From: Myxococcota bacterium
GTDB lineage: Bacteria; Myxococcota_A; UBA9160; SMWR01
Assembly (NCBI GenBank): GCA_039030075.1
Contig: JBCCEW010000017.1
Location: forward strand, 1-64,000
Direction: 5' to 3'
DNA: 64,000 nt
Position numbers and translations under genes: made by a program
Notes under the pieces: generated by a model
Seen by the model: only the letters and a program-made list of their open reading frames with translations
The model's database searches: none
What the model was told of the DNA's origin: nothing
In this document: positions 1 to 64,000 of the stretch, in pieces
Numbering within the stretch: position 1 is the first letter of the stretch
Layout of the letters: the number at the start of each line of letters is the position of its first letter

Positions 1-1170
1 CGAAATGTTCCCGATTGGCGCGTTCGGACCGACGATCATGAAGTAGTTCGGGAATCCGGGAATCGTGATCGATCGATAGGTCCGCGGTCCCGCGCGCCAC
101 GCTTCTTCGAGGCTGCGGCCGCCGATCCCGCGCACCTCGCCAATGCCCCAGTCGTGCGGGCGAAAGCCCGTCGCGAGGACTAACACGTCGAGGGGGTGGT
201 GGCGTCCATCGCGGGTCACGACGCCCGTCTCGTCGACGCGCTCGATGCCCTCGGCGACGAGGTCGACGTGCGGCTTCTCGAGCGTCGGATAGAAGCTCGT
301 CGACAGGATCAAGCGCTTGCAGCCCGGCTCGTGGTCGGGCGTCAGCTTCCGGCGCAGCTCCGGGTCGCTCACGGTTTCGAGATGATCGCGGCAGCCCTGG
401 CTCATCTGCTTGCGCCAGAAGCCGTCTTTCGTGACGCCGACCGACGCGTGATCGAAGATCCGCTTGTACACGGCGCGCGTCAGGTGGGCGAGGATCGGCA
501 AGCGCCGCGTCCAGCTGCGCTCGCGGTCGGAGTAGCGCTTGTTGCCCATCGGGAAGATCCACTGGGCCGTCCGCTGGAAGAGCGTCAGGTGCGACGCCTG
601 TTCGGACAAAGGCGCCATCATCTGCACGCCCGACGAGCCGTTGCCGATCACCCCGATACGCTTCCCTGCGAGCGGCACGTCGTGGTCCCAGTCGGCGGAG
701 TGAAAGCAGGCTCCCCCGAAGCGTTCGAGCCCGGGAATCGGCGGAACATTCTTGATGTGCAGCGGTCCGCTGGCGTCGACGAGCACGTCGGCCTCCACCG
801 GCGGCCCCACATCGGTCTCGACCCGCCAACGCCCGTTCTCGAAACAGGCGGCGCGCACCGTCGTGCCGAACCGCGTGTGTTTCGCGAGGTCGTACTTGCG
901 CGCGATCTCTTCGAAGTAGGCACGAATCTCGGCGCCGGGCGAGAAGCGATGCGACCAATCGAGATTCGGCTCGAAGGAGTAGGCGTAGAAGAACGATGGG
1001 ACGTCGCACGACAGCCCCGGGTAGGAGTTCTCGCGCCACGTACCTCCCACCGCCTCGGCCTTCTCGAGGATCGTGAACGGCATCCCGCGCTGCTGCAGAC
1101 GGATCGCCATCAGCATCCCGGACATGCCCGCGCCCACGATGCAGGTGGTGGGCTGTCGAACGTTCCCCAA
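1..1170 (-). CDS. Baeyer-Villiger-type flavin monooxygenase, 3' end cut by window edge
   Basis: FAD- and NADPH-dependent monooxygenase of the type I Baeyer-Villiger group; such enzymes convert ketones to esters or lactones in the cytoplasm. The C-terminal part lies beyond the left edge, leaving 390 codons. Visible are the FAD Rossmann motif GAGMSG (residues 13-18), GGTW (42-45), the BVMO fingerprint FGGACFHSADWD (151-162, pattern FxGxxxHxxxWD) and the second, NADP-binding motif GNGSSG (176-181). The start is TTG: AGGAG lies 8 bases upstream and there is no in-frame ATG before the FAD motif. It is divergent from the amidohydrolase gene with 100 bp between them. The substrate cannot be read from sequence; it is one of four such enzymes in the window. 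Confidence 0.9.
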   Translation of the reverse strand, partial: MGNVRQPTTCIVGAGMSGMLMAIRLQQRGMPFTILEKAEAVGGTWRENSYPGLSCDVPSFFYAYSFEPNLDWSHRFSPGAEIRAYFEEIARKYDLAKHTRFGTTVRAACFENGRWRVETDVGPPVEADVLVDASGPLHIKNVPPIPGLERFGGACFHSADWDHDVPLAGKRIGVIGNGSSGVQMMAPLSEQASHLTLFQRTAQWIFPMGNKRYSDRERSWTRRLPILAHLTRAVYKRIFDHASVGVTKDGFWRKQMSQGCRDHLETVSDPELRRKLTPDHEPGCKRLILSTSFYPTLEKPHVDLVAEGIERVDETGVVTRDGRHHPLDVLVLATGFRPHDWGIGEVRGIGGRSLEEAWRAGPRTYRSITIPGFPNYFMIVGPNAPIGNIS

Positions 1171-1270
1171 GACAAGACTCCTTGACCAACCGAGCGAGCG
1201 AAACGCTTCGAGAGACTCGGTACCATGCCCCCCGGCGCCGCGCGATGGCAAGGCGCGATAGGAGAATCGG

Positions 1271-2998
1271 ATGGGTTCGGGCTGGCTGATTCGCGGCGGC
1301 ACCCTCGTCGACGGCTCCGGCGCCCCGCCGCGCGCGGCGGATGTGCGGGTGCGCGACGGGCGCATCGTCGAGGTGGGGCCCGCCCTCGCCGATCACGGCG
1401 CGGACCGGGTCCACGACGCCCGTGGCGCATTCGTGGCTCCGGGCTTCATCGAGAGTCACACCCACTTCGACGGCACGATGTGGTGGCAACCCGACCTGGC
1501 TCCGCTGCCGGGCTGCGGCGTGACGACCGTGGTGATGGGGAACTGCGGTTTCGCGCTGGCCCCGCTGCACGACGATCCTCGCGTGCGCTCCGAGGTCGTG
1601 AAGATCTTCTCCTTCTTCGAGGACATCCCCGAGGCGCCATTCCACGACGAGCTTCCGTGGAACTGGTCGCGCTGGTCCGAGTACTGCACGTCGCTCGAGG
1701 AGCAGGCGCGGGTTCCGACGCACTACGCGGCCTTCGTCGGACACATCGCCCTGCGCCTCGCGGTCCTCGGGCTCGACGCCTGGAAGCGGCCGGCCGACCG
1801 CTCGGAGATCGAGCGGATGGCCGCGCTCCTCGAGGACGCGCTCGCCGCGGGCGCGCTTGGCGTCTCCACCAACCTGATGGACCACGACGGCGCCGACCGT
1901 CCCGTCCCGTCTCTCCACGCCGACGACGCCGAGCTGCGCATGCTCCTCGAAGTCGTCGCGCGTCACCCGGGAGCCAGCTTCCAGGTGGTGGTCGACAGCA
2001 TCATGCGGATGACCGCCGGAGCGTCGATGGAACGGCTCGCCCGCCTCGCGAACGACCTGCCGGTGCGGGTGCAATGGGCCGGCGTGCCGACCCTGCAATG
2101 GCAGAAGGACTACGGCCTCCAGCAGCCGCTCCTGGAGCTGCACGAGCGCTTCGCCGACGAGGGTCGCGACTTCTGGACGGGCTATGCCCATGTCCCCATC
2201 ACGACGGTCGCGAGTGTCGAGCACTCCCTGCTCTTCGCCCAGTCCGGAGACGCGGTCTGGCACGAGGTGGTCACGGCGGAGACCGAAGATGCAAAGCGCG
2301 CCGTGCTGGGGGATGCCGACTGGCGGGAGCGCGCACGTCACTCCTGGGACGAGAAGTGCCTTCCCACGGCGCCCTTCCGGAACCCGCGGCCGATCCTGCT
2401 CGACAACTCGGCGACCGAAGTCGGACCCCTCGGCATCTCTCTCGGCGAGTACGCGGACGAGCTCGGCGTCCACCCCTCGGATGCCCTCGCCGAGTGGTTT
2501 CTCGCCAACGGCGTGCAGTCCACCGTCACGATGCCGCCCTGGGAGAAGGACCAGGACACCGTGCTGCGGCTGCTCCGCGACCCGTACTCCGTGGGCAACA
2601 TCAGTGACGCGGGCGCCCACGGCCAGATGTTCTGCGGAGCCGGAGACAACCTCCTGCTCTTCACCGACTTCGTGCGCGGCACCGAATCCCTGCGCGTCGA
2701 AGAAGCCGTGCACGTCCAGACCGGGAAGCTCGCCGACCACTTCGGCCTGCGCGAACGCGGCATCGTCGCCCCCGGCAACCACGCCGACCTCACGGTCTTC
2801 GACCTCGCCGAGGTCGAGCGCCGCGAGAAGTACAAGATCTCGGATGTCCCGGACGGTCACGGGGGTCATACCTGGCGCTGGACCCGCGATCCGGCGCCGG
2901 TGCGCCTCACCCTGGCCGCGGGCGAAGCCACCTTCGAGGCCGGGCGCCATACCGGGGCGCGCCCGGGTCAGATGCTCTCGCCGGGCAGCTCGGACTGA
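1271..2998 (+). CDS. D-aminoacylase/dihydroorotase-type amidohydrolase
   Basis: 575-residue metal-dependent hydrolase of amidohydrolase family 3, the group containing N-acyl-D-amino-acid deacylases, which cleave the amide bond of N-acylated D-amino acids. Evidence: the metal-binding HTHFD (63-67) in the strand-1 context PGFIESHTHFD, the family signature GVTTVVMGNCGFALAP (83-98) with the conserved Cys, a mid-protein FVGHIALR, and a late DAGAHG segment followed by FCGAGDN. The length is typical (about 480-580). ATG follows GGAGAA with normal spacing. The next gene starts 30 bp downstream on the same strand. Many environmental members of this family have untested substrates, so a cyclic amide or other carbamoyl substrate is possible. 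Confidence 0.85.
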   Translation: MGSGWLIRGGTLVDGSGAPPRAADVRVRDGRIVEVGPALADHGADRVHDARGAFVAPGFIESHTHFDGTMWWQPDLAPLPGCGVTTVVMGNCGFALAPLHDDPRVRSEVVKIFSFFEDIPEAPFHDELPWNWSRWSEYCTSLEEQARVPTHYAAFVGHIALRLAVLGLDAWKRPADRSEIERMAALLEDALAAGALGVSTNLMDHDGADRPVPSLHADDAELRMLLEVVARHPGASFQVVVDSIMRMTAGASMERLARLANDLPVRVQWAGVPTLQWQKDYGLQQPLLELHERFADEGRDFWTGYAHVPITTVASVEHSLLFAQSGDAVWHEVVTAETEDAKRAVLGDADWRERARHSWDEKCLPTAPFRNPRPILLDNSATEVGPLGISLGEYADELGVHPSDALAEWFLANGVQSTVTMPPWEKDQDTVLRLLRDPYSVGNISDAGAHGQMFCGAGDNLLLFTDFVRGTESLRVEEAVHVQTGKLADHFGLRERGIVAPGNHADLTVFDLAEVERREKYKISDVPDGHGGHTWRWTRDPAPVRLTLAAGEATFEAGRHTGARPGQMLSPGSSD

Positions 2999-3028
2999 GC
3001 CCGCCCGCGAAGCCCAGAACGGAGCCCG

Positions 3029-3946
3029 ATGTCGCCCGACACCTTCGAGTTGCCGGATGTCTCCGTACTGGCAGCGCCGTTCTACCTGATCGCGCTGGCC
3101 GTCGAGTTCGTCGGCATCTCCCTCGGTCGATTCCGCGGGCGCTTCGAAACCCGCGACGCGGTCACGAGCGTGACGATGGGCGCCGGCAGCGTCGTGTGGG
3201 GCGTCGCCTTCACCGCGCTCACCCAGGCGGTTCTCTTCGCCTGTTACGCGTGGCGGCTCTTCGATGTGCCGATCACCGTCGCGAGCATCGCCGTCTGCTT
3301 CGTCCTCGATGACCTCCGCTACTACTGGGTCCACCGCTTCGGACACGAGAGCCGCTTCTTCTGGGCGAGTCACGTCGTCCACCATTCGAGCGAGCACTAC
3401 AACCTCAGCACGGCCCTGCGTCAGACCTGGACGATCTCGGGCCTGTTCGTACTCAAGATCCCCCCCGTGCTCCTCGGCTTCCACCCAGGAGTCGTTGCCT
3501 TCGTCGGCGGACTGAACCTGATCTATCAGTTCTGGATCCACACCGAGGCCATCGATCGCCTGCCCCGCTGGTTCGAGGCCGTCTTCAACACGCCTTCCCA
3601 CCATCGCGTCCACCACGGGGTGAACCCGCGCTACCTCGACGCCAACTACGCCGGCGTCTTCATCTTCTGGGACCGCTGGTTCGGGAGCTTCGTGCCGGAG
3701 GAGCCCACCGAGCCGGTGCGCTACGGCATCGTGCACCCGTTGGGAAGCTTCAACCCGCTCCGGGTCGCCTATCAGGAGTGGGCTTCTCTGTTCCGCGACG
3801 CGCTCCAGCCCGGGATCGGGCTGCGCGAACGCTGGGGGTATCTCTTCGGTCCGCCGGGTTGGAGTCACGATGGGAGCCGCGCCACGAGTCGCGACCTGAA
3901 GGCCGCGTGGCGCGCAGCGTCCCCTGCCCAACACGCCGTGGAGTAG
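3029..3946 (+). CDS. Sterol desaturase / fatty acid hydroxylase family membrane protein
   Basis: 305-residue integral membrane di-iron enzyme of the fatty acid hydroxylase superfamily, which hydroxylates or desaturates lipid or sterol carbons using O2. Three hydrophobic blocks precede and surround the histidine clusters: HRFGH (102-106), HVVHH (115-119) and a third cluster HHRVHH near residue 195, the usual HX3H, HX2HH, HX2HH arrangement. The substrate is not predictable. ATG lies 30 bp after the amidohydrolase stop and 44 bp before the MAPEG gene, so co-transcription is likely. This is one of three divergent members of the family in the window. Confidence 0.9.
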   Translation: MSPDTFELPDVSVLAAPFYLIALAVEFVGISLGRFRGRFETRDAVTSVTMGAGSVVWGVAFTALTQAVLFACYAWRLFDVPITVASIAVCFVLDDLRYYWVHRFGHESRFFWASHVVHHSSEHYNLSTALRQTWTISGLFVLKIPPVLLGFHPGVVAFVGGLNLIYQFWIHTEAIDRLPRWFEAVFNTPSHHRVHHGVNPRYLDANYAGVFIFWDRWFGSFVPEEPTEPVRYGIVHPLGSFNPLRVAYQEWASLFRDALQPGIGLRERWGYLFGPPGWSHDGSRATSRDLKAAWRAASPAQHAVE

Positions 3947-3990
3947 ACTGCGCCCCCGAGCGGATTCCGTTTCCCACACGAGAGGACCCG

Positions 3991-4413
3991 ATGGAACCCA
4001 GTGCCCTGCTTCAGCCCGTGTTCACCCTCGCCGCCTGGACGGTGGTGATGCTCCTCTGGATGCTCGCCACGCGTATCCCCGCCATGGCCAGCGCGGGCAT
4101 CGACGCCCAGGAAGCCCGCGACACCGCGCGTCTGATCGACATGCTGCCCACCGAGATCACGCGGATCTCCAACAACTACAACCACCTCTTCGAGCAGCCC
4201 ACGCTGTTCTACGCGGTGGTGATCACGTTGGCGGTGCTCGACCTCCAGGACACGATCCACGTCGCGTGCGCCTGGGCGTTCGTCGCCATCCGCATCGCCC
4301 ACTCGCTGGTGCAGGCCACGGTCGACATCGTGAACATCCGCTTCGCGCTCTTCGCGCTGTCGTGGCTGGTGTTGATCGTGATGATCGTGCGGGGTGCACT
4401 CGGCGCGTTCTAG
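3991..4413 (+). CDS. MAPEG family membrane protein
   Basis: 140-residue integral membrane protein of the MAPEG family (membrane-associated proteins in eicosanoid and glutathione metabolism). It has about four hydrophobic helices and the family motif NNYNHLFEQPTLFYA near residues 58-72. In characterised members the motif region contacts glutathione; bacterial members are mostly unassigned. The start is the ATG after GAGAGGACCCG; an in-frame upstream extension into the hydroxylase gene is not credible because it would read antisense-like arginine-rich sequence. A second MAPEG gene lies 2.2 kb downstream on the other strand. Confidence 0.9.
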   Translation: MEPSALLQPVFTLAAWTVVMLLWMLATRIPAMASAGIDAQEARDTARLIDMLPTEITRISNNYNHLFEQPTLFYAVVITLAVLDLQDTIHVACAWAFVAIRIAHSLVQATVDIVNIRFALFALSWLVLIVMIVRGALGAF

Positions 4414-4516
4414 CCCCGTTCGGCGCTCCCGCGTAGCAGGACCCTCGGGTATGCTCCCGGCGCCCCGCCCGGAGCGACCCGTGGCGGCAGTAGATCACCC
4501 GGGAGGAAACCCCACC

Positions 4517-5182
4517 ATGGCCCGACGCACCGTCGTCATCCTGCTCGCTGTCCTGACCGCCGCGCTCTCGGTGGGCTGCGTCACCCAGGGAACCCACGAT
4601 CTCGTGCTCGGCGAGCGCGACGACGCTCGCGCCTCGCGCGACACCCTGCGGGTCCAGCTCGAAGAGGCCCAGGCCGCGAATCAGGGGCTCCGCGACGAAC
4701 TCGCCGCCACGAAGGTCGAAGCCGAGACCCAGAAAGGTGGCTACGACGACCTGATCCGCGAGCTCCAGGGCGAGGTCGAAGCCGGGCAGATCCAGGTCCA
4801 GCAGCTGCGCGACGGCGTGCAGTTGAATGTCTCGGACGAGCTGCTCTTTCCCTCGGGTTCGGCGCGGCTGAACGCGGCGGGGAAGACCCTGCTCGAGAAG
4901 GTGGCCAGCCAGATCGACGACAAGAGCCTGGTCACGGTCGAAGGCCATACGGACAACATCAAGATCTCGGGCGCGCTCAAGAATCGCTACCCCACCAACT
5001 GGGAGCTCGCCGCCGCCCGCGCCTCGAGCGTGGTTCGACTCCTCGCCGACAACGGCGTCGATCCGGCCCGCCTGCGCGCCACGTCGCGGGGGCCCTACGC
5101 CCCTCTCGAATCGAACGACACGCCCGAGGGACGCGCGAAGAACCGCCGCACGGAGATCTACCTGCGCCCCATGAACCCCTAG
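4517..5182 (+). CDS. OmpA-family outer membrane lipoprotein
   Basis: 221-residue lipoprotein with a C-terminal OmpA/Pal peptidoglycan-binding domain. Residues 1-20 form a signal peptide ending in the lipobox LSVGC (Cys21). Residues 30-90 are charged and heptad-like (GERDDARASRDTLR..., LQGEVEAGQ), likely a coiled-coil spacer. The OmpA domain covers about 105-221, with the diagnostic VEGHTDN, NWELAAARA and RAKNRRTEI segments. It should tether the outer membrane to peptidoglycan. The chosen ATG follows GGGAGGAAAC; a start 123 bases upstream would bury the signal peptide. It sits between the MAPEG and transporter genes on the same strand. Confidence 0.92.
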   Translation: MARRTVVILLAVLTAALSVGCVTQGTHDLVLGERDDARASRDTLRVQLEEAQAANQGLRDELAATKVEAETQKGGYDDLIRELQGEVEAGQIQVQQLRDGVQLNVSDELLFPSGSARLNAAGKTLLEKVASQIDDKSLVTVEGHTDNIKISGALKNRYPTNWELAAARASSVVRLLADNGVDPARLRATSRGPYAPLESNDTPEGRAKNRRTEIYLRPMNP

Positions 5183-5218
5183 GGCCCGCGACTCCGCCCC
5201 CCTTCGTCGTCGCCCCCC

Positions 5219-6661
5219 ATGACCGAACGCGTTCCGGTCCCGCTCCGCACCCGGCTCGCCTTCGGTCTGGGACAGCTGGCGGAAGGCACGAAGAACACCG
5301 CGTTCAACCTCTTCCTGCTGTTCTTCTACAGCCAGGTGCTCGGGCTCCCCGGCACCCTGGCCGGCTTCGCGCTGTTCCTCGCCACGGCCTTCGATGCCGT
5401 GACCGACCCCCTGGTCGGTTCGCTCTCCGATCGCTTGCGACACCGGTGGGGACGACGCCACCCCTTCCTCTACGCGGCGGCGCTGCCGTTGGGGGTGAGC
5501 TTCACCCTGCTCTTCCGTCCGCCCGCGGGCCTCGGGGAGGGCGCGCTCTTCGCGTGGTTGCTCTGTTTCACCATCGCCGTGCGCGCGTCGATGACGCTCT
5601 TCCATGTCCCCCACCTCGCGCTAGGCGCCGAGCTCTCCGACGACTACGAAGAGCGCACGCTGATCGCCGCTACCCGAACCGCCTTTTCGCTGACCGGCGT
5701 GGTGGGGGTCGTCGCCGGCGCGTGGCTCGTCTTCTTCGCGCCCTCCGCGGAACACCCGGTGGGGCAGCTGAACGCGGCGGCCTACCCGGCCTTCGGGCTC
5801 TGCTTCGGCGCGGTGATGGCGGTGACGGTGCTGCTCTCGGCCTGGGGCACCCACGATCAGATTCCGCGGCTTCCCCAGCCCGCGCGCGACATCGCCCGCT
5901 TTTCGGCCCGACAGTTCTGGAGCGACTACCGCCGAGCGTTCTCGAACGCCTCGTTTCGCGCGTTCTGCCTGGGAATCACGGTCTTCTACGTGATGCGCGG
6001 GCTCCAGGAGGTGCTCGGCGTCCACATGTTCACCTACTTCTGGCGACTCGACGCCGACGAGATCTTCGCGATCGGTGCCGCCGCCCTGCCCGGTCTGCTG
6101 GTGGGCGTGCCGTTCTGGACCTGGGCCGCCCGGCGCTACGACAAGCGCCCCGCGTTCTTGATCGGCGTGGCGGGCTTCAGTGCCTGCGTGCTCGGTCCGC
6201 CGGTCGCGCGCATCGTCGGGTTCTTTCCGGAGCCCGAGAGCGCCGTGTACCTCGCCATCTTGATCGCAACGGCGGTCGGTGCCGCCTTTGGTGCGTCCGC
6301 TGGGCTGGTGTTGGCCGGCTCGATGATGGCCGACGTCGCCGACGAGCACGAACTCACCCACGGCGTCCGCCAGGAGGGCATCTTCTTCGCCGCTCTCTCC
6401 TTTGCCGCGAAGTCGACGTCGGGGCTCGGCACCTTCCTCGGCGGCGTCGGCCTCGATTGGATCGAGTTTCCGACCCAGGCGGCGCCGGAGGACGTCTCCG
6501 AAGCGACCTCACTCGCGCTGGGCATCCTCTACGGGCCCGGCATCGGCGTCCTGGCGGTCATCGCCCTGGTCTTCCTCGCCCGCTACCGGCTCGACCGCGC
6601 GCGCCATCGCGAGATCCGGGCGCTCCTGGATCAGCGCAACACCAGGCCCACGTCGGCCTAG
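5219..6661 (+). CDS. GPH-type cation:sugar symporter (MelB-like MFS)
   Basis: 480-residue, roughly 12-helix transporter of the glycoside-pentoside-hexuronide:cation symporter family. The N-terminal DAVTDPLVGSLSDR (59-72) matches the MelB cation site, with Asp59 and Asp63 placed as the MelB sodium ligands, and RHRWGRRHPF (74-83) is the usual loop after helix 2. It probably imports a glycoside or other polar solute with sodium or protons. It starts with ATG 36 bp after the OmpA gene. The stop codon lies inside a 20-bp perfect palindrome and overlaps by 4 bp the stop of the convergent MAPEG gene. Confidence 0.88.
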   Translation: MTERVPVPLRTRLAFGLGQLAEGTKNTAFNLFLLFFYSQVLGLPGTLAGFALFLATAFDAVTDPLVGSLSDRLRHRWGRRHPFLYAAALPLGVSFTLLFRPPAGLGEGALFAWLLCFTIAVRASMTLFHVPHLALGAELSDDYEERTLIAATRTAFSLTGVVGVVAGAWLVFFAPSAEHPVGQLNAAAYPAFGLCFGAVMAVTVLLSAWGTHDQIPRLPQPARDIARFSARQFWSDYRRAFSNASFRAFCLGITVFYVMRGLQEVLGVHMFTYFWRLDADEIFAIGAAALPGLLVGVPFWTWAARRYDKRPAFLIGVAGFSACVLGPPVARIVGFFPEPESAVYLAILIATAVGAAFGASAGLVLAGSMMADVADEHELTHGVRQEGIFFAALSFAAKSTSGLGTFLGGVGLDWIEFPTQAAPEDVSEATSLALGILYGPGIGVLAVIALVFLARYRLDRARHREIRALLDQRNTRPTSA

Positions 6662-6669
6662 GCCGACGT
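6650..6669. repeat. 20-bp perfect palindrome spanning two convergent stop codons
   Basis: ACGTCGGCCTAGGCCGACGT is its own reverse complement. It contains TAG for the rightward transporter gene and TAG for the leftward MAPEG gene, so both proteins end in Thr-Ser-Ala. As RNA it could fold into a stem from either strand and may help terminate both transcripts, but there is no T-run on either side. Confidence 0.8.
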
Positions 6670-7092
6670 CGCGTAGGCGCTCCACGCGAGCCAGGCCACC
6701 GCTCCCCACAGCGCCAGGCTCGAGACGAGGTAGAGCCCGAAGCGGAGCATCACGATGTTCACCGTGCAGTGGACGACGCTGTGGAGTGCGCGAAATGCCA
6801 CGAAGACCCAGGACAGGAAGAGCATCACGCCGTCGACCCGGTCCAGCGCGAAGGCCACGAGCGCGACGGTGTAGAAGAGCACCGGCATCTCGAAGAGGTT
6901 CTTCAGGTTCTCCGACGGATTGTTGACCGCCGCGGGCGAGAGCGCGGCGAGTCCGCCCGGTCGGATGAGGTCTTCGGGCGGGATCTCGGCCGACTGGAGG
7001 AAGTGGATGCGACGCACGTACATGTACGTCCAGACGACGAAGGTGAGCCCCATCGTGGCGAAGACCGGGGCAAAGATCGCGGACGGAGACAT
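6658..7092 (-). CDS. MAPEG family membrane protein
   Basis: 144-residue four-helix membrane protein of the MAPEG family, related to the one at 3991-4413 but clearly a different subgroup. The family region reads NPSENLKNLFEMPVLFYT (about 61-78), with the conserved N..NLFE.P..FY pattern. Hydrophobic segments lie near residues 7-25, 74-95, 97-115 and 120-140. Bacterial MAPEG proteins can have glutathione-dependent transferase or peroxidase activity; no specific role can be assigned. ATG follows GAGAGGAATTCCC. It is convergent with the transporter gene, sharing the CTAG overlap at the stops. Confidence 0.9.
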   Translation of the reverse strand: MSPSAIFAPVFATMGLTFVVWTYMYVRRIHFLQSAEIPPEDLIRPGGLAALSPAAVNNPSENLKNLFEMPVLFYTVALVAFALDRVDGVMLFLSWVFVAFRALHSVVHCTVNIVMLRFGLYLVSSLALWGAVAWLAWSAYATSA

Positions 7093-7200
7093 GGGAATTC
7101 CTCTCGAAGGATGCGGGGCGCGGGTTCAGTGTCGCGCGAGCGCAGCGACGTCGAAAGCAAGGCGCCGCGAACGCCGATTGCGCGTCGCGCGCGTGCGGGT

Positions 7201-8364
7201 TCAGTTCGGCGGAGGCGCGGCGCCGGAGTCGGCGGGTGCCGGGGCCGGCGCGAGACCCGCCGGAGCACCGGGCACGTCGAGGCCGATGCCGCGGCGCTCG
7301 TCCTCGAGCAGCAGTTCGACCATGCGACGGCGCTCGGGGCTGTCCCACTCGGCGTCGGAGAAGGCGGCCAACGACCACCCCTGGGTCTCGAAGATGCCGG
7401 GGTAGGGGCGCATCTCCAGGCGATCGGGATAGCTCCCGTCGCGAAACAGGTAGCCGCGCAGCTGCGCGACGCGGTACGGCCCCGCGCGTCCGCGGTCGAC
7501 GAGCACCTTGCCGAAGAATCGGAGCGGCACCTGGGCCGGCCCCGCCTCGAGGTCGCCCTTGAAGACGCCCCAGGCCAAGGGCTCTCCCCCTGCGTCGAGA
7601 AGGTTCGCATCGATCCGGTAGAAACCCGGCTCGAAGACATCGACACCCACCCGAACGACCAGCCCTTCGGGCGTCGCCGCCTCCCCGAAGCGTCCGGTGA
7701 ACTCCGCGGGAACCCGATCAGCCGGTGTGACGAAGATGCGGATCGTCTCTTCCTGGGGCGGTTCTTCCCCGAGCGCATAGCGCGCGACCAGGCGCACCGG
7801 TCCGTGGTGATCGGCGAAGACGCGCTCCAGCTCGAGATCGGCGGTGCGCGCGTCGGCCTCCGCCCGGAAGGTCATCGCCACCGGGCTCCCCAGCGGTCCG
7901 CCCCGCCCTTCGGCTTGGGCGAAGGCACTGAGCACGCGGATCTCGGCGGGCTGGCCTCCATCGAGCGCTTCGAAGCGCGCGCGGACGGTCTGATCGCTGG
8001 TGTAGCGGTAGCGATCGGCCGTCCAGAGGAACTCGTGCCCCGTCCCCTGGGCGCCCGGGACCGGACGCATCCGCTCGTAGCGCCGGTTCGGCTCGAGCAG
8101 ATCGACCGCGGTATCGGCGAGGGCACCCGAGGTGGGCGGATAGACCGTCGCGGCCAGGTAGCGCTCGACGGCCGGCGGAAGCGGACCTGCGGCGGCAGCC
8201 TCCCCCTCCGGTGCGCCCGGCGCGGGGGCTTCGGCCGGCGGCGGCGCCGCAGCCACCGTCGGCTCTCCCTCCGAGGCCGGCGCGCGCCCGAGCGCCCACA
8301 CCGCGAGGACGCCCGCGACGACGAGTCCCAGCAAACCCAGCAGGATTCGACGTCGCGGGCTCAC
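7201..8364 (-). CDS. Hypothetical membrane-anchored protein with Pro/Ala-rich linker
   Basis: I do not recognise this protein. It has an Arg-rich N-terminus, one transmembrane helix (about 7-24), a long Pro/Ala/Glu linker (27-62) and a roughly 300-residue domain rich in predicted beta strands, with segments such as VRLVARYALGE, RIFVTPADRVP and GFYRIDANLLDAGG. The topology suggests a periplasmic domain anchored in the inner membrane. The start is the GTG 10 bases after the stop of the upstream secreted-protein gene; earlier in-frame residues would overlap that gene and give no signal-like sequence. The close spacing implies co-transcription with the cysteine-rich secreted protein upstream. Confidence 0.65.
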   Translation of the reverse strand: MSPRRRILLGLLGLVVAGVLAVWALGRAPASEGEPTVAAAPPPAEAPAPGAPEGEAAAAGPLPPAVERYLAATVYPPTSGALADTAVDLLEPNRRYERMRPVPGAQGTGHEFLWTADRYRYTSDQTVRARFEALDGGQPAEIRVLSAFAQAEGRGGPLGSPVAMTFRAEADARTADLELERVFADHHGPVRLVARYALGEEPPQEETIRIFVTPADRVPAEFTGRFGEAATPEGLVVRVGVDVFEPGFYRIDANLLDAGGEPLAWGVFKGDLEAGPAQVPLRFFGKVLVDRGRAGPYRVAQLRGYLFRDGSYPDRLEMRPYPGIFETQGWSLAAFSDAEWDSPERRRMVELLLEDERRGIGLDVPGAPAGLAPAPAPADSGAAPPPN

Positions 8365-8374
8365 GATCGCGCGA

Positions 8375-9280
8375 TCACCAACCCAGGTTGGTGATGAACT
8401 TCCGCTTGATCTCGAAGTGATCGAGGTTGTACCCGGAGCAGGTCCAGGCCGGCACATGGCCCGTGTACTTCGGCGCCGTGCACATGCTGCTGGTCGATGT
8501 CGTGCTCGTCACCGCCCCGGCCGAGTGGAAGGCCACCGCGCCGTCGTCCTCGCCCGGCAGCAACCACGACGAGTACCACCAGCCGTCGTAGCCCCCGATG
8601 TGATAGACGGTCTCGCCGTTCGTGTCGTTGTGGTTGTAGGAGTTCCGGGCCTCACTCGTGCCGAGGTGCCCGGCGTAGTCGCAGGGACCGAAGATGTCGG
8701 CGAAGAGGTTCCCGGACAGCTCGCTGCCACCGCCGGCGCCCGCGGACGTCCCGACCCAGTGGATGTTGTAGTTGGTGTTCGAGTTGGCGAGACGGTGTCC
8801 CACCACGTTGTCACCACCGCTGTAGTTGACCACGTAGCACAGGTTCGAGCCGGTGCAGCAGCTGTCGAGGTAGACACCGACGGTATGGCTGCCATCCGCC
8901 AGGCCACTGTGGTTGGTCTGCACCGCCTTGACGTCGATGCTCGTGTAGCCCGACTTGTTGGCGAGCGCGTCGTTCCAACCCTGGGAGCACATGCCTCCGA
9001 CGTGGAGGATGTAGCGACCGCCCGAGTTCGGCGTGCAGCCCGTGTTCCCGTTGCACACCGGCTCGTAGTCCGCGCAGCAATCCCCGAAGCTCGCGCACTG
9101 GGCGTCGCAGTAGCAGCTGTTTCCGTTGTTCCCCGCGCCCGCACCTCCACAGGCGCCCACGCAGGTACCCGCGTCGTCCCCGCCCACACCGGCGAACGCC
9201 GGAGCGCCAAAGGACAACACTGCCATCAAGGCGAAACCGATCCAGGTGCTTCTCGAGAACCGTACCGTGTACCGGGCCAT
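8375..9280 (-). CDS. Secreted protein: somatomedin-B-like cysteine domain plus alpha/beta-hydrolase-like domain
   Basis: 301-residue exported protein. Residues 1-30 are a signal peptide ending APAFA. Residues 40-76 hold eight cysteines (40, 44, 56, 58, 62, 68, 69, 76) in the order and spacing of a somatomedin-B knot, including CDAQC and GDCCADY. The rest contains HVGG (93-96), a GTSAG motif (177-181, candidate nucleophile Ser179) and a C-terminal NLDHFEIK whose His could complete a catalytic triad, so it resembles an extracellular alpha/beta-hydrolase. More cysteine pairs (CC at 141-142) suggest disulfide stabilisation. The ATG follows GGGGAGGGAAACGC; an upstream start at 9346 would spoil the signal peptide. 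The hydrolase call is inference. Confidence 0.72.
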   Translation of the reverse strand: MARYTVRFSRSTWIGFALMAVLSFGAPAFAGVGGDDAGTCVGACGGAGAGNNGNSCYCDAQCASFGDCCADYEPVCNGNTGCTPNSGGRYILHVGGMCSQGWNDALANKSGYTSIDVKAVQTNHSGLADGSHTVGVYLDSCCTGSNLCYVVNYSGGDNVVGHRLANSNTNYNIHWVGTSAGAGGGSELSGNLFADIFGPCDYAGHLGTSEARNSYNHNDTNGETVYHIGGYDGWWYSSWLLPGEDDGAVAFHSAGAVTSTTSTSSMCTAPKYTGHVPAWTCSGYNLDHFEIKRKFITNLGW

Positions 9281-9463
9281 GCGTTTCCCTCCCCGTTCGC
9301 GCCCCGTTTGGCGAACAATCTCGCCCACGTGAGCGGTGGACCGCATGCCCTCAGGCTATGGGAGCGCGTCGAGAAGAATCAAGAAAAACAGGAGCCTGGA
9401 GAGATACTTGCGAGTGCCGAAGTGACTGGGCGTCAGTTCGATTCGTGGGCCGGCTGCGTCCGT

Positions 9464-9985
9464 TCAGGGCGCGGATCGCCGCGGCTGCTCCGCGTCGCAG
9501 GCGATCGCCGCGAGATGTCGCGCGCCGGCGTCGTCGTATTCCCCTCGGCAGTAAGGCGCGAGATCGCGTCGCGCGGCTTCGCTTCGGGCACGGGAACCCA
9601 GCAGCTGCCAGCCCGCGTCGCGCTCGGCTGCGCCGACCGCCTGCCGTGCCCCCCGCTGCAGTCCGTAGTCGGGGTGGTAGAAGGCGTAGTCCGGGGGATA
9701 GGTCTTCCAGATCCACATGCGCGCACTCGGCGCGCAGCGCTGCGGAAGCGTGAATCGCCCGTCGGCATCCGTTGTCGTCCAGCGCGCCACGTAGACGGGC
9801 TGCGCCGCATCGCTGCTCCCGACGCCGCGGTGCCACTCGAAAACTTCGGCACCCGCGATCGGCGCACCGCTGTCCGCGTCGACCACCCTGCCCTCGGACG
9901 CGGAAAGCGAGAACGGACCGAGGTCCACGACGCAGCCCGGGAACGCCAGCGCCGCGAGCGTCACCGCGGCTCTGCCCCAGCCCAA
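9464..9985 (-). CDS. Lipoprotein with carboxypeptidase-regulatory-like domain
   Basis: 173-residue putative lipoprotein: a hydrophobic N-terminus ends in lipobox AFPGC (Cys18). Residues 30-80 (EGRVVDADSGAPIAGAEVFE ... TTDADGRFTLP) match the beta-sandwich carboxypeptidase-regulatory-like fold common in secreted bacterial proteins. The C-terminal 80 residues are not recognised. The start appears to be TTG, 11 bases after the stop of the upstream double-CMD gene; a GTG seven codons later would leave too little signal sequence. It is the last gene of the leftward 16.9-9.5 kb operon, and what an exported lipoprotein does there is unclear. Confidence 0.7.
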   Translation of the reverse strand: MGWGRAAVTLAALAFPGCVVDLGPFSLSASEGRVVDADSGAPIAGAEVFEWHRGVGSSDAAQPVYVARWTTTDADGRFTLPQRCAPSARMWIWKTYPPDYAFYHPDYGLQRGARQAVGAAERDAGWQLLGSRARSEAARRDLAPYCRGEYDDAGARHLAAIACDAEQPRRSAP

Positions 9986-9996
9986 CGAACGCCGCC

Positions 9997-10806
9997 TCAG
10001 GAAGCGGCCCCGCGAGCGGCCATCACCTTGTCGAGCAGGTGCTTCCCGTCGATGGCGCGGGGGAAGCCCGCGTAGATCACCATCGTGAGCATCACTTCGT
10101 CGAGCTCCTCAGGGGTCACGCCGTGATTGAGCGCACCTCCCAGGTGGATCTCGAGCTCATGGGTGAGGTTCAGCGCCGTCAGCAACGCGACGACCACCAG
10201 GCTGCGGTCGCGACGCGTCAGCTGCGGGCGCGACCAGACGTCTCCGAAGGCGTAGTCGAGCACCCAGCGACCCATCTCTCCGAGCTGTGCGACGGTGGCA
10301 TCGGCCGGGGCCTGCATGTCCGCGCCGGGGATCCCGAGCAACGTGCTCAACACGTCCAGGCCGGCACTGCGGCGATCGGCTTCCGAGCGCGCGGCCAGGC
10401 ACGACGGCGTGTCGTGGCGCGCGCCTCCGTCGCGTTCGCCGAGCACCCCGGCGAACTGGACCGCACCGCCGAGACCGCAGGGCATGCCCGCGTATGCGGC
10501 GACCTGCACGAAGACCTCGTCGATCTCGCTGCGTTCCAAACCATGGGTCAAGCCGCCGATCAGGTGTTGGCGGAGCTCCCGTTCGCGTCCGAGCCCGGTC
10601 AGCGCCGCGATCACGATCAGACTGCGATCTCGGCGCGACAGCTCCGTTCGCGTCCACAGGGCGCCGGCCCCCTGTTGCACGGCGATCTGGCCGAGCGCAC
10701 CCAGGCCCTCGAGTGCCTCCACCAGCGCGGCGCCGGGCTCGGCGCCGCCCCCCAGCTTCGAGAAGACCTCGGCTCCCTGGGCGCGCCGCTCCTCGGAGCT
10801 CGACAC
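9997..10806 (-). CDS. Tandem carboxymuconolactone decarboxylase family protein
   Basis: 269 residues made of two carboxymuconolactone decarboxylase (CMD)-fold units. The first spans about 45-115 (ELSRRDRSLIVIAALT ... HGLERSEIDEV ... AAYAGMP), the second about 190-260 (QLTRRDRSLVVVALLT ... HGVTPEELDEV ... VIYAGFP). Neither unit has the CxxC of AhpD, so a peroxidase-reductase role is unlikely; a lactone decarboxylase or isomerase-like role in ring catabolism fits the neighbours better. The start is GTG, directly abutting the TAG of the upstream double CoA-transferase, which implies translational coupling. Single-unit proteins of about 130-180 residues are the common form. Confidence 0.85.
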   Translation of the reverse strand: MSSSEERRAQGAEVFSKLGGGAEPGAALVEALEGLGALGQIAVQQGAGALWTRTELSRRDRSLIVIAALTGLGRERELRQHLIGGLTHGLERSEIDEVFVQVAAYAGMPCGLGGAVQFAGVLGERDGGARHDTPSCLAARSEADRRSAGLDVLSTLLGIPGADMQAPADATVAQLGEMGRWVLDYAFGDVWSRPQLTRRDRSLVVVALLTALNLTHELEIHLGGALNHGVTPEELDEVMLTMVIYAGFPRAIDGKHLLDKVMAARGAAS

Positions 10807-13179
10807 CTAGAGCCCCACCGGCTTGGTCCCGATCACACCCGCGGCCGCGAGCGCGGCGAGGCGCTCGTCGTCGACGCCGAGGGCACCGAGTACCTCGCGG
10901 TTGTGTTGCCCCATCGTCGGGGTCGCCCCGCGATGCCAGTGCTCCACGCTCGCGAAGCGGAAAGGCGGCCCGGTGAGTGGGTGCGTGCCCGCCACCGGGT
11001 GGTCGATGTCTTCGTAGAAGCCGCGGGCCTTGAACTGGGGATGCTCGCTCGACCGCATGGCCTGGACGACCACACCCGCCGGAATGCCCGCCGCGCACAG
11101 ACGCTCGACGGTCTCGTGCAGGGGCTGCTCGCGGGCCCAGGCCGCGATGCCCTTGTCGATCTCGTCGTGACGCGCGCGCCGCCCCGCAGCCGTGTCGAGC
11201 GCGGCGTCGCGACACCAGGCCGGCTGGCCCATCGCCTCGCAGAACGACTGCCACTGGGCGTCGGTCGCGATCGTCAAGGCCATCCACTGCTCGTGGCCTT
11301 CGCACGCGTAGAGATTCTGAGGTGCCCCCTCCGGGCCGCGATTGCCGGCGCGCTCCAGCCGCACGCCGTAGGCCGACCACTCGATCGCGACCTCGGCGGC
11401 CGCGTTCAGTGCGCCCTCGACCATCGTGCACTCGAGGAGCTGCCCCTCGCCCGTGTGTTCGCGCTCGGCCAGCGCGACGAGGATGGCGTAGGCAGCGTGC
11501 ATGCCGGCGAGTGGATCGCACGGGCCGCGGGGGATGCGGGGCTGGTCGTCGACGTGGCCGGTCATCCAGGCCAGTCCGGAGATCTGCTCCATCGTCTGGG
11601 CGAAGCCCACGTGGTCGCGCCAGGGCCCGGACAACCCGAAAGCCGGCATGCGCACCTGGATCAGGCGCGGGTTGAGAGCGTGCACCGCGTCCCAATCGAG
11701 GCCGAAACCGTCGACCACCCGGGGCGAGAAGTTGTCGACGAACACGTCGACCTCACCGAGCAGCTGCTTGCAGAGTGCCAGGCCCTCGGGCTTCGCGAGG
11801 TCGAGCGTGACACCGCGCTTCGTCGTATTCGCCGCCAGGGTGACGTGGGAGCGTTCCCACCATTCGGGCTGCGAGATGAACATGCCGCCGGCCATCCGCA
11901 TGCCGTCGGGCTTCGAGCAGGCCTCCAGGCGGATCACGTCGGCACCGAGGAAGGCCAGCATCTGACAGGCCGACGGGCCGGCCCACCAGGCCGTAGCGTC
12001 GAGGATCCGGAGCCCCTCCAGCGGCAGCTGGGGCTTCGCCGCCTTGCCGGGTGCCGTGCCCTTCGGATGCGGACGCGCGTGGGACTCGATCGTGCCCGTG
12101 TGCTCCCCGAGCCGCGGCGGCGGCTCGGGCGGACGCGGGCGCTCGCCGTTCATCTGGTAGCTCGGCGCCGGCTGGAGGAAGCCACTGCGCGGGTTCGGGA
12201 CGTGGTTGCCGCGCGCCTTGAAGTGCGGGTGCTCGAGCACCATCTCGCCCGTGCACACGGGGGCGACGGGAATGCGCAGCAGGGCCGCGCGCTCGACGAT
12301 CTCCTCGGTCGTGTGCTGGGTGGTGAACGCGCGGACGATCTCGTTCCACTCGTCCATGCGCGCCATCCGCGTCGGGACCTGCCACCACTCGTCCGGGCTC
12401 TCGGCCACCTCGGGCCGTTCGATGAGCAGACAGAAATCGCTGAACTGCTGGCGCGTGTTGGTATTGAAGCCGACCCAGCCGTCGCGGGTGGGCTCGATGG
12501 AAGGGAGCTCGACCGAGCGCGCGGGCTCCACCACTTCGGGGCGGCCGAGCAGGCTGTTCAGCAGGTCCACGTAGATCGTCGACCCGATGTTCGTGACCTC
12601 GGCGAGGGAGAAGTCGATGAACTCACCCTGGCCGGTCTCGCGCGCCCCACGCACCGCCGCCAGGGCGGCGACCGCTGCGTAGGTGCCCGCGATCCAGTCG
12701 GTGATGCGCCCGCCACTCTGGACCGGCGGCTGTGTCACCAACCCGCGCGACGAGATGCCACCGCTCTCGGCCTGGATCGTGAGATCCGATGCGGGGCGAT
12801 TGGCGTAGGGCCCCTCCTGCCCGAAGGGCGTGATCGACAGCACCACCAGGCCCGGGTAGCGCTCGGACCAGTCTAGGCCCGGGAAGGTTCCCGGAGCGTG
12901 GGTCTCGACGACGAGATCGGCACCCGCGACGAGTTCCTGCACTTCCGCCGAGTCGGGCGCGCCGACCACCGAACGCTTCGAGCACGAGAGGAACTGGAAG
13001 AGCGCGCCGTCTTCACCGGCGAGGTCCTGGTGGCTGGCCGTCCAGCTCCGCAGCGGATCGCCCGCCTCGGGCTCGATCTTGACGACGTCCGCGTAGGCGT
13101 CGGCCAACAGCTTCGTGACGTAGGCCCCTGCGACGCGGTCACTGAAATCGAGAACGCGAATCCCGCGCAAACCCTGCAC
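10807..13179 (-). CDS. Double-domain family III CoA-transferase (CaiB/BaiF)
   Basis: 790 residues: two complete family III CoA-transferase units fused head to tail (about 1-370 and 388-790), joined by a Pro-rich linker (345-385). These enzymes move CoA between acyl-CoA and a free acid through an aspartyl-CoA anhydride. In unit 1 the active-site region is TGQGEFIDFS, with catalytic Asp189. In unit 2 it is TGEGQLLECT, so the equivalent residue is Glu583. The enzyme is normally a dimer of interlocked 400-residue chains, so the fusion may be a built-in heterodimer with one altered site. It starts 61 bp downstream of the deazaflavin-reductase gene and abuts the CMD gene. Confidence 0.9.
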   Translation of the reverse strand: MQGLRGIRVLDFSDRVAGAYVTKLLADAYADVVKIEPEAGDPLRSWTASHQDLAGEDGALFQFLSCSKRSVVGAPDSAEVQELVAGADLVVETHAPGTFPGLDWSERYPGLVVLSITPFGQEGPYANRPASDLTIQAESGGISSRGLVTQPPVQSGGRITDWIAGTYAAVAALAAVRGARETGQGEFIDFSLAEVTNIGSTIYVDLLNSLLGRPEVVEPARSVELPSIEPTRDGWVGFNTNTRQQFSDFCLLIERPEVAESPDEWWQVPTRMARMDEWNEIVRAFTTQHTTEEIVERAALLRIPVAPVCTGEMVLEHPHFKARGNHVPNPRSGFLQPAPSYQMNGERPRPPEPPPRLGEHTGTIESHARPHPKGTAPGKAAKPQLPLEGLRILDATAWWAGPSACQMLAFLGADVIRLEACSKPDGMRMAGGMFISQPEWWERSHVTLAANTTKRGVTLDLAKPEGLALCKQLLGEVDVFVDNFSPRVVDGFGLDWDAVHALNPRLIQVRMPAFGLSGPWRDHVGFAQTMEQISGLAWMTGHVDDQPRIPRGPCDPLAGMHAAYAILVALAEREHTGEGQLLECTMVEGALNAAAEVAIEWSAYGVRLERAGNRGPEGAPQNLYACEGHEQWMALTIATDAQWQSFCEAMGQPAWCRDAALDTAAGRRARHDEIDKGIAAWAREQPLHETVERLCAAGIPAGVVVQAMRSSEHPQFKARGFYEDIDHPVAGTHPLTGPPFRFASVEHWHRGATPTMGQHNREVLGALGVDDERLAALAAAGVIGTKPVGL

Positions 13180-13240
13180 CCTTGTCTCCTTCGGCCCCAG
13201 CGCCGGCGGAGGCCGGCGCGCGGGCGACCGCCCTACCCTA

Positions 13241-13753
13241 TCACGCGGCTCCGACCCCAGCGGCGCGATCCGACTCCGGTGCGACGCGCCGCAAGCGGAA
13301 CAGGCGAATGTTGCGGTCCGTCCGCTGTTCGTAGATCCGGATCTGTGGGATCAACGCACACACGAGGTCCCACATCGCGCTCTTCTCCGCATCCGTCAGC
13401 ACTTCGGCGCGCGCGGTGTAGCGCTCCCCGGCGGCCTGGACCTCGACTTCCGGATGCGCCTCGAGGTTGTAGCGCCAGCCCGGGTGCCGCTCCTGTCCCA
13501 TCGCACTGGCCACGACGTGGGCGTGTCCCTCGTGCTGGATCGACGCGAGATGCACCGGACGGATGCGACCGCTGCGCCGGCCCCGCGTGAGCAGCGTGAC
13601 CATGGGCATGTCGGGCTTGCCCATCGAGAAGAATCGCCCGTTCGTGGCGCGGAAGACCCAGGGGTCGAGGCGGGACGCCACGTTCCGGATGAACCAGATG
13701 GTCGCCGGGTGGGTGGTGATGCGAACGGTGAGATCGTCGCTGGGCGCGCCCAT
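13241..13753 (-). CDS. Deazaflavin (F420)-dependent nitroreductase-family protein (DDN/DUF385-like)
   Basis: 170-residue protein of the deazaflavin-dependent nitroreductase / F420H2-dependent quinone reductase family. Diagnostic features: TLLTRGRRSGRIRPVHL (about 53-69), then VVASAMGQERHPGWRYNLEAHPEVEV (about 80-105) with the W..NL..HP.V core. Members reduce quinones or enones with reduced F420 or bind heme or flavin. It lies 7 bases after the P450 stop within the same leftward operon, so it may supply or consume redox equivalents in the same pathway. It implies, but does not prove, that the organism makes F420. Confidence 0.85.
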   Translation of the reverse strand: MGAPSDDLTVRITTHPATIWFIRNVASRLDPWVFRATNGRFFSMGKPDMPMVTLLTRGRRSGRIRPVHLASIQHEGHAHVVASAMGQERHPGWRYNLEAHPEVEVQAAGERYTARAEVLTDAEKSAMWDLVCALIPQIRIYEQRTDRNIRLFRLRRVAPESDRAAGVGAA

Positions 13754-13760
13754 CGCCTGA

Positions 13761-14954
13761 TTACGCGGTCCCCGTGAACTTCAATGGGATGTGCTTGATC
13801 CCGTCGATGAGGTTCGACCGGAGGTACGAGATCGGCCCGGCGAGCTCGAGGTCGTGCATGCGATCGAGCACGCCTTCGAACATCACCCGGGTTTCGAGCC
13901 GCGCCAGGTGCGTCCCGATACAGAAGTGCTCCCCGACGCCGAAGGCCAGGTGGTGGTTGTTCGGGCGGTCGATCAAGAAGCGATCCGCATCCTCGAAGAC
14001 TTCCTCTTCACGGTTTGCACTCGGGTAGTAGAGCAGCAGCTTGTCGCCCTTGCGGATGCTCTGGCCGCCAAGGGTCGTGTCCTCGAGTGCGGTCCGACGC
14101 ATGTAGATCACGGGCGACTTGAAGCGGAGCATCTCCTCGATCGCGCCGGGCAGGAGGCTGCGGTCTGCGCGCAGACGCTCCAACGCCTCGGGGTGTTCCA
14201 TCAGGAGCAGCAGACCGTGGGCGATCAGGTTGCGGGTGGTTTCGTTGCCCGCCACCGACAGCAACAGGAAGAAGGAATCGAACTCCATCGTGCTGAGACG
14301 CTGGCCGTTCACCTCCCCGTGAAGCATGGCGCTCATCAGGTCCTGCCGGGGCTCGGAGAGACGCTCCTCGGCGAGCCCGTTCACGTAGACGTACATCTCC
14401 TGCGCCGCTTTCGTGGCCTCCTCCATCCCCACGACGTACTCGGAGTCCTGGTTGCCGATCATTCGGTTGCTCCAGTCGAAGAGATCGCGGCAGGCCGACT
14501 GGGGCACACCGAGGAGCTCGGCGATCACGCGGAGCGGGAGCTCGGCGGCGACATCGACGACGAAGTCGCAGTGCCCGCGGTCGACGACGGCATCGAGGAT
14601 CGCTTTCACGATCTCGCGGTGATGGGGCTCCTGGGCCGCGATCTGACGCGGCGTGAAACCACTGGCGACGAGGGACCGGAAACGCCGGTGATCCGGCGGA
14701 TCCATGCTGATCATCGACTGGAAGTTCTCGCCGTTCGTCTCGATGCTGCTCCCCGCCGCCGAACTGAAGACTTCCGGCTGACGCGAGATCTCCTTGATCG
14801 CGTCGTAGCGACAGACGACCCAGTAGCCGGGCCCGCCGAGGTAGTCGCCCTCGTGCCAGTGAAGGGGACCTTCGTTGCGCAGCTCGCGGAACAGCTCGTG
14901 GGGAAAGCCATCGGCGAAGGCATCGGGGTTGCTGACGTCGGGTAGATCGCGCAT
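13761..14954 (-). CDS. Cytochrome P450
   Basis: 397-residue soluble bacterial class I cytochrome P450. I-helix oxygen-binding motif AGNETT (235-240), K-helix ExxR (Glu284-Arg287) and heme-ligand loop FGVGEHFCIG (358-367, Cys365) are all intact. The overall sequence (DPPDHRRFRSLV, ATGF-like and ANREEEVF segments) resembles the CYP124/125/142-type families that oxidise sterol or branched lipid side chains in actinobacteria, but the substrate is inference. ATG follows AGGAG; the same reading frame stays open upstream through another gene, which is chance. No ferredoxin gene is adjacent, so electrons must come from elsewhere. Confidence 0.93.
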   Translation of the reverse strand: MRDLPDVSNPDAFADGFPHELFRELRNEGPLHWHEGDYLGGPGYWVVCRYDAIKEISRQPEVFSSAAGSSIETNGENFQSMISMDPPDHRRFRSLVASGFTPRQIAAQEPHHREIVKAILDAVVDRGHCDFVVDVAAELPLRVIAELLGVPQSACRDLFDWSNRMIGNQDSEYVVGMEEATKAAQEMYVYVNGLAEERLSEPRQDLMSAMLHGEVNGQRLSTMEFDSFFLLLSVAGNETTRNLIAHGLLLLMEHPEALERLRADRSLLPGAIEEMLRFKSPVIYMRRTALEDTTLGGQSIRKGDKLLLYYPSANREEEVFEDADRFLIDRPNNHHLAFGVGEHFCIGTHLARLETRVMFEGVLDRMHDLELAGPISYLRSNLIDGIKHIPLKFTGTA

Positions 14955-15007
14955 CGAGGCTCCTGTGTCGTCGGATCCTGTCTCGTCGGAAGCGGGGTTC
15001 GGCCCGT

Positions 15008-15730
15008 TCAGGGCGTGCTGCGGTTCACCGGCCGTTCGTAGGTGCCGAATAGCCAGTCGTAGAACATGGTGAGCGTGGCGTAGTTGCCCTGGTTCATGTC
15101 GACGTGGTGGGCGGCGTGAACACCGGTGATGTAGCGGAGCACGCGCCAGGGCTGCTGCGGCAAGTCGACGAAGGTGTGGTTGAGAGTGTTCAGCTGGGTG
15201 AAGAGCAGCGTGGCGATCGCCATCGAGTAGGCACTCAGGGGCGCCCCGGCGACGGCCGCTACCAGCGGAATCGCCCCCAGGAACAGGCACAGGCCGATGA
15301 AGGTCTCGAGCGGGTGCACGTAGAGCGCATCGACGTAGGTGGGCGTGCGCGCCTGGTGATGCAGCGCGTGGACCTTGCGCAGGAGCTTTCCGTGAAAGAT
15401 GAAACGATGGGTCCAGTAGTAGAAGAAGTCGAAGACCAGCAGCACGGCGACGATGTCGACGGCGTGACGCCACAAGGGACGCGGCGTGAGATCGATGCAG
15501 AAAGGCAGGATTGCGATGTAGAAGACGACGTTGGTCAGCAACCCGTAGCGGTTGTTCTCTTCCACGGCCTCGCGGAAGCGCTTGCGGGCGAGCTTCGGCT
15601 TGTCGGCAGAGCGGTTCAACTCGCGCATCCGCTGCAGGACCGGGACCTGGAAGACGAGGAAGCGACCCACGATCGTCGTGGCGATCAAAGTGGCGACGAA
15701 GACCAACGTGGCCATCCAGTCGTAGCTCAT
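15008..15730 (-). CDS. Sterol desaturase / fatty acid hydroxylase family membrane protein
   Basis: 240-residue di-iron membrane hydroxylase. Histidine clusters HRFIFH (about 119-124), HALHH (about 132-136) and HAAHH (about 216-220) sit among four hydrophobic stretches. ATGA overlap with the end of the tandem MarR gene implies translational coupling, and the P450 starts 53 bp downstream. Together they suggest sequential oxygenation of a hydrophobic substrate. Confidence 0.9.
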   Translation of the reverse strand: MSYDWMATLVFVATLIATTIVGRFLVFQVPVLQRMRELNRSADKPKLARKRFREAVEENNRYGLLTNVVFYIAILPFCIDLTPRPLWRHAVDIVAVLLVFDFFYYWTHRFIFHGKLLRKVHALHHQARTPTYVDALYVHPLETFIGLCLFLGAIPLVAAVAGAPLSAYSMAIATLLFTQLNTLNHTFVDLPQQPWRVLRYITGVHAAHHVDMNQGNYATLTMFYDWLFGTYERPVNRSTP

Positions 15731-16878
15731 GGGTTGCTCCCCGAAGCGTCGGCGTCCAGGAGCGCGGCGAGCCGCAGGGCATCGCGACGCCCCAGCTCGC
15801 GGCGCAGGCGACGCGCCAAACGCGGAATGTCGGTGTCCCCCTCGGCGACGGGAGTCGCGGTCGTGGGGCGATCCGAGGGCGCACCGAAGATCTCTTCCTC
15901 GAGGTGCAGGGCGCGGAAGAGCTGGCGCGCCCCATCTGCGAGCTCTGCGTAGCCCGCATCACCCAGCACCTCACGAAACGCGGCTTCGAGCCCTTCGATC
16001 GCCGCCACCGAGTCTTCGAGCACGCGCCCGCCGCGACGCGTGAGGCGCAAGAGCGCACCCCGCCGATCGCGCGGGTCGGGCTCGCGCACCAGGATGCCGA
16101 GCTCCTCCAGATCGCGCGCCGTCGCGTGGATCGCCTGACGACTCACCCCCTGAAGCTTCGCCAGGACGTGGGCGCGCGCGCCCTCCGGACCAATCAGCGG
16201 CAATACCTGCGCGTGGGACATCTTGAGGCCGCGATGTCCATGAGCGAGCGTCGCCTCCATGAGGTCGCGTTGCACGCGCTCGGCGACCATGGGCAGGACG
16301 CCGATCGTCCGCCGCGCCCGCTCGGTGAGCTCGGAAGCGGCCGGGCTCGGCACTTCGAGCTCGAAGAGGCGGGCGAGCGTGCGGGTGAAGCGCCGGTACG
16401 CCCCCTCCCCGAGCACGTCGGCGTAGATCGACTCGCAGTCGAAAATGATCCGGATCGCGTCTTCGACGAGCGCCCTGCCCCGATCGGTGAGCACGACGTG
16501 CTTCGACCGCCGGTCCACGGGATCGGGGCGCCGCTCCACGTAGCCCCCGCCTGCGGCGTGCGCGACCAGCTGGGAACACGCCTGTTTGCTGATCGCCAGG
16601 CGCGACGCGAGCGCACCGAGGGGACGAGACTCGAGATAGACCAGGGACAGCAGGGTCCCGAGGCTCGGGCGCAGCGCGCGGTAGCCGCACTCTTCGGAGA
16701 GACGCTGCATCAGCCGCGCCTGGAGATCCCGCGAGATCCCCATCAGGTGGCGGGCCACGTTGTCGCGATAGCGCTCCCACGCTTCGGGCGACGCGGGCGC
16801 GAATCGGGCAGCTCCCCGGCGCCGTCCCGATGCGGGTGACGCCGCGGACTCCGGGCGGCTCGCCGGGGACGCGCTCAT
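15727..16878 (-). CDS. Tandem MarR-type transcriptional regulator (two winged-helix domains in one chain)
   Basis: 383 residues containing two MarR units: the first at about 38-175 (ALASRLAISKQACSQLVAHA then RRPDPVDRRSKHVVLTDRG), the second at about 200-325 (LQGVSRQAIHATARDLEELG then REPDPRDRRGALLRLTRRG). Each has a recognition-helix region followed by the D.RDRR wing. MarR proteins usually work as dimers of about 150-residue chains, so this is a covalent pseudo-dimer with two non-identical DNA-reading heads. It is divergent from a BVMO gene across a 161-bp gap holding GTCAA/TTGAC half sites, and is the first gene of the leftward hydroxylase/P450 operon. It is probably a ligand-released repressor of both directions. 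Confidence 0.85.
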   Translation of the reverse strand: MSASPASRPESAASPASGRRRGAARFAPASPEAWERYRDNVARHLMGISRDLQARLMQRLSEECGYRALRPSLGTLLSLVYLESRPLGALASRLAISKQACSQLVAHAAGGGYVERRPDPVDRRSKHVVLTDRGRALVEDAIRIIFDCESIYADVLGEGAYRRFTRTLARLFELEVPSPAASELTERARRTIGVLPMVAERVQRDLMEATLAHGHRGLKMSHAQVLPLIGPEGARAHVLAKLQGVSRQAIHATARDLEELGILVREPDPRDRRGALLRLTRRGGRVLEDSVAAIEGLEAAFREVLGDAGYAELADGARQLFRALHLEEEIFGAPSDRPTTATPVAEGDTDIPRLARRLRRELGRRDALRLAALLDADASGSNP

Positions 16879-16909
16879 GGGGCGACCTTACCCAGAGCCG
16901 GCCCGCGTA

Positions 16910-16950
16910 GTCAATTGTGTTTGACATCCTTGTCAATGCTGATTTATTAC
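16910..16950 (+). promoter_or_regulatory. Divergent promoter with overlapping MarR-type operator
   Basis: An AT-rich island between the tandem MarR gene and the BVMO. GTCAA at 16910-16914, TTGAC at 16921-16925 and GTCAA at 16932-16936 form two overlapping dyads: GTCAA-N6-TTGAC and TTGACA-TCCT-TGTCAA. TTGACA (16921-16926) reads as a -35 for the BVMO, with TATTAC at 16945-16950 as a weak -10 (18-base spacing). The mirrored TTGACA (16936-16931 on the minus strand) could serve the MarR operon. A bound repressor would block both directions. Sequence-only prediction. Confidence 0.6.
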
Positions 16951-17039
16951 GATGCGGATCGACCAGGACCGGGATCGAAGACAAGCCGGAGACCAAGCCG
17001 GCCCGGTCCTCCCTCGCCCACCCGACGGAGCCGCCTGGA

Positions 17040-18512
17040 ATGAGCGACACCCCCCACGCCCGTGACCTTCGCATCGCGATCATTGGCGCCGGCCCCGGCG
17101 GTCTGTGCATGGCGATCCGGCTGAAGCAGGCCGGCTTTCGCCAGATCGTGTTGCTCGAGAAGGGCGACGGCGTCGGGGGGACGTGGCACCACAACCGCTA
17201 TCCGGGCTGCGCCTGCGACATCCCCTCGGCCCTCTACTCCTTCTCGTTCGAGATCAAGCGGGATTGGACCCGACCCTACGCGTCGCAGCCCGAGATCCTC
17301 GCGTACATGGAGCAGCTCGCGAAGAAGTACGAGCTGATGCCGCACTGTCGCTTCGGGTGCGAAGTGCGCCGGGCGGTCTGGGACGAACCCAACGCCTCCT
17401 GGACACTCGAGCTCGACTCCGGGGATCGCGTCGAAGCCGACGCGGTGGTGAGCGCCGTCGGGATGTTCAACGAACTGGCCGACCCCGAGATCCCCGGCCT
17501 GGCCGATTTCGCCGGCACGCGTTTCCACTCGGCACGCTGGAACTGGGATCACGACCTCCGCGGCAAGCGGGTGGGCGTGATCGGGAGCGCCGCCAGTGCC
17601 GTGCAGTTCGTGCCGGAGATCGTGCAGGACGCGGAGCAGGTGATCCTCTTCCAGCGCACGGCGAACTGGGTGATGCCGAAGCTCGACGATCCGTACACCG
17701 ACGAGCAGATCGCCTACTTCCAGAACGATCCGAACGCGGCTCTCGCGGTACGCCAGGAGATCTACGACCAGGTCGACGGGGGCATGACCTTCAGCGACCC
17801 CGAGGCCCTGGCCCAGATGGAAGCCGCGTCGCTGGAGCAGCTCGCACAGGTCGAGGATCCGGAGCTGCGCGCGAAGCTCACCCCCGAGCACCCGCTCGGC
17901 TGCAAGCGACCGCTGATCGCCAACAACTTCTACCCCGCCTTCAACCGACCCAACCTCACTTTGGTCACCGACCCGATCGATCACATCGAGCGCGACGCCA
18001 TCGTCACCCGGGACGGCGAGCGCAGATCGATCGACACCCTGATCCTCGCGACCGGCTTCTCGGCGACGAAGTACCTGTCCGCGATCGATGTCCGCGGGCG
18101 CGATGCCCAATCGATCGACGCCGCCTGGTCCGACGGCGCACAGGCCTACCTCGGCATCACCACCTCGGGCTTCCCGAACCTCTTCATGCTCTACGGCCCC
18201 AACACGAACAACGGGTCGATCCTGACCATGATCGAGTCTCAGGTGGAATACACCCTGTCGCACATCGAACGGTTGGCGCGGGAAGATCTCGCGTGGATGG
18301 ACGTCCGCCCCGAGCCGATGGCCCGCTACAACGCCGAGGTTCAGGAAGCGATCGACAACGTCCGCGTCTGGCAGGCCGACTGCAACGGCTACTACCGCAC
18401 ACCCGGCGGCCGCGTCGTCACCCAGTGGCCGTACTCGATGAGCGAATTCGAGCGCCGCACCCAGGCGCCCGACGACGAGGTGTACGAGGTCGAAGCCCGC
18501 ACCCGCGGCTAG
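17040..18512 (+). CDS. Baeyer-Villiger-type flavin monooxygenase
   Basis: 490-residue FAD/NADPH monooxygenase. GAGPGG (16-21) binds FAD, GGTWHHNRYPG follows at about 47-57, the BVMO fingerprint reads FAGTRFHSARWN (FxGxxxHxxxW, with Asn instead of Pro/Asp after Trp), and the second nucleotide-binding motif is GSAASA rather than the usual GxGxxG. The C-terminal ATGFSA and GFPNLFMLYGPNTN are typical of cyclohexanone- and steroid-type BVMOs. It is transcribed away from the tandem MarR regulator, so it is probably the enzyme controlled by that regulator, acting with the P450/hydroxylase operon. The start ATG precedes SDTPHARDLRIAIIG; upstream in-frame codons overlap the promoter. Confidence 0.92.
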   Translation: MSDTPHARDLRIAIIGAGPGGLCMAIRLKQAGFRQIVLLEKGDGVGGTWHHNRYPGCACDIPSALYSFSFEIKRDWTRPYASQPEILAYMEQLAKKYELMPHCRFGCEVRRAVWDEPNASWTLELDSGDRVEADAVVSAVGMFNELADPEIPGLADFAGTRFHSARWNWDHDLRGKRVGVIGSAASAVQFVPEIVQDAEQVILFQRTANWVMPKLDDPYTDEQIAYFQNDPNAALAVRQEIYDQVDGGMTFSDPEALAQMEAASLEQLAQVEDPELRAKLTPEHPLGCKRPLIANNFYPAFNRPNLTLVTDPIDHIERDAIVTRDGERRSIDTLILATGFSATKYLSAIDVRGRDAQSIDAAWSDGAQAYLGITTSGFPNLFMLYGPNTNNGSILTMIESQVEYTLSHIERLAREDLAWMDVRPEPMARYNAEVQEAIDNVRVWQADCNGYYRTPGGRVVTQWPYSMSEFERRTQAPDDEVYEVEARTRG

Positions 18513-18521
18513 TGTGGGCGC

Positions 18522-18974
18522 ATGCTCGACCCGACTGCCGTGCTGCTCGTCCACGCGGGCGCCACCTGGTTCATGACGGGGCTCATCTGGTTCGTCCAGG
18601 TCGTCCACTACCCGCTCTTCGGACGCGTCGCTGAGGACGGGTTCGTGGCCTACGAGAACGCCCACACCCGCCTCACGACCTGGGTGGTGGGCCCGCCCAT
18701 GCTGCTCGAGGTGGGCACCCTCGCCTGGCTCTCGTGGACGCCGACCCCCGCCGCCGGAGGGCTCGCGCTCGGGGTCGGCGCGGCGCTGCTCGCACTGATC
18801 TGGATCTCGACGGCTCTCCTGCAGGTACCCCGCCACCAGGAGCTCTCGACCGGGTTCGACGGCCGCGCGCATCGTCGGCTGGTCACGAGCAACTGGGTGC
18901 GAACGGTCGCCTGGAGCCTGCGGGCCGCGCTGGTGCTGTGGATGGTCGCGGCAGAAATCGGCGTGGGGCGTTAG
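18522..18974 (+). CDS. Conserved four-helix membrane protein (DUF1772-like)
   Basis: 150-residue protein with four hydrophobic segments (about 7-25, 55-72, 80-100, 128-147). WFVQVVHYPLF (23-33) and QVPRHQELSTGF (about 104-115) resemble the conserved polar positions of DUF1772-type proteins, but I assign this only loosely. It begins 9 bp after the BVMO stop on the same strand, so it is probably co-expressed. Its TAG overlaps the TAA of the convergent peptidase gene by 4 bp. No catalytic function can be stated. Confidence 0.7.
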   Translation: MLDPTAVLLVHAGATWFMTGLIWFVQVVHYPLFGRVAEDGFVAYENAHTRLTTWVVGPPMLLEVGTLAWLSWTPTPAAGGLALGVGAALLALIWISTALLQVPRHQELSTGFDGRAHRRLVTSNWVRTVAWSLRAALVLWMVAAEIGVGR

Positions 18975-19735
18975 CCGTCGCCGCGGTTCGCGGCCTCGCC
19001 TCCGACCTCGCCATCGGCGAGGGAGAATCCGTAGAAGCGCCCGAGCTCCTCGTAGAGGTCCGGCGCACGCTTGCGCAGGAGCTCGGGGCGCTCGAAGAAC
19101 ATCTCGGTCGCCACGGCGAAGAACTCGGCTTCGTTCGTCGCCGCGTAGGTCCGCAGCAGGGTGCGTCGTTTCCCCGCGTTCTTGCGCAGGCGCAGGAAGT
19201 AGTGGGACAACACCTGGCCCCAGGGCGCGTAGTCGGCGCGCGCCCGTAGATGCGGCGTGCCGTTGAAGGCGCCGGACGCGCGATCGAGCACGTGAGCAAA
19301 CTCGTGGGTCGCCGTGTCATGGCCGTCCTCCGGGTTCGTGAGGCCCGCGAGCACGTCCTCCCAGGACAGCACCACCGTGTGCCACTGGCTCACTTCGCCG
19401 AGGACGACCGTGTCGCTGTCAGGGTGCCGGTAGGCCGCCGGGTAGACGACGATCTCGCGCATCCGATCGAAGGCCGCGATGTCGAGCTCAGCCACCAGGC
19501 GCACCGCAGCCGCCGAGATTACGACCCGCACCTCTTCGTCGACCTCGAACCCGCCCGCCCCCACGAACTCCTTCTCGCGCTCGAAGATCATGAGGTCGCC
19601 CTCCACCTTCGTGCGCAGTGCCTCCTGCAGCGTCGCGAAGTACGGGACCCGCTCCGCGAGGATCGGGCGCCAGTGCGCGGGAAAGGGCTCGGCGCGCACG
19701 CGCCGACGTCGCCTGCGTCGAAACCAACCGAACAT
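18971..19735 (-). CDS. mtfA: MtfA-type zinc peptidase (M90 family)
   Basis: 254-residue cytosolic metallopeptidase of the MtfA/M90 family (E. coli MtfA is of similar length and binds the repressor Mlc). The zinc site is HEFAH (144-148), and the downstream NEAEFFAVATEMFFE (about 198-212) supplies the third ligand region seen in this family. The N-terminus has an Arg run (RRRRRRR, 6-12). The start ATG at MFGWF lies 14 bases after the stop of the double CoA-transferase, so it may be carried as the last gene of the leftward ring-cleavage operon. A link to that pathway is not evident. Confidence 0.88.
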   Translation of the reverse strand: MFGWFRRRRRRRVRAEPFPAHWRPILAERVPYFATLQEALRTKVEGDLMIFEREKEFVGAGGFEVDEEVRVVISAAAVRLVAELDIAAFDRMREIVVYPAAYRHPDSDTVVLGEVSQWHTVVLSWEDVLAGLTNPEDGHDTATHEFAHVLDRASGAFNGTPHLRARADYAPWGQVLSHYFLRLRKNAGKRRTLLRTYAATNEAEFFAVATEMFFERPELLRKRAPDLYEELGRFYGFSLADGEVGGEAANRGDG

Positions 19736-19749
19736 CCAGGACCTGCCGC

Positions 19750-22212
19750 CTAGGAGAGCGCGCCGGTGGCCGCGATGTCGGCAATCTCCTCGTCGCTGTA
19801 GCCGAGGACGTCGCGCATGATCTCGAAGGTGTGCTCCCCGATCAGCGGGCCGGCCCGCCACGGCCGCGAAGGCATGTCGGAGAAGCGGGTGACGGCGCCG
19901 TCGAAGGTGCTGCGCCCGATTCCACCGTGGTCGAGCTCGATGAAGAACTCGCGCGACACCAGCTGGGGATCTCCGTGGAAGTCGGTCGCGCGGAGCACTG
20001 GGTAGGCCGGTACGCCGCTCTCGCGCAGCTGCTCGGCGGCCGCGAACCCATCGCGCTCGCTGCACCACGCCACGAGCGCCGCTTCGATCTTCTCGCGCAG
20101 CGCCTGGCGCGCGGACAGGGCGTCGAGGTCGGCGCCGCCCAGCCCGGCGAGGGCCGGCACCTCGGCCACCAGGGCGCGCCACTGCTCGGGGGTGCGCACT
20201 TCGATCGCGACGAAGCGCTCGGACTCGCGCGTTCGGTACACGCCATGGGGACAGCCCCAGCTCGAGTCGAGGCCCGCACGATCGATCACGGCACCCGATC
20301 GCTGGTAGTCCAGCAGCATCGGCCCGAGGTAGTGGATCGAGCACTCGATCTGGGAGAGGTCGATCAGCTGTCCCTCGCCGGTGCGATCGCGGTGGTAGAG
20401 CGCCGAGCACAGCGCGGCGAGCGCGTAGCGCGGCGAGATGAAGTCGGTGTAGGCGCCCCAGGGCGCCGTCGGTTTCCGGTCGGGCCAGCCGGTGATCCCC
20501 GCGAAACCGCCGAGCGCAGCGCCGTGGATGCCGAAGCCCGTGTGCTTGCGCTCGGGGCCCGTCTGTCCGCGCATGCAGGTGTAGAGCATCACCAGGTCGG
20601 GTTTCTTGGCGCGCAGCGTCTCATAGTCGAGCTTCAGCCGTTCGGCGGTACCGGGCGTGAAATTCTCGATCACCACGTCGGCCCATTCGACCATGCGGTG
20701 CGCGACCTCGAGACCGCGCTCGGTGGTGAAATCGAGGGCGATGCCGCGCTTCGACTGGTTCATGTTCGCGGCGGTGTGGCCGGTCGTGACCCCCGGATCG
20801 CCGACCCAGGGCGGCAAGAAGCGCAGCGTGTCCACGCGCTTCTCGGTCTCGACGCGCAGGACGGTGGCGCCCAGGTTTGCCAGGTCCTTCGTGATCAGGG
20901 GGCCCGCCGCGATCCAGGAGAAGTCGGCGACCTTGAGACCCTCGAAGATCTGCGCGCGCGGCGCGGGCGCCGAGACGTGCACCGGATCCGGCCGACGCTC
21001 GGTCGACGCGGCGAGCTCCTGATCGGCGCCGAGCGTCGGAGCCGGGCGCTCGTACGCGATCGGGGTCTTCGACAGCCGCGCGAAGGGCCCGGGCACCCGG
21101 ACGTCGCCCTGCTCTACCCAGAAGTCCCGCGCAGCGAGCTGGGCATCGGCGAGCAGGTCGGGCGCCAGATTGACCGGCGCGATCAACCACTTCTGCGCCA
21201 CCGCCTGCTCGTGGATCTCGCCCTTCGTCATGGTGCGCAGGTGCGCCAGGAACTGTTCGACACCGCGCTTCGCCGTCTCGAGTTCGAGGGTCCCCTCCTG
21301 GAGCTGCTGGATCCAGGTGAGCCAGTCGATCTCCATCAGATCCGCGTCGAGGGCCCCCTGCTCCCCGATCCACTGCATCGCCGCGTTGAACCCGAACGCG
21401 CCCTGCGCGCCGAGCACGAGCACCATCACGACGTAGCCGTCCTTGCACGGTTCGACCGACGGCAGGGTCAAGCCGGGCACGATCGGCATGCCCCCGGTAC
21501 GCGTAGCGCGTTCGTCGCCGAACCCCGGCGGGTTCTGCCCCAGCGCCGCAAAGTCGGTTACGTACATCAGGGTCCACAGCACGGCCGCCTGGATCGACGT
21601 GTCGAGATGCTGGCCCTGGCCGGTGCGACTGCGGGCGTAGAGCGCCATGGTGACGTCGGCCGCGGCCTGCACAGCGCCGAGGTGCGCAGTTTCCGGGACC
21701 CCGACGGGCAAGGGCACGCGATCGCCGTCGCCCTGTTGGTTCAGGAGCCCGCCCGCCGCCGCGAGCGTGAGGTCGGTGGCGGGGTGCGTCGCGTACGGTC
21801 CCGTCTGGCCGAAGGGGGTCACCGACACGTAGAGCAGCGCCTCGTTCCGCTGGCGCAGGGAAGCTTCGTCCAGGCCGTATCGCGCCAGGGCGCCCGGCGT
21901 GAAGGACTCGAGGAAGACATCGGCCGTATCGACGAGTGCCAGCAGCGACGCGCGATCGTCCGCATCGTCGAGATCGAGCACGACGCTGCGCTTGCCGAGA
22001 CCGAAGTGCTTCCAGAAGAGGGAGGCCTCCGGGTCGGAGCTCGGATCCGTGCTCCCGCCGTCCGCGAAGGGCGGAGCGAAACGGGCGTCGCAGCCACCGG
22101 GCGGCTCGACCTTGATCACTTCGGCGCCCAGATCGGCGAGCACGCGGCCCGTCGACTCGGCGAGAGCGGTGGTGAGGTCGAGGACCCGGATGCCTTCGAG
22201 TGCGCGAGCCAT
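19750..22212 (-). CDS. Double-domain family III CoA-transferase (CaiB/BaiF)
   Basis: 820 residues with two fused family III CoA-transferase units (about 1-390 and 410-820). Both active-site loops keep the catalytic Asp: TGQGQHLDTS (Asp204) and TGEGQLIDLS in unit 2. Each half has its own N-terminal Rossmann-type IRVLDLT / LKVADFSW strand and GLGKRSVVLD / KRGIALDF strand. It should attach CoA to a carboxylic acid intermediate by exchange with another acyl-CoA. It follows the isomerase gene by 77 bp, with AGGAG before the ATG. Unlike the fused transferase at 10807-13179, both halves look competent, and the two fusions differ enough to be separate paralogues. Confidence 0.92.
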   Translation of the reverse strand: MARALEGIRVLDLTTALAESTGRVLADLGAEVIKVEPPGGCDARFAPPFADGGSTDPSSDPEASLFWKHFGLGKRSVVLDLDDADDRASLLALVDTADVFLESFTPGALARYGLDEASLRQRNEALLYVSVTPFGQTGPYATHPATDLTLAAAGGLLNQQGDGDRVPLPVGVPETAHLGAVQAAADVTMALYARSRTGQGQHLDTSIQAAVLWTLMYVTDFAALGQNPPGFGDERATRTGGMPIVPGLTLPSVEPCKDGYVVMVLVLGAQGAFGFNAAMQWIGEQGALDADLMEIDWLTWIQQLQEGTLELETAKRGVEQFLAHLRTMTKGEIHEQAVAQKWLIAPVNLAPDLLADAQLAARDFWVEQGDVRVPGPFARLSKTPIAYERPAPTLGADQELAASTERRPDPVHVSAPAPRAQIFEGLKVADFSWIAAGPLITKDLANLGATVLRVETEKRVDTLRFLPPWVGDPGVTTGHTAANMNQSKRGIALDFTTERGLEVAHRMVEWADVVIENFTPGTAERLKLDYETLRAKKPDLVMLYTCMRGQTGPERKHTGFGIHGAALGGFAGITGWPDRKPTAPWGAYTDFISPRYALAALCSALYHRDRTGEGQLIDLSQIECSIHYLGPMLLDYQRSGAVIDRAGLDSSWGCPHGVYRTRESERFVAIEVRTPEQWRALVAEVPALAGLGGADLDALSARQALREKIEAALVAWCSERDGFAAAEQLRESGVPAYPVLRATDFHGDPQLVSREFFIELDHGGIGRSTFDGAVTRFSDMPSRPWRAGPLIGEHTFEIMRDVLGYSDEEIADIAATGALS

Positions 22213-22289
22213 GGAGTCTCCTGTGGCGGAAGTCGTCGGGACGGCGGACGTCCTCGCGCATCATACGCGGGGCGCGGGCCGAGGGAAGC

Positions 22290-22901
22290 TCAGCCTTTCG
22301 CGCGCTGGCGCAGGATCTCCTCCTCGACGTCCCGCAGGCGGTCCTTCCCGAAGAAGAGTTCATCGCCCACGAAGAAGCTCGGCGAGCCGAAGACCCCGCG
22401 CTCCACCGCCGCCGACGTGTTCTCGATCAGCTCCTGCTTCACGTCGGGATCCTGCGCACCCTCGAGCAGCTTCTCGACCGGCAGCCCGGATTCCCGCAAC
22501 GCCGCTTCGATCACCGCCGGGTCGTCCATCTTCTTGGGCTCGGCCCACATGTGACCGAACACGGCCTCGACGTAGTCCTCGAAGACGCCGAGCCGCCCCG
22601 CGGCAATCGCGCCACGCATGATCTGGAGGGTGTTCACCGGGAAGTGAGGGTTCGGCGCGAAGTCGGAGATCTCGTGGTCCCGCAGGAAGCGCCGCATCTC
22701 GAGCCCCTGGTACTCGCCCTTGTTCTTGATCCCCTGCAGCGTCACGGCCGGCGAGGCGTTGCCCGTCGCCTTGAAGACCCCACCCAGCAGCACCGGGACG
22801 TACCGGAAGCGTTCACCCGTCCGCTCTTCGACCCTCGGGATCACCCGATGACTCAGGTAGGCGTTCGGGCTGCCGAAGTCGAAATGAAACTCGATCTGCA
22901 T
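22290..22901 (-). CDS. 2-hydroxychromene-2-carboxylate isomerase-type protein (DsbA-like, GST kappa fold)
   Basis: 203-residue thioredoxin-fold protein of the HCCA isomerase/GST kappa group, which in naphthalene catabolism isomerises 2-hydroxychromene-2-carboxylate with glutathione. FDFGSPNAYL (7-16) places Ser11 exactly where NahD has its catalytic serine, replacing the CxxC of true DsbA. PVLLGGVFKATGN (about 36-48) and FGSPSFFVGDELFFGKDRL (about 171-189) are also family hallmarks. The start ATG, after GAGGAGAGC, is 11 bases from the extradiol dioxygenase stop. The pairing with a ring-cleaving dioxygenase supports an aromatic degradation role. Confidence 0.87.
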   Translation of the reverse strand: MQIEFHFDFGSPNAYLSHRVIPRVEERTGERFRYVPVLLGGVFKATGNASPAVTLQGIKNKGEYQGLEMRRFLRDHEISDFAPNPHFPVNTLQIMRGAIAAGRLGVFEDYVEAVFGHMWAEPKKMDDPAVIEAALRESGLPVEKLLEGAQDPDVKQELIENTSAAVERGVFGSPSFFVGDELFFGKDRLRDVEEEILRQRAKG

Positions 22902-22912
22902 GCTCTCCTCGA

Positions 22913-23845
22913 CTAGGTCTGGGCGCGGTTCCAGCCAGCCACGATCTCGTCCATGTCGTCGGGCGCGAAGAAGACCTCCGGCTGGACGCCGTCGCCGAAG
23001 ATCGACCAGGTGCCTTCGACACCCCAGTCTTCGATCTTCCACGCCGCATCGTCGACGATGCGATCCATGTCGGCGAAGTACTCGAAAAAGGTCCCGCTCG
23101 GATCGCGGAGGTACCAGAAGACGTTGCCCCCGATCGGGTGACGACCGGGCCCCGAGATCTGCACGTCGTCGCCGTGTTCGCGTAGATACACCGAGGCCGC
23201 GCGGGTCACCGCGTCGAAGTCGTCGTGCTCGAGGGCGTAGTGATTGAGATACGGCACCGGCCCCGGTGCGACCAGCAGATTGTGGTGGTCGGGGGAACAG
23301 CGCAGGAACGCACCGATCCCGCCGGCGACCGTATCCGAGACCCGAAAGCCCAGCCCTTCGGTGACGAGCTGAATCGTCTCGATCGGCTTCGGCGTACCGA
23401 CCACGACGTGTCCGAGCCGCCGCGGCGGGCGCGGCTTTGCTTCGACCAGCACCTCTGCGCGTTGCCCGATGCGTGCGCGCTCGCCGGGTCGGTTCACGAA
23501 GCGCTTCGGCGTCGCGGGGACGTCGTAGGGGGCGCAGGGCTCGACGACGAACTCCCAGCCATTGTGCGGATCGACCAATCGGAGCTCCCCTCCGCTGAGC
23601 CGAGACGAGAGGCCGAGCCGTTCGAGTCGCGCGGCCGCCGCGTCGAGGTCGGCTTCGCTCTCGCAGCCGACGCGCACCCTTCGCAGCTGACGGTAGGGCG
23701 CGTCGACCACGCGGATCTGGCCGGGTTGGTCCTCGGCACCCCAGGTGCCGTCGCCCCCGGTGAACCCGATCTCCTGGTAGAAGGCGTCGAGATGCGCGGG
23801 ATCGGGCGCCCCGATCTCGATTCCCAGCAGTCGATGCAACGCCAT
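22913..23845 (-). CDS. Type I extradiol ring-cleavage dioxygenase (VOC family)
   Basis: 310-residue two-domain vicinal-oxygen-chelate protein. Metal ligands are His146 (RLGHVVVG), His202 (LNHYALE) and Glu255 (FFEYFADM), nearly the same positions as in biphenyl-type 2,3-dihydroxybiphenyl dioxygenases (146, 210, 260). The N-terminal domain (1-130) is the non-catalytic repeat. It would open a catechol ring between a hydroxylated and an adjacent carbon using Fe(II) and O2. The chosen ATG (MALHRLLGIEIGAP) follows GGGGAGGGCAGAGC; the longer in-frame start is rejected because it adds basic, unmatched residues. It sits between the phosphotransferase and isomerase genes in one leftward run. Confidence 0.88.
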   Translation of the reverse strand: MALHRLLGIEIGAPDPAHLDAFYQEIGFTGGDGTWGAEDQPGQIRVVDAPYRQLRRVRVGCESEADLDAAAARLERLGLSSRLSGGELRLVDPHNGWEFVVEPCAPYDVPATPKRFVNRPGERARIGQRAEVLVEAKPRPPRRLGHVVVGTPKPIETIQLVTEGLGFRVSDTVAGGIGAFLRCSPDHHNLLVAPGPVPYLNHYALEHDDFDAVTRAASVYLREHGDDVQISGPGRHPIGGNVFWYLRDPSGTFFEYFADMDRIVDDAAWKIEDWGVEGTWSIFGDGVQPEVFFAPDDMDEIVAGWNRAQT

Positions 23846-23962
23846 GCTCTGCCCTCCCCGCGCCGCGGCGACGCCGCGTGCCGGACCTGCACACGCCCCA
23901 AGGACAGTACACGCCGGGCGGGCGTCGAGGCGAGATTTCGCGGACACGACCGCGGCGCCCGC

Positions 23963-25330
23963 CTAGTCGATCGGGGACCAGACCCGGTCCGGGTACAAGA
24001 CCGTCGACGGTGCGTGGAGCCACTCGTCGCGGTAGGCGCGACGCGCGAGGTAGGGGATCACGGCGTCGTCGGGCAAGCGCCCCTCGCGCAGCGCCTCGCA
24101 GAGCGCGCGGGTCCCGCTCTCGCGATCCGCGGGCCGGCGCCCGAGGAGCGCTCCCAGGTCGTCGCACTCGAGGGAAGCCACGCGGTCGCCGTAGCGACGC
24201 CGGCGATCGATGCAGGCCACCAGGGTCGCGGTGTCCCGGGCCCGCGAGCGCGCGAACGGGTCCGAAAGCGCCGGAGTGATGTCGTGAGAGAGGTTGTGGA
24301 GCGCCGCCTGGGCGAGCAGATCGTCGTCGCCCGAATCCTCGTCGGGGAGTTCGGGACGCTCGATCGGGATCTGCATGGCAGCCGCCAGCATCTCGGCTGT
24401 CGCGCGGTCGCCGACATAGCGGTAACAGAGGTAGGCGGCGAGGGACTCGGTGGCGTGGGCGTGATGACACACGACGTGGATCGGAATCATGCCGCGCACG
24501 TTCTGGTGGACGGCGTAGTACTGCGCCGCGAAGCGCGTGTAGGGGAATCCCGTGTGCGCAGCCCAGCGCTCGAAGAGCCCCTCGAGCCCGCCGCAGGGGT
24601 TGTAGAACTCTCGGACGCAGATGTTGCCGAGGTCCTCCATCGGATCGCCCCAGTGTCCGGTCTCCCAGTCGATGATCGCGCTGACCCGACTTCCCTGGAA
24701 CATGAAGTTCACCGGACCCGTGTCCCCCTGCACCAGCGAGACGCGCGCGACCTCCTGGGGCACGAAGCGACGCAGCCAGGCGAGCCCGTAGATCGTGAGC
24801 GGATCGTCATAGCGCGACAGGAAGCGGTCCCACTGGCCGGCGATCTCATCGACCGCGCCGAGGGCCGTCTGTTCCGGCGTCGTCGGCAAGGGCCCGAGCA
24901 CGTCGTCGAGTCCGAGCGCGGCCGGGTCGAGTGCGTGGAGCTCGGCGATCGCATCCATGAAGTCTTCGAGCACGGCGCGCTGCACGGTGGCGTCCTCGAC
25001 CGCGTCGAGATCCGCGCGTCCCGGGTCCCGTGCGAAGAGCGCCACCCGCAGCTCCGGGTTCCAGCCGTGTACGGCCGGAACCGGGATCCCGGCCCGGCCC
25101 AGTGCCTCGACGATCCGCGTCTCTCGCTCGAGGCGCCGCGGGTCCGGGCCACCGGCATCGCGTTGGATGCGCAGGAAGCCCTCGAGCGTGTCGCCGACCC
25201 CGCGTTCGACATCGACGATCCAGGCCTCGCGGCGCGCCACGTGCCGACGCAAGGTCGTGATGCGCCCGCCCCCGATGGCTTCGACCCACTGGGTGACGGC
25301 TGCGGGCAGGGTCGTGGAGGTATCGGCCAT
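23963..25330 (-). CDS. Aminoglycoside-phosphotransferase/ACAD10-like kinase-fold protein
   Basis: 455-residue protein with the APH/choline-kinase fold. The catalytic loop is VQGDTGPVNF (200-209): the base Asp203 and Asn208 are kept, but the usual His two residues before Asp is Gln201. Metal-binding Asp221 lies in IIDWETGHWGDP. The C-terminal extension (about 310-455) has no clear match. Relatives near acyl-CoA genes (ACAD10-like) phosphorylate hydroxy-acids or hydroxyacyl-CoA, so a role in activating a hydroxylated intermediate is plausible inference. It starts 32 bp after the hydroxylase stop in the leftward operon. Confidence 0.8.
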   Translation of the reverse strand: MADTSTTLPAAVTQWVEAIGGGRITTLRRHVARREAWIVDVERGVGDTLEGFLRIQRDAGGPDPRRLERETRIVEALGRAGIPVPAVHGWNPELRVALFARDPGRADLDAVEDATVQRAVLEDFMDAIAELHALDPAALGLDDVLGPLPTTPEQTALGAVDEIAGQWDRFLSRYDDPLTIYGLAWLRRFVPQEVARVSLVQGDTGPVNFMFQGSRVSAIIDWETGHWGDPMEDLGNICVREFYNPCGGLEGLFERWAAHTGFPYTRFAAQYYAVHQNVRGMIPIHVVCHHAHATESLAAYLCYRYVGDRATAEMLAAAMQIPIERPELPDEDSGDDDLLAQAALHNLSHDITPALSDPFARSRARDTATLVACIDRRRRYGDRVASLECDDLGALLGRRPADRESGTRALCEALREGRLPDDAVIPYLARRAYRDEWLHAPSTVLYPDRVWSPID

Positions 25331-25362
25331 GGGAGCTCCGGGGTGCGGGGAACCCCTGGGAG

Positions 25363-26241
25363 CTAGCGCGTTTGCGGTGCAGGCCGCCAGCGGCGGGCCA
25401 GCCGGAAGGGTTCCACCAGCTGCGCCAGATAGGCGACCGGATAGTCGGACCGATCCGCCACGCCGAGCGCCCCGTCGCGGGGAGCCGCCTCTTCGGGGGC
25501 CCGGTAGGTGCCGAGCATCCGATCCCACACGAGGGTGAAGAGCCCGAAGTTCACGTCTCCATCCGTGGAAGCCACGTGATGCAGACGGTGCCCCGGCGCG
25601 ACCGCCCACCAGCGCCCGAGCGCGCCGAGTCGCATCTCGAGATTCGCGTGCTGCAGGAGCAGCTGCAGCGCGACCGAGAACCCGAGCAGCCATGCGACCG
25701 TTTGCGGCAAGCCCAGGACGATGAGCGGCGCGGTACCCGCGAGGGTTTCGAGACCCTGGTGGAGCGGGTGTTTCATCCAGCCGTTCATACCGTACATCCG
25801 CGTCACGCTGTGGTGAACGGCATGCAGGCGCCAGAGCGCGGCGTAGCGATGACTCGCCGCATGGGCGAGGGTGATCCCCATGTCGGCCACGACCACAGCC
25901 AGCGCCCATTGGGCCAACAGCGGCCAATGCTCGGGCCAGAGCCCTGTCCCAGCGAAGCTCGCGAGTACGGGCAAGAGCGCGATCGAAGCGACGGTGGCGC
26001 CCTCGTTGACGAGCGCGTGCAAGAGATCCCGGTCGCCGTCACCGCGATCGCGATTCCACACCGGCTCGTAGGGCCACATCCGTTCCGCAGCGAAACAAGC
26101 AGCCAGCGCCGCCGCGAGCAGCACGCCGAGCCAGGCCGGCGCTGCTCCCTGCAACGAGAGCACCATCGCAACCCCGATCGCCGCGACGAAGACCCCCGGC
26201 GCGAACACGCGCGTCCCTACCCACCGGAGCGAGCCTCTCAT
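25363..26241 (-). CDS. Sterol desaturase / fatty acid hydroxylase family membrane protein
   Basis: 292-residue di-iron membrane hydroxylase with hydrophobic blocks at about 12-45, 75-95, 100-125 and 160-190. Histidine clusters: HAASHR (about 123-128), HAVHH (about 136-140) and HRLHH (about 219-223), plus His in HANLEMRLG. ATGA overlaps the TetR stop, so it is translated from the same message as the regulator. It is the third such enzyme in the window and only distantly related to the other two. The frame remains open upstream through the regulator gene, but that is chance. Confidence 0.88.
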   Translation of the reverse strand: MRGSLRWVGTRVFAPGVFVAAIGVAMVLSLQGAAPAWLGVLLAAALAACFAAERMWPYEPVWNRDRGDGDRDLLHALVNEGATVASIALLPVLASFAGTGLWPEHWPLLAQWALAVVVADMGITLAHAASHRYAALWRLHAVHHSVTRMYGMNGWMKHPLHQGLETLAGTAPLIVLGLPQTVAWLLGFSVALQLLLQHANLEMRLGALGRWWAVAPGHRLHHVASTDGDVNFGLFTLVWDRMLGTYRAPEEAAPRDGALGVADRSDYPVAYLAQLVEPFRLARRWRPAPQTR

Positions 26242-26861
26242 GGCGCGACTCGCTTCCGCCGCTTCCCTTCGCCCACGACCTGCGAGCGCTCCGCAGGCAG
26301 CACGAACGCGAGTGCCTGGCGCTCGACCGCAGTCCGGGCCCGCCGCGCCGACCAGCCGTGGCTGCGGCGGAGGTGCAGATAGGTCCAACTCGCGGCGTTG
26401 AACAGGAGCTCGGCATCGGCCTCGGGATCTTCGCTCGCGAGGCTGCCGTCGGCCGCCCCGTCGCGAAGCAACCGCGCGAAGGGCTGGGTGTACTCGAAAC
26501 GCGTCAGGCGCGTCGCGGCTCCCGGGTCTGCGCGGAAGTGGAAGAGCAGCGCGGGGCCGTCGTAGAGGGTCGCCAGCAGCGCTCCGTGTGCGTCGATCGC
26601 AGTGAAGAGCACGGCCATTAAGCGCTCCAGACGCAGACGCGCGTTTCCCGACGCGGTGAGCGGCTCGAGGCTCGCGGCGCGAAAGCCGTCGGCGAGTGCC
26701 TTCGTCGCTTCGGCAAGGAGGCCCTCCCGCGTCACACCCCGTCGGTAGAGGGTGACCCGATTGACGCCCGCCTCTTCGGCGATGGCCTCCTGGGTGAGCC
26801 CGGCGAAGCCATCGCGTTCGAGCGCCTGTTCGAAGCCGGAGAGCAGCGCCTCGGTGTCCAT
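26238..26861 (-). CDS. TetR-family transcriptional regulator
   Basis: 207-residue one-component repressor-type regulator. The N-terminal helix-turn-helix lies at about 20-50 (LTQEAIAEEAGVNRVTLYRRGVTREGLL); the remainder is a helical ligand domain. The ATG of MDTEALLSGFEQAL is preferred to an in-frame ATG at 26903 because the longer form would start inside the palindromic operator and adds unstructured residues; no strong ribosome-binding site is visible for either. It heads the leftward hydroxylase/kinase/dioxygenase/isomerase/CoA-transferase run, so it probably controls it. Confidence 0.85.
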   Translation of the reverse strand: MDTEALLSGFEQALERDGFAGLTQEAIAEEAGVNRVTLYRRGVTREGLLAEATKALADGFRAASLEPLTASGNARLRLERLMAVLFTAIDAHGALLATLYDGPALLFHFRADPGAATRLTRFEYTQPFARLLRDGAADGSLASEDPEADAELLFNAASWTYLHLRRSHGWSARRARTAVERQALAFVLPAERSQVVGEGKRRKRVAP

Positions 26862-26892
26862 GGCACGGATCGTACACACTCGATTCATATTT

Positions 26893-26927
26893 GCAACATT
26901 CATGTTGCGTTTCTTCGTGAACGCAAC
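26893..26927. promoter_or_regulatory. Overlapping palindromes upstream of TetR gene (putative operator)
   Basis: Two interlocked dyads: GCAACA (26893-26898), four bases, TGTTGC (26903-26908); and GTTGCGTT (26904-26911), eight bases, AACGCAAC (26920-26927), a perfect 8-bp inverted repeat. They share the middle GTTGC half site, giving three half sites with roughly regular spacing in an AT-richer patch just before the TetR gene. This is the usual place for autoregulation by a TetR protein. Confidence 0.6.
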
Positions 26928-26976
26928 ACGCCCCCCAGCGACCTGGGGAGCGACCCGCTGCCCACCGGCCGGGCCG

Positions 26977-27657
26977 CTAGCGGCCCGTCGCCTCCGCGTT
27001 CCAGGCCACCTTCGCGAAGCGGCTCGACACCTGGCGGAGTTCTTCCAGGTAGCGCTCGCGGTGGCCCTCGCTCACCGCGGACACCACGACGGTCAGGAGC
27101 CCGTGGCGCGCGGCGATGCGGAAGCCGCGGTCGCTCAATCCGCCGGCGGCCCAACCATTCAGGGCTGCGACGTAGGTGAGGTAGGACTGGCGGCCCAACG
27201 CCTCGGGGTCCAGGTCTGGGCGGAGCACGCCGAGCTCCTGAGCACGGCGCATGGCCCAGACGTGGATCTGCACCGGATCGAAGGAGACGCGCGAGCCCGA
27301 CGCCGAAAATTCGCCCAGCGAGCGGGCGATCTGGCGGAACGCCCCCGATTCGGACACGAAGGCCGCCACCGTCGAATCGACCGCCGCCAGCGCGCGACCG
27401 ATCGGGTCGGGGTCTTCATCCGCCGTCAGGTCGGCCAACGACGCGACCAGGTCGTCGACCACCCGCTCGACCAGGGCAACCCACAGCTGCTCGCGGGTCC
27501 CGACGAGGTTGTAGACCGTGGGCGGAGACACGCCGGCTCGCGACGCGATCCGCTCGATCGTCACCGATGCCATCGCCTCGTCGCGCAGCAGTGTCAGGGC
27601 GGCATCGAGGATGGCTCCGCGGCGCCGTGCCTTGTTCTTCTCCCGCAGGCCGGTCAT
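26977..27657 (-). CDS. TetR-family regulator, EthR-like by position
   Basis: 226-residue TetR protein: basic N-terminus REKNKARRR, helix-turn-helix at about 30-60 (VTIERIASRAGVSPPTVYNLVGTREQL) and a helical effector domain. It is divergently arranged with the EthA-like monooxygenase, with 121 bp between the coding regions, the same layout as ethR-ethA in mycobacteria where the TetR protein represses the BVMO. The sequence does not let me claim orthology to EthR. It faces the previous TetR in the same orientation, 73 bp apart from its operator region. Confidence 0.85.
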   Translation of the reverse strand: MTGLREKNKARRRGAILDAALTLLRDEAMASVTIERIASRAGVSPPTVYNLVGTREQLWVALVERVVDDLVASLADLTADEDPDPIGRALAAVDSTVAAFVSESGAFRQIARSLGEFSASGSRVSFDPVQIHVWAMRRAQELGVLRPDLDPEALGRQSYLTYVAALNGWAAGGLSDRGFRIAARHGLLTVVVSAVSEGHRERYLEELRQVSSRFAKVAWNAEATGR

Positions 27658-27686
27658 CGCCGGGATTCTGGCGCCCGGGAGAAACC

Positions 27687-27714
27687 TTTACAAGTCTAAA
27701 ATTTTCTATATTCT
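27687..27714 (+). promoter_or_regulatory. Predicted promoter of the EthA-like gene
   Basis: TTTACA (27687-27692) and TATTCT (27709-27714), 16 bases apart, lie in an AT-rich island (with AAAATTTT at 27698-27705) between the TetR and BVMO genes. In the otherwise GC-rich window this is the clearest promoter-like patch for the rightward gene and a likely TetR binding area. Confidence 0.5.
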
Positions 27715-27778
27715 GGGAATGGCGAGACTCGTGGGCCCTCTCGCGCCCACGCCGCGCCCACTCGCCACCGGAGGTCCC

Positions 27779-29269
27779 GTGGCTCACTTCGACGTCGTGA
27801 TCATTGGTGCCGGCCTGTCGGGTATCGGGATGGCCTACCACCTCCAGTCCCAGTGCCCGGGACGCAGCTACGCGATCCTCGAGGGCCGCGACGCGCTCGG
27901 GGGCACCTGGGATCTCTACCGCTACCCGGGCATCCGCTCGGACAGCGACATGCACACCCTGGGCTACGGCTTCAAGCCGTGGAAGGCGCGCAAGGCGATT
28001 GCCGACGGCCCGTCGATCCTCTCCTACGTCAACGAGACGGCCGACGAGAACGACATCCGCAAGCATATCCAGTTCGATCGTGAACTCGTGAGCGCGCGTT
28101 GGTCGAGTGAGCGCGCGGTCTGGGAGCTCGAGACCCGCAGCAAGGACGGCACCCCCGGCGAGCCGATCACCTGCACCCTGCTCTCCATGTGCAGCGGCTA
28201 CTACAGCTACGAGGAGCCGCACCGCCCGCCCTTCCCCGGCGAGGAGGCCTTCGAGGGTCCGCTCTTCCACCCCCAGCTCTGGCCGGAAGATCTGGACTAC
28301 ACGGGCAAGCGGGTCGTCGTGATCGGCAGCGGCGCCACCGCGATGACCCTGGTGCCCGCGATGACCGACAAGGCGGCCCACGTCACGATGCTCCAGCGCT
28401 CGCCCACGTACGTCGTGTCGCGTCCCGATGAGGACCGCCTCAACAACTTCCTGCGGCGCATCCTTCCCGAGTCCCTCGCCTACCGCATCACGCGCTGGAA
28501 GAACGTGGTGCTCCAGCGGCGCGTCTACGAGCGCACGCGCACCCAACCCGAGAAGGTGAAGGACTTCCTGCTCAAGCGCGTGCGCAAGCAGCTCGGTCCC
28601 GACTTCGACATCGAGAAGCACTTCACGCCGAGCTACAACCCGTGGGACCAGCGCCTTTGTCTGATCCCGAACGACGACCTCTTCGATGCGCTGAAGAGCG
28701 GCTCGGCCTCGGTGGTGACCGATCACATCGAGCGCATCACCGAAAAGGGCATCCAGCTCGAGTCGGGCGAGTTCCTCGAAGCCGACATCATCATCTCGGC
28801 GACGGGGCTGACCCTGAAGCTGCTCGGCGGGGTCGAGTTCTACGTGGACGAAGCACCCGTCGACTTCCACGAGACCTTCACCTACAAGGGCATGATGTAT
28901 TCGGGGATCCCGAATCTGATCCAGACCTTCGGCTACATCAATGCGTCCTGGACCCTGCGGGCGGACATCACCGCCGAATACACCTGTCGTCTGCTGAACC
29001 ACATGCAGGAGACCGGCACCCAGGTCTGCGTGCCGCGCCTGCGCGACGAGGACCAGGGCATGCCCGAGCACCCGTGGATCGAGGGGTTCTCGGCGGGCTA
29101 CATGCAGCGCGAGATGCACCGCTTCCCGAAGCAGAGCGATCGCGCCCCCTGGCGCAACACCCAGAACTACACGGCCGACAAGGCGATGATCCGCCGCGCC
29201 CCGCTGGAGGACGGCGCCCTTCGCTTCGAGAAGGCCGCGGTCGCCGCCCGCAGCGAGCGCGCCGCCTGA
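27779..29269 (+). CDS. ethA: EthA-like Baeyer-Villiger monooxygenase
   Basis: 496-residue FAD/NADPH monooxygenase very similar in layout to mycobacterial EthA (about 489 residues), which oxidises ketones and activates thioamide drugs. GAGLSG (10-15), GGTWDLYRYPG and IRSDSDM follow as in EthA; the fingerprint is FEGPLFHPQLWP (complete FxGxxxHxxxWP); the second nucleotide motif is GSGATAM; YNPWDQRLC and the NASWTLRAD segments also match. The start is GTG with GGAGG five bases upstream; an ATG 60 bases earlier is possible but has no ribosome-binding site. Divergent TetR and a downstream Nudix gene 19 bp away. Confidence 0.92.
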   Translation: MAHFDVVIIGAGLSGIGMAYHLQSQCPGRSYAILEGRDALGGTWDLYRYPGIRSDSDMHTLGYGFKPWKARKAIADGPSILSYVNETADENDIRKHIQFDRELVSARWSSERAVWELETRSKDGTPGEPITCTLLSMCSGYYSYEEPHRPPFPGEEAFEGPLFHPQLWPEDLDYTGKRVVVIGSGATAMTLVPAMTDKAAHVTMLQRSPTYVVSRPDEDRLNNFLRRILPESLAYRITRWKNVVLQRRVYERTRTQPEKVKDFLLKRVRKQLGPDFDIEKHFTPSYNPWDQRLCLIPNDDLFDALKSGSASVVTDHIERITEKGIQLESGEFLEADIIISATGLTLKLLGGVEFYVDEAPVDFHETFTYKGMMYSGIPNLIQTFGYINASWTLRADITAEYTCRLLNHMQETGTQVCVPRLRDEDQGMPEHPWIEGFSAGYMQREMHRFPKQSDRAPWRNTQNYTADKAMIRRAPLEDGALRFEKAAVAARSERAA

Positions 29270-29288
29270 TCCCCGACGCTCCCTGGCC

Positions 29289-30002
29289 ATGCAGATCGGC
29301 TCCGTGACGCCCGAGATGCGCGAGCGCTTCGCGCGCGCCCAGAAGACGCGGGTCGGCGATTCGCCCCTGCGCCGCCCTGCCCTGTCGGTGACAGCCGATT
29401 CGCTGCGCGCCCACTTCTCGAGCGACGTGGGACGACGCGCCGAGGCCCTCGAGAACCCCCACGTCGAACCCGCGGTGAGCGCAGCCGACCGCGAGCGCGC
29501 CGTTCCGGCTGCCGTGCTGTTGGGGGTGACCACCACGCCCGGCGCTCTCGACGTCATCGTCACCGAGCGCGACGCCGCGATCTCCTACCCCGGCCATTGG
29601 GTGTTCCCGGGTGGCCGCAGCGACCCGGACGACTCCGACGCGGTGGGCACCGCGCTCCGCGAAGCCCGCGAAGAGATCGGCCTCGACCCGGGACGCGTCG
29701 AGGTGCTGGGCTGCCTGGGGCCCTACGTGAGCCACAGCGGTTTCCGCATCGTCCCGGTCGTCGCGATGGTCGACGCGGCAGCTCCCCTGGTCGCGCGCGC
29801 GGGCGAGGTCGCCGCGATCGCGCGCATCCCGCTCGCGTCGCTGGTCGATTCTCGCGCCTACTTCCTCTACCGCTTCGAGGGTCGACCGGATCGCGCTCAC
29901 TTTGCGCTGGATCCCCCGGTCGAGGGGCCCATCCTTACGGGCGTGACCGCGTCGCTCGCGATCGGCCTCTACCGCGAACTCGCGAAGACCCACGCGCCCT
30001 AG
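29289..30002 (+). CDS. Nudix hydrolase, CoA pyrophosphatase (NudL-like)
   Basis: 237-residue Nudix protein of the CoA diphosphatase group, which splits CoA into phosphopantetheine and adenosine 3',5'-bisphosphate. The family-specific run PGHWVFPGGRSDPDD (about 99-113) precedes the Nudix core LREAREEIGL (about 120-129). The first Glu of the classical box is absent, as in other NudL-like proteins. Length is near the usual 190-220 with an N-terminal extension. It is 19 bp downstream of the EthA-like gene and probably co-transcribed; control of the CoA pool is plausible but generic. Confidence 0.87.
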   Translation: MQIGSVTPEMRERFARAQKTRVGDSPLRRPALSVTADSLRAHFSSDVGRRAEALENPHVEPAVSAADRERAVPAAVLLGVTTTPGALDVIVTERDAAISYPGHWVFPGGRSDPDDSDAVGTALREAREEIGLDPGRVEVLGCLGPYVSHSGFRIVPVVAMVDAAAPLVARAGEVAAIARIPLASLVDSRAYFLYRFEGRPDRAHFALDPPVEGPILTGVTASLAIGLYRELAKTHAP

Positions 30003-30035
30003 CCCGATCACCCGAGCGGAGACCGAAACGCACGA

Positions 30036-30069
30036 AAGCCGGTGCGCCCCTCGCGGAGTGCACCGGCTT
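30036..30069. terminator. Bidirectional hairpin between convergent genes
   Basis: AAGCCGGTGC (30036-30045) and GCACCGGCTT (30060-30069) form a perfect 10-bp stem around a 14-base loop, placed between the Nudix gene and the convergent DUF2188 gene. On the minus strand it is followed by TCGTGCGTTT; neither side has a clean T-run, so termination efficiency is uncertain. Confidence 0.6.
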
Positions 30070-30111
30070 CGGTTCCGAAACGCGCTCGCGGGAGCGCGCC
30101 GCGGTATGGCA

Positions 30112-30318
30112 CTAGGCCGCGTAGCTGCGCTTCGCCTGGATCTTGCCGTTGCGGCCCTTGATCTTCAGCGTGCCGCCGGCGCGCTTCGCCATCGAGCGGC
30201 CGCGGCGCACGGCCGTCTCCTTCTTCTTGTGCATGCTCTCGGGCTTCTTCTTGCCCTCCTCCTGCACCATCCAACCTTCGTCCTTTGCACTGCGGACCAC
30301 GAACGAGTTCTTCGGCAT
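30112..30318 (-). CDS. DUF2188 small basic protein
   Basis: 68-residue, Lys/Arg-rich protein matching the DUF2188 pattern: N-terminal VV.S...GW.V..EG..., a central HKKKETAVRRGRSMAK helix and the C-terminal motif KGRNGKIQAKRSYA. The family is widespread, of unknown function and often found as a short stand-alone gene. ATG follows TAGGAGGCACAT, a strong ribosome-binding site. It is isolated: convergent with the Nudix gene and divergent from the hybrid kinase with a 251-bp structured gap. Confidence 0.85.
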   Translation of the reverse strand: MPKNSFVVRSAKDEGWMVQEEGKKKPESMHKKKETAVRRGRSMAKRAGGTLKIKGRNGKIQAKRSYAA

Positions 30319-30381
30319 ATGTGCCTCCTATCGGCTCCGTTGCGAGAGGTGGAGCCCAGGCCAAGAATCGTCGCCCCCGCA

Positions 30382-30534
30382 TGGGGCCTTGAGGCCCCAC
30401 CGGCAGCGAACCGGCAACCGGCCCGCAGCGGGGGCGCCAACTGCCCGCGACCGCTCGGAGAGAAATTGGCAACGCTGCGGCAGCTGCGGGCAGGCCTGAG
30501 GCGCAAGCGAACTTGCGCCCGGGTTCGCACACCC
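30382..30534 (+). other. Structured leader region (multiple perfect hairpins) between DUF2188 and hybrid kinase
   Basis: The 251-bp gap is rich in potential RNA structure: TGGGGCCT-TG-AGGCCCCA (30382-30399, 8-bp stem); a long-range pair GCCCGCAGC (30421-30429) with GCTGCGGGC (30483-30491); GGCGCAAG-CGAA-CTTGCGCC (30500-30519, 8-bp stem with CGAA loop); and GGGT/ACCC (30521-30534). It ends about 35 bases before the kinase ATG, so it could be a 5' leader. I do not recognise a named riboswitch. Confidence 0.45.
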
Positions 30535-30569
30535 AATGAAGTCGCTAGGGTGCGAAGCGAGAGGCACGG

Positions 30570-32675
30570 ATGAAGGGTTGGGGACTGAAGTCCTTCTGGG
30601 ACCGGATCGATCGCTGGGTTCCGCGCGACCTGTCGCCCACCGGCGAGGATGGGCGGTTTCGAGCACGCCTGCTCGTCGCCAGCAGCCTGTTGGCTTCCTT
30701 GTCGGGCGTGGTCTGCTTCGTGCTCTTCCACGCCATCGGCGCCGGCACCCAGGCCTGGTACTGCCTCGCCGGAGGCGCCAGCGTTCTCGTCGCGATTCCG
30801 ATCCTCCAGCTGACCCGTCGCCTCGACTGGGCGGGACACGCCCTGCTGTTCGTGGCGATCGCGGCCATCGAGCTCACGCCGACGCCGGCACCGGACCATC
30901 CGCGCATCGGAATCGCCCTCTGCGGCATCGGCTTCGCGGCGGCCCACCTGCTCGGACCGCGCGCCGGACTCGCCTGGACCGCGGTCGCGGTCGCGCTGGC
31001 CTCGTGGAATGCGATCGCCATCCAGGATCCCCGCTTCCTCCCGCCCGCCTGGAACACGCCCGTCGTCGCCGCCTTCCTCGGAGCCGGAGCGGCCATGATC
31101 GAGGCATCGCGGCGACGGGCCCTCGACCAGGCCTCGCGGGAGCAACGCCGGCTGCGCGTGCTGGGCGACGCCGCCTTCCACTGGATCCTCGAAGCGCAGG
31201 ACGAGATCCTCACCTACGTGAGCCCCTCGGTGGCCGGTGCGCTCGGCCGCACACCCGAAGCGCTCGTCGGCCTGCCGATGCTCGACTTCGTCCATCCCGA
31301 AGAGACCGTTCCCCTGCGGCAGGTGCTCCGCGACGAAGCGCCCGACGGTTTTCGGGTCGAGCACCGGGCGCTGCACGCCGACGGCAGCTGGCTCTGGTGC
31401 GAGAGCTACGCGATCCCCCACCCCGAACCCGAGAGCGCCCACCATTGGATCATCGCGTGTCGCAACATCGAGCGGGAGCGCAGCGAGCGCGATCGCACCC
31501 AGCGTGCCGAAACCCTCGAGGGCATCGGCGTGCTCGCCGCCGGCGTCGCCCACGACTTCAACAACGTGCTCACCGCGATCGCGGGCCACGCCCAGATGCT
31601 TCCGCAGGACGAGGACCGCGACGAGATCCTGAAGGCCACCGACCGGGCCTCCCACCTGACGCAGCAGCTGCTCGCCTTCGGACGGGAACAGCCCGTCGAG
31701 TCGACGACCTTCGACGTCCGCGACGTCTTCCGCGACCTCCACCGCATGATCGGCAGCTTCACGCGCGAAGAGGTCGAGCTCGAGGTGGACTCGGGGCACG
31801 AACCCTGCTGGGTCCACGGACACCGTCGCAGCCTCGAACAGGTGCTCCTCAATCTGGTCTACAACGCGCGCGACGCCATCGCGCGCCGTGGCTCGATCAC
31901 CCTGCGCGCCGGCGTCGAGCCCTGTCGCACGCGCGTCCGGATCGAGGTCCGCGACGATGGCCAGGGCATGCCCGAGACGATCCGACGCCGCGCCTTCGAT
32001 CCGTTCTTCACCACCAAGGACGTGGGACGCGGCAACGGGCTCGGCCTGGCCAGCGCCCACGGCCTGGTCCGGCAGCTCGGCGGCGAGATCGAACTCCGCA
32101 GCGAACCCGGCGAGGGCACGACGGCCATCGTGCAGCTGCCGTGCGCCGCCGCTCCCGTTGCCAAGCAGCACGAGGCGGTCGCGCGCGCCCTTCCATCCAC
32201 CGGCACGGGCCGGGTGCTGATCGCCGAAGACGACGACACCATCCGCGCGCTGATCGCGCGGGCGCTGCGCGGCGCGGGCTATGGGGTCGTGACCGCGCGC
32301 GACGGGCTGGAAGCCCTCGCCCGGCTCGAAGCGCACGACGAGCGGATCGATCTGCTCATCACCGATGTCGTCATGCCGCAGCTGCGTGGCTCCGAGGTGG
32401 CCCAGCGCGTGCGCGAGATCCGCCCCGTCCTGCCGATTCTGTTCATCTCGGGCTACGACAACGATGAACTCGGCGGCTGGAAGGACCGGGCCGACGGCAT
32501 CGCGTTCCTCGCGAAGCCCTTCTCGATCGCCGCCCTGCTCGACAAGACCGCGCGGCTGTTCGCATCGGCGGCAACGCCGCCGACGCGCGCGCCGTCGCGG
32601 CGGGCTCAGCCCGGGCGCTTGCCGCCCGCCCGGAGCCAGCGGCCGACGACCTCTTCGGCCTCGCGCGGGTTGTAG
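30570..32675 (+). CDS. Hybrid sensor histidine kinase (membrane - PAS - HisKA/HATPase - receiver)
   Basis: 701 residues. Membrane domain of about five helices (32-175), a PAS domain (about 205-305, with LTYVSPSVAGALGRTPEALVG), dimerisation/phosphoacceptor helix AAGVAHDFNNVL (323-334, His328), HATPase domain with NLVYNARDAI, DDGQGMP and GNGLGLASAHG (about 428-500), and a receiver domain (about 548-665) whose phosphoacceptor is Asp599 (DLLITDVVMPQL) with the conserved Lys in LAKPF. It senses an unknown signal and passes phosphate internally; no output regulator is adjacent. The last 70 bases overlap the convergent NTF2-like gene, and the C-terminal 35 residues are low-complexity Pro/Arg/Ser. 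Confidence 0.92.
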   Translation: MKGWGLKSFWDRIDRWVPRDLSPTGEDGRFRARLLVASSLLASLSGVVCFVLFHAIGAGTQAWYCLAGGASVLVAIPILQLTRRLDWAGHALLFVAIAAIELTPTPAPDHPRIGIALCGIGFAAAHLLGPRAGLAWTAVAVALASWNAIAIQDPRFLPPAWNTPVVAAFLGAGAAMIEASRRRALDQASREQRRLRVLGDAAFHWILEAQDEILTYVSPSVAGALGRTPEALVGLPMLDFVHPEETVPLRQVLRDEAPDGFRVEHRALHADGSWLWCESYAIPHPEPESAHHWIIACRNIERERSERDRTQRAETLEGIGVLAAGVAHDFNNVLTAIAGHAQMLPQDEDRDEILKATDRASHLTQQLLAFGREQPVESTTFDVRDVFRDLHRMIGSFTREEVELEVDSGHEPCWVHGHRRSLEQVLLNLVYNARDAIARRGSITLRAGVEPCRTRVRIEVRDDGQGMPETIRRRAFDPFFTTKDVGRGNGLGLASAHGLVRQLGGEIELRSEPGEGTTAIVQLPCAAAPVAKQHEAVARALPSTGTGRVLIAEDDDTIRALIARALRGAGYGVVTARDGLEALARLEAHDERIDLLITDVVMPQLRGSEVAQRVREIRPVLPILFISGYDNDELGGWKDRADGIAFLAKPFSIAALLDKTARLFASAATPPTRAPSRRAQPGRLPPARSQRPTTSSASRGL

Positions 32676-33034
32676 AGGTCTTCCTGGAGCGACCAGAGCC
32701 CGTTTCCGGCGTACTCCAGAATCGTGACGCAGCCGAAGCGGAACACCTCGCTACCGCCGGTTGGATCCGGGAACACCTGCCACGGGTAGAAGACGACCCG
32801 GTTCCCCTCGATGACGTGCCATTCGACGGGAAACTCCATCGGCGGCGCCGCCGCCATGGTCTTCTGGATCATCTCGCGGATCGCCGGGCGTCCGCGAATC
32901 ACGCCGAGATGGTGCTCGATCCAAACGCCATCTTCGCTGTGCAGATCGGCCCAGGCATCCCAGTCCTGCGCGTCGCCGACGGCGACGAAGTGGTGATAGG
33001 CCTCTTCGACCTCCGCGCGCGGGAATGTGTCCAT
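32606..33034 (-). CDS. NTF2-like (SnoaL-type) protein
   Basis: 142-residue single-domain protein of the NTF2/SnoaL superfamily: N-terminal VEEAYHHFVAVGDAQDWDAWADLHSEDG pattern, a central WIEHHLGVIRGRPAIREMI and a C-terminal beta sheet. Relatives include small epoxide hydrolases, ketosteroid isomerases and polyketide cyclases. The WxxL..D.. pattern is common to lipid-degradation clusters. It starts 58 bp downstream of the SDR stop on the same strand, so both may act on one substrate. Its 3' end is antisense to the last 70 bases of the histidine kinase gene. Confidence 0.82.
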   Translation of the reverse strand: MDTFPRAEVEEAYHHFVAVGDAQDWDAWADLHSEDGVWIEHHLGVIRGRPAIREMIQKTMAAAPPMEFPVEWHVIEGNRVVFYPWQVFPDPTGGSEVFRFGCVTILEYAGNGLWSLQEDLYNPREAEEVVGRWLRAGGKRPG

Positions 33035-33092
33035 GGCTTCTCCTTGGATGGGTTCGGCGAGAGCGTGTCGGAGACGAAGCCGACGCGGTTCT

Positions 33093-33977
33093 CTAGAAAA
33101 CGAGTTCGGGAACCGTCGCCGCCTTCGGCCAGTCGGCCATCGACGCCTTGATCTTCTGGCCGATCTCTTCCACGTCCCAGGGCTCGGCGCTGTCCATGTC
33201 GCCCTCGGCGATCTGGAAGCCCGCGGGGTAGAGCAGCGTCACACGGTTGCCGCTGATCACGAACTGGCGGCCGGTGATCTCGGCGGCCTCGTCGGAACAC
33301 AGCCAGGCGATCGCCGGCGACACCTTCTCCGGCGCGAAGCGCTGCTCGGCCCCTTCCGGGAACAGCGCGGCCGTCATCCGCGAGTACGCGTTGGGAGCGA
33401 GGACGTTCACGGTGATCTGCGCCTTCGCCCCTTCGATGGCGAGGCAGCGCATGAACCCGGCGATTCCCGCCTTGGCGGCGCCGTAGTTGGTCTGGCCGAA
33501 GTTCCCGATCAACCCGGAGGTGGAACTCGTCATGATGATTCGACCGCCGCTGCCCTGCTCGACCATCTGGGCGTAGGCCGCGCGCGTGGCGTAGTAGGTG
33601 CCCTTCAGGTGGACGTCGATCACCGAGTCCCAGAGATCCTCGCTCATCTTCTTGAAGGACTTGTCGCGCAGGATGCCGGCGTTGTTGATCAGGATGTCGA
33701 GCTTCCCGAACTCGGAGACCGCCGTCTGGATCATCTGTGCGGCGTCGGCCTCGCTGGTGACCGATCCGAAATCCGGGGCCGCGCGACCACCGGCCTCCTG
33801 GATCTCCTTCACCACCTGCTCGGCAACGCGTGAGCCATCACCGGAACCGTCGACCGAGCCGCCGAGGTCGTTCACGATGACCGCCGCCCCTTCGCGCGCC
33901 AGGCACAGCGCGTGTGCGCGTCCCAAACCGCCGCCGGCGCCCGTCACGAGGGCGACCTTTCCGTCCAAGATTCCCAT
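33093..33977 (-). CDS. SDR oxidoreductase, multifunctional-enzyme-type 3-hydroxyacyl-CoA dehydrogenase-like
   Basis: 294-residue short-chain dehydrogenase. The cofactor motif TGAGGGLGRA (about 12-21) is followed by a long VNDLGG insertion (VDGSGDGS) seen in the N-terminal dehydrogenase of peroxisomal multifunctional enzyme 2; NNAG, the STSG serine region and catalytic YGAAK are intact. It probably oxidises a 3-hydroxyacyl-CoA or hydroxysteroid with NAD(P). The start ATG (MGILDGKVALVTG) follows GGAGGAAGCC; a GTG four codons earlier is less likely. The C-terminal 50 residues extend past the core fold. Confidence 0.87.
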   Translation of the reverse strand: MGILDGKVALVTGAGGGLGRAHALCLAREGAAVIVNDLGGSVDGSGDGSRVAEQVVKEIQEAGGRAAPDFGSVTSEADAAQMIQTAVSEFGKLDILINNAGILRDKSFKKMSEDLWDSVIDVHLKGTYYATRAAYAQMVEQGSGGRIIMTSSTSGLIGNFGQTNYGAAKAGIAGFMRCLAIEGAKAQITVNVLAPNAYSRMTAALFPEGAEQRFAPEKVSPAIAWLCSDEAAEITGRQFVISGNRVTLLYPAGFQIAEGDMDSAEPWDVEEIGQKIKASMADWPKAATVPELVF

Positions 33978-34229
33978 GGCTTCCTCCACGTGGCGGGCTG
34001 GGTGGCCCCCGTGCGCTGTTGCGAACCCGCTACGCAGCGCTCGCGCCCGGGGCGAGGCCGGAAGCTAGCAGTCGGGCTCAGCACTGCCTGCTGCGGCGTG
34101 CGACCGCGTCGGGAGAAGCAGAACCCAACGAAATTCGCGCGTTTGCGCCGCTTCTGCCTACCCGTCCAGAGCCGCTGCAACGCGCCCCGAGCCGCACGTC
34201 TTGGTGTTAGTCTGGAGGAGTCGGCGGCT

Positions 34230-34248
34230 CGCCTCCGGCACGGAGGCG
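34230..34248 (+). promoter_or_regulatory. Hairpin in 5' leader of CBS-domain gene
   Basis: CGCCTCCG-GCA-CGGAGGCG, a perfect 8-bp stem with a 3-base loop, ends 23 bases before the CBS ATG and just before its GGAGG. A role in mRNA stability or ribosome access is possible. The rest of the 293-bp gap between the SDR and CBS genes shows no gene. Confidence 0.4.
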
Positions 34249-34270
34249 GGACCGGCTTCGGAGGACCGCC

Positions 34271-34774
34271 ATGCGAGCTGCACGCGTCACAGCCCATCAC
34301 TCGATCCCGATCGCCCGCGAGATCATGAAGACCTCGCTGACGACGCTCACCCCCGACATGCCCATCATCGAGGCCGTGAAAGCCTTGCTGAAGAGCCGCG
34401 TGTCCGGGGCCCCGGTCCTCGACGCCAACGGGAAGCTGGTCGGCATCTGCTCGGAGCTCGACTGCCTGCGCGTCCTGACCGCCGGGGAGTTCTACCGGGA
34501 CGACCACCACGAGGATGGCCGGGTCGCCGACTACATGAGCACCGAGCTCATCACCGTGGGGCCGGACGAGGACATCTACCGCCTCGCCCAGTTCTTCCTC
34601 ACCCACTCGATCCGGCGCTTGCCCGTCGTCGAGAACGGGGAGCTACTCGGTCAGATCAGCCGCCGCGACGTCCTTCACGGAATGGAGAAGCTCGGTGAAC
34701 ACACCGTGGTGCGGCGTCGCTACCCGGACTACCTCGAGCCGGCGGGCGACGTCGGCGCGCGCCGCACCGAGTGA
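34271..34774 (+). CDS. Tandem CBS-domain protein
   Basis: 167 residues forming one Bateman module: CBS1 at about 17-75 (TLTPDMPIIEAVKALLKSRVSGAPVLDANGKLVG core) and CBS2 at about 88-145 (LITVGPDEDIYRLAQFF ... IRRLPVVENGELLGQISRRDVL). Such modules bind adenine nucleotides and act as energy or ion-strength sensors, usually regulating a partner. No partner is adjacent. ATG follows CGGAGGACCGCC. The last 46 bases overlap the 3' end of the convergent PEP-CTERM gene. Confidence 0.9.
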   Translation: MRAARVTAHHSIPIAREIMKTSLTTLTPDMPIIEAVKALLKSRVSGAPVLDANGKLVGICSELDCLRVLTAGEFYRDDHHEDGRVADYMSTELITVGPDEDIYRLAQFFLTHSIRRLPVVENGELLGQISRRDVLHGMEKLGEHTVVRRRYPDYLEPAGDVGARRTE

Positions 34775-35535
34775 GCGCGTCGCCGCCAGGCCCAGAACCC
34801 CACCCCCGCGACGAGTAGCGCCGCCGGCGTCGGCTCGGGGATCGGCGTGAACGTGAACTCGGTAACGAGCCCGCGACCGTCGAAGCCCGCGCCAAAGTCG
34901 TGGGCCTTCGAGAAGACCCCGTTCGCGGTGCGGTCCTCGTCGAACCTCGCCGCGCCGGTGGGGTTCGCACCGGCTCCCGTGATGCGGATGTCCAGGAGCA
35001 GGTTGCCGAGGCTCGCGTCGTAGTCGAAGGACGTGCCCGCGAACGTCAGGACGGCCGGGGCCGGGCCGGAGAGGGCCTGGACCCGAAACAGCGCGACATC
35101 GGCCCCGAGATTCCCGTCGAAGTCGAAGAGGTCGAGATCGTTCACCCCGAGCGAAGTCGTCGTGAGGTACACGCTGTAGGTGCCGCTGCGCAGATTGCCC
35201 GCGCCGTCCTGAAAGAAGGAGAGGGCCTCGATCCGCAGCACGCCCGAGAACGAGGAAGCGTCGTAGATCTGCTGGTAGCGGGTGCCCGCCCCGAGGTTCG
35301 AGCCGAAGGGAATACCGTTGCCGGGAACGTCGGCGACCCCCACGGTCAGGCTCGCGGCGCTGGCCGGGAGCACCGCCGCGGCGAGCACGAGTCCCAACAC
35401 CCAGGCGGAATGGGCCAGGCGACGGGCCCGCGCGCGAGAGGCCGGCCGAATGAAGCCGGCCCACCGGGCGGAGGCACCGCGCGACCGCGCACGGCGGCAG
35501 TGCGAGACAGCGCGAGGCGCATTCGAATCGAGCAT
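34729..35535 (-). CDS. PEP-CTERM sorting-signal surface protein
   Basis: 268-residue exported protein. The C-terminus has the full tripartite exosortase signal: PIPEPTP, a hydrophobic helix (AALLVAGVGFWAW) and RRR, so it should be cut and anchored by an exosortase/archaeosortase. The N-terminus has an unusually long Arg-rich stretch (about 1-41) before the hydrophobic signal core (44-60). The middle is Gly/Asp/beta-rich (about 62-230), typical of extracellular PEP-CTERM proteins. ATG follows GGGAGGAGATCG. No exosortase gene is in the window, so the sorting system must lie elsewhere. Overlaps the CBS gene tail by 46 bases. Confidence 0.88.
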   Translation of the reverse strand: MLDSNAPRAVSHCRRARSRGASARWAGFIRPASRARARRLAHSAWVLGLVLAAAVLPASAASLTVGVADVPGNGIPFGSNLGAGTRYQQIYDASSFSGVLRIEALSFFQDGAGNLRSGTYSVYLTTTSLGVNDLDLFDFDGNLGADVALFRVQALSGPAPAVLTFAGTSFDYDASLGNLLLDIRITGAGANPTGAARFDEDRTANGVFSKAHDFGAGFDGRGLVTEFTFTPIPEPTPAALLVAGVGFWAWRRRAHSVRRAPTSPAGSR

Positions 35536-35591
35536 CGATCTCCTCCCGCCCGGCGCCCCCGAGGACCGGGGCGCGGTAGCTTGAGAAAAGA

Positions 35592-35629
35592 GAAACACCT
35601 ATCAATTTGACTGATCGTTTCGGTGTTTC
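35592..35629. promoter_or_regulatory. Inverted repeat upstream of PEP-CTERM gene
   Basis: GAAACACC (35592-35599) and GGTGTTTC (35622-35629) form a perfect 8-bp dyad with 22 bases between, in the only AT-rich patch upstream of the PEP-CTERM start. Likely an operator or promoter element. The rest of the 386-bp gap up to 35921 is GC-rich without a credible gene. Confidence 0.5.
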
Positions 35630-35891
35630 ACACTCGATTCTTGAGTCGCCGTGCGCCCGCCTGGCGACACAGGAAACCCGCCCCACACGAGGGGCGCCGC
35701 CCAACAGGGGGCTTCAGGCGTAGGGCGAGCCGAACCGGCGGGCTTGCTGCAACGGGGCAACCGGCGCCCGGCGGTCCCCTGCCCTTACGACGGCGGAACG
35801 CTCGGCGCCGGCGCACGCGACGTCGCGCGAGCGGGTGGAATCCGCGGAGACGGGCGGGACGCCCGGGCACTGACCGGGCGTCGCGGGCGCA

Positions 35892-35913
35892 GCGGGGTCG
35901 GTGCAGACCCCGC
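35892..35913 (-). terminator. Putative terminator hairpin after lipoprotein gene
   Basis: GCGGGGTC (35892-35899) and GACCCCGC (35906-35913) make an 8-bp GC-rich stem with a 6-base loop, 9 bases beyond the stop of the leftward lipoprotein gene. No T-run follows, so it is weak as an intrinsic terminator. Confidence 0.45.
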
Positions 35914-35921
35914 CGACCCGC

Positions 35922-36254
35922 TCATCCCTCGCGGGCGGCAGGATCGCCGGGGCGGACCCACAGCCAGACGAGGTAATGCTCGCCGCGGTCTTCGACCGAG
36001 CGGTACTCGACACGCGCCCGGTGGGAGTAGCGGACGCCGACGCCGGGGTCGGCAACGCTGGGAACCTGGGTCAATTCGATCGGGCGACCCGACGGGCCGA
36101 AGAGCTTCGTCGTCGGAAGGACCACGTAGGTCACCGATCCGATCTGGATCGTGTCGTTCCACTCGTCTCGGTCGTAGACGAGCCCGCTCGGGTTCGCGCA
36201 ACCGATCGAGAGCATCAGGAGAAAGGCTCCGCTGAGCAGGGCAAAAGCACGCAT
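35922..36254 (-). CDS. Small hypothetical lipoprotein
   Basis: 110 residues. Signal sequence MRAFALLSGAFLLMLSIGC with lipobox LSIGC (Cys19); the mature part of about 90 residues has no recognisable domain (VTYVVLPTTKLFGPSGRP, EYRSVEDRGEHYLVWLWV). The chosen ATG follows CTGGAGTCGAC; a longer in-frame start is rejected because it would hide the signal peptide. It lies alone between the PEP-CTERM and Ser/Thr kinase genes, divergent from the latter by 285 bp in which I see no gene. Confidence 0.7.
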   Translation of the reverse strand: MRAFALLSGAFLLMLSIGCANPSGLVYDRDEWNDTIQIGSVTYVVLPTTKLFGPSGRPIELTQVPSVADPGVGVRYSHRARVEYRSVEDRGEHYLVWLWVRPGDPAAREG

Positions 36255-36539
36255 GTCGACTCCAGGAGGTTCCCGATCCCAGGCCTGGCTAGAGCAAGGG
36301 ACGTGCCGAGAAGCCGTGGACGATCGAAAGCCCTCCGCGCGACGGGCGTCTCCAACCCGCCCTACGCGTCGGTTGCGTACGCTCGAGCGGGGATCCGTCC
36401 GCCGGTTGCGCCCTGCAACGGACACGCACTACCCAGTCCGCAAGAAGGCGCGTAGTGCGCATCGCACGCTCTGGCCGTTCGCCGCACACGCAGCGATCGC
36501 CTAGCGTCCGGGAGTCCGCGCCCCCAGCGAGAGGACACG

Positions 36540-37505
<966 letters not shown>

Positions 37506-37656
37506 TCCTTCGCCGCGTCGGCGACGGGCCGCACCCCCCCCGCCTTTCCGGCTGGCGCCGCGCCCCGGTGTTGCTCATGATCTGGGCGCCGCCGCCCCCC
37601 AAACAGGCAATCCCCGAGCCGAGACCGGCTCAGACGGGCCGACAGGGCGGATTGGG

Positions 37657-37672
37657 CGGAACAGGTTTTGCA
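37657..37672 (+). promoter_or_regulatory. Sigma-54 promoter of glutamine synthetase
   Basis: CGGAACAGGTTTTGCA matches the -24/-12 consensus TGGCACG-N4-TTGCA with the invariant GG (37658-37659) and GC (37670-37671) exactly 10 bases apart. It lies 42 bases before the glutamine synthetase ATG, leaving a short leader with a strong AGGAG. This predicts nitrogen control by RpoN plus an NtrC-type activator. Confidence 0.75.
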
Positions 37673-37714
37673 TAACCGTCTATCTACCCTTCATTTTCAG
37701 GAGAACAGGAGACC

Positions 37715-38725
37715 ATGAAGAGCAAGCTGGAATACATCTGGCTCGATGGCTACACGCCGACGCAGTCGCTGCGCAGCAAGACCCGCGTCGAGTCGAACTT
37801 CTCGGGCAAGCTCGAGGACTGCCCCATGTGGTCCTTCGACGGCAGCTCGACCGAGCAGGCCGACGGCAGCGACTCGGACTGTCTGCTGAAGCCCGTCGCC
37901 GTCTTCCCCGACCCCGACCGCAAGAACGCCTACCTCGTGATGACCGAGGTGCTCAACGCCGACGGCACGCCCCACGTGTCGAACGGCCGCGCCACGATCG
38001 AAGAGGACGACGACGACTTCTGGTTCGGCTTCGAGCAGGAGTACTTCCTGTGGGATCCCGAGACCAACCTGCCGCCGGGCTTCCCGCGCGCGGGCTACCC
38101 GCGACCGCAGGGCCCGTACTACTGCTCGGTGGGGGCGAGCAACGCCTACGGCCGCGAAGTCATCGAGGAACATCTCGACCTCTGCCTCGAAGCTGGCCTC
38201 AATGTCGAGGGCATCAACGCCGAGGTGGCCGCCGGTCAGTGGGAGTTCCAGGTGTTCGCGAAGAGCGCCAAGGGCGCCGGCGACGAGACCTGGGTCGCCC
38301 GCTACATCCTGGAGCGCACCGCCGAGAAGTACGGCCTCGGGATCGATTGGCACCCGAAGCCCCTGGGTGACACCGACTGGAACGGCTCGGGCATGCACGC
38401 CAACTTCTCGAACAGCGCCATGCGCGAGGCCGGGAAAGAGGACGTGTTCAACAAGATCTGCGAGACCTTCGGCAAGAACATCGACCGACACATCAGCGTC
38501 TACGGCGCCGACAACGATCAGCGCCTCACCGGTCAGCACGAGACGCAGTCGATCGACCAGTTCAGCTTCGGCGTCTCCGATCGCGGTGCCTCGATCCGGA
38601 TTCCGGTGGGCACCGTCGAGGACGGCTGGAAGGGCCGCCTCGAGGATCGCCGCCCGGCGTCGAACGCCGACCCGTACAAGGTCGCGGCCGCCATCGTGAA
38701 GACCACGAAGGAAGCCGGCGTCTAG
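37715..38725 (+). CDS. glnII: Type II (eukaryotic-like) glutamine synthetase
   Basis: 336-residue glutamine synthetase of the GSII type, which makes glutamine from glutamate, ammonia and ATP. Signature regions include [18 protein letters not shown] (about 39-56), [12 protein letters not shown] (about 108-119), [15 protein letters not shown] (about 167-181), [10 protein letters not shown] and the [11 protein letters not shown] segment near the C-terminus. Length matches GSII (about 330-370), not the 470-residue GSI, and there is no adenylylation loop. The gene has an apparent sigma-54 promoter 42 bp upstream and a strong terminator after it, so it is a single-gene, nitrogen-regulated unit. GSII is patchily distributed in bacteria. 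Confidence 0.95.
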
Positions 38726-38765
38726 GACCGTCGCCGCGGGCACGCCCCGCGTGCAGCATCCCGAG

Positions 38766-38802
38766 CCGGGGTCTGGCGTATCGCACGCCGGACCCCGGTT
38801 TT
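38766..38802 (+). terminator. Intrinsic terminator after glnII
   Basis: CCGGGGTC-T-GGCGT (38766-38779) pairs with ACGCC-G-GACCCCGG (38785-38798) around a 5-base loop, followed by TTTT (38799-38802). This is the clearest rho-independent terminator in the window. Confidence 0.85.
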
Positions 38803-38871
38803 CGTTGGGGCAGCGGGCGATTTTCGGCGCGGCGGGTGGACGCGACGCGTCGGAACGGGTACCCACCGTCC

Positions 38872-39387
38872 ATGGCCAACCCTACCGCGCTCCTCGAGAC
38901 GTCCCTCGGAAACATCCAGGTCGAGCTCTTCGTCGACAAGATGCCCCTCACGGCGGGCAACTTCATCTCGCTGGCGAAGGATGGTTTCTACGACGGGCTG
39001 CATTTCCACCGCGTCATCCAGAGCTTCATGATCCAGTTCGGGTGTCCCCACAGCAAGGATCCGAACAGCCCGATGGCCGGCACCGGAGACAGCCCCAACG
39101 GGCGCATCCAGGACGAGCATCCGGACGACGCGAAGATCTCGAACGAACCCGGCACGCTGTCGATGGCGAACACCGGCCAGCCCAACAGCGGCGGCTGTCA
39201 GTTCTTCATCAACACCGTCCACAACGACTACCTGGACTGGTTCACGCCCGGCCAGAGCAAGCACCCGGTCTTCGGGCGCGTGACGGAAGGCATGGACGTC
39301 GTTTCGCAGATCGAATCCACGCCGACCGCCGCAGGCGACCGCCCGGCCGACCCGGTGCAGATGATCCGGATCACCGTCCAGGAGTAG
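38872..39387 (+). CDS. Cyclophilin-type peptidyl-prolyl cis-trans isomerase
   Basis: 171-residue cytoplasmic cyclophilin; it interconverts cis and trans X-Pro bonds during protein folding. [15 protein letters not shown] (about 43-57) carries the catalytic Arg; GTLSMANTG and [10 protein letters not shown] (about 98-118) and [15 protein letters not shown] (about 138-152) are the standard family blocks. Length fits the 160-190-residue bacterial PpiB type. The start ATG lacks a clear ribosome-binding site; a GTG 36 bases earlier (MDATRR...) is an alternative. No signal peptide. It is followed by a pair of hairpin-forming repeats. Confidence 0.9.
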
Positions 39388-39417
39388 GCGGCCTCCCCGC
39401 CCCAGTGCCCTGCGCGG

Positions 39418-39519
39418 CCAGGCGAGCGAGTTTCGGCCGCATTCGAGGCGCCGGAGCGCAGCCATAGGATCGCTACGGCGAGCTTCAGCAACGCAGCAGG
39501 CGGCCGAAAGACGCCGCCT
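39418..39519. repeat. Hairpin-forming intergenic repeat, copy 1
   Basis: A 102-bp element beginning CCAGGCGAGCGAG and ending GGCGGCCGAAAGACGCCGCC. Its first 41 bases and last 21 bases are identical to the copy at 39549-39652. Near the ends TTTCGGCCGC and GCGGCCGAAA form a 10-bp outer stem; the inner part pairs CCATAG with CTACGG around GATCG. REP- or mobile-hairpin-like; no ORF. Confidence 0.75.
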
Positions 39520-39548
39520 CACGCAGGCCTGCAAGAGCCTGGAACCTA

Positions 39549-39652
39549 CCAGGCGAGCGAGTTTCGGCCGCATTCGAGGCGCCGGAGCGAGGATCGTAGG
39601 ACCGCTACGGACTCGCTCCGGGAACGAAGAAGGCGGCCGAAAGACGCCGCCT
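39549..39652. repeat. Hairpin-forming intergenic repeat, copy 2
   Basis: A 104-bp element sharing the 41-base head and 21-base tail of copy 1, but with a different middle. Stems: TTTCGGCCGC with GCGGCCGAAA, CCGGAGCGAG with CTCGCTCCGG, and CGTAG with CTACG around GACCG. The loop-end base changes relative to copy 1 keep pairing. It ends 2 bases before the stop of the leftward Rieske gene. Confidence 0.75.
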
Positions 39653-39653
39653 G

Positions 39654-40883
39654 TTAGAGGTCGAGCTTCTCTAGCGGCGCCATCCCCAGCGCCTCCCGGA
39701 AGCGCCCGTGGTAGTGATGGAGCGCCGGCTCGTTGCGCCCGAACACCAGATGGTCGAGCTGGCCGCTCTCGGCCGCGCGCTGCTGGTGCTCGCCCATCAC
39801 GTAGTCCTCTTTCTCGATGGTGCTGTCGAAGACTTCGGTGAAGGCCGAGAGCGTGAAGACGCGATCCCCGCCCCGGTACTCGTAGGCGTTGTCGGCATTG
39901 ATCTGTTCGTCCGAGGTCGTCCCCTCGGCGCGTTCGATCAGCTCGGGGTGGAAGTAGTGCACCACGCGGGTCAGCGAACGCGAGGGGTCGCCAGGCACTG
40001 GGTAGATCTTGATCACGCTCGCGGTCTGCTCGCCGAAGGTGAGCTGAATGTTCGGAAACAGGTAGTAGAGCGGGCTACAGCCCTGGACCAGGCTCCACTC
40101 GTTCTCGGGCTTCGTGCGCATCTCGTCGATGCGCTTCGTCGCGATCACGAAGCGATGGTTGCGACCGAACGGCTCGTAGCCGAGCACGTCCCCGTGGAAG
40201 ATCTGGCCCAGCGTGTTCCGGTGGAGCCGCTTGAAGTGATACGTCTCGCCGAAGGTGTCGTTGGCGAGCTTCCAGTTGAGGCGCCCCTCGATCACGGTCT
40301 CGCCCGCGTGCTGGAGCTCGCCGAAGCCCCAGGATCCGATCTCCTGCGAGAGCCCGGCCAGCTGCTGATCGAGATCGATCGTGCCGTTGGCCTGGGGGTG
40401 CACCCAGAGGAGGCCATCGCGCTCGACGGCCGGGAGCTCGACGAGGCCGTGGCAGGCCTTGTCGATCTTCCCGACGTGGCTCTCCATGGGAACCGTCTTG
40501 AGCGCGCCGTCGCTCCCGTACATCCAGTTGTGGAAGGGGCAGACGAAGCGGGGACTGGTCCCGCGACCCTCGGCAAGGCGCGCCCCACGGTGGCGACAGG
40601 CGTTGACGAACGCGTGGAAGTCGCCGTCGCGATCGCGCGTCGCCAGCACCGGCACGCCGAAGTCGTCCACGGTCATGTAGGAGCCGGGCTCGGGAAGCGA
40701 GCCCGAGAGCCCGATCAGCTGGGGGTGTTGGCGAAAGAACGACTCCCACTCGCGGTCGGCGATCTCCGGGCAGGTATAGACCGAAGTCGGCTGGCGGTAG
40801 CCAACGCCCGCGTCGACGTTGCGCTGTTCGTCGAGCTGGCTCATCAGCTCTTTCAGGATCGAGAGTTCGACTTCACGCTTCAT
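39654..40883 (-). CDS. Rieske aromatic-ring-hydroxylating-type oxygenase
   Basis: 409-residue Rieske non-heme iron oxygenase alpha-subunit type. The [2Fe-2S] site is Cys96-x-His98 and Cys115-x2-His118 (CRHRG, CPFHNW). The mononuclear iron site region is NDTFGETYHFKRLH, with His216 and His221. The overall N-terminus (VYTCPEIADREWESFF) is typical of the phthalate/toluate-like or steroid (KshA-like) group, but substrate is unknown. No beta subunit or ferredoxin is adjacent. ATG follows AAAGGAGACCCC. It lies 25 bp downstream of a TetR gene, which likely controls it. Confidence 0.9.
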   Translation of the reverse strand: MKREVELSILKELMSQLDEQRNVDAGVGYRQPTSVYTCPEIADREWESFFRQHPQLIGLSGSLPEPGSYMTVDDFGVPVLATRDRDGDFHAFVNACRHRGARLAEGRGTSPRFVCPFHNWMYGSDGALKTVPMESHVGKIDKACHGLVELPAVERDGLLWVHPQANGTIDLDQQLAGLSQEIGSWGFGELQHAGETVIEGRLNWKLANDTFGETYHFKRLHRNTLGQIFHGDVLGYEPFGRNHRFVIATKRIDEMRTKPENEWSLVQGCSPLYYLFPNIQLTFGEQTASVIKIYPVPGDPSRSLTRVVHYFHPELIERAEGTTSDEQINADNAYEYRGGDRVFTLSAFTEVFDSTIEKEDYVMGEHQQRAAESGQLDHLVFGRNEPALHHYHGRFREALGMAPLEKLDL

Positions 40884-40908
40884 GGGGTCTCCTTTGCGTG
40901 GGCTCGGG

Positions 40909-41607
40909 CTAGGCCGAGCGTCGCCGTGCTTTCGGGCGCGCACGGTCGCCCGCACCCGTGCGGGCGAGCTGCCGTTCCAATCGATGGAGCTCCGCGTCGA
41001 TCGACGCGCGGGTGGCGTCGGTCGCGACGGAGGCCAGGGCCAGGTAGAGGCCGTACAGGGCACGGGCCTCGAACTCCGCAGGCGTCAGCAGGCCGTAGCC
41101 CCACTGGATGCAGGCGAGCTCGAACCCGTGATAGATCTGCAGCCCGAGCTGCTCCGGGTTGCGCGTGTCCTGCAAGAGGCCCTGGGCGATCGCCTGCTCG
41201 ATCCCCCGCTGCTGCATCGCCGCCGCGCGTTTCGCCAGGCGCCGATCGGGCTGGGCGTCCGGCAGCCCGCCGTAGTTCGCGATCACCATCGGCACGTGGA
41301 TCCCGGCGCGCTTGGACAGCTCCCGCACACTCACGGTGATGACAGCGCGGCAGCGCTCGAGGGGATCGTCCAGCGGCGCTTCCGCATCGATGACCCCGAC
41401 GATGCGATCGACCGCATCATCCACCAGGGCGTGGAGGATCTCGGCCCGCACCCCGTAGAGGTTGTAGAGGGTCGTGACCGACAGGTCGGCCTCGGCGGCC
41501 AGCTTGCGCATGGTCAGCGCCTCGACGCCTCCCGCCGCGATCAGGCGGCGCGCCGCCTCGAGGATGCGCTGGCGCCGGGCTTCGATGTTGAGGTCGCGGA
41601 GAGACAT
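40909..41607 (-). CDS. TetR-family transcriptional regulator
   Basis: 232-residue TetR protein with a helix-turn-helix at about 24-52 (LTMRKLAAEADLSVTTLYNLYGVRAEIL) and a helical C-terminal domain. The basic C-terminal tail (RARPKARRRSA) is unusual. It is the first gene of a two-gene leftward unit with the Rieske oxygenase. A dyad (ACTTGGAAC/GTTCAAAGT) 22 bases upstream of its ATG is the probable autoregulatory operator. Confidence 0.87.
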   Translation of the reverse strand: MSLRDLNIEARRQRILEAARRLIAAGGVEALTMRKLAAEADLSVTTLYNLYGVRAEILHALVDDAVDRIVGVIDAEAPLDDPLERCRAVITVSVRELSKRAGIHVPMVIANYGGLPDAQPDRRLAKRAAAMQQRGIEQAIAQGLLQDTRNPEQLGLQIYHGFELACIQWGYGLLTPAEFEARALYGLYLALASVATDATRASIDAELHRLERQLARTGAGDRARPKARRRSA

Positions 41608-41628
41608 GCCGCCCCCGGATCACGGGAA

Positions 41629-41649
41629 ACTTGGAACGTCGTTCAAAGT
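41629..41649. promoter_or_regulatory. TetR operator upstream of Rieske unit
   Basis: ACTTGGAAC (41629-41637) and GTTCAAAGT (41641-41649) pair at eight of nine positions around GTC, 22 bases before the TetR start and in a locally AT-rich stretch. Classic size and position for a TetR binding site. Confidence 0.6.
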
Positions 41650-41712
41650 TGTAACACCGTACCAACCTTCTTGTCCACAGAAATCGCCGGACCGCTGGGA
41701 GACGCGAGGAAG

Positions 41713-41737
41713 AGCCCCTGGGTCCAGACCCGGGGCT
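41713..41737 (-). terminator. Possible terminator hairpin after the fourth BVMO gene
   Basis: AGCCCC-T-GGGTC (41713-41724) pairs with GACCC-GGGGCT (41727-41737), an 11-bp stem with one bulged T and a 2-base loop. It lies 57 bases downstream of the BVMO stop and upstream of the TetR operator. No T-run. Confidence 0.4.
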
Positions 41738-41794
41738 GGGGGCCCGGTTCCGGGGTTGGGCTGGCTCGGCGGCGGGCCTGGTGGGCGGCCGGTC

Positions 41795-43294
41795 TCAGGC
41801 GGCCCGCGCCGGTGCGTCGCCGTCGCGCCGCTCGTAGTACTCGTCGAAGCGCGGCGCGCGCATCGAATCCAGGTAGCGCTGGGGCGACCAGGGGTAGAGG
41901 TTCGGCAGACCCGACTTGTCGTAGTACCAGCTGGTGCAGCCGCCCGTGTACCAGACGGTGTTGCGGATCGCCTGCTTCATGGCCTGGTTGTAGTCACGGA
42001 ACGCTTCTTCGCGCACTTCGAGGGAGGCGAGCTGCTCGTCGCGCATCCGGTCGAGCATTGCCACGACGTACTCGAGCTGATGCTCGGTGATCGTGATCAA
42101 CGACAGGTTGCCGACCGGACCGGTGGGGCCCTCGAGCATCCAGAAGTTCGGGAAACCGGGCACGGCCACCGCGCGATGCGCCCGCGGCGCGCCGTCCCAG
42201 GTGGTCTCGAGGTCGCGACCGCCCTCCCCCGTCACGCGCGTCGGCAGGATGAACGAGGTGTGGTCGAACCCGGTCGCGAGCACGAGCACGTCGAGCTCGT
42301 GGAGCACCCCGTCGGCGGTCTCCACGCCCTCGGGCACGACCCGCGCGATCGGTTCGGTCACCAACTCGGCGTGGGGCTGCGAGATCGCGGGGTAGAACGT
42401 GGAACAGAAGATCAGCCGCTTGCAAGCCGCCTGGTAGTCGGGCGTCAAGCGCTCGCGCAGCTCGGCGTCGGGGACGTTGTCGGCGAGGTTCTGGAGACTC
42501 GCTTCGCTGAGCGCCTGCTGCTGCTCGGCATCGCCGACCGTCGCCTCGGAGAAGGTCCGCATCATGCGGTCCTTGTAGAAGTCGTAGCCGTAGCGCTGGA
42601 GCGACGGGAAGCGTCGCAAGAGCGCCTTCGTCACCGAGCGGTACTCCACCTGGGGCAGCGGCACCATCCATTGGGGCGTACGTTGGAAGACGCGCATCTG
42701 CGCCACCTGGTCTGTGATCGCACCGACGATCTGGCACGCGGTCGAGCCGGTGCCGACCACGCCGACGCGCTTTCCCTCGAGTTCGACCGAGTGGTCCCAA
42801 CGCGCCGAGTGGAAGGCCGCTCCCGCGAAGCGCTCGAGCCCCTCGAACTCGGGCAGGACCGGTCGGTGCAGGATCCCGGTCGCCGAGATCACGACGTCGA
42901 AGCGCAGCGTTTCGCCCGCCCCGGTGGTGAGCTCCCACTCGGGCGCGTCGTAGCGCAGCGCGGCCACGGGCGTGTCGAACCGGATGTGGCGTTCGACGTC
43001 GAACTCGCGTGCCACCCGCTCCATGTAGGCCTGGATCTCGGGCCCGTAGGAATAGCGATGGGTCCATTCGGGATTCAGCGCGAACGAGAACGAATACCAG
43101 CGCGATGGGACGTCGCAGGAGAGCCCGGGGTAGGTGTTCTCGCGCCAGGTCCCACCGACGCGATCCGCTTTCTCGAAGACCGTGACGTCCGTGTAGCTGG
43201 CGCGACGCAGGTGCACGACCGCCGCGATCCCGGACATGCCCGCCCCGATGATCGCGACCCGGGGCGTGCGCCCCTCGGATGCCCAGCCTGCCAT
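41795..43294 (-). CDS. Baeyer-Villiger-type flavin monooxygenase
   Basis: 499-residue FAD/NADPH monooxygenase. GAGMSG (17-22), GGTWRENTYPGLSCDVPS, fingerprint FAGAAFHSARWD (complete) and second motif GTGSTA are present; the C-terminal YTGGCTSWYYDKSGLPNLYPW is typical of the steroid/ketone group. It resembles the truncated BVMO at the left edge (both have WRENxYPGLSCDVPS) more than the EthA-like one. ATG follows GGGAGGCAGGGCG. It is not clearly in an operon: the TetR/Rieske unit lies downstream and a methyltransferase is divergent. Confidence 0.92.
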   Translation of the reverse strand: MAGWASEGRTPRVAIIGAGMSGIAAVVHLRRASYTDVTVFEKADRVGGTWRENTYPGLSCDVPSRWYSFSFALNPEWTHRYSYGPEIQAYMERVAREFDVERHIRFDTPVAALRYDAPEWELTTGAGETLRFDVVISATGILHRPVLPEFEGLERFAGAAFHSARWDHSVELEGKRVGVVGTGSTACQIVGAITDQVAQMRVFQRTPQWMVPLPQVEYRSVTKALLRRFPSLQRYGYDFYKDRMMRTFSEATVGDAEQQQALSEASLQNLADNVPDAELRERLTPDYQAACKRLIFCSTFYPAISQPHAELVTEPIARVVPEGVETADGVLHELDVLVLATGFDHTSFILPTRVTGEGGRDLETTWDGAPRAHRAVAVPGFPNFWMLEGPTGPVGNLSLITITEHQLEYVVAMLDRMRDEQLASLEVREEAFRDYNQAMKQAIRNTVWYTGGCTSWYYDKSGLPNLYPWSPQRYLDSMRAPRFDEYYERRDGDAPARAA

Positions 43295-43457
43295 CGCCCT
43301 GCCTCCCTGGCCTGGGCCCGATGACCCGCCGTGCTCCAGAGTACACCGCCGCCCGGGCCCAAGGCGCGCCGCAGCTGCGGAAAACCCTGACGACACGCGG
43401 CTCAACCCGGCGCTTCTGCTGGCCGATGAAGAGTCCACCAAGGGAGGAACCGCCCGC

Positions 43458-44471
43458 TTGGGACGCGTACGCCGCTGGCTCAATCCGAACCAGCTCCGAC
43501 TCCAGACCAATCGCCTGCTGCGGCGCTGGGACCTCGGCCTCTACCGACCCTCCTGGGTGGAGTCCCAGCTGCCGGAGCAGTACACCCACGGCGACGCCGC
43601 CCTGCCCGAGGGCGCGGAAGCGGCGTTGCGCACCGACCACCCGCGTCTCGCCGAGCTGCGCGCCCGCTACTCCGGGCATTGCGCCGCCGCCGTGTCGGCC
43701 TGGAGCGACCTGCGACTGGAAGGCCAGATCGACCTTCGCCGCTTCCGCGGCGACAGCCAGTACCTCTACCAGGCACGCGGCACCTCCGACGCCGCCTACG
43801 CGCTGTCGACCCACTACGCCTTGCGCCACGGTCGGCTCGGCGTACTGGACCGGCTCGACGAGGACGGGCTCTTCGGTGCACTGCTCCACGACGTCGACGG
43901 TCGCGCCATCAGCCGCGATCGACTCGATGCGGCCCTCGAGATCGAGGCGCTGGCGGAATGGCTCGGTGCGGACGCGCTCGCAAAGGGACGCGTCCTCGAC
44001 ATCGGCGCCGGGTACGGACGACTCGTCCATCGCCTGGCGCAGTGGGCCCCCGACGGCGAACGCGTCGCGACCGACGCGGTGCCCACCTCGACCTTTCTGT
44101 GCGAGTACTACCTCGGGTTCCGCGCCTGCCCAGGCACCCAGGTCATAGCTCTCCACGAGATCGAGAACGCGCTGAGCACACGCCGCTTCGACCTGGCCAC
44201 CAACGTCCACAGCTTTGGCGAAGCGCCGCTCGCCAGCGTGCGCTGGTGGATCGAGCGGCTCGCCGCCGCCGACGTCCCCCGGCTCTTCCTCGTGCATGTC
44301 GAACCCGAGCTCTTCGCCCTGGAAGACGACCTCACGCGGGCGCCGCTGGCGCCGGTCCTCGAGACGCTCGGCTACCGCGCCGTCGACGTCCAGCCGAAGT
44401 ACGCCCACTCGGACGCCGTCCAGCGACTCGGCGTCTTCCCGGCCTGGTACCACTGCTACGAGCGCGGCTAG
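43458..44471 (+). CDS. Putative sugar O-methyltransferase-type SAM-dependent methyltransferase
   Basis: 337-residue class I SAM methyltransferase; the SAM-binding loop is VLDIGAGYGRLVHRLA (about 177-192), followed by a long alpha-helical N-terminus typical of the putative sugar O-methyltransferase family. Transfers a methyl group, probably to a sugar or glycan hydroxyl, from SAM; this is inferred. The start is TTG with GGAGG 10 bases upstream (agggaggaac); the longer open frame upstream reads back through the BVMO on the other strand and is not credible. It is followed at 36 bp by the membrane-tailed Rieske gene, probably in the same transcript. Confidence 0.75.
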   Translation: MGRVRRWLNPNQLRLQTNRLLRRWDLGLYRPSWVESQLPEQYTHGDAALPEGAEAALRTDHPRLAELRARYSGHCAAAVSAWSDLRLEGQIDLRRFRGDSQYLYQARGTSDAAYALSTHYALRHGRLGVLDRLDEDGLFGALLHDVDGRAISRDRLDAALEIEALAEWLGADALAKGRVLDIGAGYGRLVHRLAQWAPDGERVATDAVPTSTFLCEYYLGFRACPGTQVIALHEIENALSTRRFDLATNVHSFGEAPLASVRWWIERLAAADVPRLFLVHVEPELFALEDDLTRAPLAPVLETLGYRAVDVQPKYAHSDAVQRLGVFPAWYHCYERG

Positions 44472-44507
44472 CCCGCGCCGAGCAGGTGACCCGCTACCTT
44501 CCGCGGT

Positions 44508-45980
44508 GTGACCCTCGAAGACTCCCTGCGACGCGTCTGCGCGGCCTCGGCCGGTGAAGCGCGCGCCCTGCCCTTCGCCGCCTACACCGACCCGGACCTC
44601 CATGCCCGCGAGCGCGAACGGATCTTCGCCCGCGAGTGGATCGCCCTCGGCTCGGCCGCCGCGCTTTCCGAACCCGGCGACACCCTCACCGTCACGCTCG
44701 GAAACGAGCCCGTCATCGTCGTGCGCGGCGAGGACGGCGAGCTCCGCGCGCTCTCGAACGTCTGCCGCCACCGCGGGACCCCGCTGCTCGACGAAGGGAT
44801 CGGCCACGCGTCCAGCCTCGTGTGTCCCTATCACGCCTGGGGCTACGGCCTCGATGGCCGACTCAAGGGCGTCCCACACCCCGGCGACGTCGTGGTCGAC
44901 AAGGCGGCCCACGCGCTTCCGAGCTATCGCGTCGAAACCTGGGCCGGCGTCGTCTTCGTGAATCTCGATCCCCAGGCACCGCCCCTCGCCGAACGCGTCG
45001 CTGGGATCGATGCGCGGCTGTCGCGCTATGCGCTGGATCGGTTCACCCATCCAACGCGCATCTCGCTGCATGCCTGGGACGCGAACTGGAAACTCGCGGT
45101 CGAGAACGGCATCGAGAGCTACCACCTGTTCCGCGTGCATCCCGAGACCCTCGAGCCCTACACGCCGACACGCGGTGCGTTCTATCTGGAGGGCTCGGCC
45201 GAAGCGACCCTCACAGCGGGCACGACCAAGCTCGCGCGCGCCGCGCATCCGGGCGACTCGGAAGGACTCGGCGCCTGGGAACGCGAGCACTACGTACTCG
45301 TCTCGCTTCCCCCCTCCTTCGTCGGCATCCTGACCGCCGACTCCTGGGGCTGGATCTCGGTGCTCCCGAGTGGGCCCGAGCAGTGCACGGTGCTGGGCGC
45401 CGGGCTCTCGCCGGTCGCGACGGAGGAAGGTGCCGGCTCCGAGTTCTTCGAAGCCTTCCTCGCGGAAGACCAGGCCATCTGCGAGCGCAACCAGCGCGGC
45501 ATGCGCTCGGCACAGGAGGGCGGACAGCTCGTCGAGCTCGAGCGCGTCGTCGTCGACTTCCACCAGTACCTCGGGAACCGTTTGTTCGGTACGCCGACCG
45601 ATCCCCCGTTCTCAGTCGAACGGGACTCGGCGGAACCGGACGCTTCGCCCCCACAGGCAACGCCCAAGACCGCCGCGTCCGCTCCAGCGTCGGTCGACGT
45701 CGCGCCGAAGCGACGCTCCCTCGCGAAGCCCTGGAGCATCGCCACCCTCTGCGTCCTGGTGGCGACCACGCTCGCGGGCTGGAGCTGGCCGTGGGGTCTG
45801 CTCTTCCTCTTCTGGACGCTTCGCTCGCTGCGCGACGGGATCACGCAGCTGGTCGAACCCGTCGCGCGCGCCGAGAACCCGGCGCTCTTCTGGAGCATCA
45901 ACGCGGTGTGGGCCCTGGGCTCCATGGCACTCATCGCCTTCGACCTGTGGCGCTGGCTCGGTCCCGCAGGGCCGGTCTAG
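44508..45980 (+). CDS. Rieske oxygenase with C-terminal membrane tail
   Basis: 490 residues. Residues 1-360 form a Rieske non-heme iron oxygenase: [2Fe-2S] ligands Cys86/His88 and Cys106/His109 (CRHRG, CPYHAW), iron-site region NGIESYHLFRVH with His206 and His211. Then a Pro/Ala-rich linker (about 362-406) and a C-terminal hydrophobic part with about two membrane helices (411-438 and 463-482), which ordinary members (350-460 residues) lack. It may be membrane-tethered to reach a lipid substrate. GTG start overlaps nothing; 36 bp follow the methyltransferase. It resembles choline- or carnitine-monooxygenase-type enzymes, but substrate is unknown. Confidence 0.87.
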   Translation: MTLEDSLRRVCAASAGEARALPFAAYTDPDLHARERERIFAREWIALGSAAALSEPGDTLTVTLGNEPVIVVRGEDGELRALSNVCRHRGTPLLDEGIGHASSLVCPYHAWGYGLDGRLKGVPHPGDVVVDKAAHALPSYRVETWAGVVFVNLDPQAPPLAERVAGIDARLSRYALDRFTHPTRISLHAWDANWKLAVENGIESYHLFRVHPETLEPYTPTRGAFYLEGSAEATLTAGTTKLARAAHPGDSEGLGAWEREHYVLVSLPPSFVGILTADSWGWISVLPSGPEQCTVLGAGLSPVATEEGAGSEFFEAFLAEDQAICERNQRGMRSAQEGGQLVELERVVVDFHQYLGNRLFGTPTDPPFSVERDSAEPDASPPQATPKTAASAPASVDVAPKRRSLAKPWSIATLCVLVATTLAGWSWPWGLLFLFWTLRSLRDGITQLVEPVARAENPALFWSINAVWALGSMALIAFDLWRWLGPAGPV

Positions 45981-46044
45981 TCGACGCACAGGGCCTCGCG
46001 CCGAGTCCACCCTCGGCGTAGCCTTGGCCGAACGGAGGTCTCCC

Positions 46045-46887
46045 ATGCCCCTCGACATCACGCCGACCGGTCAGGCCTGCGGCGCCCACGTCCGCGGGAT
46101 CGATCTGACGCAGCCGCTCTCGGACAGCGACGTCGAGGAGATTCGCACGGCGTGGCTCGAGCACCTCGTGCTCGTGTTTCCGAACCAACCCATGAGCAAC
46201 GGAGATCTCGAGCGCTTCACGCGCTACTTCGGTCCCTTCGGCGACGATCCCTTCTTCGGCTCGATTCCCGGCCACCCCCATATCGCCGCGATCCAACGCG
46301 ATGCCGGCGAGACCACCCCGCTCTTCGCCGAGAGCTGGCACACGGACTGGAGCTTCCAGGAACACCCGCCCCAGGGCACCTGCCTGTTCGGGATCACGAT
46401 CCCGCCCCAGGGTGGGAACACCCGCTTCGCGAATCAGTATCTGGCCTACGAGCAGATGCCCGCTTTACTGCGCAGCCGCCTCGAGGGAAAACAGGCGATC
46501 CACTCGGCGCGCATCCCCTACGGACCCGACGGGATGTACGGCCGGACCGATCGTGACTCGGGACGCAGCATGGACATCCGCGTGTCCGAGGCCGCGCTGG
46601 CCGAGCAGCGGCACCCGATCCTGCGCGTCCATCCCGAGACGGGACGCAAGGGCGTGTTCGGCTCCCTCGGCTACATCGTGGGAATCGACGGGATGGCGAC
46701 CGAGGAGGCCCTGCCCCTGGTCAAAGAACTCTACGATTGGCAGAGCCGAGCCGAGTTCATCTACGACCACGCCTGGGAAGCGAACATGCTCGTGCTCTGG
46801 GACAACCGCAGCGTGTTGCACCAGGCCACGGGCGGCTACGACGGTCACGCCCGCTTGCTGCACCGGACGACGATTGGATCGGCCTAG
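46045..46887 (+). CDS. TauD/TfdA-type alpha-ketoglutarate-dependent dioxygenase
   Basis: 280-residue Fe(II)/2-oxoglutarate dioxygenase. The iron triad is His99-Thr-Asp101 (SWHTDWSF) and distal His259 in LWDNRSVLHQA, with Arg270 or Arg274 for 2-oxoglutarate. Members hydroxylate sulfonates, chlorinated phenoxyacids or other small acids. ATG follows CGGAGGTCTCCC; a much longer open frame upstream is antisense-like noise. It is 64 bp downstream of the tailed Rieske gene on the same strand, so the two oxygenases may cooperate. Its stop overlaps that of the convergent glycosyltransferase by 4 bp (CTAG). Confidence 0.9.
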   Translation: MPLDITPTGQACGAHVRGIDLTQPLSDSDVEEIRTAWLEHLVLVFPNQPMSNGDLERFTRYFGPFGDDPFFGSIPGHPHIAAIQRDAGETTPLFAESWHTDWSFQEHPPQGTCLFGITIPPQGGNTRFANQYLAYEQMPALLRSRLEGKQAIHSARIPYGPDGMYGRTDRDSGRSMDIRVSEAALAEQRHPILRVHPETGRKGVFGSLGYIVGIDGMATEEALPLVKELYDWQSRAEFIYDHAWEANMLVLWDNRSVLHQATGGYDGHARLLHRTTIGSA

Positions 46888-48578
46888 CGGCCGAGCGCGG
46901 GCCGCGGCGGGATCGGCGCACGAACCTCGAGGACCCGGTACAGCTCGGGCGCCGACGGGCCCAAGCTGAACGGCACCGGACCCCACACGCTGGAGTAGAA
47001 GCCGGCCCCGCCCCCCATCAGGCTCCAAGGGCTGGTCCTGCCGGCATCGCGCACCTCGAGCTCGATCGCCTTCGACGGATCGAGCTGGGTCAGGTGGACG
47101 TTGTTGCGCGGCATGATCACGATGTCGCCGGGCACCAGCCGGTCGCGATGCACGTCGTAGGCGCGCCCGCCCGCGCTTTCGAAGTAGTACTGGAAGCCCC
47201 AGTGGCCCTGGAAGAACACCCGCTGGGCGCCCGCCCCGTAGTCGTGCGCCAGCTGTCGCGCCATGCGCATGGCACCCGTCGCCCAGTCGCGGTCGGCGTG
47301 GGCGACGCTGAGGGAGAGCGCCGCGCCGAGCGCCAGCAGCGGGGCGGCGCGTACGAGCGATAGGGGCGAACCCGCGCGCGCCTCCCACGCGCGCACGCCG
47401 CCCAGGGCCGCTGCAGGTACCAGGGGCAGGACTGCACGCGCGTTCGCGCTCCAGTTGAAGAACGCCACGAACGCGAAAACCCCCGCGCCCCACAGGACCA
47501 GGAGTGCGTGATCGGGATCGCGTGCGGCGCGACGCGCTCCGGCGACGCCGAGGGCCACGAGACAAGCCCCCGCCCAGGCGAAGATCACGACGTGAACGAG
47601 CACCCAGCCGCGCGTCGTGGCTACATCGATCTCATAGGGAAGCGGACTCCAGGCGACGACGGCTCCGACCAACGCGAGGAGCGCGAGCGCCCCCAAGACC
47701 CGACCGCGCGGGTCACTGGCCCCGCCCGTCAGGAGCGGCAGCGGAAACGCGCAACCTCCGATGAACGCCAGAGCGACGATCGCGTCGTTCCACCACGGTT
47801 GCCCCAAGTACTGCCGAACGCCGGTGGCATAGCCCGGAACCTGGCTCAACAACCCATGACCGTAGAGCCCATGGGCCGCCGCCTCGAAGCCGACGAGCAC
47901 CGACACGGGCAGCGCGAAGACCGCCCACACCCGGGGCGCGCGCACGCCGCGCAGTGCCGTGTAGGCGGCGAGGAGTGGCAGCAGGGCCACGGCGAAGTAC
48001 TTCGTCAGCGCCGCCACCCCGATGAGCGACCCGCCAACCACCAGCCAGCGCGTGGAGCCGCGGTCGAGCCCCCGCACCCAGCACGCGATCGCCCCGCACC
48101 AGCAGGCGAGCATCGGCAGGTCGCTCATCAGCGTCGTCGCGGAGACGAAGAACGCGGGCGTGGTCGCCACCAGGGCGGTCGCCACGCCGGGTGAGCGCGT
48201 GAAGCGCTCGGCCAGGAGGTAGACACCGAGGAGTGCGCCGAGGGCCCAGACGAGCGCCACGCCGTGCTGGGCCGCGATGCTCGGACCGAACACGCTCCGC
48301 ACGCTGGCCTGGGCATAGCTGACACCGGGAGGGTTCTGCTGAATGGCGTGCACGGGATCGCGGGTGCCGTGCCAGTTGAGCTCGAACCCGTAGGGATCCG
48401 TCGGGTGGGTCTGGATCCGCTCGGCCACCCAGAGGTAGACGGGATCGTCGACGTGCACGGGCTTGTCGAGGAACGCGAGCAACCCGAGGGCGACGACGCC
48501 GCACAGGAGCCCCAGCTCCTTGCGTCGGCGCGCCGCGGTGGCGGGCGCCGGCGGCGCTGCGTCCGACGCGACATCCAC
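46884..48578 (-). CDS. GT39/PMT-type membrane glycosyltransferase
   Basis: 564-residue polytopic protein (about 11-13 helices) of the GT-C group. The Asp pair near the N-terminus (HVDDPVYLWVAERI) is in the first periplasmic loop as in dolichyl- or polyprenyl-phosphate-mannose:protein transferases and ArnT-like enzymes; the C-terminal soluble part (about 445-560) is periplasmic. It probably transfers a sugar from a polyprenyl-phosphate donor to a periplasmic lipid, glycan or protein. The start ATG lies 50 bp after the malate synthase stop. Unlinked to the pathway genes around it in function. Confidence 0.82.
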   Translation of the reverse strand: MDVASDAAPPAPATAARRRKELGLLCGVVALGLLAFLDKPVHVDDPVYLWVAERIQTHPTDPYGFELNWHGTRDPVHAIQQNPPGVSYAQASVRSVFGPSIAAQHGVALVWALGALLGVYLLAERFTRSPGVATALVATTPAFFVSATTLMSDLPMLACWCGAIACWVRGLDRGSTRWLVVGGSLIGVAALTKYFAVALLPLLAAYTALRGVRAPRVWAVFALPVSVLVGFEAAAHGLYGHGLLSQVPGYATGVRQYLGQPWWNDAIVALAFIGGCAFPLPLLTGGASDPRGRVLGALALLALVGAVVAWSPLPYEIDVATTRGWVLVHVVIFAWAGACLVALGVAGARRAARDPDHALLVLWGAGVFAFVAFFNWSANARAVLPLVPAAALGGVRAWEARAGSPLSLVRAAPLLALGAALSLSVAHADRDWATGAMRMARQLAHDYGAGAQRVFFQGHWGFQYYFESAGGRAYDVHRDRLVPGDIVIMPRNNVHLTQLDPSKAIELEVRDAGRTSPWSLMGGGAGFYSSVWGPVPFSLGPSAPELYRVLEVRAPIPPRPALGR

Positions 48579-48628
48579 GCCGGTCAGCGTACCCGACGAA
48601 TCCGGCCCAGGGGGCGAAAGCGCTGGGG

Positions 48629-50809
48629 TTACCCCTGCGCGAGCTCCTGCTTGCGGCGCCGACGAAACGCGTGGAGCAACGGCTCCGTGTAGCCCGATGG
48701 CTGCGTGGCGCCGTCGAAGACCAGGGCCCGGGCGGCCTCGAACGCAAGACCGTCGAAGCCCGGCGCCATCGCCACGTACTCCGGATCGTCCGCGTTCTGA
48801 CGGTCGACCACCTCGGCCATCCGCCGGAACGCGTCCTCGACCTCGTCGCGCGAGATCACGCCGTGCGCCAACCAGTTCGCGAGGTGCTGGGACGAGATCC
48901 GGCAGGTCGCCCGGTCCTCCATGAGCCCGACGTCGTTTCGATCGGGCACCTTCGAACAGCCGACGCCCTGGTCGATCCAGCGGACCACGTAGCCGAGGAT
49001 GCCCTGCACGTTGTTCTCGATCTCGAAGCGTCGATCGGACGCGGACCCGCCCTTGGGATCGCCGAGGGGAAGCTGCAGGAGGGTCGCGGGATCGGGCGGC
49101 GCAGCGTCACGAAGCGCACGCTGGCGCGCGAAGGCGTCCACCTCGTGGTAGTGGACGGCGTGGAGCGTCGCGGCGCTCGGCGACGGAACCCACGCACAGG
49201 TCGCGCCCGCTTCCGGATGAGCGCGCTTCTGCTCCAGCATCTCGGCCATACGATCGGGCATCGCCCACATGCCCTTGCCGATCTGGGCGCGCCCACCGAG
49301 GCCACAGTCGAGCCCCGTGCGCACGTTTCCGGCTTCGTAGGCCGCGATCCACGGCGTGCGCTTCATCGCCGCCTTCGGAACCGCGGGGCCGGCATGGAAC
49401 GAGGTGTGGATCTCGTCGCCGGTGCGGTCGAGGAAGCCCGTGTTGATGAACGCGACCCGGTCGCGCGCCTCGGCGATGCAGGCAGCCAGGTTGACGCTCG
49501 TGCGCCGCTCCTCGTCCATGATGCCGAGCTTGATCGTCTGCGCCGGAAGCTCGAGGGCCGCTTCCACGAAAGCCATCAGCTCGCAGGCAAAGCGCACCTC
49601 GGCGGGGCCGTGGAGCTTCGGCTTCACCACGTAGATCGAGCCGGCGCGCGAGTTGCCTCGCTCGGCGCTCTTACGCAGCAGGTCGTGCTTCGCGGCAAGG
49701 GCCGTACAGAGCGCGTCCAACAGCCCCTCGAACACCTCGTTCCCCACCGCATCCAGGACGGCAGGCGTCGTCATCAAGAGACCGACGTTGCGCACGAGCA
49801 GCAGCGAGCGACCCGAGAGGCGTTCTTCCCCACCGCCGGGGGTGCGGTAGCGACGGTCCTGCGCCAGACGGCGCGTGACCGCCTCCCCGTTCTTCACGAA
49901 GGACTCGGCCAGGTCTCCCCGCATCAACCCGAGCCAGTGGCGGTAGACCTGGGTCTTGTCCTCCCCGTCCACGGCCGCGACCGAGTCCTCACAATCCATG
50001 ATCGTGGTCACCGCGCTCTCGAGCTCGACGTCGGCCACGCCAGCCCGATCGCGCGCGCCCACCGGATCGTCCCGGTCGATGCGGAGCTCGATCCCGAGAC
50101 CGTGGTGACGGAAGAGCAGCCGCTGCGCCCCCGATCCGTCGACACGTGCGCCGACGAAGGCCTTGGGGTTCGCCAGTGCCCGCACGTGCCCCGCCGCACC
50201 CTGCATCTGCAAGTGCCCGTCTTCCCCGACGGCGTACGCAACGAGGTCGTGGTGGGAGCCCTCGGAGAGAGGCAGGCTGCGATCCAGGAAGTCGCGGGTC
50301 CAGGCGACCACCCGGTCTCCGCGCGCCGGGTCATAGGGCCCGGGCGGCGGCGAGTCACCGAGCGCGTCGGTCCCGTAGAGCGCGTCGTAGAGGGACCCCC
50401 AGCGCGCATTGGCGGCGTTCAACGCGTAGCGCGCGTTGCTCACGGGAACGACGAGCTGGGGCCCGGGGGTCGTGGCGATCTCGGGATCGATCCCCGTGAG
50501 CTCCACCGCGAAGGGCGCCGGGAGCGGCTCGAGATAGCCGATCTCCCGCAGGAACCCGGCGTAGGCCTCGGGCTCGATCGGACCCGGCCGCTCCCGGTGC
50601 CAGGCGTCGATCGCATCCTGCAGGCGCTGCCGTTCGTCGAGCAGCGCCTGGTTGCGCGGCGTGAACGCGCGCACCAGCTCGGACAGCTTTGCCCAGAAGG
50701 TCGCGGGATCGACCTCGCTCCCGGGCAGCGCCTCCTTCTCGAGGAAGGCGTGCAGCCGCGGGTCGACCTGGAGATCGAGCACGCGGACGAGACCATCGCG
50801 TTCCGACAC
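48629..50809 (-). CDS. glcB: Malate synthase G
   Basis: 726-residue malate synthase G, which condenses glyoxylate with acetyl-CoA to malate. It is the usual length (about 720-730) and shows the family blocks: MDCEDSVAAVDGEDK (about 270-284), RGNSRAGSIYVVKPKLHGP, MDEERRTSVNLAACI, FINTGFLDRTGDEIHT and the C-terminal DRNDVGLMEDRATCRISSQ. The start is GTG after a GGGAGGGCGCCCG. It ends the leftward arm of the divergent regulon, 13 bp after the SDR. Its presence beside a malyl-CoA/methylmalyl-CoA-lyase-type gene in the other arm supports glyoxylate as a pathway product. No isocitrate lyase is in the window. Confidence 0.95.
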   Translation of the reverse strand: MSERDGLVRVLDLQVDPRLHAFLEKEALPGSEVDPATFWAKLSELVRAFTPRNQALLDERQRLQDAIDAWHRERPGPIEPEAYAGFLREIGYLEPLPAPFAVELTGIDPEIATTPGPQLVVPVSNARYALNAANARWGSLYDALYGTDALGDSPPPGPYDPARGDRVVAWTRDFLDRSLPLSEGSHHDLVAYAVGEDGHLQMQGAAGHVRALANPKAFVGARVDGSGAQRLLFRHHGLGIELRIDRDDPVGARDRAGVADVELESAVTTIMDCEDSVAAVDGEDKTQVYRHWLGLMRGDLAESFVKNGEAVTRRLAQDRRYRTPGGGEERLSGRSLLLVRNVGLLMTTPAVLDAVGNEVFEGLLDALCTALAAKHDLLRKSAERGNSRAGSIYVVKPKLHGPAEVRFACELMAFVEAALELPAQTIKLGIMDEERRTSVNLAACIAEARDRVAFINTGFLDRTGDEIHTSFHAGPAVPKAAMKRTPWIAAYEAGNVRTGLDCGLGGRAQIGKGMWAMPDRMAEMLEQKRAHPEAGATCAWVPSPSAATLHAVHYHEVDAFARQRALRDAAPPDPATLLQLPLGDPKGGSASDRRFEIENNVQGILGYVVRWIDQGVGCSKVPDRNDVGLMEDRATCRISSQHLANWLAHGVISRDEVEDAFRRMAEVVDRQNADDPEYVAMAPGFDGLAFEAARALVFDGATQPSGYTEPLLHAFRRRRKQELAQG

Positions 50810-50822
50810 CGGGCGCCCTCCC

Positions 50823-51695
50823 CTAGCTCGCGTCGCCGGACAGCAGTCGACCGATCACGCCCGTGACGTCGTAGCGCTCGTCCTCTTCACGGTACGGCGC
50901 CTGCGCGTCGAAGGCCTCGCGGATCTGGTTCCAGCGCGCCTCGGCGTAACGTCGCGCCTGGGAGTGGGTGACGATGATCGGCGCGCCGGCCTCCACCCCG
51001 TCTACGATGCGTGCGCCGATCGGCCCGGCCTCCATGCCGTGGGCCTGCACCTTTCCGGAGAACGCGTCGGCGTCACCGGCGCCGCCGAAGCGATCCGGTC
51101 GGTGCCGGGTCGCGTTCCACAGCCCGGTATCGACCATCCCCGGGCACGCGAGGCTCACACCCACATGGTCGGGGAGTTCGCCGCGCAGTACATCGCTGAG
51201 CCCGAGCAACGCCGCCTTCGAGGCGGAATAGAAGCCCATCCCGACATGAGCCAGGCCGAGGCTGTGCTCCGAGCCGGTGTTGCAGATCCAGGCCGGCTCG
51301 CCCTGCGCGACGAAGTGCTTGCCGAAGACGGCGCAGCCCTTCCAGACACCGACGAGATTCACCTCGAGGATCCAGCGCAGGTCGTCGGCCGAGCCTTCGA
51401 GCAGTGGGGACGGTGCGCCGACGCCGGCGTTGTTGAAGAGCAGGTTCACCCGCGGCAGCTCGGACGCGGCGGCTTCGGCCAGCGCCTCGATCGCGCCCGA
51501 CTCGGTCACGTCGCAGGCGTGGCCGGTCGCCGTGACGCCGAGGGCGGCGACCTCCTTCGCGACCTGGGTCGCTGCCGCGCCGTCGATGTCCGCCACGGCC
51601 ACCGCGCAACCGCGGCGACCCAGCTCGAGGGCGATCGCGCGCCCGATGCCCGAGGCACCGCCGGTGACGACGGCGCCTCCCCCTTGCACGTTCAT
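50823..51695 (-). CDS. SDR family oxidoreductase
   Basis: 290-residue short-chain dehydrogenase: cofactor motif TGGASGIGRA (about 11-20), NNAG (about 90-93), and catalytic YSASK (about 156-160); C-terminal extension of about 40 residues. NAD(P)-dependent alcohol/ketone interconversion is expected. ATGA overlaps the CoA-transferase stop, so translation is coupled. The neighbours (CoA-transferase, PrpD-like, malate synthase) suggest it acts on a hydroxy-acid or hydroxyacyl-CoA in the same route. Confidence 0.88.
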   Translation of the reverse strand: MNVQGGGAVVTGGASGIGRAIALELGRRGCAVAVADIDGAAATQVAKEVAALGVTATGHACDVTESGAIEALAEAAASELPRVNLLFNNAGVGAPSPLLEGSADDLRWILEVNLVGVWKGCAVFGKHFVAQGEPAWICNTGSEHSLGLAHVGMGFYSASKAALLGLSDVLRGELPDHVGVSLACPGMVDTGLWNATRHRPDRFGGAGDADAFSGKVQAHGMEAGPIGARIVDGVEAGAPIIVTHSQARRYAEARWNQIREAFDAQAPYREEDERYDVTGVIGRLLSGDAS

Positions 51696-52903
51696 CGAGA
51701 TTCCTTTCCCGGTTCGGTCGCTGCCTCGATTCCGAACTCGCGCAGGATCTCCGCGCGATGCTCGTCGAGGGTGGGCGGGCGCCGATGGATGCCCGCCTTG
51801 GTCTCCGTGAAATGGATCGGCGTCCCCGGGAGCTGCACGGACGGGTTGTCCCCGGGCAGCTCGACCTCGGGCAGCATGTCGCGTGCGGCCACGTGGGGGT
51901 CGGCGAAGATGTCCTCGGCGGTCTGCACCGGACCGATCGGGACTTCGCCGCCGAGCAGCTCCACGATCTCCTGCCGCGTGCGCGCCTGGGTGAACTCGGT
52001 AACCACACCGATGGTGAAATCGCGATGCTTCGCGCGGCGCAGCACGTCCGAGGTTCGCTCGTCGGTGACGAGGTCCTCGCGGCCCATCACCCGACACAGC
52101 TTCTCCCAATGCACGGGACCGGGCGCCGCGATCGAGATCGCGCCGTCCTTCGCGGGAAAGACGTCGAAGGGGCAGAGCATCGGGTGTCCGGAACCGCGCG
52201 GCGTGACGACCTTCTTGTCGTAGCTGTAGTTCCAGACGATCAGCTCCGAGAGCGCCAGGATCGAGTCGTACATGCCGACGTCGACGAACTGTCCCTTCCC
52301 GGTGCTCCTTGCCGCGTGCACTGCCGAGACGAGGCCCAGGGCCATGAGGGTCCCGGGGTAGATGTCCCCGATGCTGGTCCCGCCCGGCATCCCGTGTCCG
52401 CCGGCGGGCCCGTTGATGGCGGCGAATCCGCCCATCGACTGGGCGACCACGTCGAAGGCCGGCCAATGGGCGTAGGGGCTCTCGCCCGTGCGCGGATCGC
52501 CGAAGCCGCGGATCGCCGCGTAGACGAGGCGCGGGTTGCGCTCCTTGAGGACGTCGTAGCCGACGCCCAGCTTGTCCATCACGCCGACCCGCGCGTTCTC
52601 GACCACGGCGTCGGCCTGCTCGGCCATGCGCAGGAAGAGCTCCCGATCTTCCGCCTGCTTCAGGTCGAGTTCGATGCTGCGCTTGCTGCGATTGATGCTC
52701 GCGAAGTAGCCACCGTAGTCGCAGCCCTCTCCGTCGGGCGGTCGCGGTGGCAGACCGCGGCTCATGTCGCCGCCGCGCGGCTCCACCTTGATGACGTCCG
52801 CCCCCAGGTCGCCCAGGAGCGCGGTCCCGAACGGTCCCGCCAGCGCCTGGGAGAGATCGAGGATGCGGATGTCCGAGAGCGGTCCCGTGCGTTGCTGTTC
52901 CAT
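51692..52903 (-). CDS. Family III CoA-transferase (CaiB/BaiF)
   Basis: 403-residue single-unit CoA-transferase. Active-site loop TGKGQFVDVG (201-210) keeps the catalytic Asp208; IRILDLSQALAGP and NRSKRSIELDLK are the usual N-terminal blocks. It would activate a carboxylic acid by CoA transfer. The preferred start is the ATG with GGGAGG 11 bases upstream rather than a TTG 10 codons earlier. It overlaps the SDR start by 4 bases and follows the PrpD-like gene by 51 bp. In this regulon it is the natural candidate for making the CoA ester of the substrate acid, in contrast with the fused transferases elsewhere in the window. Confidence 0.92.
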   Translation of the reverse strand: MEQQRTGPLSDIRILDLSQALAGPFGTALLGDLGADVIKVEPRGGDMSRGLPPRPPDGEGCDYGGYFASINRSKRSIELDLKQAEDRELFLRMAEQADAVVENARVGVMDKLGVGYDVLKERNPRLVYAAIRGFGDPRTGESPYAHWPAFDVVAQSMGGFAAINGPAGGHGMPGGTSIGDIYPGTLMALGLVSAVHAARSTGKGQFVDVGMYDSILALSELIVWNYSYDKKVVTPRGSGHPMLCPFDVFPAKDGAISIAAPGPVHWEKLCRVMGREDLVTDERTSDVLRRAKHRDFTIGVVTEFTQARTRQEIVELLGGEVPIGPVQTAEDIFADPHVAARDMLPEVELPGDNPSVQLPGTPIHFTETKAGIHRRPPTLDEHRAEILREFGIEAATEPGKESR

Positions 52904-52954
52904 GCGATGCGTCGCCTCCCGGTCTTCGTCCAATCCAGGGTGGTCGGTCGGTGA

Positions 52955-54313
52955 TCAGTGCGAAGGAGTCGTCGTCGTCAGCAGGTCCGCAGTCCGCGCC
53001 TGCCCTTCGAGGGAGCGGACGCCGTCGCGCAGCGCACCGCTCGCGGCTTCTCCGATCGCGGGCACCGAGAGGCGCTCGAACTTGGCGGAGAGCCGCTCGC
53101 CCTGCCGCGCGAGGTCACGCTCGGGGCGGCCCGAGTCGAAGGCCTCTTCGAGGACGCCACTCGCGTGACGCACGGAGACGTGGGCGTGGGTCGCGGCGGG
53201 CGTGCTCTCGTCCCCGATCACCGTCACGCGATCGCGCATCGCCACCACCACCGGGTCCGACATCGTCGCTTCGCAGAAGGTCTCCGGGGCCTCGGTGGCC
53301 CGGCCCAGGGCAGCGAGCGCCGCCGTGACCCGGAGGCTGAACTTCCCCTCGAGCCCAGTCGTCGGCTCGGGGATGTGACACACCCCGAACAGCCCCGGAT
53401 GCACACGCACCTCGATCGCCTCGATCTTCTCCGGGTCGAGACCGGCTTCCGCTCGAAAGCGCCCGATCGTCTCGATCGTCGAGTGGGTCAGGTAGCAGGC
53501 CGCGTGGTACTTGAAGAGGGTGTCCGGCGTGTGGAAGCGATCCGTCTCGGCCGCGAGGGCCTCCAGCGTCGGCGTCTGGCCGGCATGGGTCGCATGGAAG
53601 CCCTGGGGCACCTCAAGAATCGAGGGGTTCGCGGTGAACCCGCCGCGCGCGAGACTCGCCGCCACGAAACCCGCGGAAGCGGCGCGCCCGGCATGCAGCG
53701 GCTTCGCCATCGTGCCGAAGCCCGACTTCAACCCCGCCGCCTGGGTCCCGGCGAGGCCGAGCGCATGGCGCCAGCCCGTTTCGTCGAGGCCGAAGAGATG
53801 AGCGCAGGCTGCGGCCGCGCCGAAGGTGCCGACCGTGCCCGTGTTGTGGAAGCCGGCTGCGTAGTGCCCGCCGCCGAGCAGGCGCCCGATGCGGGCCTGC
53901 ACTTCGAAGCCCGCCACCAGCGCGGTCAGGAAGTCGCGACCCGACGCGCCGGTCACCTCGGCCGCGGCGAACACGGCGGGCAGCACGGCGACCGACGGGT
54001 GGCCGCCCATGGCGGCGGCCGTGTCGTCATAGTCGAGGGCATGCCCGGCCGCGCCGTTGAAGAGCGCCGCGGTGGCCGCCGTCGCGCGCGCGGACCGACC
54101 GATCAGGGTCGCCTGGGCGGACGCTTCGGGTGTCGCGACTTCGCGTACGACGATCTCGCTGAGTTCCTCCCGCGCGCCCGCGAGGGCGCAACCCAGGAAG
54201 TCGAGCACGCAGTGTCGCGCCACGTCGCGCGCCGCTTCGGGAATCGTCTCGTAGGAGAGCGCGCGCCCATAGCGGGCCAGCGCCTCGGTCACCGGAGCCG
54301 GGGTCTCGCTCAT
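52955..54313 (-). CDS. MmgE/PrpD family protein
   Basis: 452-residue protein of the MmgE/PrpD family, which includes 2-methylcitrate dehydratase and cis-aconitate (itaconate-forming) decarboxylase. Blocks: FLGCALAGARE, GHALDYDDT (about 90-98), GGHPSVAVLPA, GLAGTQAAGL, KPLHAGRAA and KYHAACYLTH (about 285-294). The exact reaction cannot be told. ATG follows AAAGGAGAAACC and overlaps the TetR stop by ATGA, so it is coupled to the regulator. A decarboxylase or dehydratase of a tricarboxylate-like substrate would fit the CoA-transferase and lyase of the regulon. Confidence 0.87.
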   Translation of the reverse strand: MSETPAPVTEALARYGRALSYETIPEAARDVARHCVLDFLGCALAGAREELSEIVVREVATPEASAQATLIGRSARATAATAALFNGAAGHALDYDDTAAAMGGHPSVAVLPAVFAAAEVTGASGRDFLTALVAGFEVQARIGRLLGGGHYAAGFHNTGTVGTFGAAAACAHLFGLDETGWRHALGLAGTQAAGLKSGFGTMAKPLHAGRAASAGFVAASLARGGFTANPSILEVPQGFHATHAGQTPTLEALAAETDRFHTPDTLFKYHAACYLTHSTIETIGRFRAEAGLDPEKIEAIEVRVHPGLFGVCHIPEPTTGLEGKFSLRVTAALAALGRATEAPETFCEATMSDPVVVAMRDRVTVIGDESTPAATHAHVSVRHASGVLEEAFDSGRPERDLARQGERLSAKFERLSVPAIGEAASGALRDGVRSLEGQARTADLLTTTTPSH

Positions 54314-54999
54314 CGGTTTCTCCTTTGGGGATCCACCCCCAGATTTCGGGAATCCGCACCGAGTCTTCGGGATTCCGTACCCAGATGCGCGCGCAGCGAG
54401 TCCTTCACGCTCGCCGCGACGGCTTCGAGGTCGAAAGCGCCGGGGTCGGCCATCCACTGGAAAGCGACACCCCGCAGCATCCCGACGAAGAGTGCCGCCT
54501 CGGCGTCCGGATCGAGGTCCGAGCGGACTTCCCCCCGCTCGATGCCCTCGGTGATCGAGCGGCGAGCGCTGGCGCGAAAGCCATTGTTGAGGTCGGAGAA
54601 GACTTCGTTGATCTCGGAGACGGGTCCGAGCGACTCGCCCATCAGCACGTAGAGCGTCCGCATGCGGTCTTCCCGCAGCACCAGCTCCTTCAGGTAGGTG
54701 TCCGCCGTGGCGCAGAGCGCCTCGATGCCCACGCGGTCGTCGACCGCCGCCACCAACTGATCGCTGTAGAAGCGGCCCGTAAAGCGATCGACGAGATCCC
54801 GCAACAGGCCTTCCTTCGACCCGAAGTGGTGGCTCACGAGTCCGCCGGTGTAGCCGGCCTCCTTCCCCACCTGGGCGAGCGTCGTCTTCGTGTAGCCCTG
54901 ACGCGCGATCAGACGACCCGCCGCCCGCACCATGCGGCGCGCGGCCGTCGCCGTACGCTCGGCCTGGGAACGACGTTCGCGGGGCGCCGGTGCGCTCAC
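54310..54999 (-). CDS. TetR-family transcriptional regulator
   Basis: 229-residue TetR protein: helix-turn-helix at about 36-63 (TLAQVGKEAGYTGGLVSHHFGSKEGLL), ligand domain after. The GTG start overlaps the hydrolase stop by GTGA and the gene overlaps the PrpD-like start by ATGA, so it is translated in the middle of its own operon. The C-terminal tail (GTESRRLGADSRNLG) comes from a near-duplicated DNA stretch. It is the best candidate to bind the 34-bp palindrome between the two arms and control the whole regulon. Confidence 0.87.
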   Translation of the reverse strand: MSAPAPRERRSQAERTATAARRMVRAAGRLIARQGYTKTTLAQVGKEAGYTGGLVSHHFGSKEGLLRDLVDRFTGRFYSDQLVAAVDDRVGIEALCATADTYLKELVLREDRMRTLYVLMGESLGPVSEINEVFSDLNNGFRASARRSITEGIERGEVRSDLDPDAEAALFVGMLRGVAFQWMADPGAFDLEAVAASVKDSLRAHLGTESRRLGADSRNLGVDPQRRNR

Positions 55000-55838
55000 C
55001 TGCGCACCTTTTCGAGCACCGGCCGCAGCGCGGCCAGAAAACGCTCCGGGTCTTCGCACATCGGGAAATGACCCAGACCGGCCATCGTGGCGTAGGTCGC
55101 GCCCGGGATCTGCTGGGCCGTCGCTTCGCTCGCCGAAGGAGTGGCCGTCCAATCGAACTCCCCGGTCAGCATATGCACGGCGCACTGGCCCGTGTCGATC
55201 CCGGCAAGCTCTTCGGGCGACATGTGGTGGTCGACGCTGTAGTAGTAGAGGTCGCCCTTGAAGACCGGCGGCGCCCCCTGGCTGTAGACCCACTCGGTCT
55301 CGCGGCGGTAGGCCTCTGGCGCCGTCGACGCGGTCAGGCCATACATCATGCTCGCCTTGAACGCGTTCGACACGCGCGGGTGATTCATGATGTCGAGGTA
55401 ACCGCCGGGCGTGGCCGCAGACGCCTCGAGGCCGATCACCGCGCGAAACGCGTCCGGATGATTCGACGCGAGGTCGAGCGCGAGGTGCCCTCCGATCGAG
55501 CTCCCGATGTAGACCGGGCGTTCGAGTCCGAGGGCGCGCGAGAGCGCCAGGGGCACCGACATCAAGAAGTCCTTGGTGAGCTTGTACTCCTCGCTCCACC
55601 ACGCCTGGGACGTCGGCGGCAGCGACTTGCCGTGATACGGCAGGTCGTAGGCGATGACGCGGAAGTCGCGGGTGATCTCGTCCGACTCGAGCAGGTGACG
55701 CCACTGACTCCCGTGGGCGCCGGCGGTGTGCTGACAGAGCAGCGGTACGCCTTCCCCGGCTTCTTCGAAGTACACGCGGTGTTCGACGCCCGCCAGCTCG
55801 AGATGGACGTAGCGGCCAACGATCGCATCCAGGCTCAT
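54996..55838 (-). CDS. Alpha/beta-fold hydrolase
   Basis: 280-residue alpha/beta-hydrolase: nucleophile elbow IGSSIGGHLALD (about 113-124), oxyanion region CQHTAGAHG, and a C-terminal GLGHFPMCEDPE with the likely catalytic His. Could cleave an ester, lactone or C-C bond; in this regulon it could open a lactone or release an acid that then becomes the CoA ester. It overlaps the SCP2-like gene (ATGA) and the TetR gene (GTGA). Confidence 0.85.
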   Translation of the reverse strand: MSLDAIVGRYVHLELAGVEHRVYFEEAGEGVPLLCQHTAGAHGSQWRHLLESDEITRDFRVIAYDLPYHGKSLPPTSQAWWSEEYKLTKDFLMSVPLALSRALGLERPVYIGSSIGGHLALDLASNHPDAFRAVIGLEASAATPGGYLDIMNHPRVSNAFKASMMYGLTASTAPEAYRRETEWVYSQGAPPVFKGDLYYYSVDHHMSPEELAGIDTGQCAVHMLTGEFDWTATPSASEATAQQIPGATYATMAGLGHFPMCEDPERFLAALRPVLEKVRR

Positions 55839-56215
55839 CCCGACTCCTCCTCGTGTCGCAGAGCCGACATCAATTGGACGAGACGTCGCAGCGCCGGGTA
55901 GTAGGCGGCGTACGCCAGCGGATCCTCGGGGAGACGCACGTCGTGGTGGATCTGGGCCCCGAAGAGATCCTGGTAGAAGGGACGCGGTTCACGTGCGAGC
56001 AGCCCTTCCCAGTCCGACTCGGGCGCCGAGACGAACAGATCGCATGCGCTCTCCGCCCCAGCCGTGTCGATGTCGACCAGGCGACCCTCTTCGAAGCGCA
56101 GCAGGCGCGAGGCATCGCCCGTGTCGAGGCGCAGGCGCGCGGTCCAATGGCGGCTGGCGACCTGGAACTCCGGGTCCCGGTTCACCCGCTCGGGAAGCTG
56201 TTGCCAATCCAGCAT
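55835..56215 (-). CDS. Small SCP2-like protein
   Basis: 126 residues; possible sterol-carrier-protein-2-like fold from the WTARLRLDTGDASRLLRFEEGRLVDID start of the domain and YQDLFGAQIHHDV later. I am not certain of the family. SCP2-like proteins bind acyl-CoA or sterols and may hold hydrophobic substrates. It is the first gene of the leftward arm, directly after the palindromic operator, and overlaps the hydrolase start by 4 bases. ATG after CAGGAGGCCCCC. Confidence 0.6.
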   Translation of the reverse strand: MLDWQQLPERVNRDPEFQVASRHWTARLRLDTGDASRLLRFEEGRLVDIDTAGAESACDLFVSAPESDWEGLLAREPRPFYQDLFGAQIHHDVRLPEDPLAYAAYYPALRRLVQLMSALRHEEESG

Positions 56216-56245
56216 GGGGGCCTCCTGTGGGTGGCTGGGATCTTC

Positions 56246-56279
56246 TCAGAAATTTATTGGTTCATCAATCAATTTCTGA
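56246..56279. promoter_or_regulatory. 34-bp palindromic operator between the divergent arms
   Basis: TCAGAAATTTATTG (56246-56259) and CAATCAATTTCTGA (56266-56279) are inverted copies with one mismatch, separated by GTTCAT. It lies in the only AT-rich stretch of the 92-bp gap between the SCP2-like and MaoC genes. Size and symmetry fit a TetR operator covering both promoters; the TetR within the leftward arm is the likely ligand. Confidence 0.7.
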
Positions 56280-56307
56280 TACAAAGGCGCTGGAAGGAGC
56301 CCTCCCC

Positions 56308-56802
56308 ATGGCCGACCCGGACTTCTCGACCTTTCCCCTGCGCAAAAAGGGCAACCAATACCAGGACTTCGAGAAGGGCCAGCAGATCCCCCACCACTGG
56401 GGGCGCACCCTCTCGGAGGCGGACGGGCTGCTCTTCTCCACCCAGACGCTGCGCTTCAACCCCCTCTACTTCAACCGGGAGTACGCCCAGGCGCTGGGCC
56501 ACCCGGGCCCGGTGATGGACCCGCTCCTGGTGCTCTGCACGGTCGTCGGCCTCTCGGTGGAAGACCTCTCCGAGGCCGGCGGGCCATTCCTCGGCATCCA
56601 CCAGATCGAGTTCCACACGCCGGTGTATGCGCAGGACACGCTGACCGCCCACAGCGAAGTCGTGTCGAAGCGCGAGTCGGAGAAGCGCCCGACGATGGGC
56701 ATCGTCACCTGGCGCACCGAGGCCCGAAACCAACGCGACGAGGTGGTGGTGAGTTACGAGCGCACCAACCTGGTCGCCAAGCGGCGAGAGGAGACGTCGT
56801 GA
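56308..56802 (+). CDS. MaoC-like hot-dog protein lacking canonical catalytic residues
   Basis: 164-residue single hot-dog protein of the MaoC type. The position of the active-site segment (D-x-N-P-x-H in (R)-specific hydratases) reads RFNPLYFN (49-56), so the usual Asp and His are Arg49 and Tyr54. It may be a structural or specificity partner rather than the catalyst. It is followed by an acyl-CoA dehydrogenase with a 4-base GTGA overlap. ATG after GGAAGGAGCCCTCCCC. First gene of the rightward arm. In actinobacterial steroid catabolism, a pair of small MaoC proteins forms one mixed hydratase. Confidence 0.82.
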   Translation: MADPDFSTFPLRKKGNQYQDFEKGQQIPHHWGRTLSEADGLLFSTQTLRFNPLYFNREYAQALGHPGPVMDPLLVLCTVVGLSVEDLSEAGGPFLGIHQIEFHTPVYAQDTLTAHSEVVSKRESEKRPTMGIVTWRTEARNQRDEVVVSYERTNLVAKRREETS

Positions 56803-58001
56803 GCGCGTCCCACCCCTTCCTCACCGAGAAACGACTCGAGATCCAGGCGCGGGCCCGACGCTTCGCGCAGGAAGAAGTCCTCCCCGTCGCCAACGAGCTC
56901 GACCCGCAACAGCGGGACATCCCGCAAGAACTCTTGAAGCGCATGGGCGAGCTCGGCTACTTCGGGATCACCATCTCGCAGGAGTACGGCGGGATGGGGA
57001 AAGGCGTCTTCGAGTACGCCCTGATCGCCGAAGAACTCGCCCGCGCCTGGATGAGCGTGGCGAGCATCATCGCACGCGCCCAGGGCATGGGCACCCAGGT
57101 GGCCGACCCGGAGCGCCGCGACGAGCTCCTGCGACGCAGCGCCCGGGGCGAATGGATCGGCGCCGCCGCACTCTCGGAACCCAACGTCGGCTCGGACCTC
57201 GCGGGCGTCGAGTGCTGGGCCGAGCGCGAAGGCGACGAATACGTCATCACGGGCGAGAAGCGCTGGTGCGGCAACGCACTCGGTTCCCACTTCATCCAGC
57301 TGCTCGCGCGCACCGAGCACCCGGCCCCGGGCGAGCACCGCGCGAAGGGCATCCAGAGCTTCATCCTCGAGAAGCCGCCGGGCGAGTTCCCGCGCGGCAT
57401 GACCGGCGAGCCGATCCCCAAGATCGGCTACCACGGCATCACCAGCTACGCCTTGCATCTCGACGGCGTGCGGGTCCCAGCCGGAAACCGCATCGGCGCC
57501 CGCAGCGCGAGCCAGGCACGCAAGGGCGCCGGCGGCGCGTTCAACGCCACGATGCAGGGCCTCGCCGTGGCACGCATCCACACCGCCGCGCGCGCGATCG
57601 GCCTCTCGCGCGGCTCGCTGGAAGACGCCCTCGCCTACGCCCAGGAGCGCGAGCAGTTCGGCAAGCCGATCGCGTCGTTCCAGGCGCTGCGCTTCAAGCT
57701 GGCCGACATGGCCACCGAGATCGAGGCCGCACGGTCGCTGATGTACCTCGTGGCCGACCAGGTCGACCGAGGCCTGCCCGTCGAGAAGGAAGCCGCGATG
57801 GTGAAGCTCTTCGCCACCGAGATGGCCGAGCGCGTCACGTCGGCGGGTCTCCAGGTGCACGGCGGCAACGGCTACACCACCGAGCGCGCGGTCGAGCGCT
57901 ACTGGAGAGACGCGCGCCTCACGACCATCTTCGAGGGAACCTCGGAGATCCAGCGCAAGATCATCTCGGACCAGCTGCTGCGCAAGCCGCGCGGAGAGTG
58001 A
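56799..58001 (+). CDS. Acyl-CoA dehydrogenase
   Basis: 400-residue FAD enzyme that introduces a double bond into an acyl-CoA, passing electrons to ETF. The catalytic base is Glu379 in IFEGTSEIQR; AALSEPNVGSDLAG and GEKRWCGNA are the flavin-binding blocks, and REQFGKPIASFQALRFKLADM is the usual C-terminal helix. GTG start overlapping the MaoC stop. In the proposed route it would oxidise a branched acyl-CoA, as methylsuccinyl-CoA dehydrogenase does in the ethylmalonyl-CoA pathway, though that enzyme is longer. Confidence 0.93.
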   Translation: MSASHPFLTEKRLEIQARARRFAQEEVLPVANELDPQQRDIPQELLKRMGELGYFGITISQEYGGMGKGVFEYALIAEELARAWMSVASIIARAQGMGTQVADPERRDELLRRSARGEWIGAAALSEPNVGSDLAGVECWAEREGDEYVITGEKRWCGNALGSHFIQLLARTEHPAPGEHRAKGIQSFILEKPPGEFPRGMTGEPIPKIGYHGITSYALHLDGVRVPAGNRIGARSASQARKGAGGAFNATMQGLAVARIHTAARAIGLSRGSLEDALAYAQEREQFGKPIASFQALRFKLADMATEIEAARSLMYLVADQVDRGLPVEKEAAMVKLFATEMAERVTSAGLQVHGGNGYTTERAVERYWRDARLTTIFEGTSEIQRKIISDQLLRKPRGE

Positions 58002-58004
58002 GCG

Positions 58005-58490
58005 ATGACCACCCCCCTGCCCGCCCCGACCGGCGACGACAACTACTTCGAGGACTTTCAGGCCGGTGACCGCATGCGCCACGCGCGCGGCTGCACCGTC
58101 GACGAAGTCGAGAACCAGATGCTCACGAAGCTCGTGATGAACACGGCCGATGGGCATTTCAACGAGCAGAAGATGGCCGCCCTGCCCTTCGGCCAGCGGC
58201 TGGTCTTCGGGCTCATCACCGGCTCCCTCGTCATCGGGCTCGCGACCCAGGACACGGGAGAGAACGCCCTTGCCGAGCTGCGCCTCGACGGCCTGCGCTT
58301 TCGCGCCCCCGTCTTCCACGGTGACACGCTCACCGCCTACACCGAAGTCCTCGAGACGCGCGACGCCGACCGCGACGACGCGGGCATCGTCCGCTTCAAG
58401 CACTGGGGCCTGAAGCAGGACGACACCGTCGTCTTCGAAGGCGAACGCGAGGTCTTGATCAAACGCCGCTCCCACTGGGTGACGGCCTGA
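58005..58490 (+). CDS. MaoC-like hydratase
   Basis: 161-residue hot-dog enzyme of the MaoC family, 3 bp after the dehydrogenase. The active-site segment is NTADGHFN (46-53) with His51 retained and Asn46 where Asp is common; this resembles mesaconyl-CoA-hydratase-like MaoC proteins more than the (R)-hydratases. Likely adds water to the double bond produced by the dehydrogenase, possibly together with the other MaoC protein. FGLITGSLVIGLATQDTGENA and LRFRAPVFHGDTLTAYTEV are typical family segments. Confidence 0.87.
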   Translation: MTTPLPAPTGDDNYFEDFQAGDRMRHARGCTVDEVENQMLTKLVMNTADGHFNEQKMAALPFGQRLVFGLITGSLVIGLATQDTGENALAELRLDGLRFRAPVFHGDTLTAYTEVLETRDADRDDAGIVRFKHWGLKQDDTVVFEGEREVLIKRRSHWVTA

Positions 58491-58510
58491 ACGCCCCGAC
58501 AGGAGATCCG

Positions 58511-59419
58511 ATGACCCAAGAGCGCCTGCGCCGATCCGAACTGGCCGTTCCGGCCGCCAACCCGAAGATGATCAAGAAGTCGGCGGCCAGTGCCGCCGAC
58601 CTCGTGTTCCTCGACCTCGAGGACGCCACCGCTCCCGCCCTCAAGGAAGAAGCGCGGAAGAACGTGGTCGACGGCCTGAAGACCCTCGATTGGGGTGACA
58701 CCCTGCGCGCGGTCCGCGTCAACTCGGCCGACACGCGCTGGGCCACCGACGACGTCGTCGAGGTCGTCACCCAGGCCCACGAGCACCTCGATATCATCAT
58801 CATCCCCAAGCCCTACGCCCCACGCGACATCTGGTTCTTCGAGACCCTCCTCGATCAGCTCGAGCAGAAGCTCGGCATCCCGCCGAAGATCCAGTTCGAA
58901 GCCCTGATCGAGGAGTCGAAGGCGCTCTCGTGCGTGGAGGAGATCGCCGCCTGCTCGCCCCGCCTCGAGGCCCTGATCCTCGGCTTCGGAGACCTCGCCG
59001 CGAGCCTCGGCTTTCGCACGGGTCATGCGAGCGGTGACGACGCGTACCCGGGCGATCCGTGGCACGCGGCCCGGAACCGGATGATCTCTGCCTGCCGCGC
59101 CAATGGTCTCGATCCGATCGACGGCCCCTTCGCGAACTTCACGAAGCCCGATGCCTACCGCCGCGAGGCGACCTGGGCGAGCACGCTCGGTGCCGTGGGC
59201 AAGTGGTGCATCCACCCGAGCCAGATCGAGATCGCGAACGAAGTCTTCGCCCCCACCGACAAGGAGATCGCCTTCGCCCAACAGCAGGTCGACGCCTACA
59301 AGGCGGCCACCGAGAGCGGCGAAGGCGCCGGCAGCACCGGCGGCATGTTGGTCGACGCCGCGTCGTTGCGACTCTTCCAGGCCGTGCTCGACCGCGCCAA
59401 ACAGTGCGGCCGACTCTAG
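58511..59419 (+). CDS. mcl1: L-malyl-CoA / beta-methylmalyl-CoA lyase-type enzyme (CitE/HpcH superfamily)
   Basis: 302-residue CitE-superfamily lyase whose layout follows Rhodobacter Mcl1: PAANPKMIKKSAASAAD, FLDLEDATAP (33-42), LDWGDTLRAVRVN (about 59-71), IIIPK, VEEIAACSPRLEALILGFGDLAASLG, PIDGPFANF, and GKWCIHPSQIEIANEVF. These enzymes split malyl- or methylmalyl-CoA to glyoxylate plus acetyl- or propionyl-CoA with Mg2+. ATG after AGGAGATCCG. Citramalyl-CoA lyase (pyruvate product) is a related possibility, but the PRLEALILGFGDLAAS and DWG segments favour the malyl-CoA type. Malate synthase G in the other arm would use the glyoxylate. Confidence 0.86.
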   Translation: MTQERLRRSELAVPAANPKMIKKSAASAADLVFLDLEDATAPALKEEARKNVVDGLKTLDWGDTLRAVRVNSADTRWATDDVVEVVTQAHEHLDIIIIPKPYAPRDIWFFETLLDQLEQKLGIPPKIQFEALIEESKALSCVEEIAACSPRLEALILGFGDLAASLGFRTGHASGDDAYPGDPWHAARNRMISACRANGLDPIDGPFANFTKPDAYRREATWASTLGAVGKWCIHPSQIEIANEVFAPTDKEIAFAQQQVDAYKAATESGEGAGSTGGMLVDAASLRLFQAVLDRAKQCGRL

Positions 59420-59447
59420 AGCGCCACGCGCGCACGAGGAATTTCCC

Positions 59448-60869
59448 ATGAAGGAAACCTGGCAGCACTTCATCGACGGAGAATGGGTCGCCGGCAAGAG
59501 CGGCGAGATCCTCGATTCGAGCGATCCGGCCACCGGTGCCCACATCACGAAGATTGCGCGGGGCAACGCCGCCGACGTGGACCGCGCCGTGGCCTCGTCG
59601 AGAGCCGCAGCGTCCGAATGGCGGGCCATGCTGCCGATGGACCGGGCCCGCCTGATCACCGAGATCGGCCGGGCGATCCGCGCGAACACCGAACACCTCG
59701 CCGAACTGGAGAAGCTCGAAACGGGGAAACCGGCGTTCCAAGCGCCCCTCGAGGTGGAGTCCTCGGCGCGCTACTTCGAGTTCTTCGGCGGCCTCGTCCA
59801 CACGCTCGAAGGCGAGACCCTCAACGTGGGCCCTCACCTCCATTCCTACACTCTCCGCGAGCCCTTCGGCGTGATCGGCGTGATCACGCCCTGGAATGCG
59901 CCCCTCACCCAGGCCGCACGCGCGATCGCCCCGGCCCTGGCCGCGGGCAATGTGGTCGTCTGCAAGCCCTCCGAGTTCACCTCGGCGAGCACGCTGGAGC
60001 TCGCCCGCATCGCCCACGAAGCGGGCCTGCCGAAGGGGGTGTTCAACGTGGTGACTGGGACCGGCCCCGAAGCGGGCGCCCCGATCGTCGAGCACGCCGA
60101 GGTGCGCAAGGTCGCCTTCACCGGCTCGCTGCGGGCGGGCAAGGAGATCGGACGGGTCGCGGCCGACCGGATCCTCCCCCTGACCCTCGAGCTCGGCGGC
60201 AAATCGCCGAACCTGGTCTTCGCCGACGCCGACATGTCCAAGGCCGTCCCGGGCGCCCTGCGCGGCTTCGTCGCGAACGCCGGCCAGATCTGCAGCGCGG
60301 GGACGCGGCTGCTGGTCGAGAAGAGCGTGCACGACGACTTCGTCGCCGCCCTCGTCACCGCCGCCGAGACGGTCAAGCCCGGCCAGATGATCGGGCCCCT
60401 GACGACCGAGGCTCAGTACGAGAAGGTGCAGGGCTACTTCGAGACGGCGAAGCAGGAGGGCGCGACCGCGGCGGTCGGCGGCAACCTGCCCGACGACCCC
60501 GCGCTCGCGGGCGGCTACTTCGTTCCGCCGACCGTGTACACCGGGGTCCGCAACGACATGCGCATCGCCCGCGAGGAGATCTTCGGGCCGGTGGCGTCGG
60601 TGATTCCGTTCGGTGACGAGGACGAAGCCATCGCCATCGCGAACGACTCGGACTACGGCCTCGCTGCCGGCCTGTGGACGCGCGACATCTCACGGGCCCA
60701 CCGCGTCGCCGCCCGCCTCGAAGCCGGCCAGGTCTACGTGAACGACTGGATCGCCGGTTCGATCGAGCAGCCCTTCGGCGGGTACAAGCAGAGCGGGTAC
60801 GGACGCGAGAAGGGCATCGAAGCCCTTCACCACTACACCCAACTCAAGTGCGTGACCATCACGCTCTAG
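59448..60869 (+). CDS. NAD(P)-dependent aldehyde dehydrogenase
   Basis: 473-residue aldehyde dehydrogenase: catalytic Cys282 (NAGQICSAGTRL), general base Glu248 (LTLELGGKSP), and the FTGSLRAGKEIG cofactor segment. Oxidises an aldehyde to the acid; substrate unknown. ATG after CGAGGAATTTCCC, 28 bp after the lyase. In the pathway it may feed the CoA-transferase by making the substrate acid. Confidence 0.93.
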   Translation: MKETWQHFIDGEWVAGKSGEILDSSDPATGAHITKIARGNAADVDRAVASSRAAASEWRAMLPMDRARLITEIGRAIRANTEHLAELEKLETGKPAFQAPLEVESSARYFEFFGGLVHTLEGETLNVGPHLHSYTLREPFGVIGVITPWNAPLTQAARAIAPALAAGNVVVCKPSEFTSASTLELARIAHEAGLPKGVFNVVTGTGPEAGAPIVEHAEVRKVAFTGSLRAGKEIGRVAADRILPLTLELGGKSPNLVFADADMSKAVPGALRGFVANAGQICSAGTRLLVEKSVHDDFVAALVTAAETVKPGQMIGPLTTEAQYEKVQGYFETAKQEGATAAVGGNLPDDPALAGGYFVPPTVYTGVRNDMRIAREEIFGPVASVIPFGDEDEAIAIANDSDYGLAAGLWTRDISRAHRVAARLEAGQVYVNDWIAGSIEQPFGGYKQSGYGREKGIEALHHYTQLKCVTITL

Positions 60870-60882
60870 GGAGGATCCCCCC

Positions 60883-61629
60883 ATGACCCGATTCCAGGAC
60901 CAGCGCGTGATCGTGACGGGTGCGGCTTCCGGATTTGGACGCGAGCTCGCGAAGGCGTTCGCCGAGGAAGGAGCGCGGGTGCTCGTCGCCGACCTCGACG
61001 AGGCCGGCGCGAAGGACGTGGCGGCGACCCTACCCGGCGCGATCGCTTGCGGTGTGGATGTGGCCGAGGACGCCCAGAACCAGGCCATGGCCCAGGCCGC
61101 GGTGGACGCCTGGGGCGGGATCGACGTGGTCTGCCCGAACGCGGGCGTCCCCCACCGCATGTCCGCGCTGATCGATCTCTCGGTGGAAGACTTCGACCGC
61201 ATGTTCGCGATCAACGTCCGCAGCGTGTACCTGGCGGCGAAGCACTGCGTGCCCCACATGAGCGAGGGCGGCGCGATCGTCAGCACCGCTTCCATCGGCG
61301 GACGCCGTCCCCGCCCCGGCCTCACGGCGTACAACGCGTCGAAGGGGGCGGTGATCACCCTCACCCGCGGCCTCGCAACCGAGCTCGCCCCGAAGATCCG
61401 CGTGAACTGCGTCAACCCGGTGTCGGCGCCGACCGGTTTCGACAAGAACGCCGTGGGCATCGACACACTCCCCGATGCCCTCGAGGCCGACGTCGTGAAG
61501 GGAATCCCGATGGGACGCCGCGCGCTTCCGACGGACGTCTCGAGCGCGATCCTGTTCCTCGCCTCGAAGGAAGCCGGCTTCTTGACCGGCGTCTGCCTCG
61601 ACATCGACGGCGGTCGCAGCATCCAATAG
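60883..61629 (+). CDS. SDR family oxidoreductase (FabG-type)
   Basis: 248-residue classical SDR: TGAASGFGRE (12-21), PNAG (about 85-88), catalytic YNASK (about 149-153), typical length. Interconverts a hydroxyl and keto group with NAD(P). It starts 13 bp after the aldehyde dehydrogenase with GGGAGG. Confidence 0.91.
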   Translation: MTRFQDQRVIVTGAASGFGRELAKAFAEEGARVLVADLDEAGAKDVAATLPGAIACGVDVAEDAQNQAMAQAAVDAWGGIDVVCPNAGVPHRMSALIDLSVEDFDRMFAINVRSVYLAAKHCVPHMSEGGAIVSTASIGGRRPRPGLTAYNASKGAVITLTRGLATELAPKIRVNCVNPVSAPTGFDKNAVGIDTLPDALEADVVKGIPMGRRALPTDVSSAILFLASKEAGFLTGVCLDIDGGRSIQ

Positions 61630-61688
61630 TCCGAGGCGGGTCTTCCTCTCGCTCGCCCCACCCTTTCCCCCAACGGAGGAATCGACCG

Positions 61689-62627
61689 ATGGCATGGACG
61701 ACCCAGGACATTCCCTCGCAGGAGGGCCGCGTCGCGGTCGTGACCGGCGCGAACGGCGGCCTCGGCTTCGAGACGGCACGGGCCCTCGGACGCGCGGGTG
61801 CCACCGTGGTGCTCGCGGCACGTCAGCCCGAGAAGACCGAGCGCGCCGAGGCGAACCTGCGCAACGAACTCCCCGACGCGCACTTCGAGGTCGTCCCGCT
61901 CGACCTCGGTTCCCTCGCCTCGGTGGAGGCCGCCGCGAAGGAGATCGCTGCCCGCCACGCGAGCGTCGATCTCTTGATCAACAACGCGGGGGTGATGGCC
62001 ATCCCCGAGCGCAAGACGGCCGACGGTTTCGAGATGCAGTTCGGCGTCAACCACCTCGGCCACTACGCCCTCACGGCACGCCTGCTCCCGAATCTGCTCG
62101 CCGCCGACGCCGCACGCGTGGTCTCGGTGACGAGTACGGCGCACCACTTCGGCCGTGCCGTCGACCCGCAGAACCCCCATCTCGAGGGTCGCTACGGCGA
62201 ATGGACCGCCTACGGCCAATCGAAGCTCGCGAACTTCCATTTCGCCCTGGGGCTCCAGCAGCGCTTCGCCGACGCCGGCGTCGCTGCAACGAGCCTGCTC
62301 GCCCACCCGGGTCTCTCGGACACGAATCTCCAGAGCCACAGCGTCTCCGAGACCGGAGGAGCCGCCATCTCGCGCTTCTTCCACTGGCTCGCGGGCAGCA
62401 CGGGCATGGACGCGGCCACCGGCGCGCTTTCCCAGCTGCGCGCCGCGACCGACCCCACCGCCAAGGGCGGCGACTTCTACGGACCGCTCTTCGTGAACAA
62501 CGGACCGCCCGTCGTGAAACCGATCTTCCGTCGCCTGGGCCTCCAATCCGCGATCGACGCCCTCTGGCAGGTGTCCGAGCGAGAGACCGGCCTGCGCCTC
62601 GAGATCCCGGGGGCGTCGCCGGCGTGA
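61689..62627 (+). CDS. SDR family oxidoreductase (retinol-dehydrogenase-like)
   Basis: 312-residue SDR of the longer retinol dehydrogenase/WW-domain oxidoreductase type: TGANGGLGFE (20-29), NNAGVMAIPE, GVNHLGHYALT, catalytic YGQSK (about 177-181), then a C-terminal extension of about 100 residues. It may act on a hydrophobic alcohol. Preceded by CGGAGGAATCG and overlapping the LLM gene by 4 bases. Confidence 0.88.
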   Translation: MAWTTQDIPSQEGRVAVVTGANGGLGFETARALGRAGATVVLAARQPEKTERAEANLRNELPDAHFEVVPLDLGSLASVEAAAKEIAARHASVDLLINNAGVMAIPERKTADGFEMQFGVNHLGHYALTARLLPNLLAADAARVVSVTSTAHHFGRAVDPQNPHLEGRYGEWTAYGQSKLANFHFALGLQQRFADAGVAATSLLAHPGLSDTNLQSHSVSETGGAAISRFFHWLAGSTGMDAATGALSQLRAATDPTAKGGDFYGPLFVNNGPPVVKPIFRRLGLQSAIDALWQVSERETGLRLEIPGASPA

Positions 62628-63385
62628 AGCTCGGGATGGCACTGCCGATCTTCGGCCTGGACGGCGGAGAGGTCGCGCCGCACCAATGGCGCGACGCCGC
62701 GCAGGAGATCGAGCGGCAGGGCTACGACTCGATCTGGGTCTTCGACGCCATCGGCCGCGGTTTTCCATTGCCCGACCCGTTGATGGCCCTGACCATGGCA
62801 GCCACCGTGACCGAGCGCGTCGAGCTCGGCACGGGCGTGCTCCAGACCGCGATTCGCAACGCGGCCGAGATCGCCCATCGCGTCCTCACCCTGGCGCGCG
62901 TCGCCGACGGACGCCTGCTCTTCGGCGTCGGGCCCGGTTCCACCGCCGACGACTTCGCGGCCTTCGGCGGGGACTACGCGGGCCGGGGCCGCCGCTTCGC
63001 CGAGCAGGTTCCGGTACTCGAGGCCCTGCTGACGACGGGAAAGCACGAGGGTGTGGACCTCTCGCCCTGGCCCGGTGTCGCGGGTCGGGTGCCGCTCTAC
63101 ATCGGCGCCTGGCGGGGCGGCTGGATCGAGCGCGCCGCGCGCGACCACGCGGGCTGGATTGCGTCGGCCATGCACAACGACGACACCGCGCTGGCCACCA
63201 CGCTCGCGCGCTTCCGCGACGCCGGCGGGCGCCGGGCCATCGTCACGAACGTGCAGCTGGGCGCCGACCTCGCGCCGGCGATCGAACGCGTGCAGCACCT
63301 CGGCGCCCTCGGGTTCGACGACGTGGTGGTCCTCGACCTCACCCCCAGCTTCGAGCGAATGGCTACCCTGCGCGCGGCGCTGTAG
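62624..63385 (+). CDS. LLM-class flavin-dependent oxidoreductase
   Basis: 253-residue luciferase-like monooxygenase-fold protein: IFGLDGG, EIERQGYDSIWVFDAIG, VELGTGVLQTAIRNAAEIAHRVLTLARVADGRLLFGVGPGSTADD are typical; the family uses FMN or F420. GTG start by GTGA overlap with the SDR stop. Shorter than the usual 300-350 residues because the C-terminal part is compact. A role as F420-dependent dehydrogenase is possible, as for the deazaflavin-type protein at 13241. Confidence 0.85.
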   Translation: MKLGMALPIFGLDGGEVAPHQWRDAAQEIERQGYDSIWVFDAIGRGFPLPDPLMALTMAATVTERVELGTGVLQTAIRNAAEIAHRVLTLARVADGRLLFGVGPGSTADDFAAFGGDYAGRGRRFAEQVPVLEALLTTGKHEGVDLSPWPGVAGRVPLYIGAWRGGWIERAARDHAGWIASAMHNDDTALATTLARFRDAGGRRAIVTNVQLGADLAPAIERVQHLGALGFDDVVVLDLTPSFERMATLRAAL

Positions 63386-63404
63386 AGCGCGCCGGGAGGC
63401 CCCC

Positions 63405-64000
63405 ATGCGCATCGATACGGGCACCGAAGAGCTCCTCTGCGAGATCGAGGACCGGGTTGCGACGGTCACCTTCAACCGGCCCGAGAAGCGCAACTCGCTC
63501 AGCGACCAGCTCAGCCCGGCGCTGCGCGAGCTGCTCCTCGTCCTCGAAGCCCGTGCCGACGTCGGGTGTGTCCTGCTGACCGGTACCGGCCCGGCATTCT
63601 GTTCGGGCGGAGACGTGAGCGGCATGGGAGCGTCCCCGGACGCGCCCCACCCCACCGACGCACCGAAACGCACCCCCGACGACCGGGTCGCGGAGCTGAT
63701 CCGCAAACAGGAAGCGCTCACGCTCCGCCTCTACGAGCTGGCCATGCCCACCGTCGCCGCGCTCCCCGGGCCCGCCGTTGGCGCCGGCTTCTCGATCGCC
63801 CTCGCCTGCGACCTGCGTGTCGCGAGCCCCGGCGCCTTCCTCTCCTCGGGCTTCATTCGCATCGGGCTCTCGGGCGACTACGGCGCGAGCTGGTTCCTGA
63901 ACCGACTCCTCGGTCAGGCGAAGGCGAAGGAGTTGATGTTCTTCTCGGAACGCATCGGCGCCGAAGAGGCCCAGACCCTCGGGCTCGTCAACGCGATCTT
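63405..64000 (+). CDS. Enoyl-CoA hydratase/isomerase family protein, cut by right edge
   Basis: First 198 codons of a crotonase-family protein: TFNRPEKRNSLSDQLSPALRE, the first oxyanion-hole segment AFCSGGDVSGMG (about 65-76) and the second at GAGFSIALACDLRVA (about 125-139). It probably hydrates or isomerises an enoyl-CoA, completing the rightward arm. ATG after GCCGGGAGGCCCCC, 19 bp after the LLM gene. The stop lies beyond the window. Confidence 0.9.
   Translation, partial: MRIDTGTEELLCEIEDRVATVTFNRPEKRNSLSDQLSPALRELLLVLEARADVGCVLLTGTGPAFCSGGDVSGMGASPDAPHPTDAPKRTPDDRVAELIRKQEALTLRLYELAMPTVAALPGPAVGAGFSIALACDLRVASPGAFLSSGFIRIGLSGDYGASWFLNRLLGQAKAKELMFFSERIGAEEAQTLGLVNAI

What the first reader, a model, noticed from the sequence alone, without database searches (positions are those of the whole stretch)
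39418..39652. Two hairpin-forming intergenic repeats with conserved heads, tails and compensating middles
Seen: 41-base heads and 21-base tails are identical, middles differ but keep pairing (CCATAG/CTACGG versus CGTAG/CTACG; CCGGAGCGAG/CTCGCTCCGG in copy 2). Both have a 10-bp outer stem TTTCGGCCGC/GCGGCCGAAA. This suggests a folded RNA or REP/MITE-like element under structural selection, not a simple duplication.
Basis: seen in the sequence. Interest (0 to 1): 0.6.

Follow-up and report, generated by a model that had tools for sequence, protein, structure and literature searches.

The report
Mobile hairpins sharing an ERIC-like core
The two repeats are worn-down copies of a small mobile DNA element whose middle folds into a conserved RNA-like hairpin, and that same hairpin core turns up inside many otherwise unrelated small mobile elements in distant bacteria, apparently including the well-known ERIC repeat of gut bacteria.

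Summary
In detail: two tandem ~102-104-nt hairpins (39418-39519 and 39549-39652, +) lie between convergent genes. They are not the only copies. A covariance model finds 21 full copies in this genome and matches in 88 of 284 genomes sampled across the phylum. Intact copies are ~160-190-bp MITEs with terminal inverted repeats (TIRs) bounded by YTAR/CTAG, often sitting exactly on stop codons. IS elements carrying two of the TIR types encode IS5-family and IS1182-like transposases, and they lack the hairpin core. The window copies have lost their TIRs, apart from a probable remnant in the spacer.

The unexpected part is the core. The motif [A/G]AGGCG...CAACG[C/A]AG, with covarying stems between, sits inside MITEs with at least eight unrelated TIR types. 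Covariation is strong (score 0.570 versus 0.179 shuffled). G-U outnumbers A-C 106 to 24 on one strand only. The internal loop shows a non-canonical covariation (A·C with G·A, p=4e-7). These point to selection on an RNA, or less likely ssDNA, strand. Enterobacterial ERIC elements carry the same motif facing itself, the same strand asymmetry and TA termini. A model built without ERIC found ERIC-like cores in Klebsiella 23S-5S rRNA spacers at E=0.014-0.042. REP/RAYT membership failed. What the core does remains inferred.

The parts
39418..39519 (+). Copy 1: hairpin core of the MITE family, no recognisable TIR on its left
   Evidence: R2 93.1 bits, E 1.5e-18 in own genome; TIR test negative
39549..39652 (+). 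Copy 2: hairpin core, more stable fold
   Evidence: R2 86.4 bits, E 6.7e-17
39520..39548 (+). Spacer; probable decayed left TIR of copy 2 (GCAGGCCTGCAAGAGCCTGGAACCTACC against GCAGGTTGCTGAAGAACCCTGGACCGAGC)
   Evidence: local alignment score reached by 0.75% of shuffles
39431..39440 (+). Copy 1 outer stem, 5' arm (3' arm 39500-39509)
39500..39509 (+). Copy 1 outer stem, 3' arm
39445..39450 (+). Copy 1 conserved internal-loop motif, 5' half (GAGGCG)
   Evidence: invariant GGC columns in A3
39489..39496 (+). Copy 1 conserved internal-loop motif, 3' half (CAACGCAG); together with G43 this is the one G/C exception to the A.C/G.A rule
39562..39571 (+). Copy 2 outer stem, 5' arm (3' arm 39633-39642)
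39633..39642 (+). Copy 2 outer stem, 3' arm
39576..39581 (+). Copy 2 conserved internal-loop motif, 5' half (GAGGCG)
39622..39629 (+). Copy 2 conserved internal-loop motif, 3' half (GAACGAAG)
38872..39387 (+). Upstream convergent gene: cyclophilin-type peptidyl-prolyl isomerase
   Evidence: Pfam PF00160, 162 bits
39654..41063 (-). Downstream convergent gene: Rieske/ring-hydroxylating oxygenase alpha subunit; its stop codon lies 2 nt from the end of copy 2
   Evidence: Pfam PF00848 and PF00355

Best explanation
The two hairpins are decayed tandem copies of a non-autonomous transposable element (MITE). Intact relatives have TIRs bounded by YTAR (mostly CTAG) and are probably moved in trans by IS5-superfamily DDE transposases supplied by full IS elements with the same ends (types A and C found; a provider for the other TIR types is inferred). 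Because the target contains a stop codon (TAG/CTA), the elements drop in harmlessly at gene ends, above all between convergent genes. The ~100-nt core is a separate module shared by MITEs with different TIRs. It is maintained as a strand-specific folded RNA with a conserved internal loop, [A/G]AGGCG facing CAACG[C/A]AG, flanked by covarying stems. ERIC elements of enterobacteria carry the same module. SHOWN: copies, TIRs, YTAR flanks, stop-codon positions, transposases with matching TIRs, covariation, strand asymmetry. INFERRED: the core acts when it is transcribed in read-through mRNA, as a hairpin bound or cut by a housekeeping RNA-processing factor. That would give transcripts a defined, tolerated end or processing site and let the element persist. 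The window copies have lost their TIRs and are probably immobile.
For: Copies: 9 full and 2 partial by BLAST, 21 full plus 1 partial by model R2, 88/284 phylum genomes, 61 stretches found by sequence pattern alone in Deltaproteobacteria, Myxococcota, Vicinamibacteria, Desulfobacteraceae and Pseudomonadales MAGs. TIRs: 56 of 86 copies have TA-bounded TIRs matching at 13 or more of 18 positions; 52 of 56 have YTAR on both sides; ten groups, eight of them clearly unrelated. Transposases: L174 IS5-family (291 bits, cut-off 140) between type-A TIRs; L182 and L192 IS1182-like (below that model's cut-off) between type-C TIRs; no core in any of them. Stop codons: 38 of 79 neighbouring gene 3' ends lie at the distance of the TIR's terminal TAG; convergent 24, divergent 5. 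Structure: covariation 0.570 against 0.179+-0.012 shuffled and at most 0.146 slid; 30 of 34 pairs changed on both sides. Strand: GU 106 against AC 24, p=1e-6; the core strand folds more stably in 46 of 49 pattern-only sequences, mean -11 kcal/mol. Non-canonical covariation A.C with G.A, 35 of 38, p=4e-7, each column being the other's top mutual-information partner. ERIC: motif present, facing position expected in 62 of 400,000 shuffles, same strand asymmetry in 13 of 14 copies, blind R2 hits in Klebsiella rRNA spacers at E 0.014-0.042.
Against: No orientation bias towards neighbouring genes (15 sense, 16 antisense), which is odd for an element selected as part of host mRNA. No empty site was shown, so mobility rests on dispersed copies with TIRs. 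No transposase with these TIRs was found in the window's own genome (PF01609 and PF13358 both negative). Most records outside enterobacteria are MAGs, where misbinning is possible. Individual ERIC copies score only 10-23 bits with R2, so the ERIC link rests on several weak-to-moderate lines. Sequences in the strand and covariation tests are phylogenetically related. No expression data.
Confidence: 0.7

Rival explanations
1. DNA-level palindrome: the core is a cruciform or ssDNA hairpin used in transposition or replication (for example a second transposase site or a priming hairpin), with no RNA function.
For: The whole element is palindromic and moves as DNA; orientation towards genes is unbiased; G.T is also better tolerated than A.C in single-stranded DNA.
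Against: Autonomous IS elements with the same TIRs lack the core, so it is not needed for transposition. Double-stranded DNA gives no reason for a one-strand wobble bias or for the conserved, non-canonically covarying internal loop.
Confidence: 0.2
2. Host regulatory RNA: a cis-acting 3'-UTR hairpin, terminator or sRNA that the host keeps at particular genes.
For: Intergenic, 3'-end location; very stable fold; structural covariation.
Against: Intact copies are bounded by TIRs and YTAR, are scattered, and face neighbouring genes both ways equally. None in the same-genus genome G001. No Rfam match.
Confidence: 0.07
3. REP/BIME-type palindrome mobilised by a Y1 (RAYT) transposase.
For: Short, palindromic, intergenic, in tandem; contains GTAG near the loop of some copies.
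Against: No PF01797 match in the genome although the control genomes ring. Long TIRs and YTAR boundaries. GTAG lies inside the stem, not as a 5' tag.
Confidence: 0.03
4. The resemblance to ERIC is chance or convergence; the window family is simply an IS5-related MITE family with its own palindromic middle.
For: Single ERIC copies score only 10-23 bits; the core region of ERIC is longer; many E. coli copies have lost CAACGC.
Against: Facing motif expected in 1.6e-4 of shuffles; same strand asymmetry; a blind whole-chromosome search put three ERIC-like elements at the top; two other enterobacterial repeats, YPAL/RU-2 and RU-3, do not show the motif.
Confidence: 0.3

Closest known systems
ERIC / IRU / RU-1 (127-bp enterobacterial repeat; PMC2229807, PMC2759123)
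   Same: AAGGCG facing CAACGC in a long hairpin, the AAGGCG strand folding more stably, TA at the termini, mostly intergenic, often at gene 3' ends, no own transposase.
   Different: ERIC has TATACCC-type TIRs and a longer core arm with the GGAGCTTAC..GTAAGTGACT apical stem; the window family has CTAG-bounded IS5/IS1182-type TIRs and a short apical stem.
MITEPsy1 of Pseudomonas syringae (PMC3189936)
   Same: Small non-autonomous element, about 18-nt TIRs, IS5-like, duplicates CTAG or YTAA on insertion; its mobility was shown by experiment.
   Different: Different TIR sequence; presence of the core could not be checked here.
IS5-family and IS1182-like insertion sequences (L174; L182, L192)
   Same: Outer TIRs (TAGCAGGTTGCTGAAA.., TAGCAGCCCGTTGAAAAAG..) match type-A and type-C MITEs.
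   Different: They carry a DDE transposase gene and no hairpin core.
REP / BIME with RAYT (PMC2817692, PMC3733652)
   Same: Intergenic palindromic repeats.
   Different: No RAYT in the genome, no 5' GTAG/CGTC-type tag, long TIR-bounded element.
Correia/NEMIS MITEs of Neisseria (PMC2229807)
   Same: MITE whose RNA hairpin is processed in transcripts (RNase III); a model for the inferred RNA role.
   Different: Different TIRs and sequence; IHF site in the long form; the AAGGCG/CAACGC core was not looked for in it.

Membership tests
MITE | Short (<500 bp), non-coding, dispersed copies | tested here: met
   21 full copies, about 100-190 bp, in this genome
MITE | Terminal inverted repeats | tested here: met
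   56 of 86 family copies at 13/18 or better; the two window copies themselves have lost them
MITE | Target-site duplication | tested here: inconclusive
   YTAR on both sides in 52 of 56, but it is palindromic and no empty site was available
MITE | Autonomous IS with matching TIRs | tested here: met
   L174 for type A, L182 and L192 for type C, in relatives
IS5-related MITE | CTAG/YTAR target and IS5-superfamily transposase | tested here: met
   same target as MITEPsy1
ERIC | Core motif AAGGCG...CAACGC facing itself in the hairpin | tested here: met
ERIC | ERIC sequence similarity (conserved apical GGAGCTTAC..GTAAGTGACTGGGG and TATACCC ends) | tested here: not met
   window family has neither (alignment); so it is not filed as an ERIC, only as sharing its core
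REP/RAYT | Y1 transposase (PF01797) in the genome | tested here: not met
   0 matches, while control genomes match
Known Rfam RNA family | Match at or above gathering score | tested here: not met
   none in the window and none up to E 0.5 in five family loci
Structured RNA | Covariation beyond controls, strand-specific | tested here: met
Structured RNA | Transcribed in vivo | not testable with these tools
   No RNA-seq; only indirect: an ERIC-like core lies in sense in the transcribed 23S-5S spacer of Klebsiella

The most novel reading that the evidence does not exclude
There is one widespread, undescribed RNA motif, an 'ERIC-core' superfamily, that hitch-hikes inside many unrelated MITEs (each with its own TIRs and transposase provider) and in rRNA operon spacers, across several bacterial phyla. 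ERIC would be only its enterobacterial branch. A conserved housekeeping RNA-binding or RNA-processing protein would recognise it.
Probability: 0.45. Interest if true: 0.82.

Novelty: new variant of a known kind. Interest (0 to 1): 0.62.

Why it matters
ERIC has been used for typing for decades, yet how it moves and why it folds are open (the MITE review PMC2229807 says no transposase was shown). If the same folded core rides in MITEs whose transposases can be named, both questions become testable: core and mobility can be separated, and the protein that binds the core can be fished out with it. It also suggests that small mobile elements in bacteria can exchange a tolerated RNA module while changing their ends to suit whatever transposase is present.

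Tried and rejected
Simple duplication (refuted by dispersed copies). REP/RAYT. IS630-type (DDE_3) transposases as providers: seven loci in four relatives, none between these TIRs. Known Rfam families. A loose core pattern in viral contigs returned almost only chance hits; one (L274, 72.7 bits) is a real member. A core consensus against plasmids gave one weak Cupriavidus hit (E 0.1, not followed). Paper searches for a described MITE of this kind in Myxococcota/Deltaproteobacteria found none. ERIC-pattern scans of viral contigs gave too few copies to test the A.C/G.A covariation within ERIC.

Full report
WHAT IS THERE. Between the cyclophilin gene (38872-39387, +) and the Rieske oxygenase gene (39654-41063, -) lie two tandem hairpins, 39418-39519 and 39549-39652, spaced 131 nt, with 41-nt identical heads and 22-nt identical tails. 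Both fold far better than shuffles (z -3.8 and -7.5).

COPIES. BLAST of copy 2 against the window's genome (5.76 Mb, 55 contigs) gave 9 full and 2 partial copies. A first covariance model from those nine (R1) found a second subfamily and matches in 41 of 148 related genomes. A second model (R2) from 38 divergent cores (alignment A3) found 21 full copies plus one partial in the own genome and matches in 88 of 284 genomes drawn evenly from the phylum. A scan of 84,980 species genomes for a sequence pattern alone returned 61 stretches from MAGs labelled Deltaproteobacteria, Myxococcota, Vicinamibacteria, Desulfobacteraceae and Pseudomonadales.

IT IS A MITE. Most copies continue outward into terminal inverted repeats bounded by CTAG. 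An automatic search accepted TA-bounded TIRs in 56 of 86 distinct copies; 52 of these 56 have YTAR on both sides. TIRs fall into ten groups by loose clustering, eight of them clearly unrelated, for example GCAGGTTGCTGAAGAACC, GAGGGCATCTCATGAACC, GCAGCCCGTTGAAGAACC, GGAGCCTGACCCAAGACT, GGAGTCTGCGCGGTGGAA, GTGTTGTGTTCCAGAAGT, GTCCCCTGGAAACCTGAT, AGGGTTCACTAAAAAATA. In relatives, full IS elements carry the same ends: L174 (type A) encodes an IS5-family transposase (NF033581, 291 bits, cut-off 140), L182 and L192 (type C) encode transposases nearest to IS1182 but below that model's cut-off. None contains the core. The own genome has no PF01609 or PF13358 transposase and no Y1/RAYT. MITEPsy1, an IS5-like MITE caught jumping in Pseudomonas, also duplicates CTAG or YTAA (PMC3189936).

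WHERE IT SITS. With simple gene calls, 60 copies could be placed: 24 between convergent genes, 15 and 16 between co-directional genes with the core sense and antisense, 5 between divergent genes; 2 more lie inside genes. Of 79 gene 3' ends facing a copy, 38 lie 21-25 nt from the model edge, i.e. the stop codon is the terminal TAG of the TIR. Insertion into CTAG at stop codons explains the 3'-end location without any host function. The window copies lack TIRs, but the 29-nt spacer resembles a decayed type-A left TIR (0.75% of shuffles as good), so they are probably dead remnants.

THE CORE IS UNDER STRUCTURAL SELECTION ON ONE STRAND. On A3, 90% of cells pair, 30 of 34 pairs have changes on both sides, and the covariation score is 0.570 against 0.179+-0.012 in shuffles and at most 0.146 when slid. 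G-U pairs outnumber A-C pairs 106 to 24 (32 sequences against 2, p=1e-6) and the core strand folds better than its complement in 35 of 38. A3 was partly chosen by folding, so the test was repeated on sets chosen by sequence only: 46 of 49 pattern-only sequences and 8 of 9 BLAST copies favour the same strand. The unpaired columns are the most conserved: GGC of [A/G]AGGCG and AACG of CAACG[C/A]AG are invariant in 38 sequences. The two variable positions of that loop covary, A with C (23) or G with A (12), only 3 exceptions, p=4e-7, and each is the other's strongest partner among about 120 columns. This is expected for a non-canonical pair in a folded RNA, not for double-stranded DNA. Related sequences inflate such p-values, but the two states recur in different TIR groups.

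THE SAME CORE IN ERIC. From memory ERIC carries the motif; this was tested. Real ERIC copies from Enterobacterales plasmids and chromosomes show AAGGCGGC..GCCAACGCA, degenerate in many E. coli copies; Vibrio copies read TAGGCG/CAACAC. In shuffled ERIC the two halves face each other within 8 nt in 62 of 400,000 trials; in ERIC they face with an offset of 1. R2, built without ERIC, scores 7 of 12 ERIC loci at 10-23 bits on the correct strand, with the motif halves in register in the alignments printed; the best chance match in 88 kb of other sequence was 10 bits. In a 5.4-Mb Klebsiella chromosome the three best R2 hits (E 0.014, 0.042, 0.042) are elements with AAGGCG..GGAGCATAC..GTATGTGACT..CAACGCAG, i.e. 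an ERIC core with other outer arms; the two tested lie in the 23S-5S rRNA spacer in sense orientation. ERIC copies share the strand asymmetry (13 of 14) and TA termini (PMC2229807). YPAL/RU-2 and RU-3 as printed lack the motif. ERIC's ends and apical stem differ, so the window family is not filed as ERIC.

HOW IT PROBABLY WORKS. Shown: a non-autonomous element with IS5-superfamily ends whose middle is a module independent of those ends. Inferred: the module acts as RNA. Because insertions are not biased in orientation, the selection is probably on the element's tolerance and persistence when transcribed (a processed or protected hairpin), not on regulation of particular genes. Known precedents are ERIC altering upstream mRNA stability in Yersinia through an RNase E site and NEMIS cleaved by RNase III (PMC2229807, PMC10969869). 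The binding factor is unknown. A DNA role cannot be excluded but does not explain the strand-specific features.

LIMITS. MAG misbinning, related sequences, no expression data, no empty site, approximate gene calls.

Noticed in passing
L375, L376, L377 (Klebsiella pneumoniae CP125156.1, 23S-5S spacers); L409 (E. coli C): ERIC-like hairpin with different outer arms inside the 23S-5S rRNA spacer, sense strand; similar sequence in Salmonella records and in 364 of 5426 E. coli genomes, the one looked at (E. coli C) in the same spacer.
   Followed up: partly
Family loci, e.g. L194, L203, L208: The terminal TAG of the TIR coincides with the stop codon of a neighbouring gene in 38 of 79 cases; in convergent pairs both stops can coincide.
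   Followed up: yes
L194-L197, L203, L208 (own genome): A second subfamily in the same genome with TIR AGAGGGCATCTCATGAACCCC, moved presumably by a different transposase.
   Followed up: partly
L110, L115, L132, L138 (Meg19_02_Bin_79 contigs): Copies with the left arm deleted up to about GATCAAGG while the right arm is intact; could be hairpin-mediated deletions or assembly artefacts.
   Followed up: no
L072 (G033:C5): A TIR-less copy flanked by a 26-bp direct repeat GGCGGCGGCATGCCGGGGATGATGTA.
   Followed up: no
L242 1260-1374 and 1423-1539: Two family members with different TIRs standing side by side at a shared CTAG.
   Followed up: no
window 39654-43510: Rieske ring-hydroxylating oxygenase, TetR regulator and flavin monooxygenase genes in a row on the - strand, a likely catabolic cluster.
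   Followed up: no
CP125156.1: Record labelled 'plasmid unnamed2' is a 5.37-Mb Klebsiella record with rRNA operons, i.e. evidently a chromosome.
   Followed up: no
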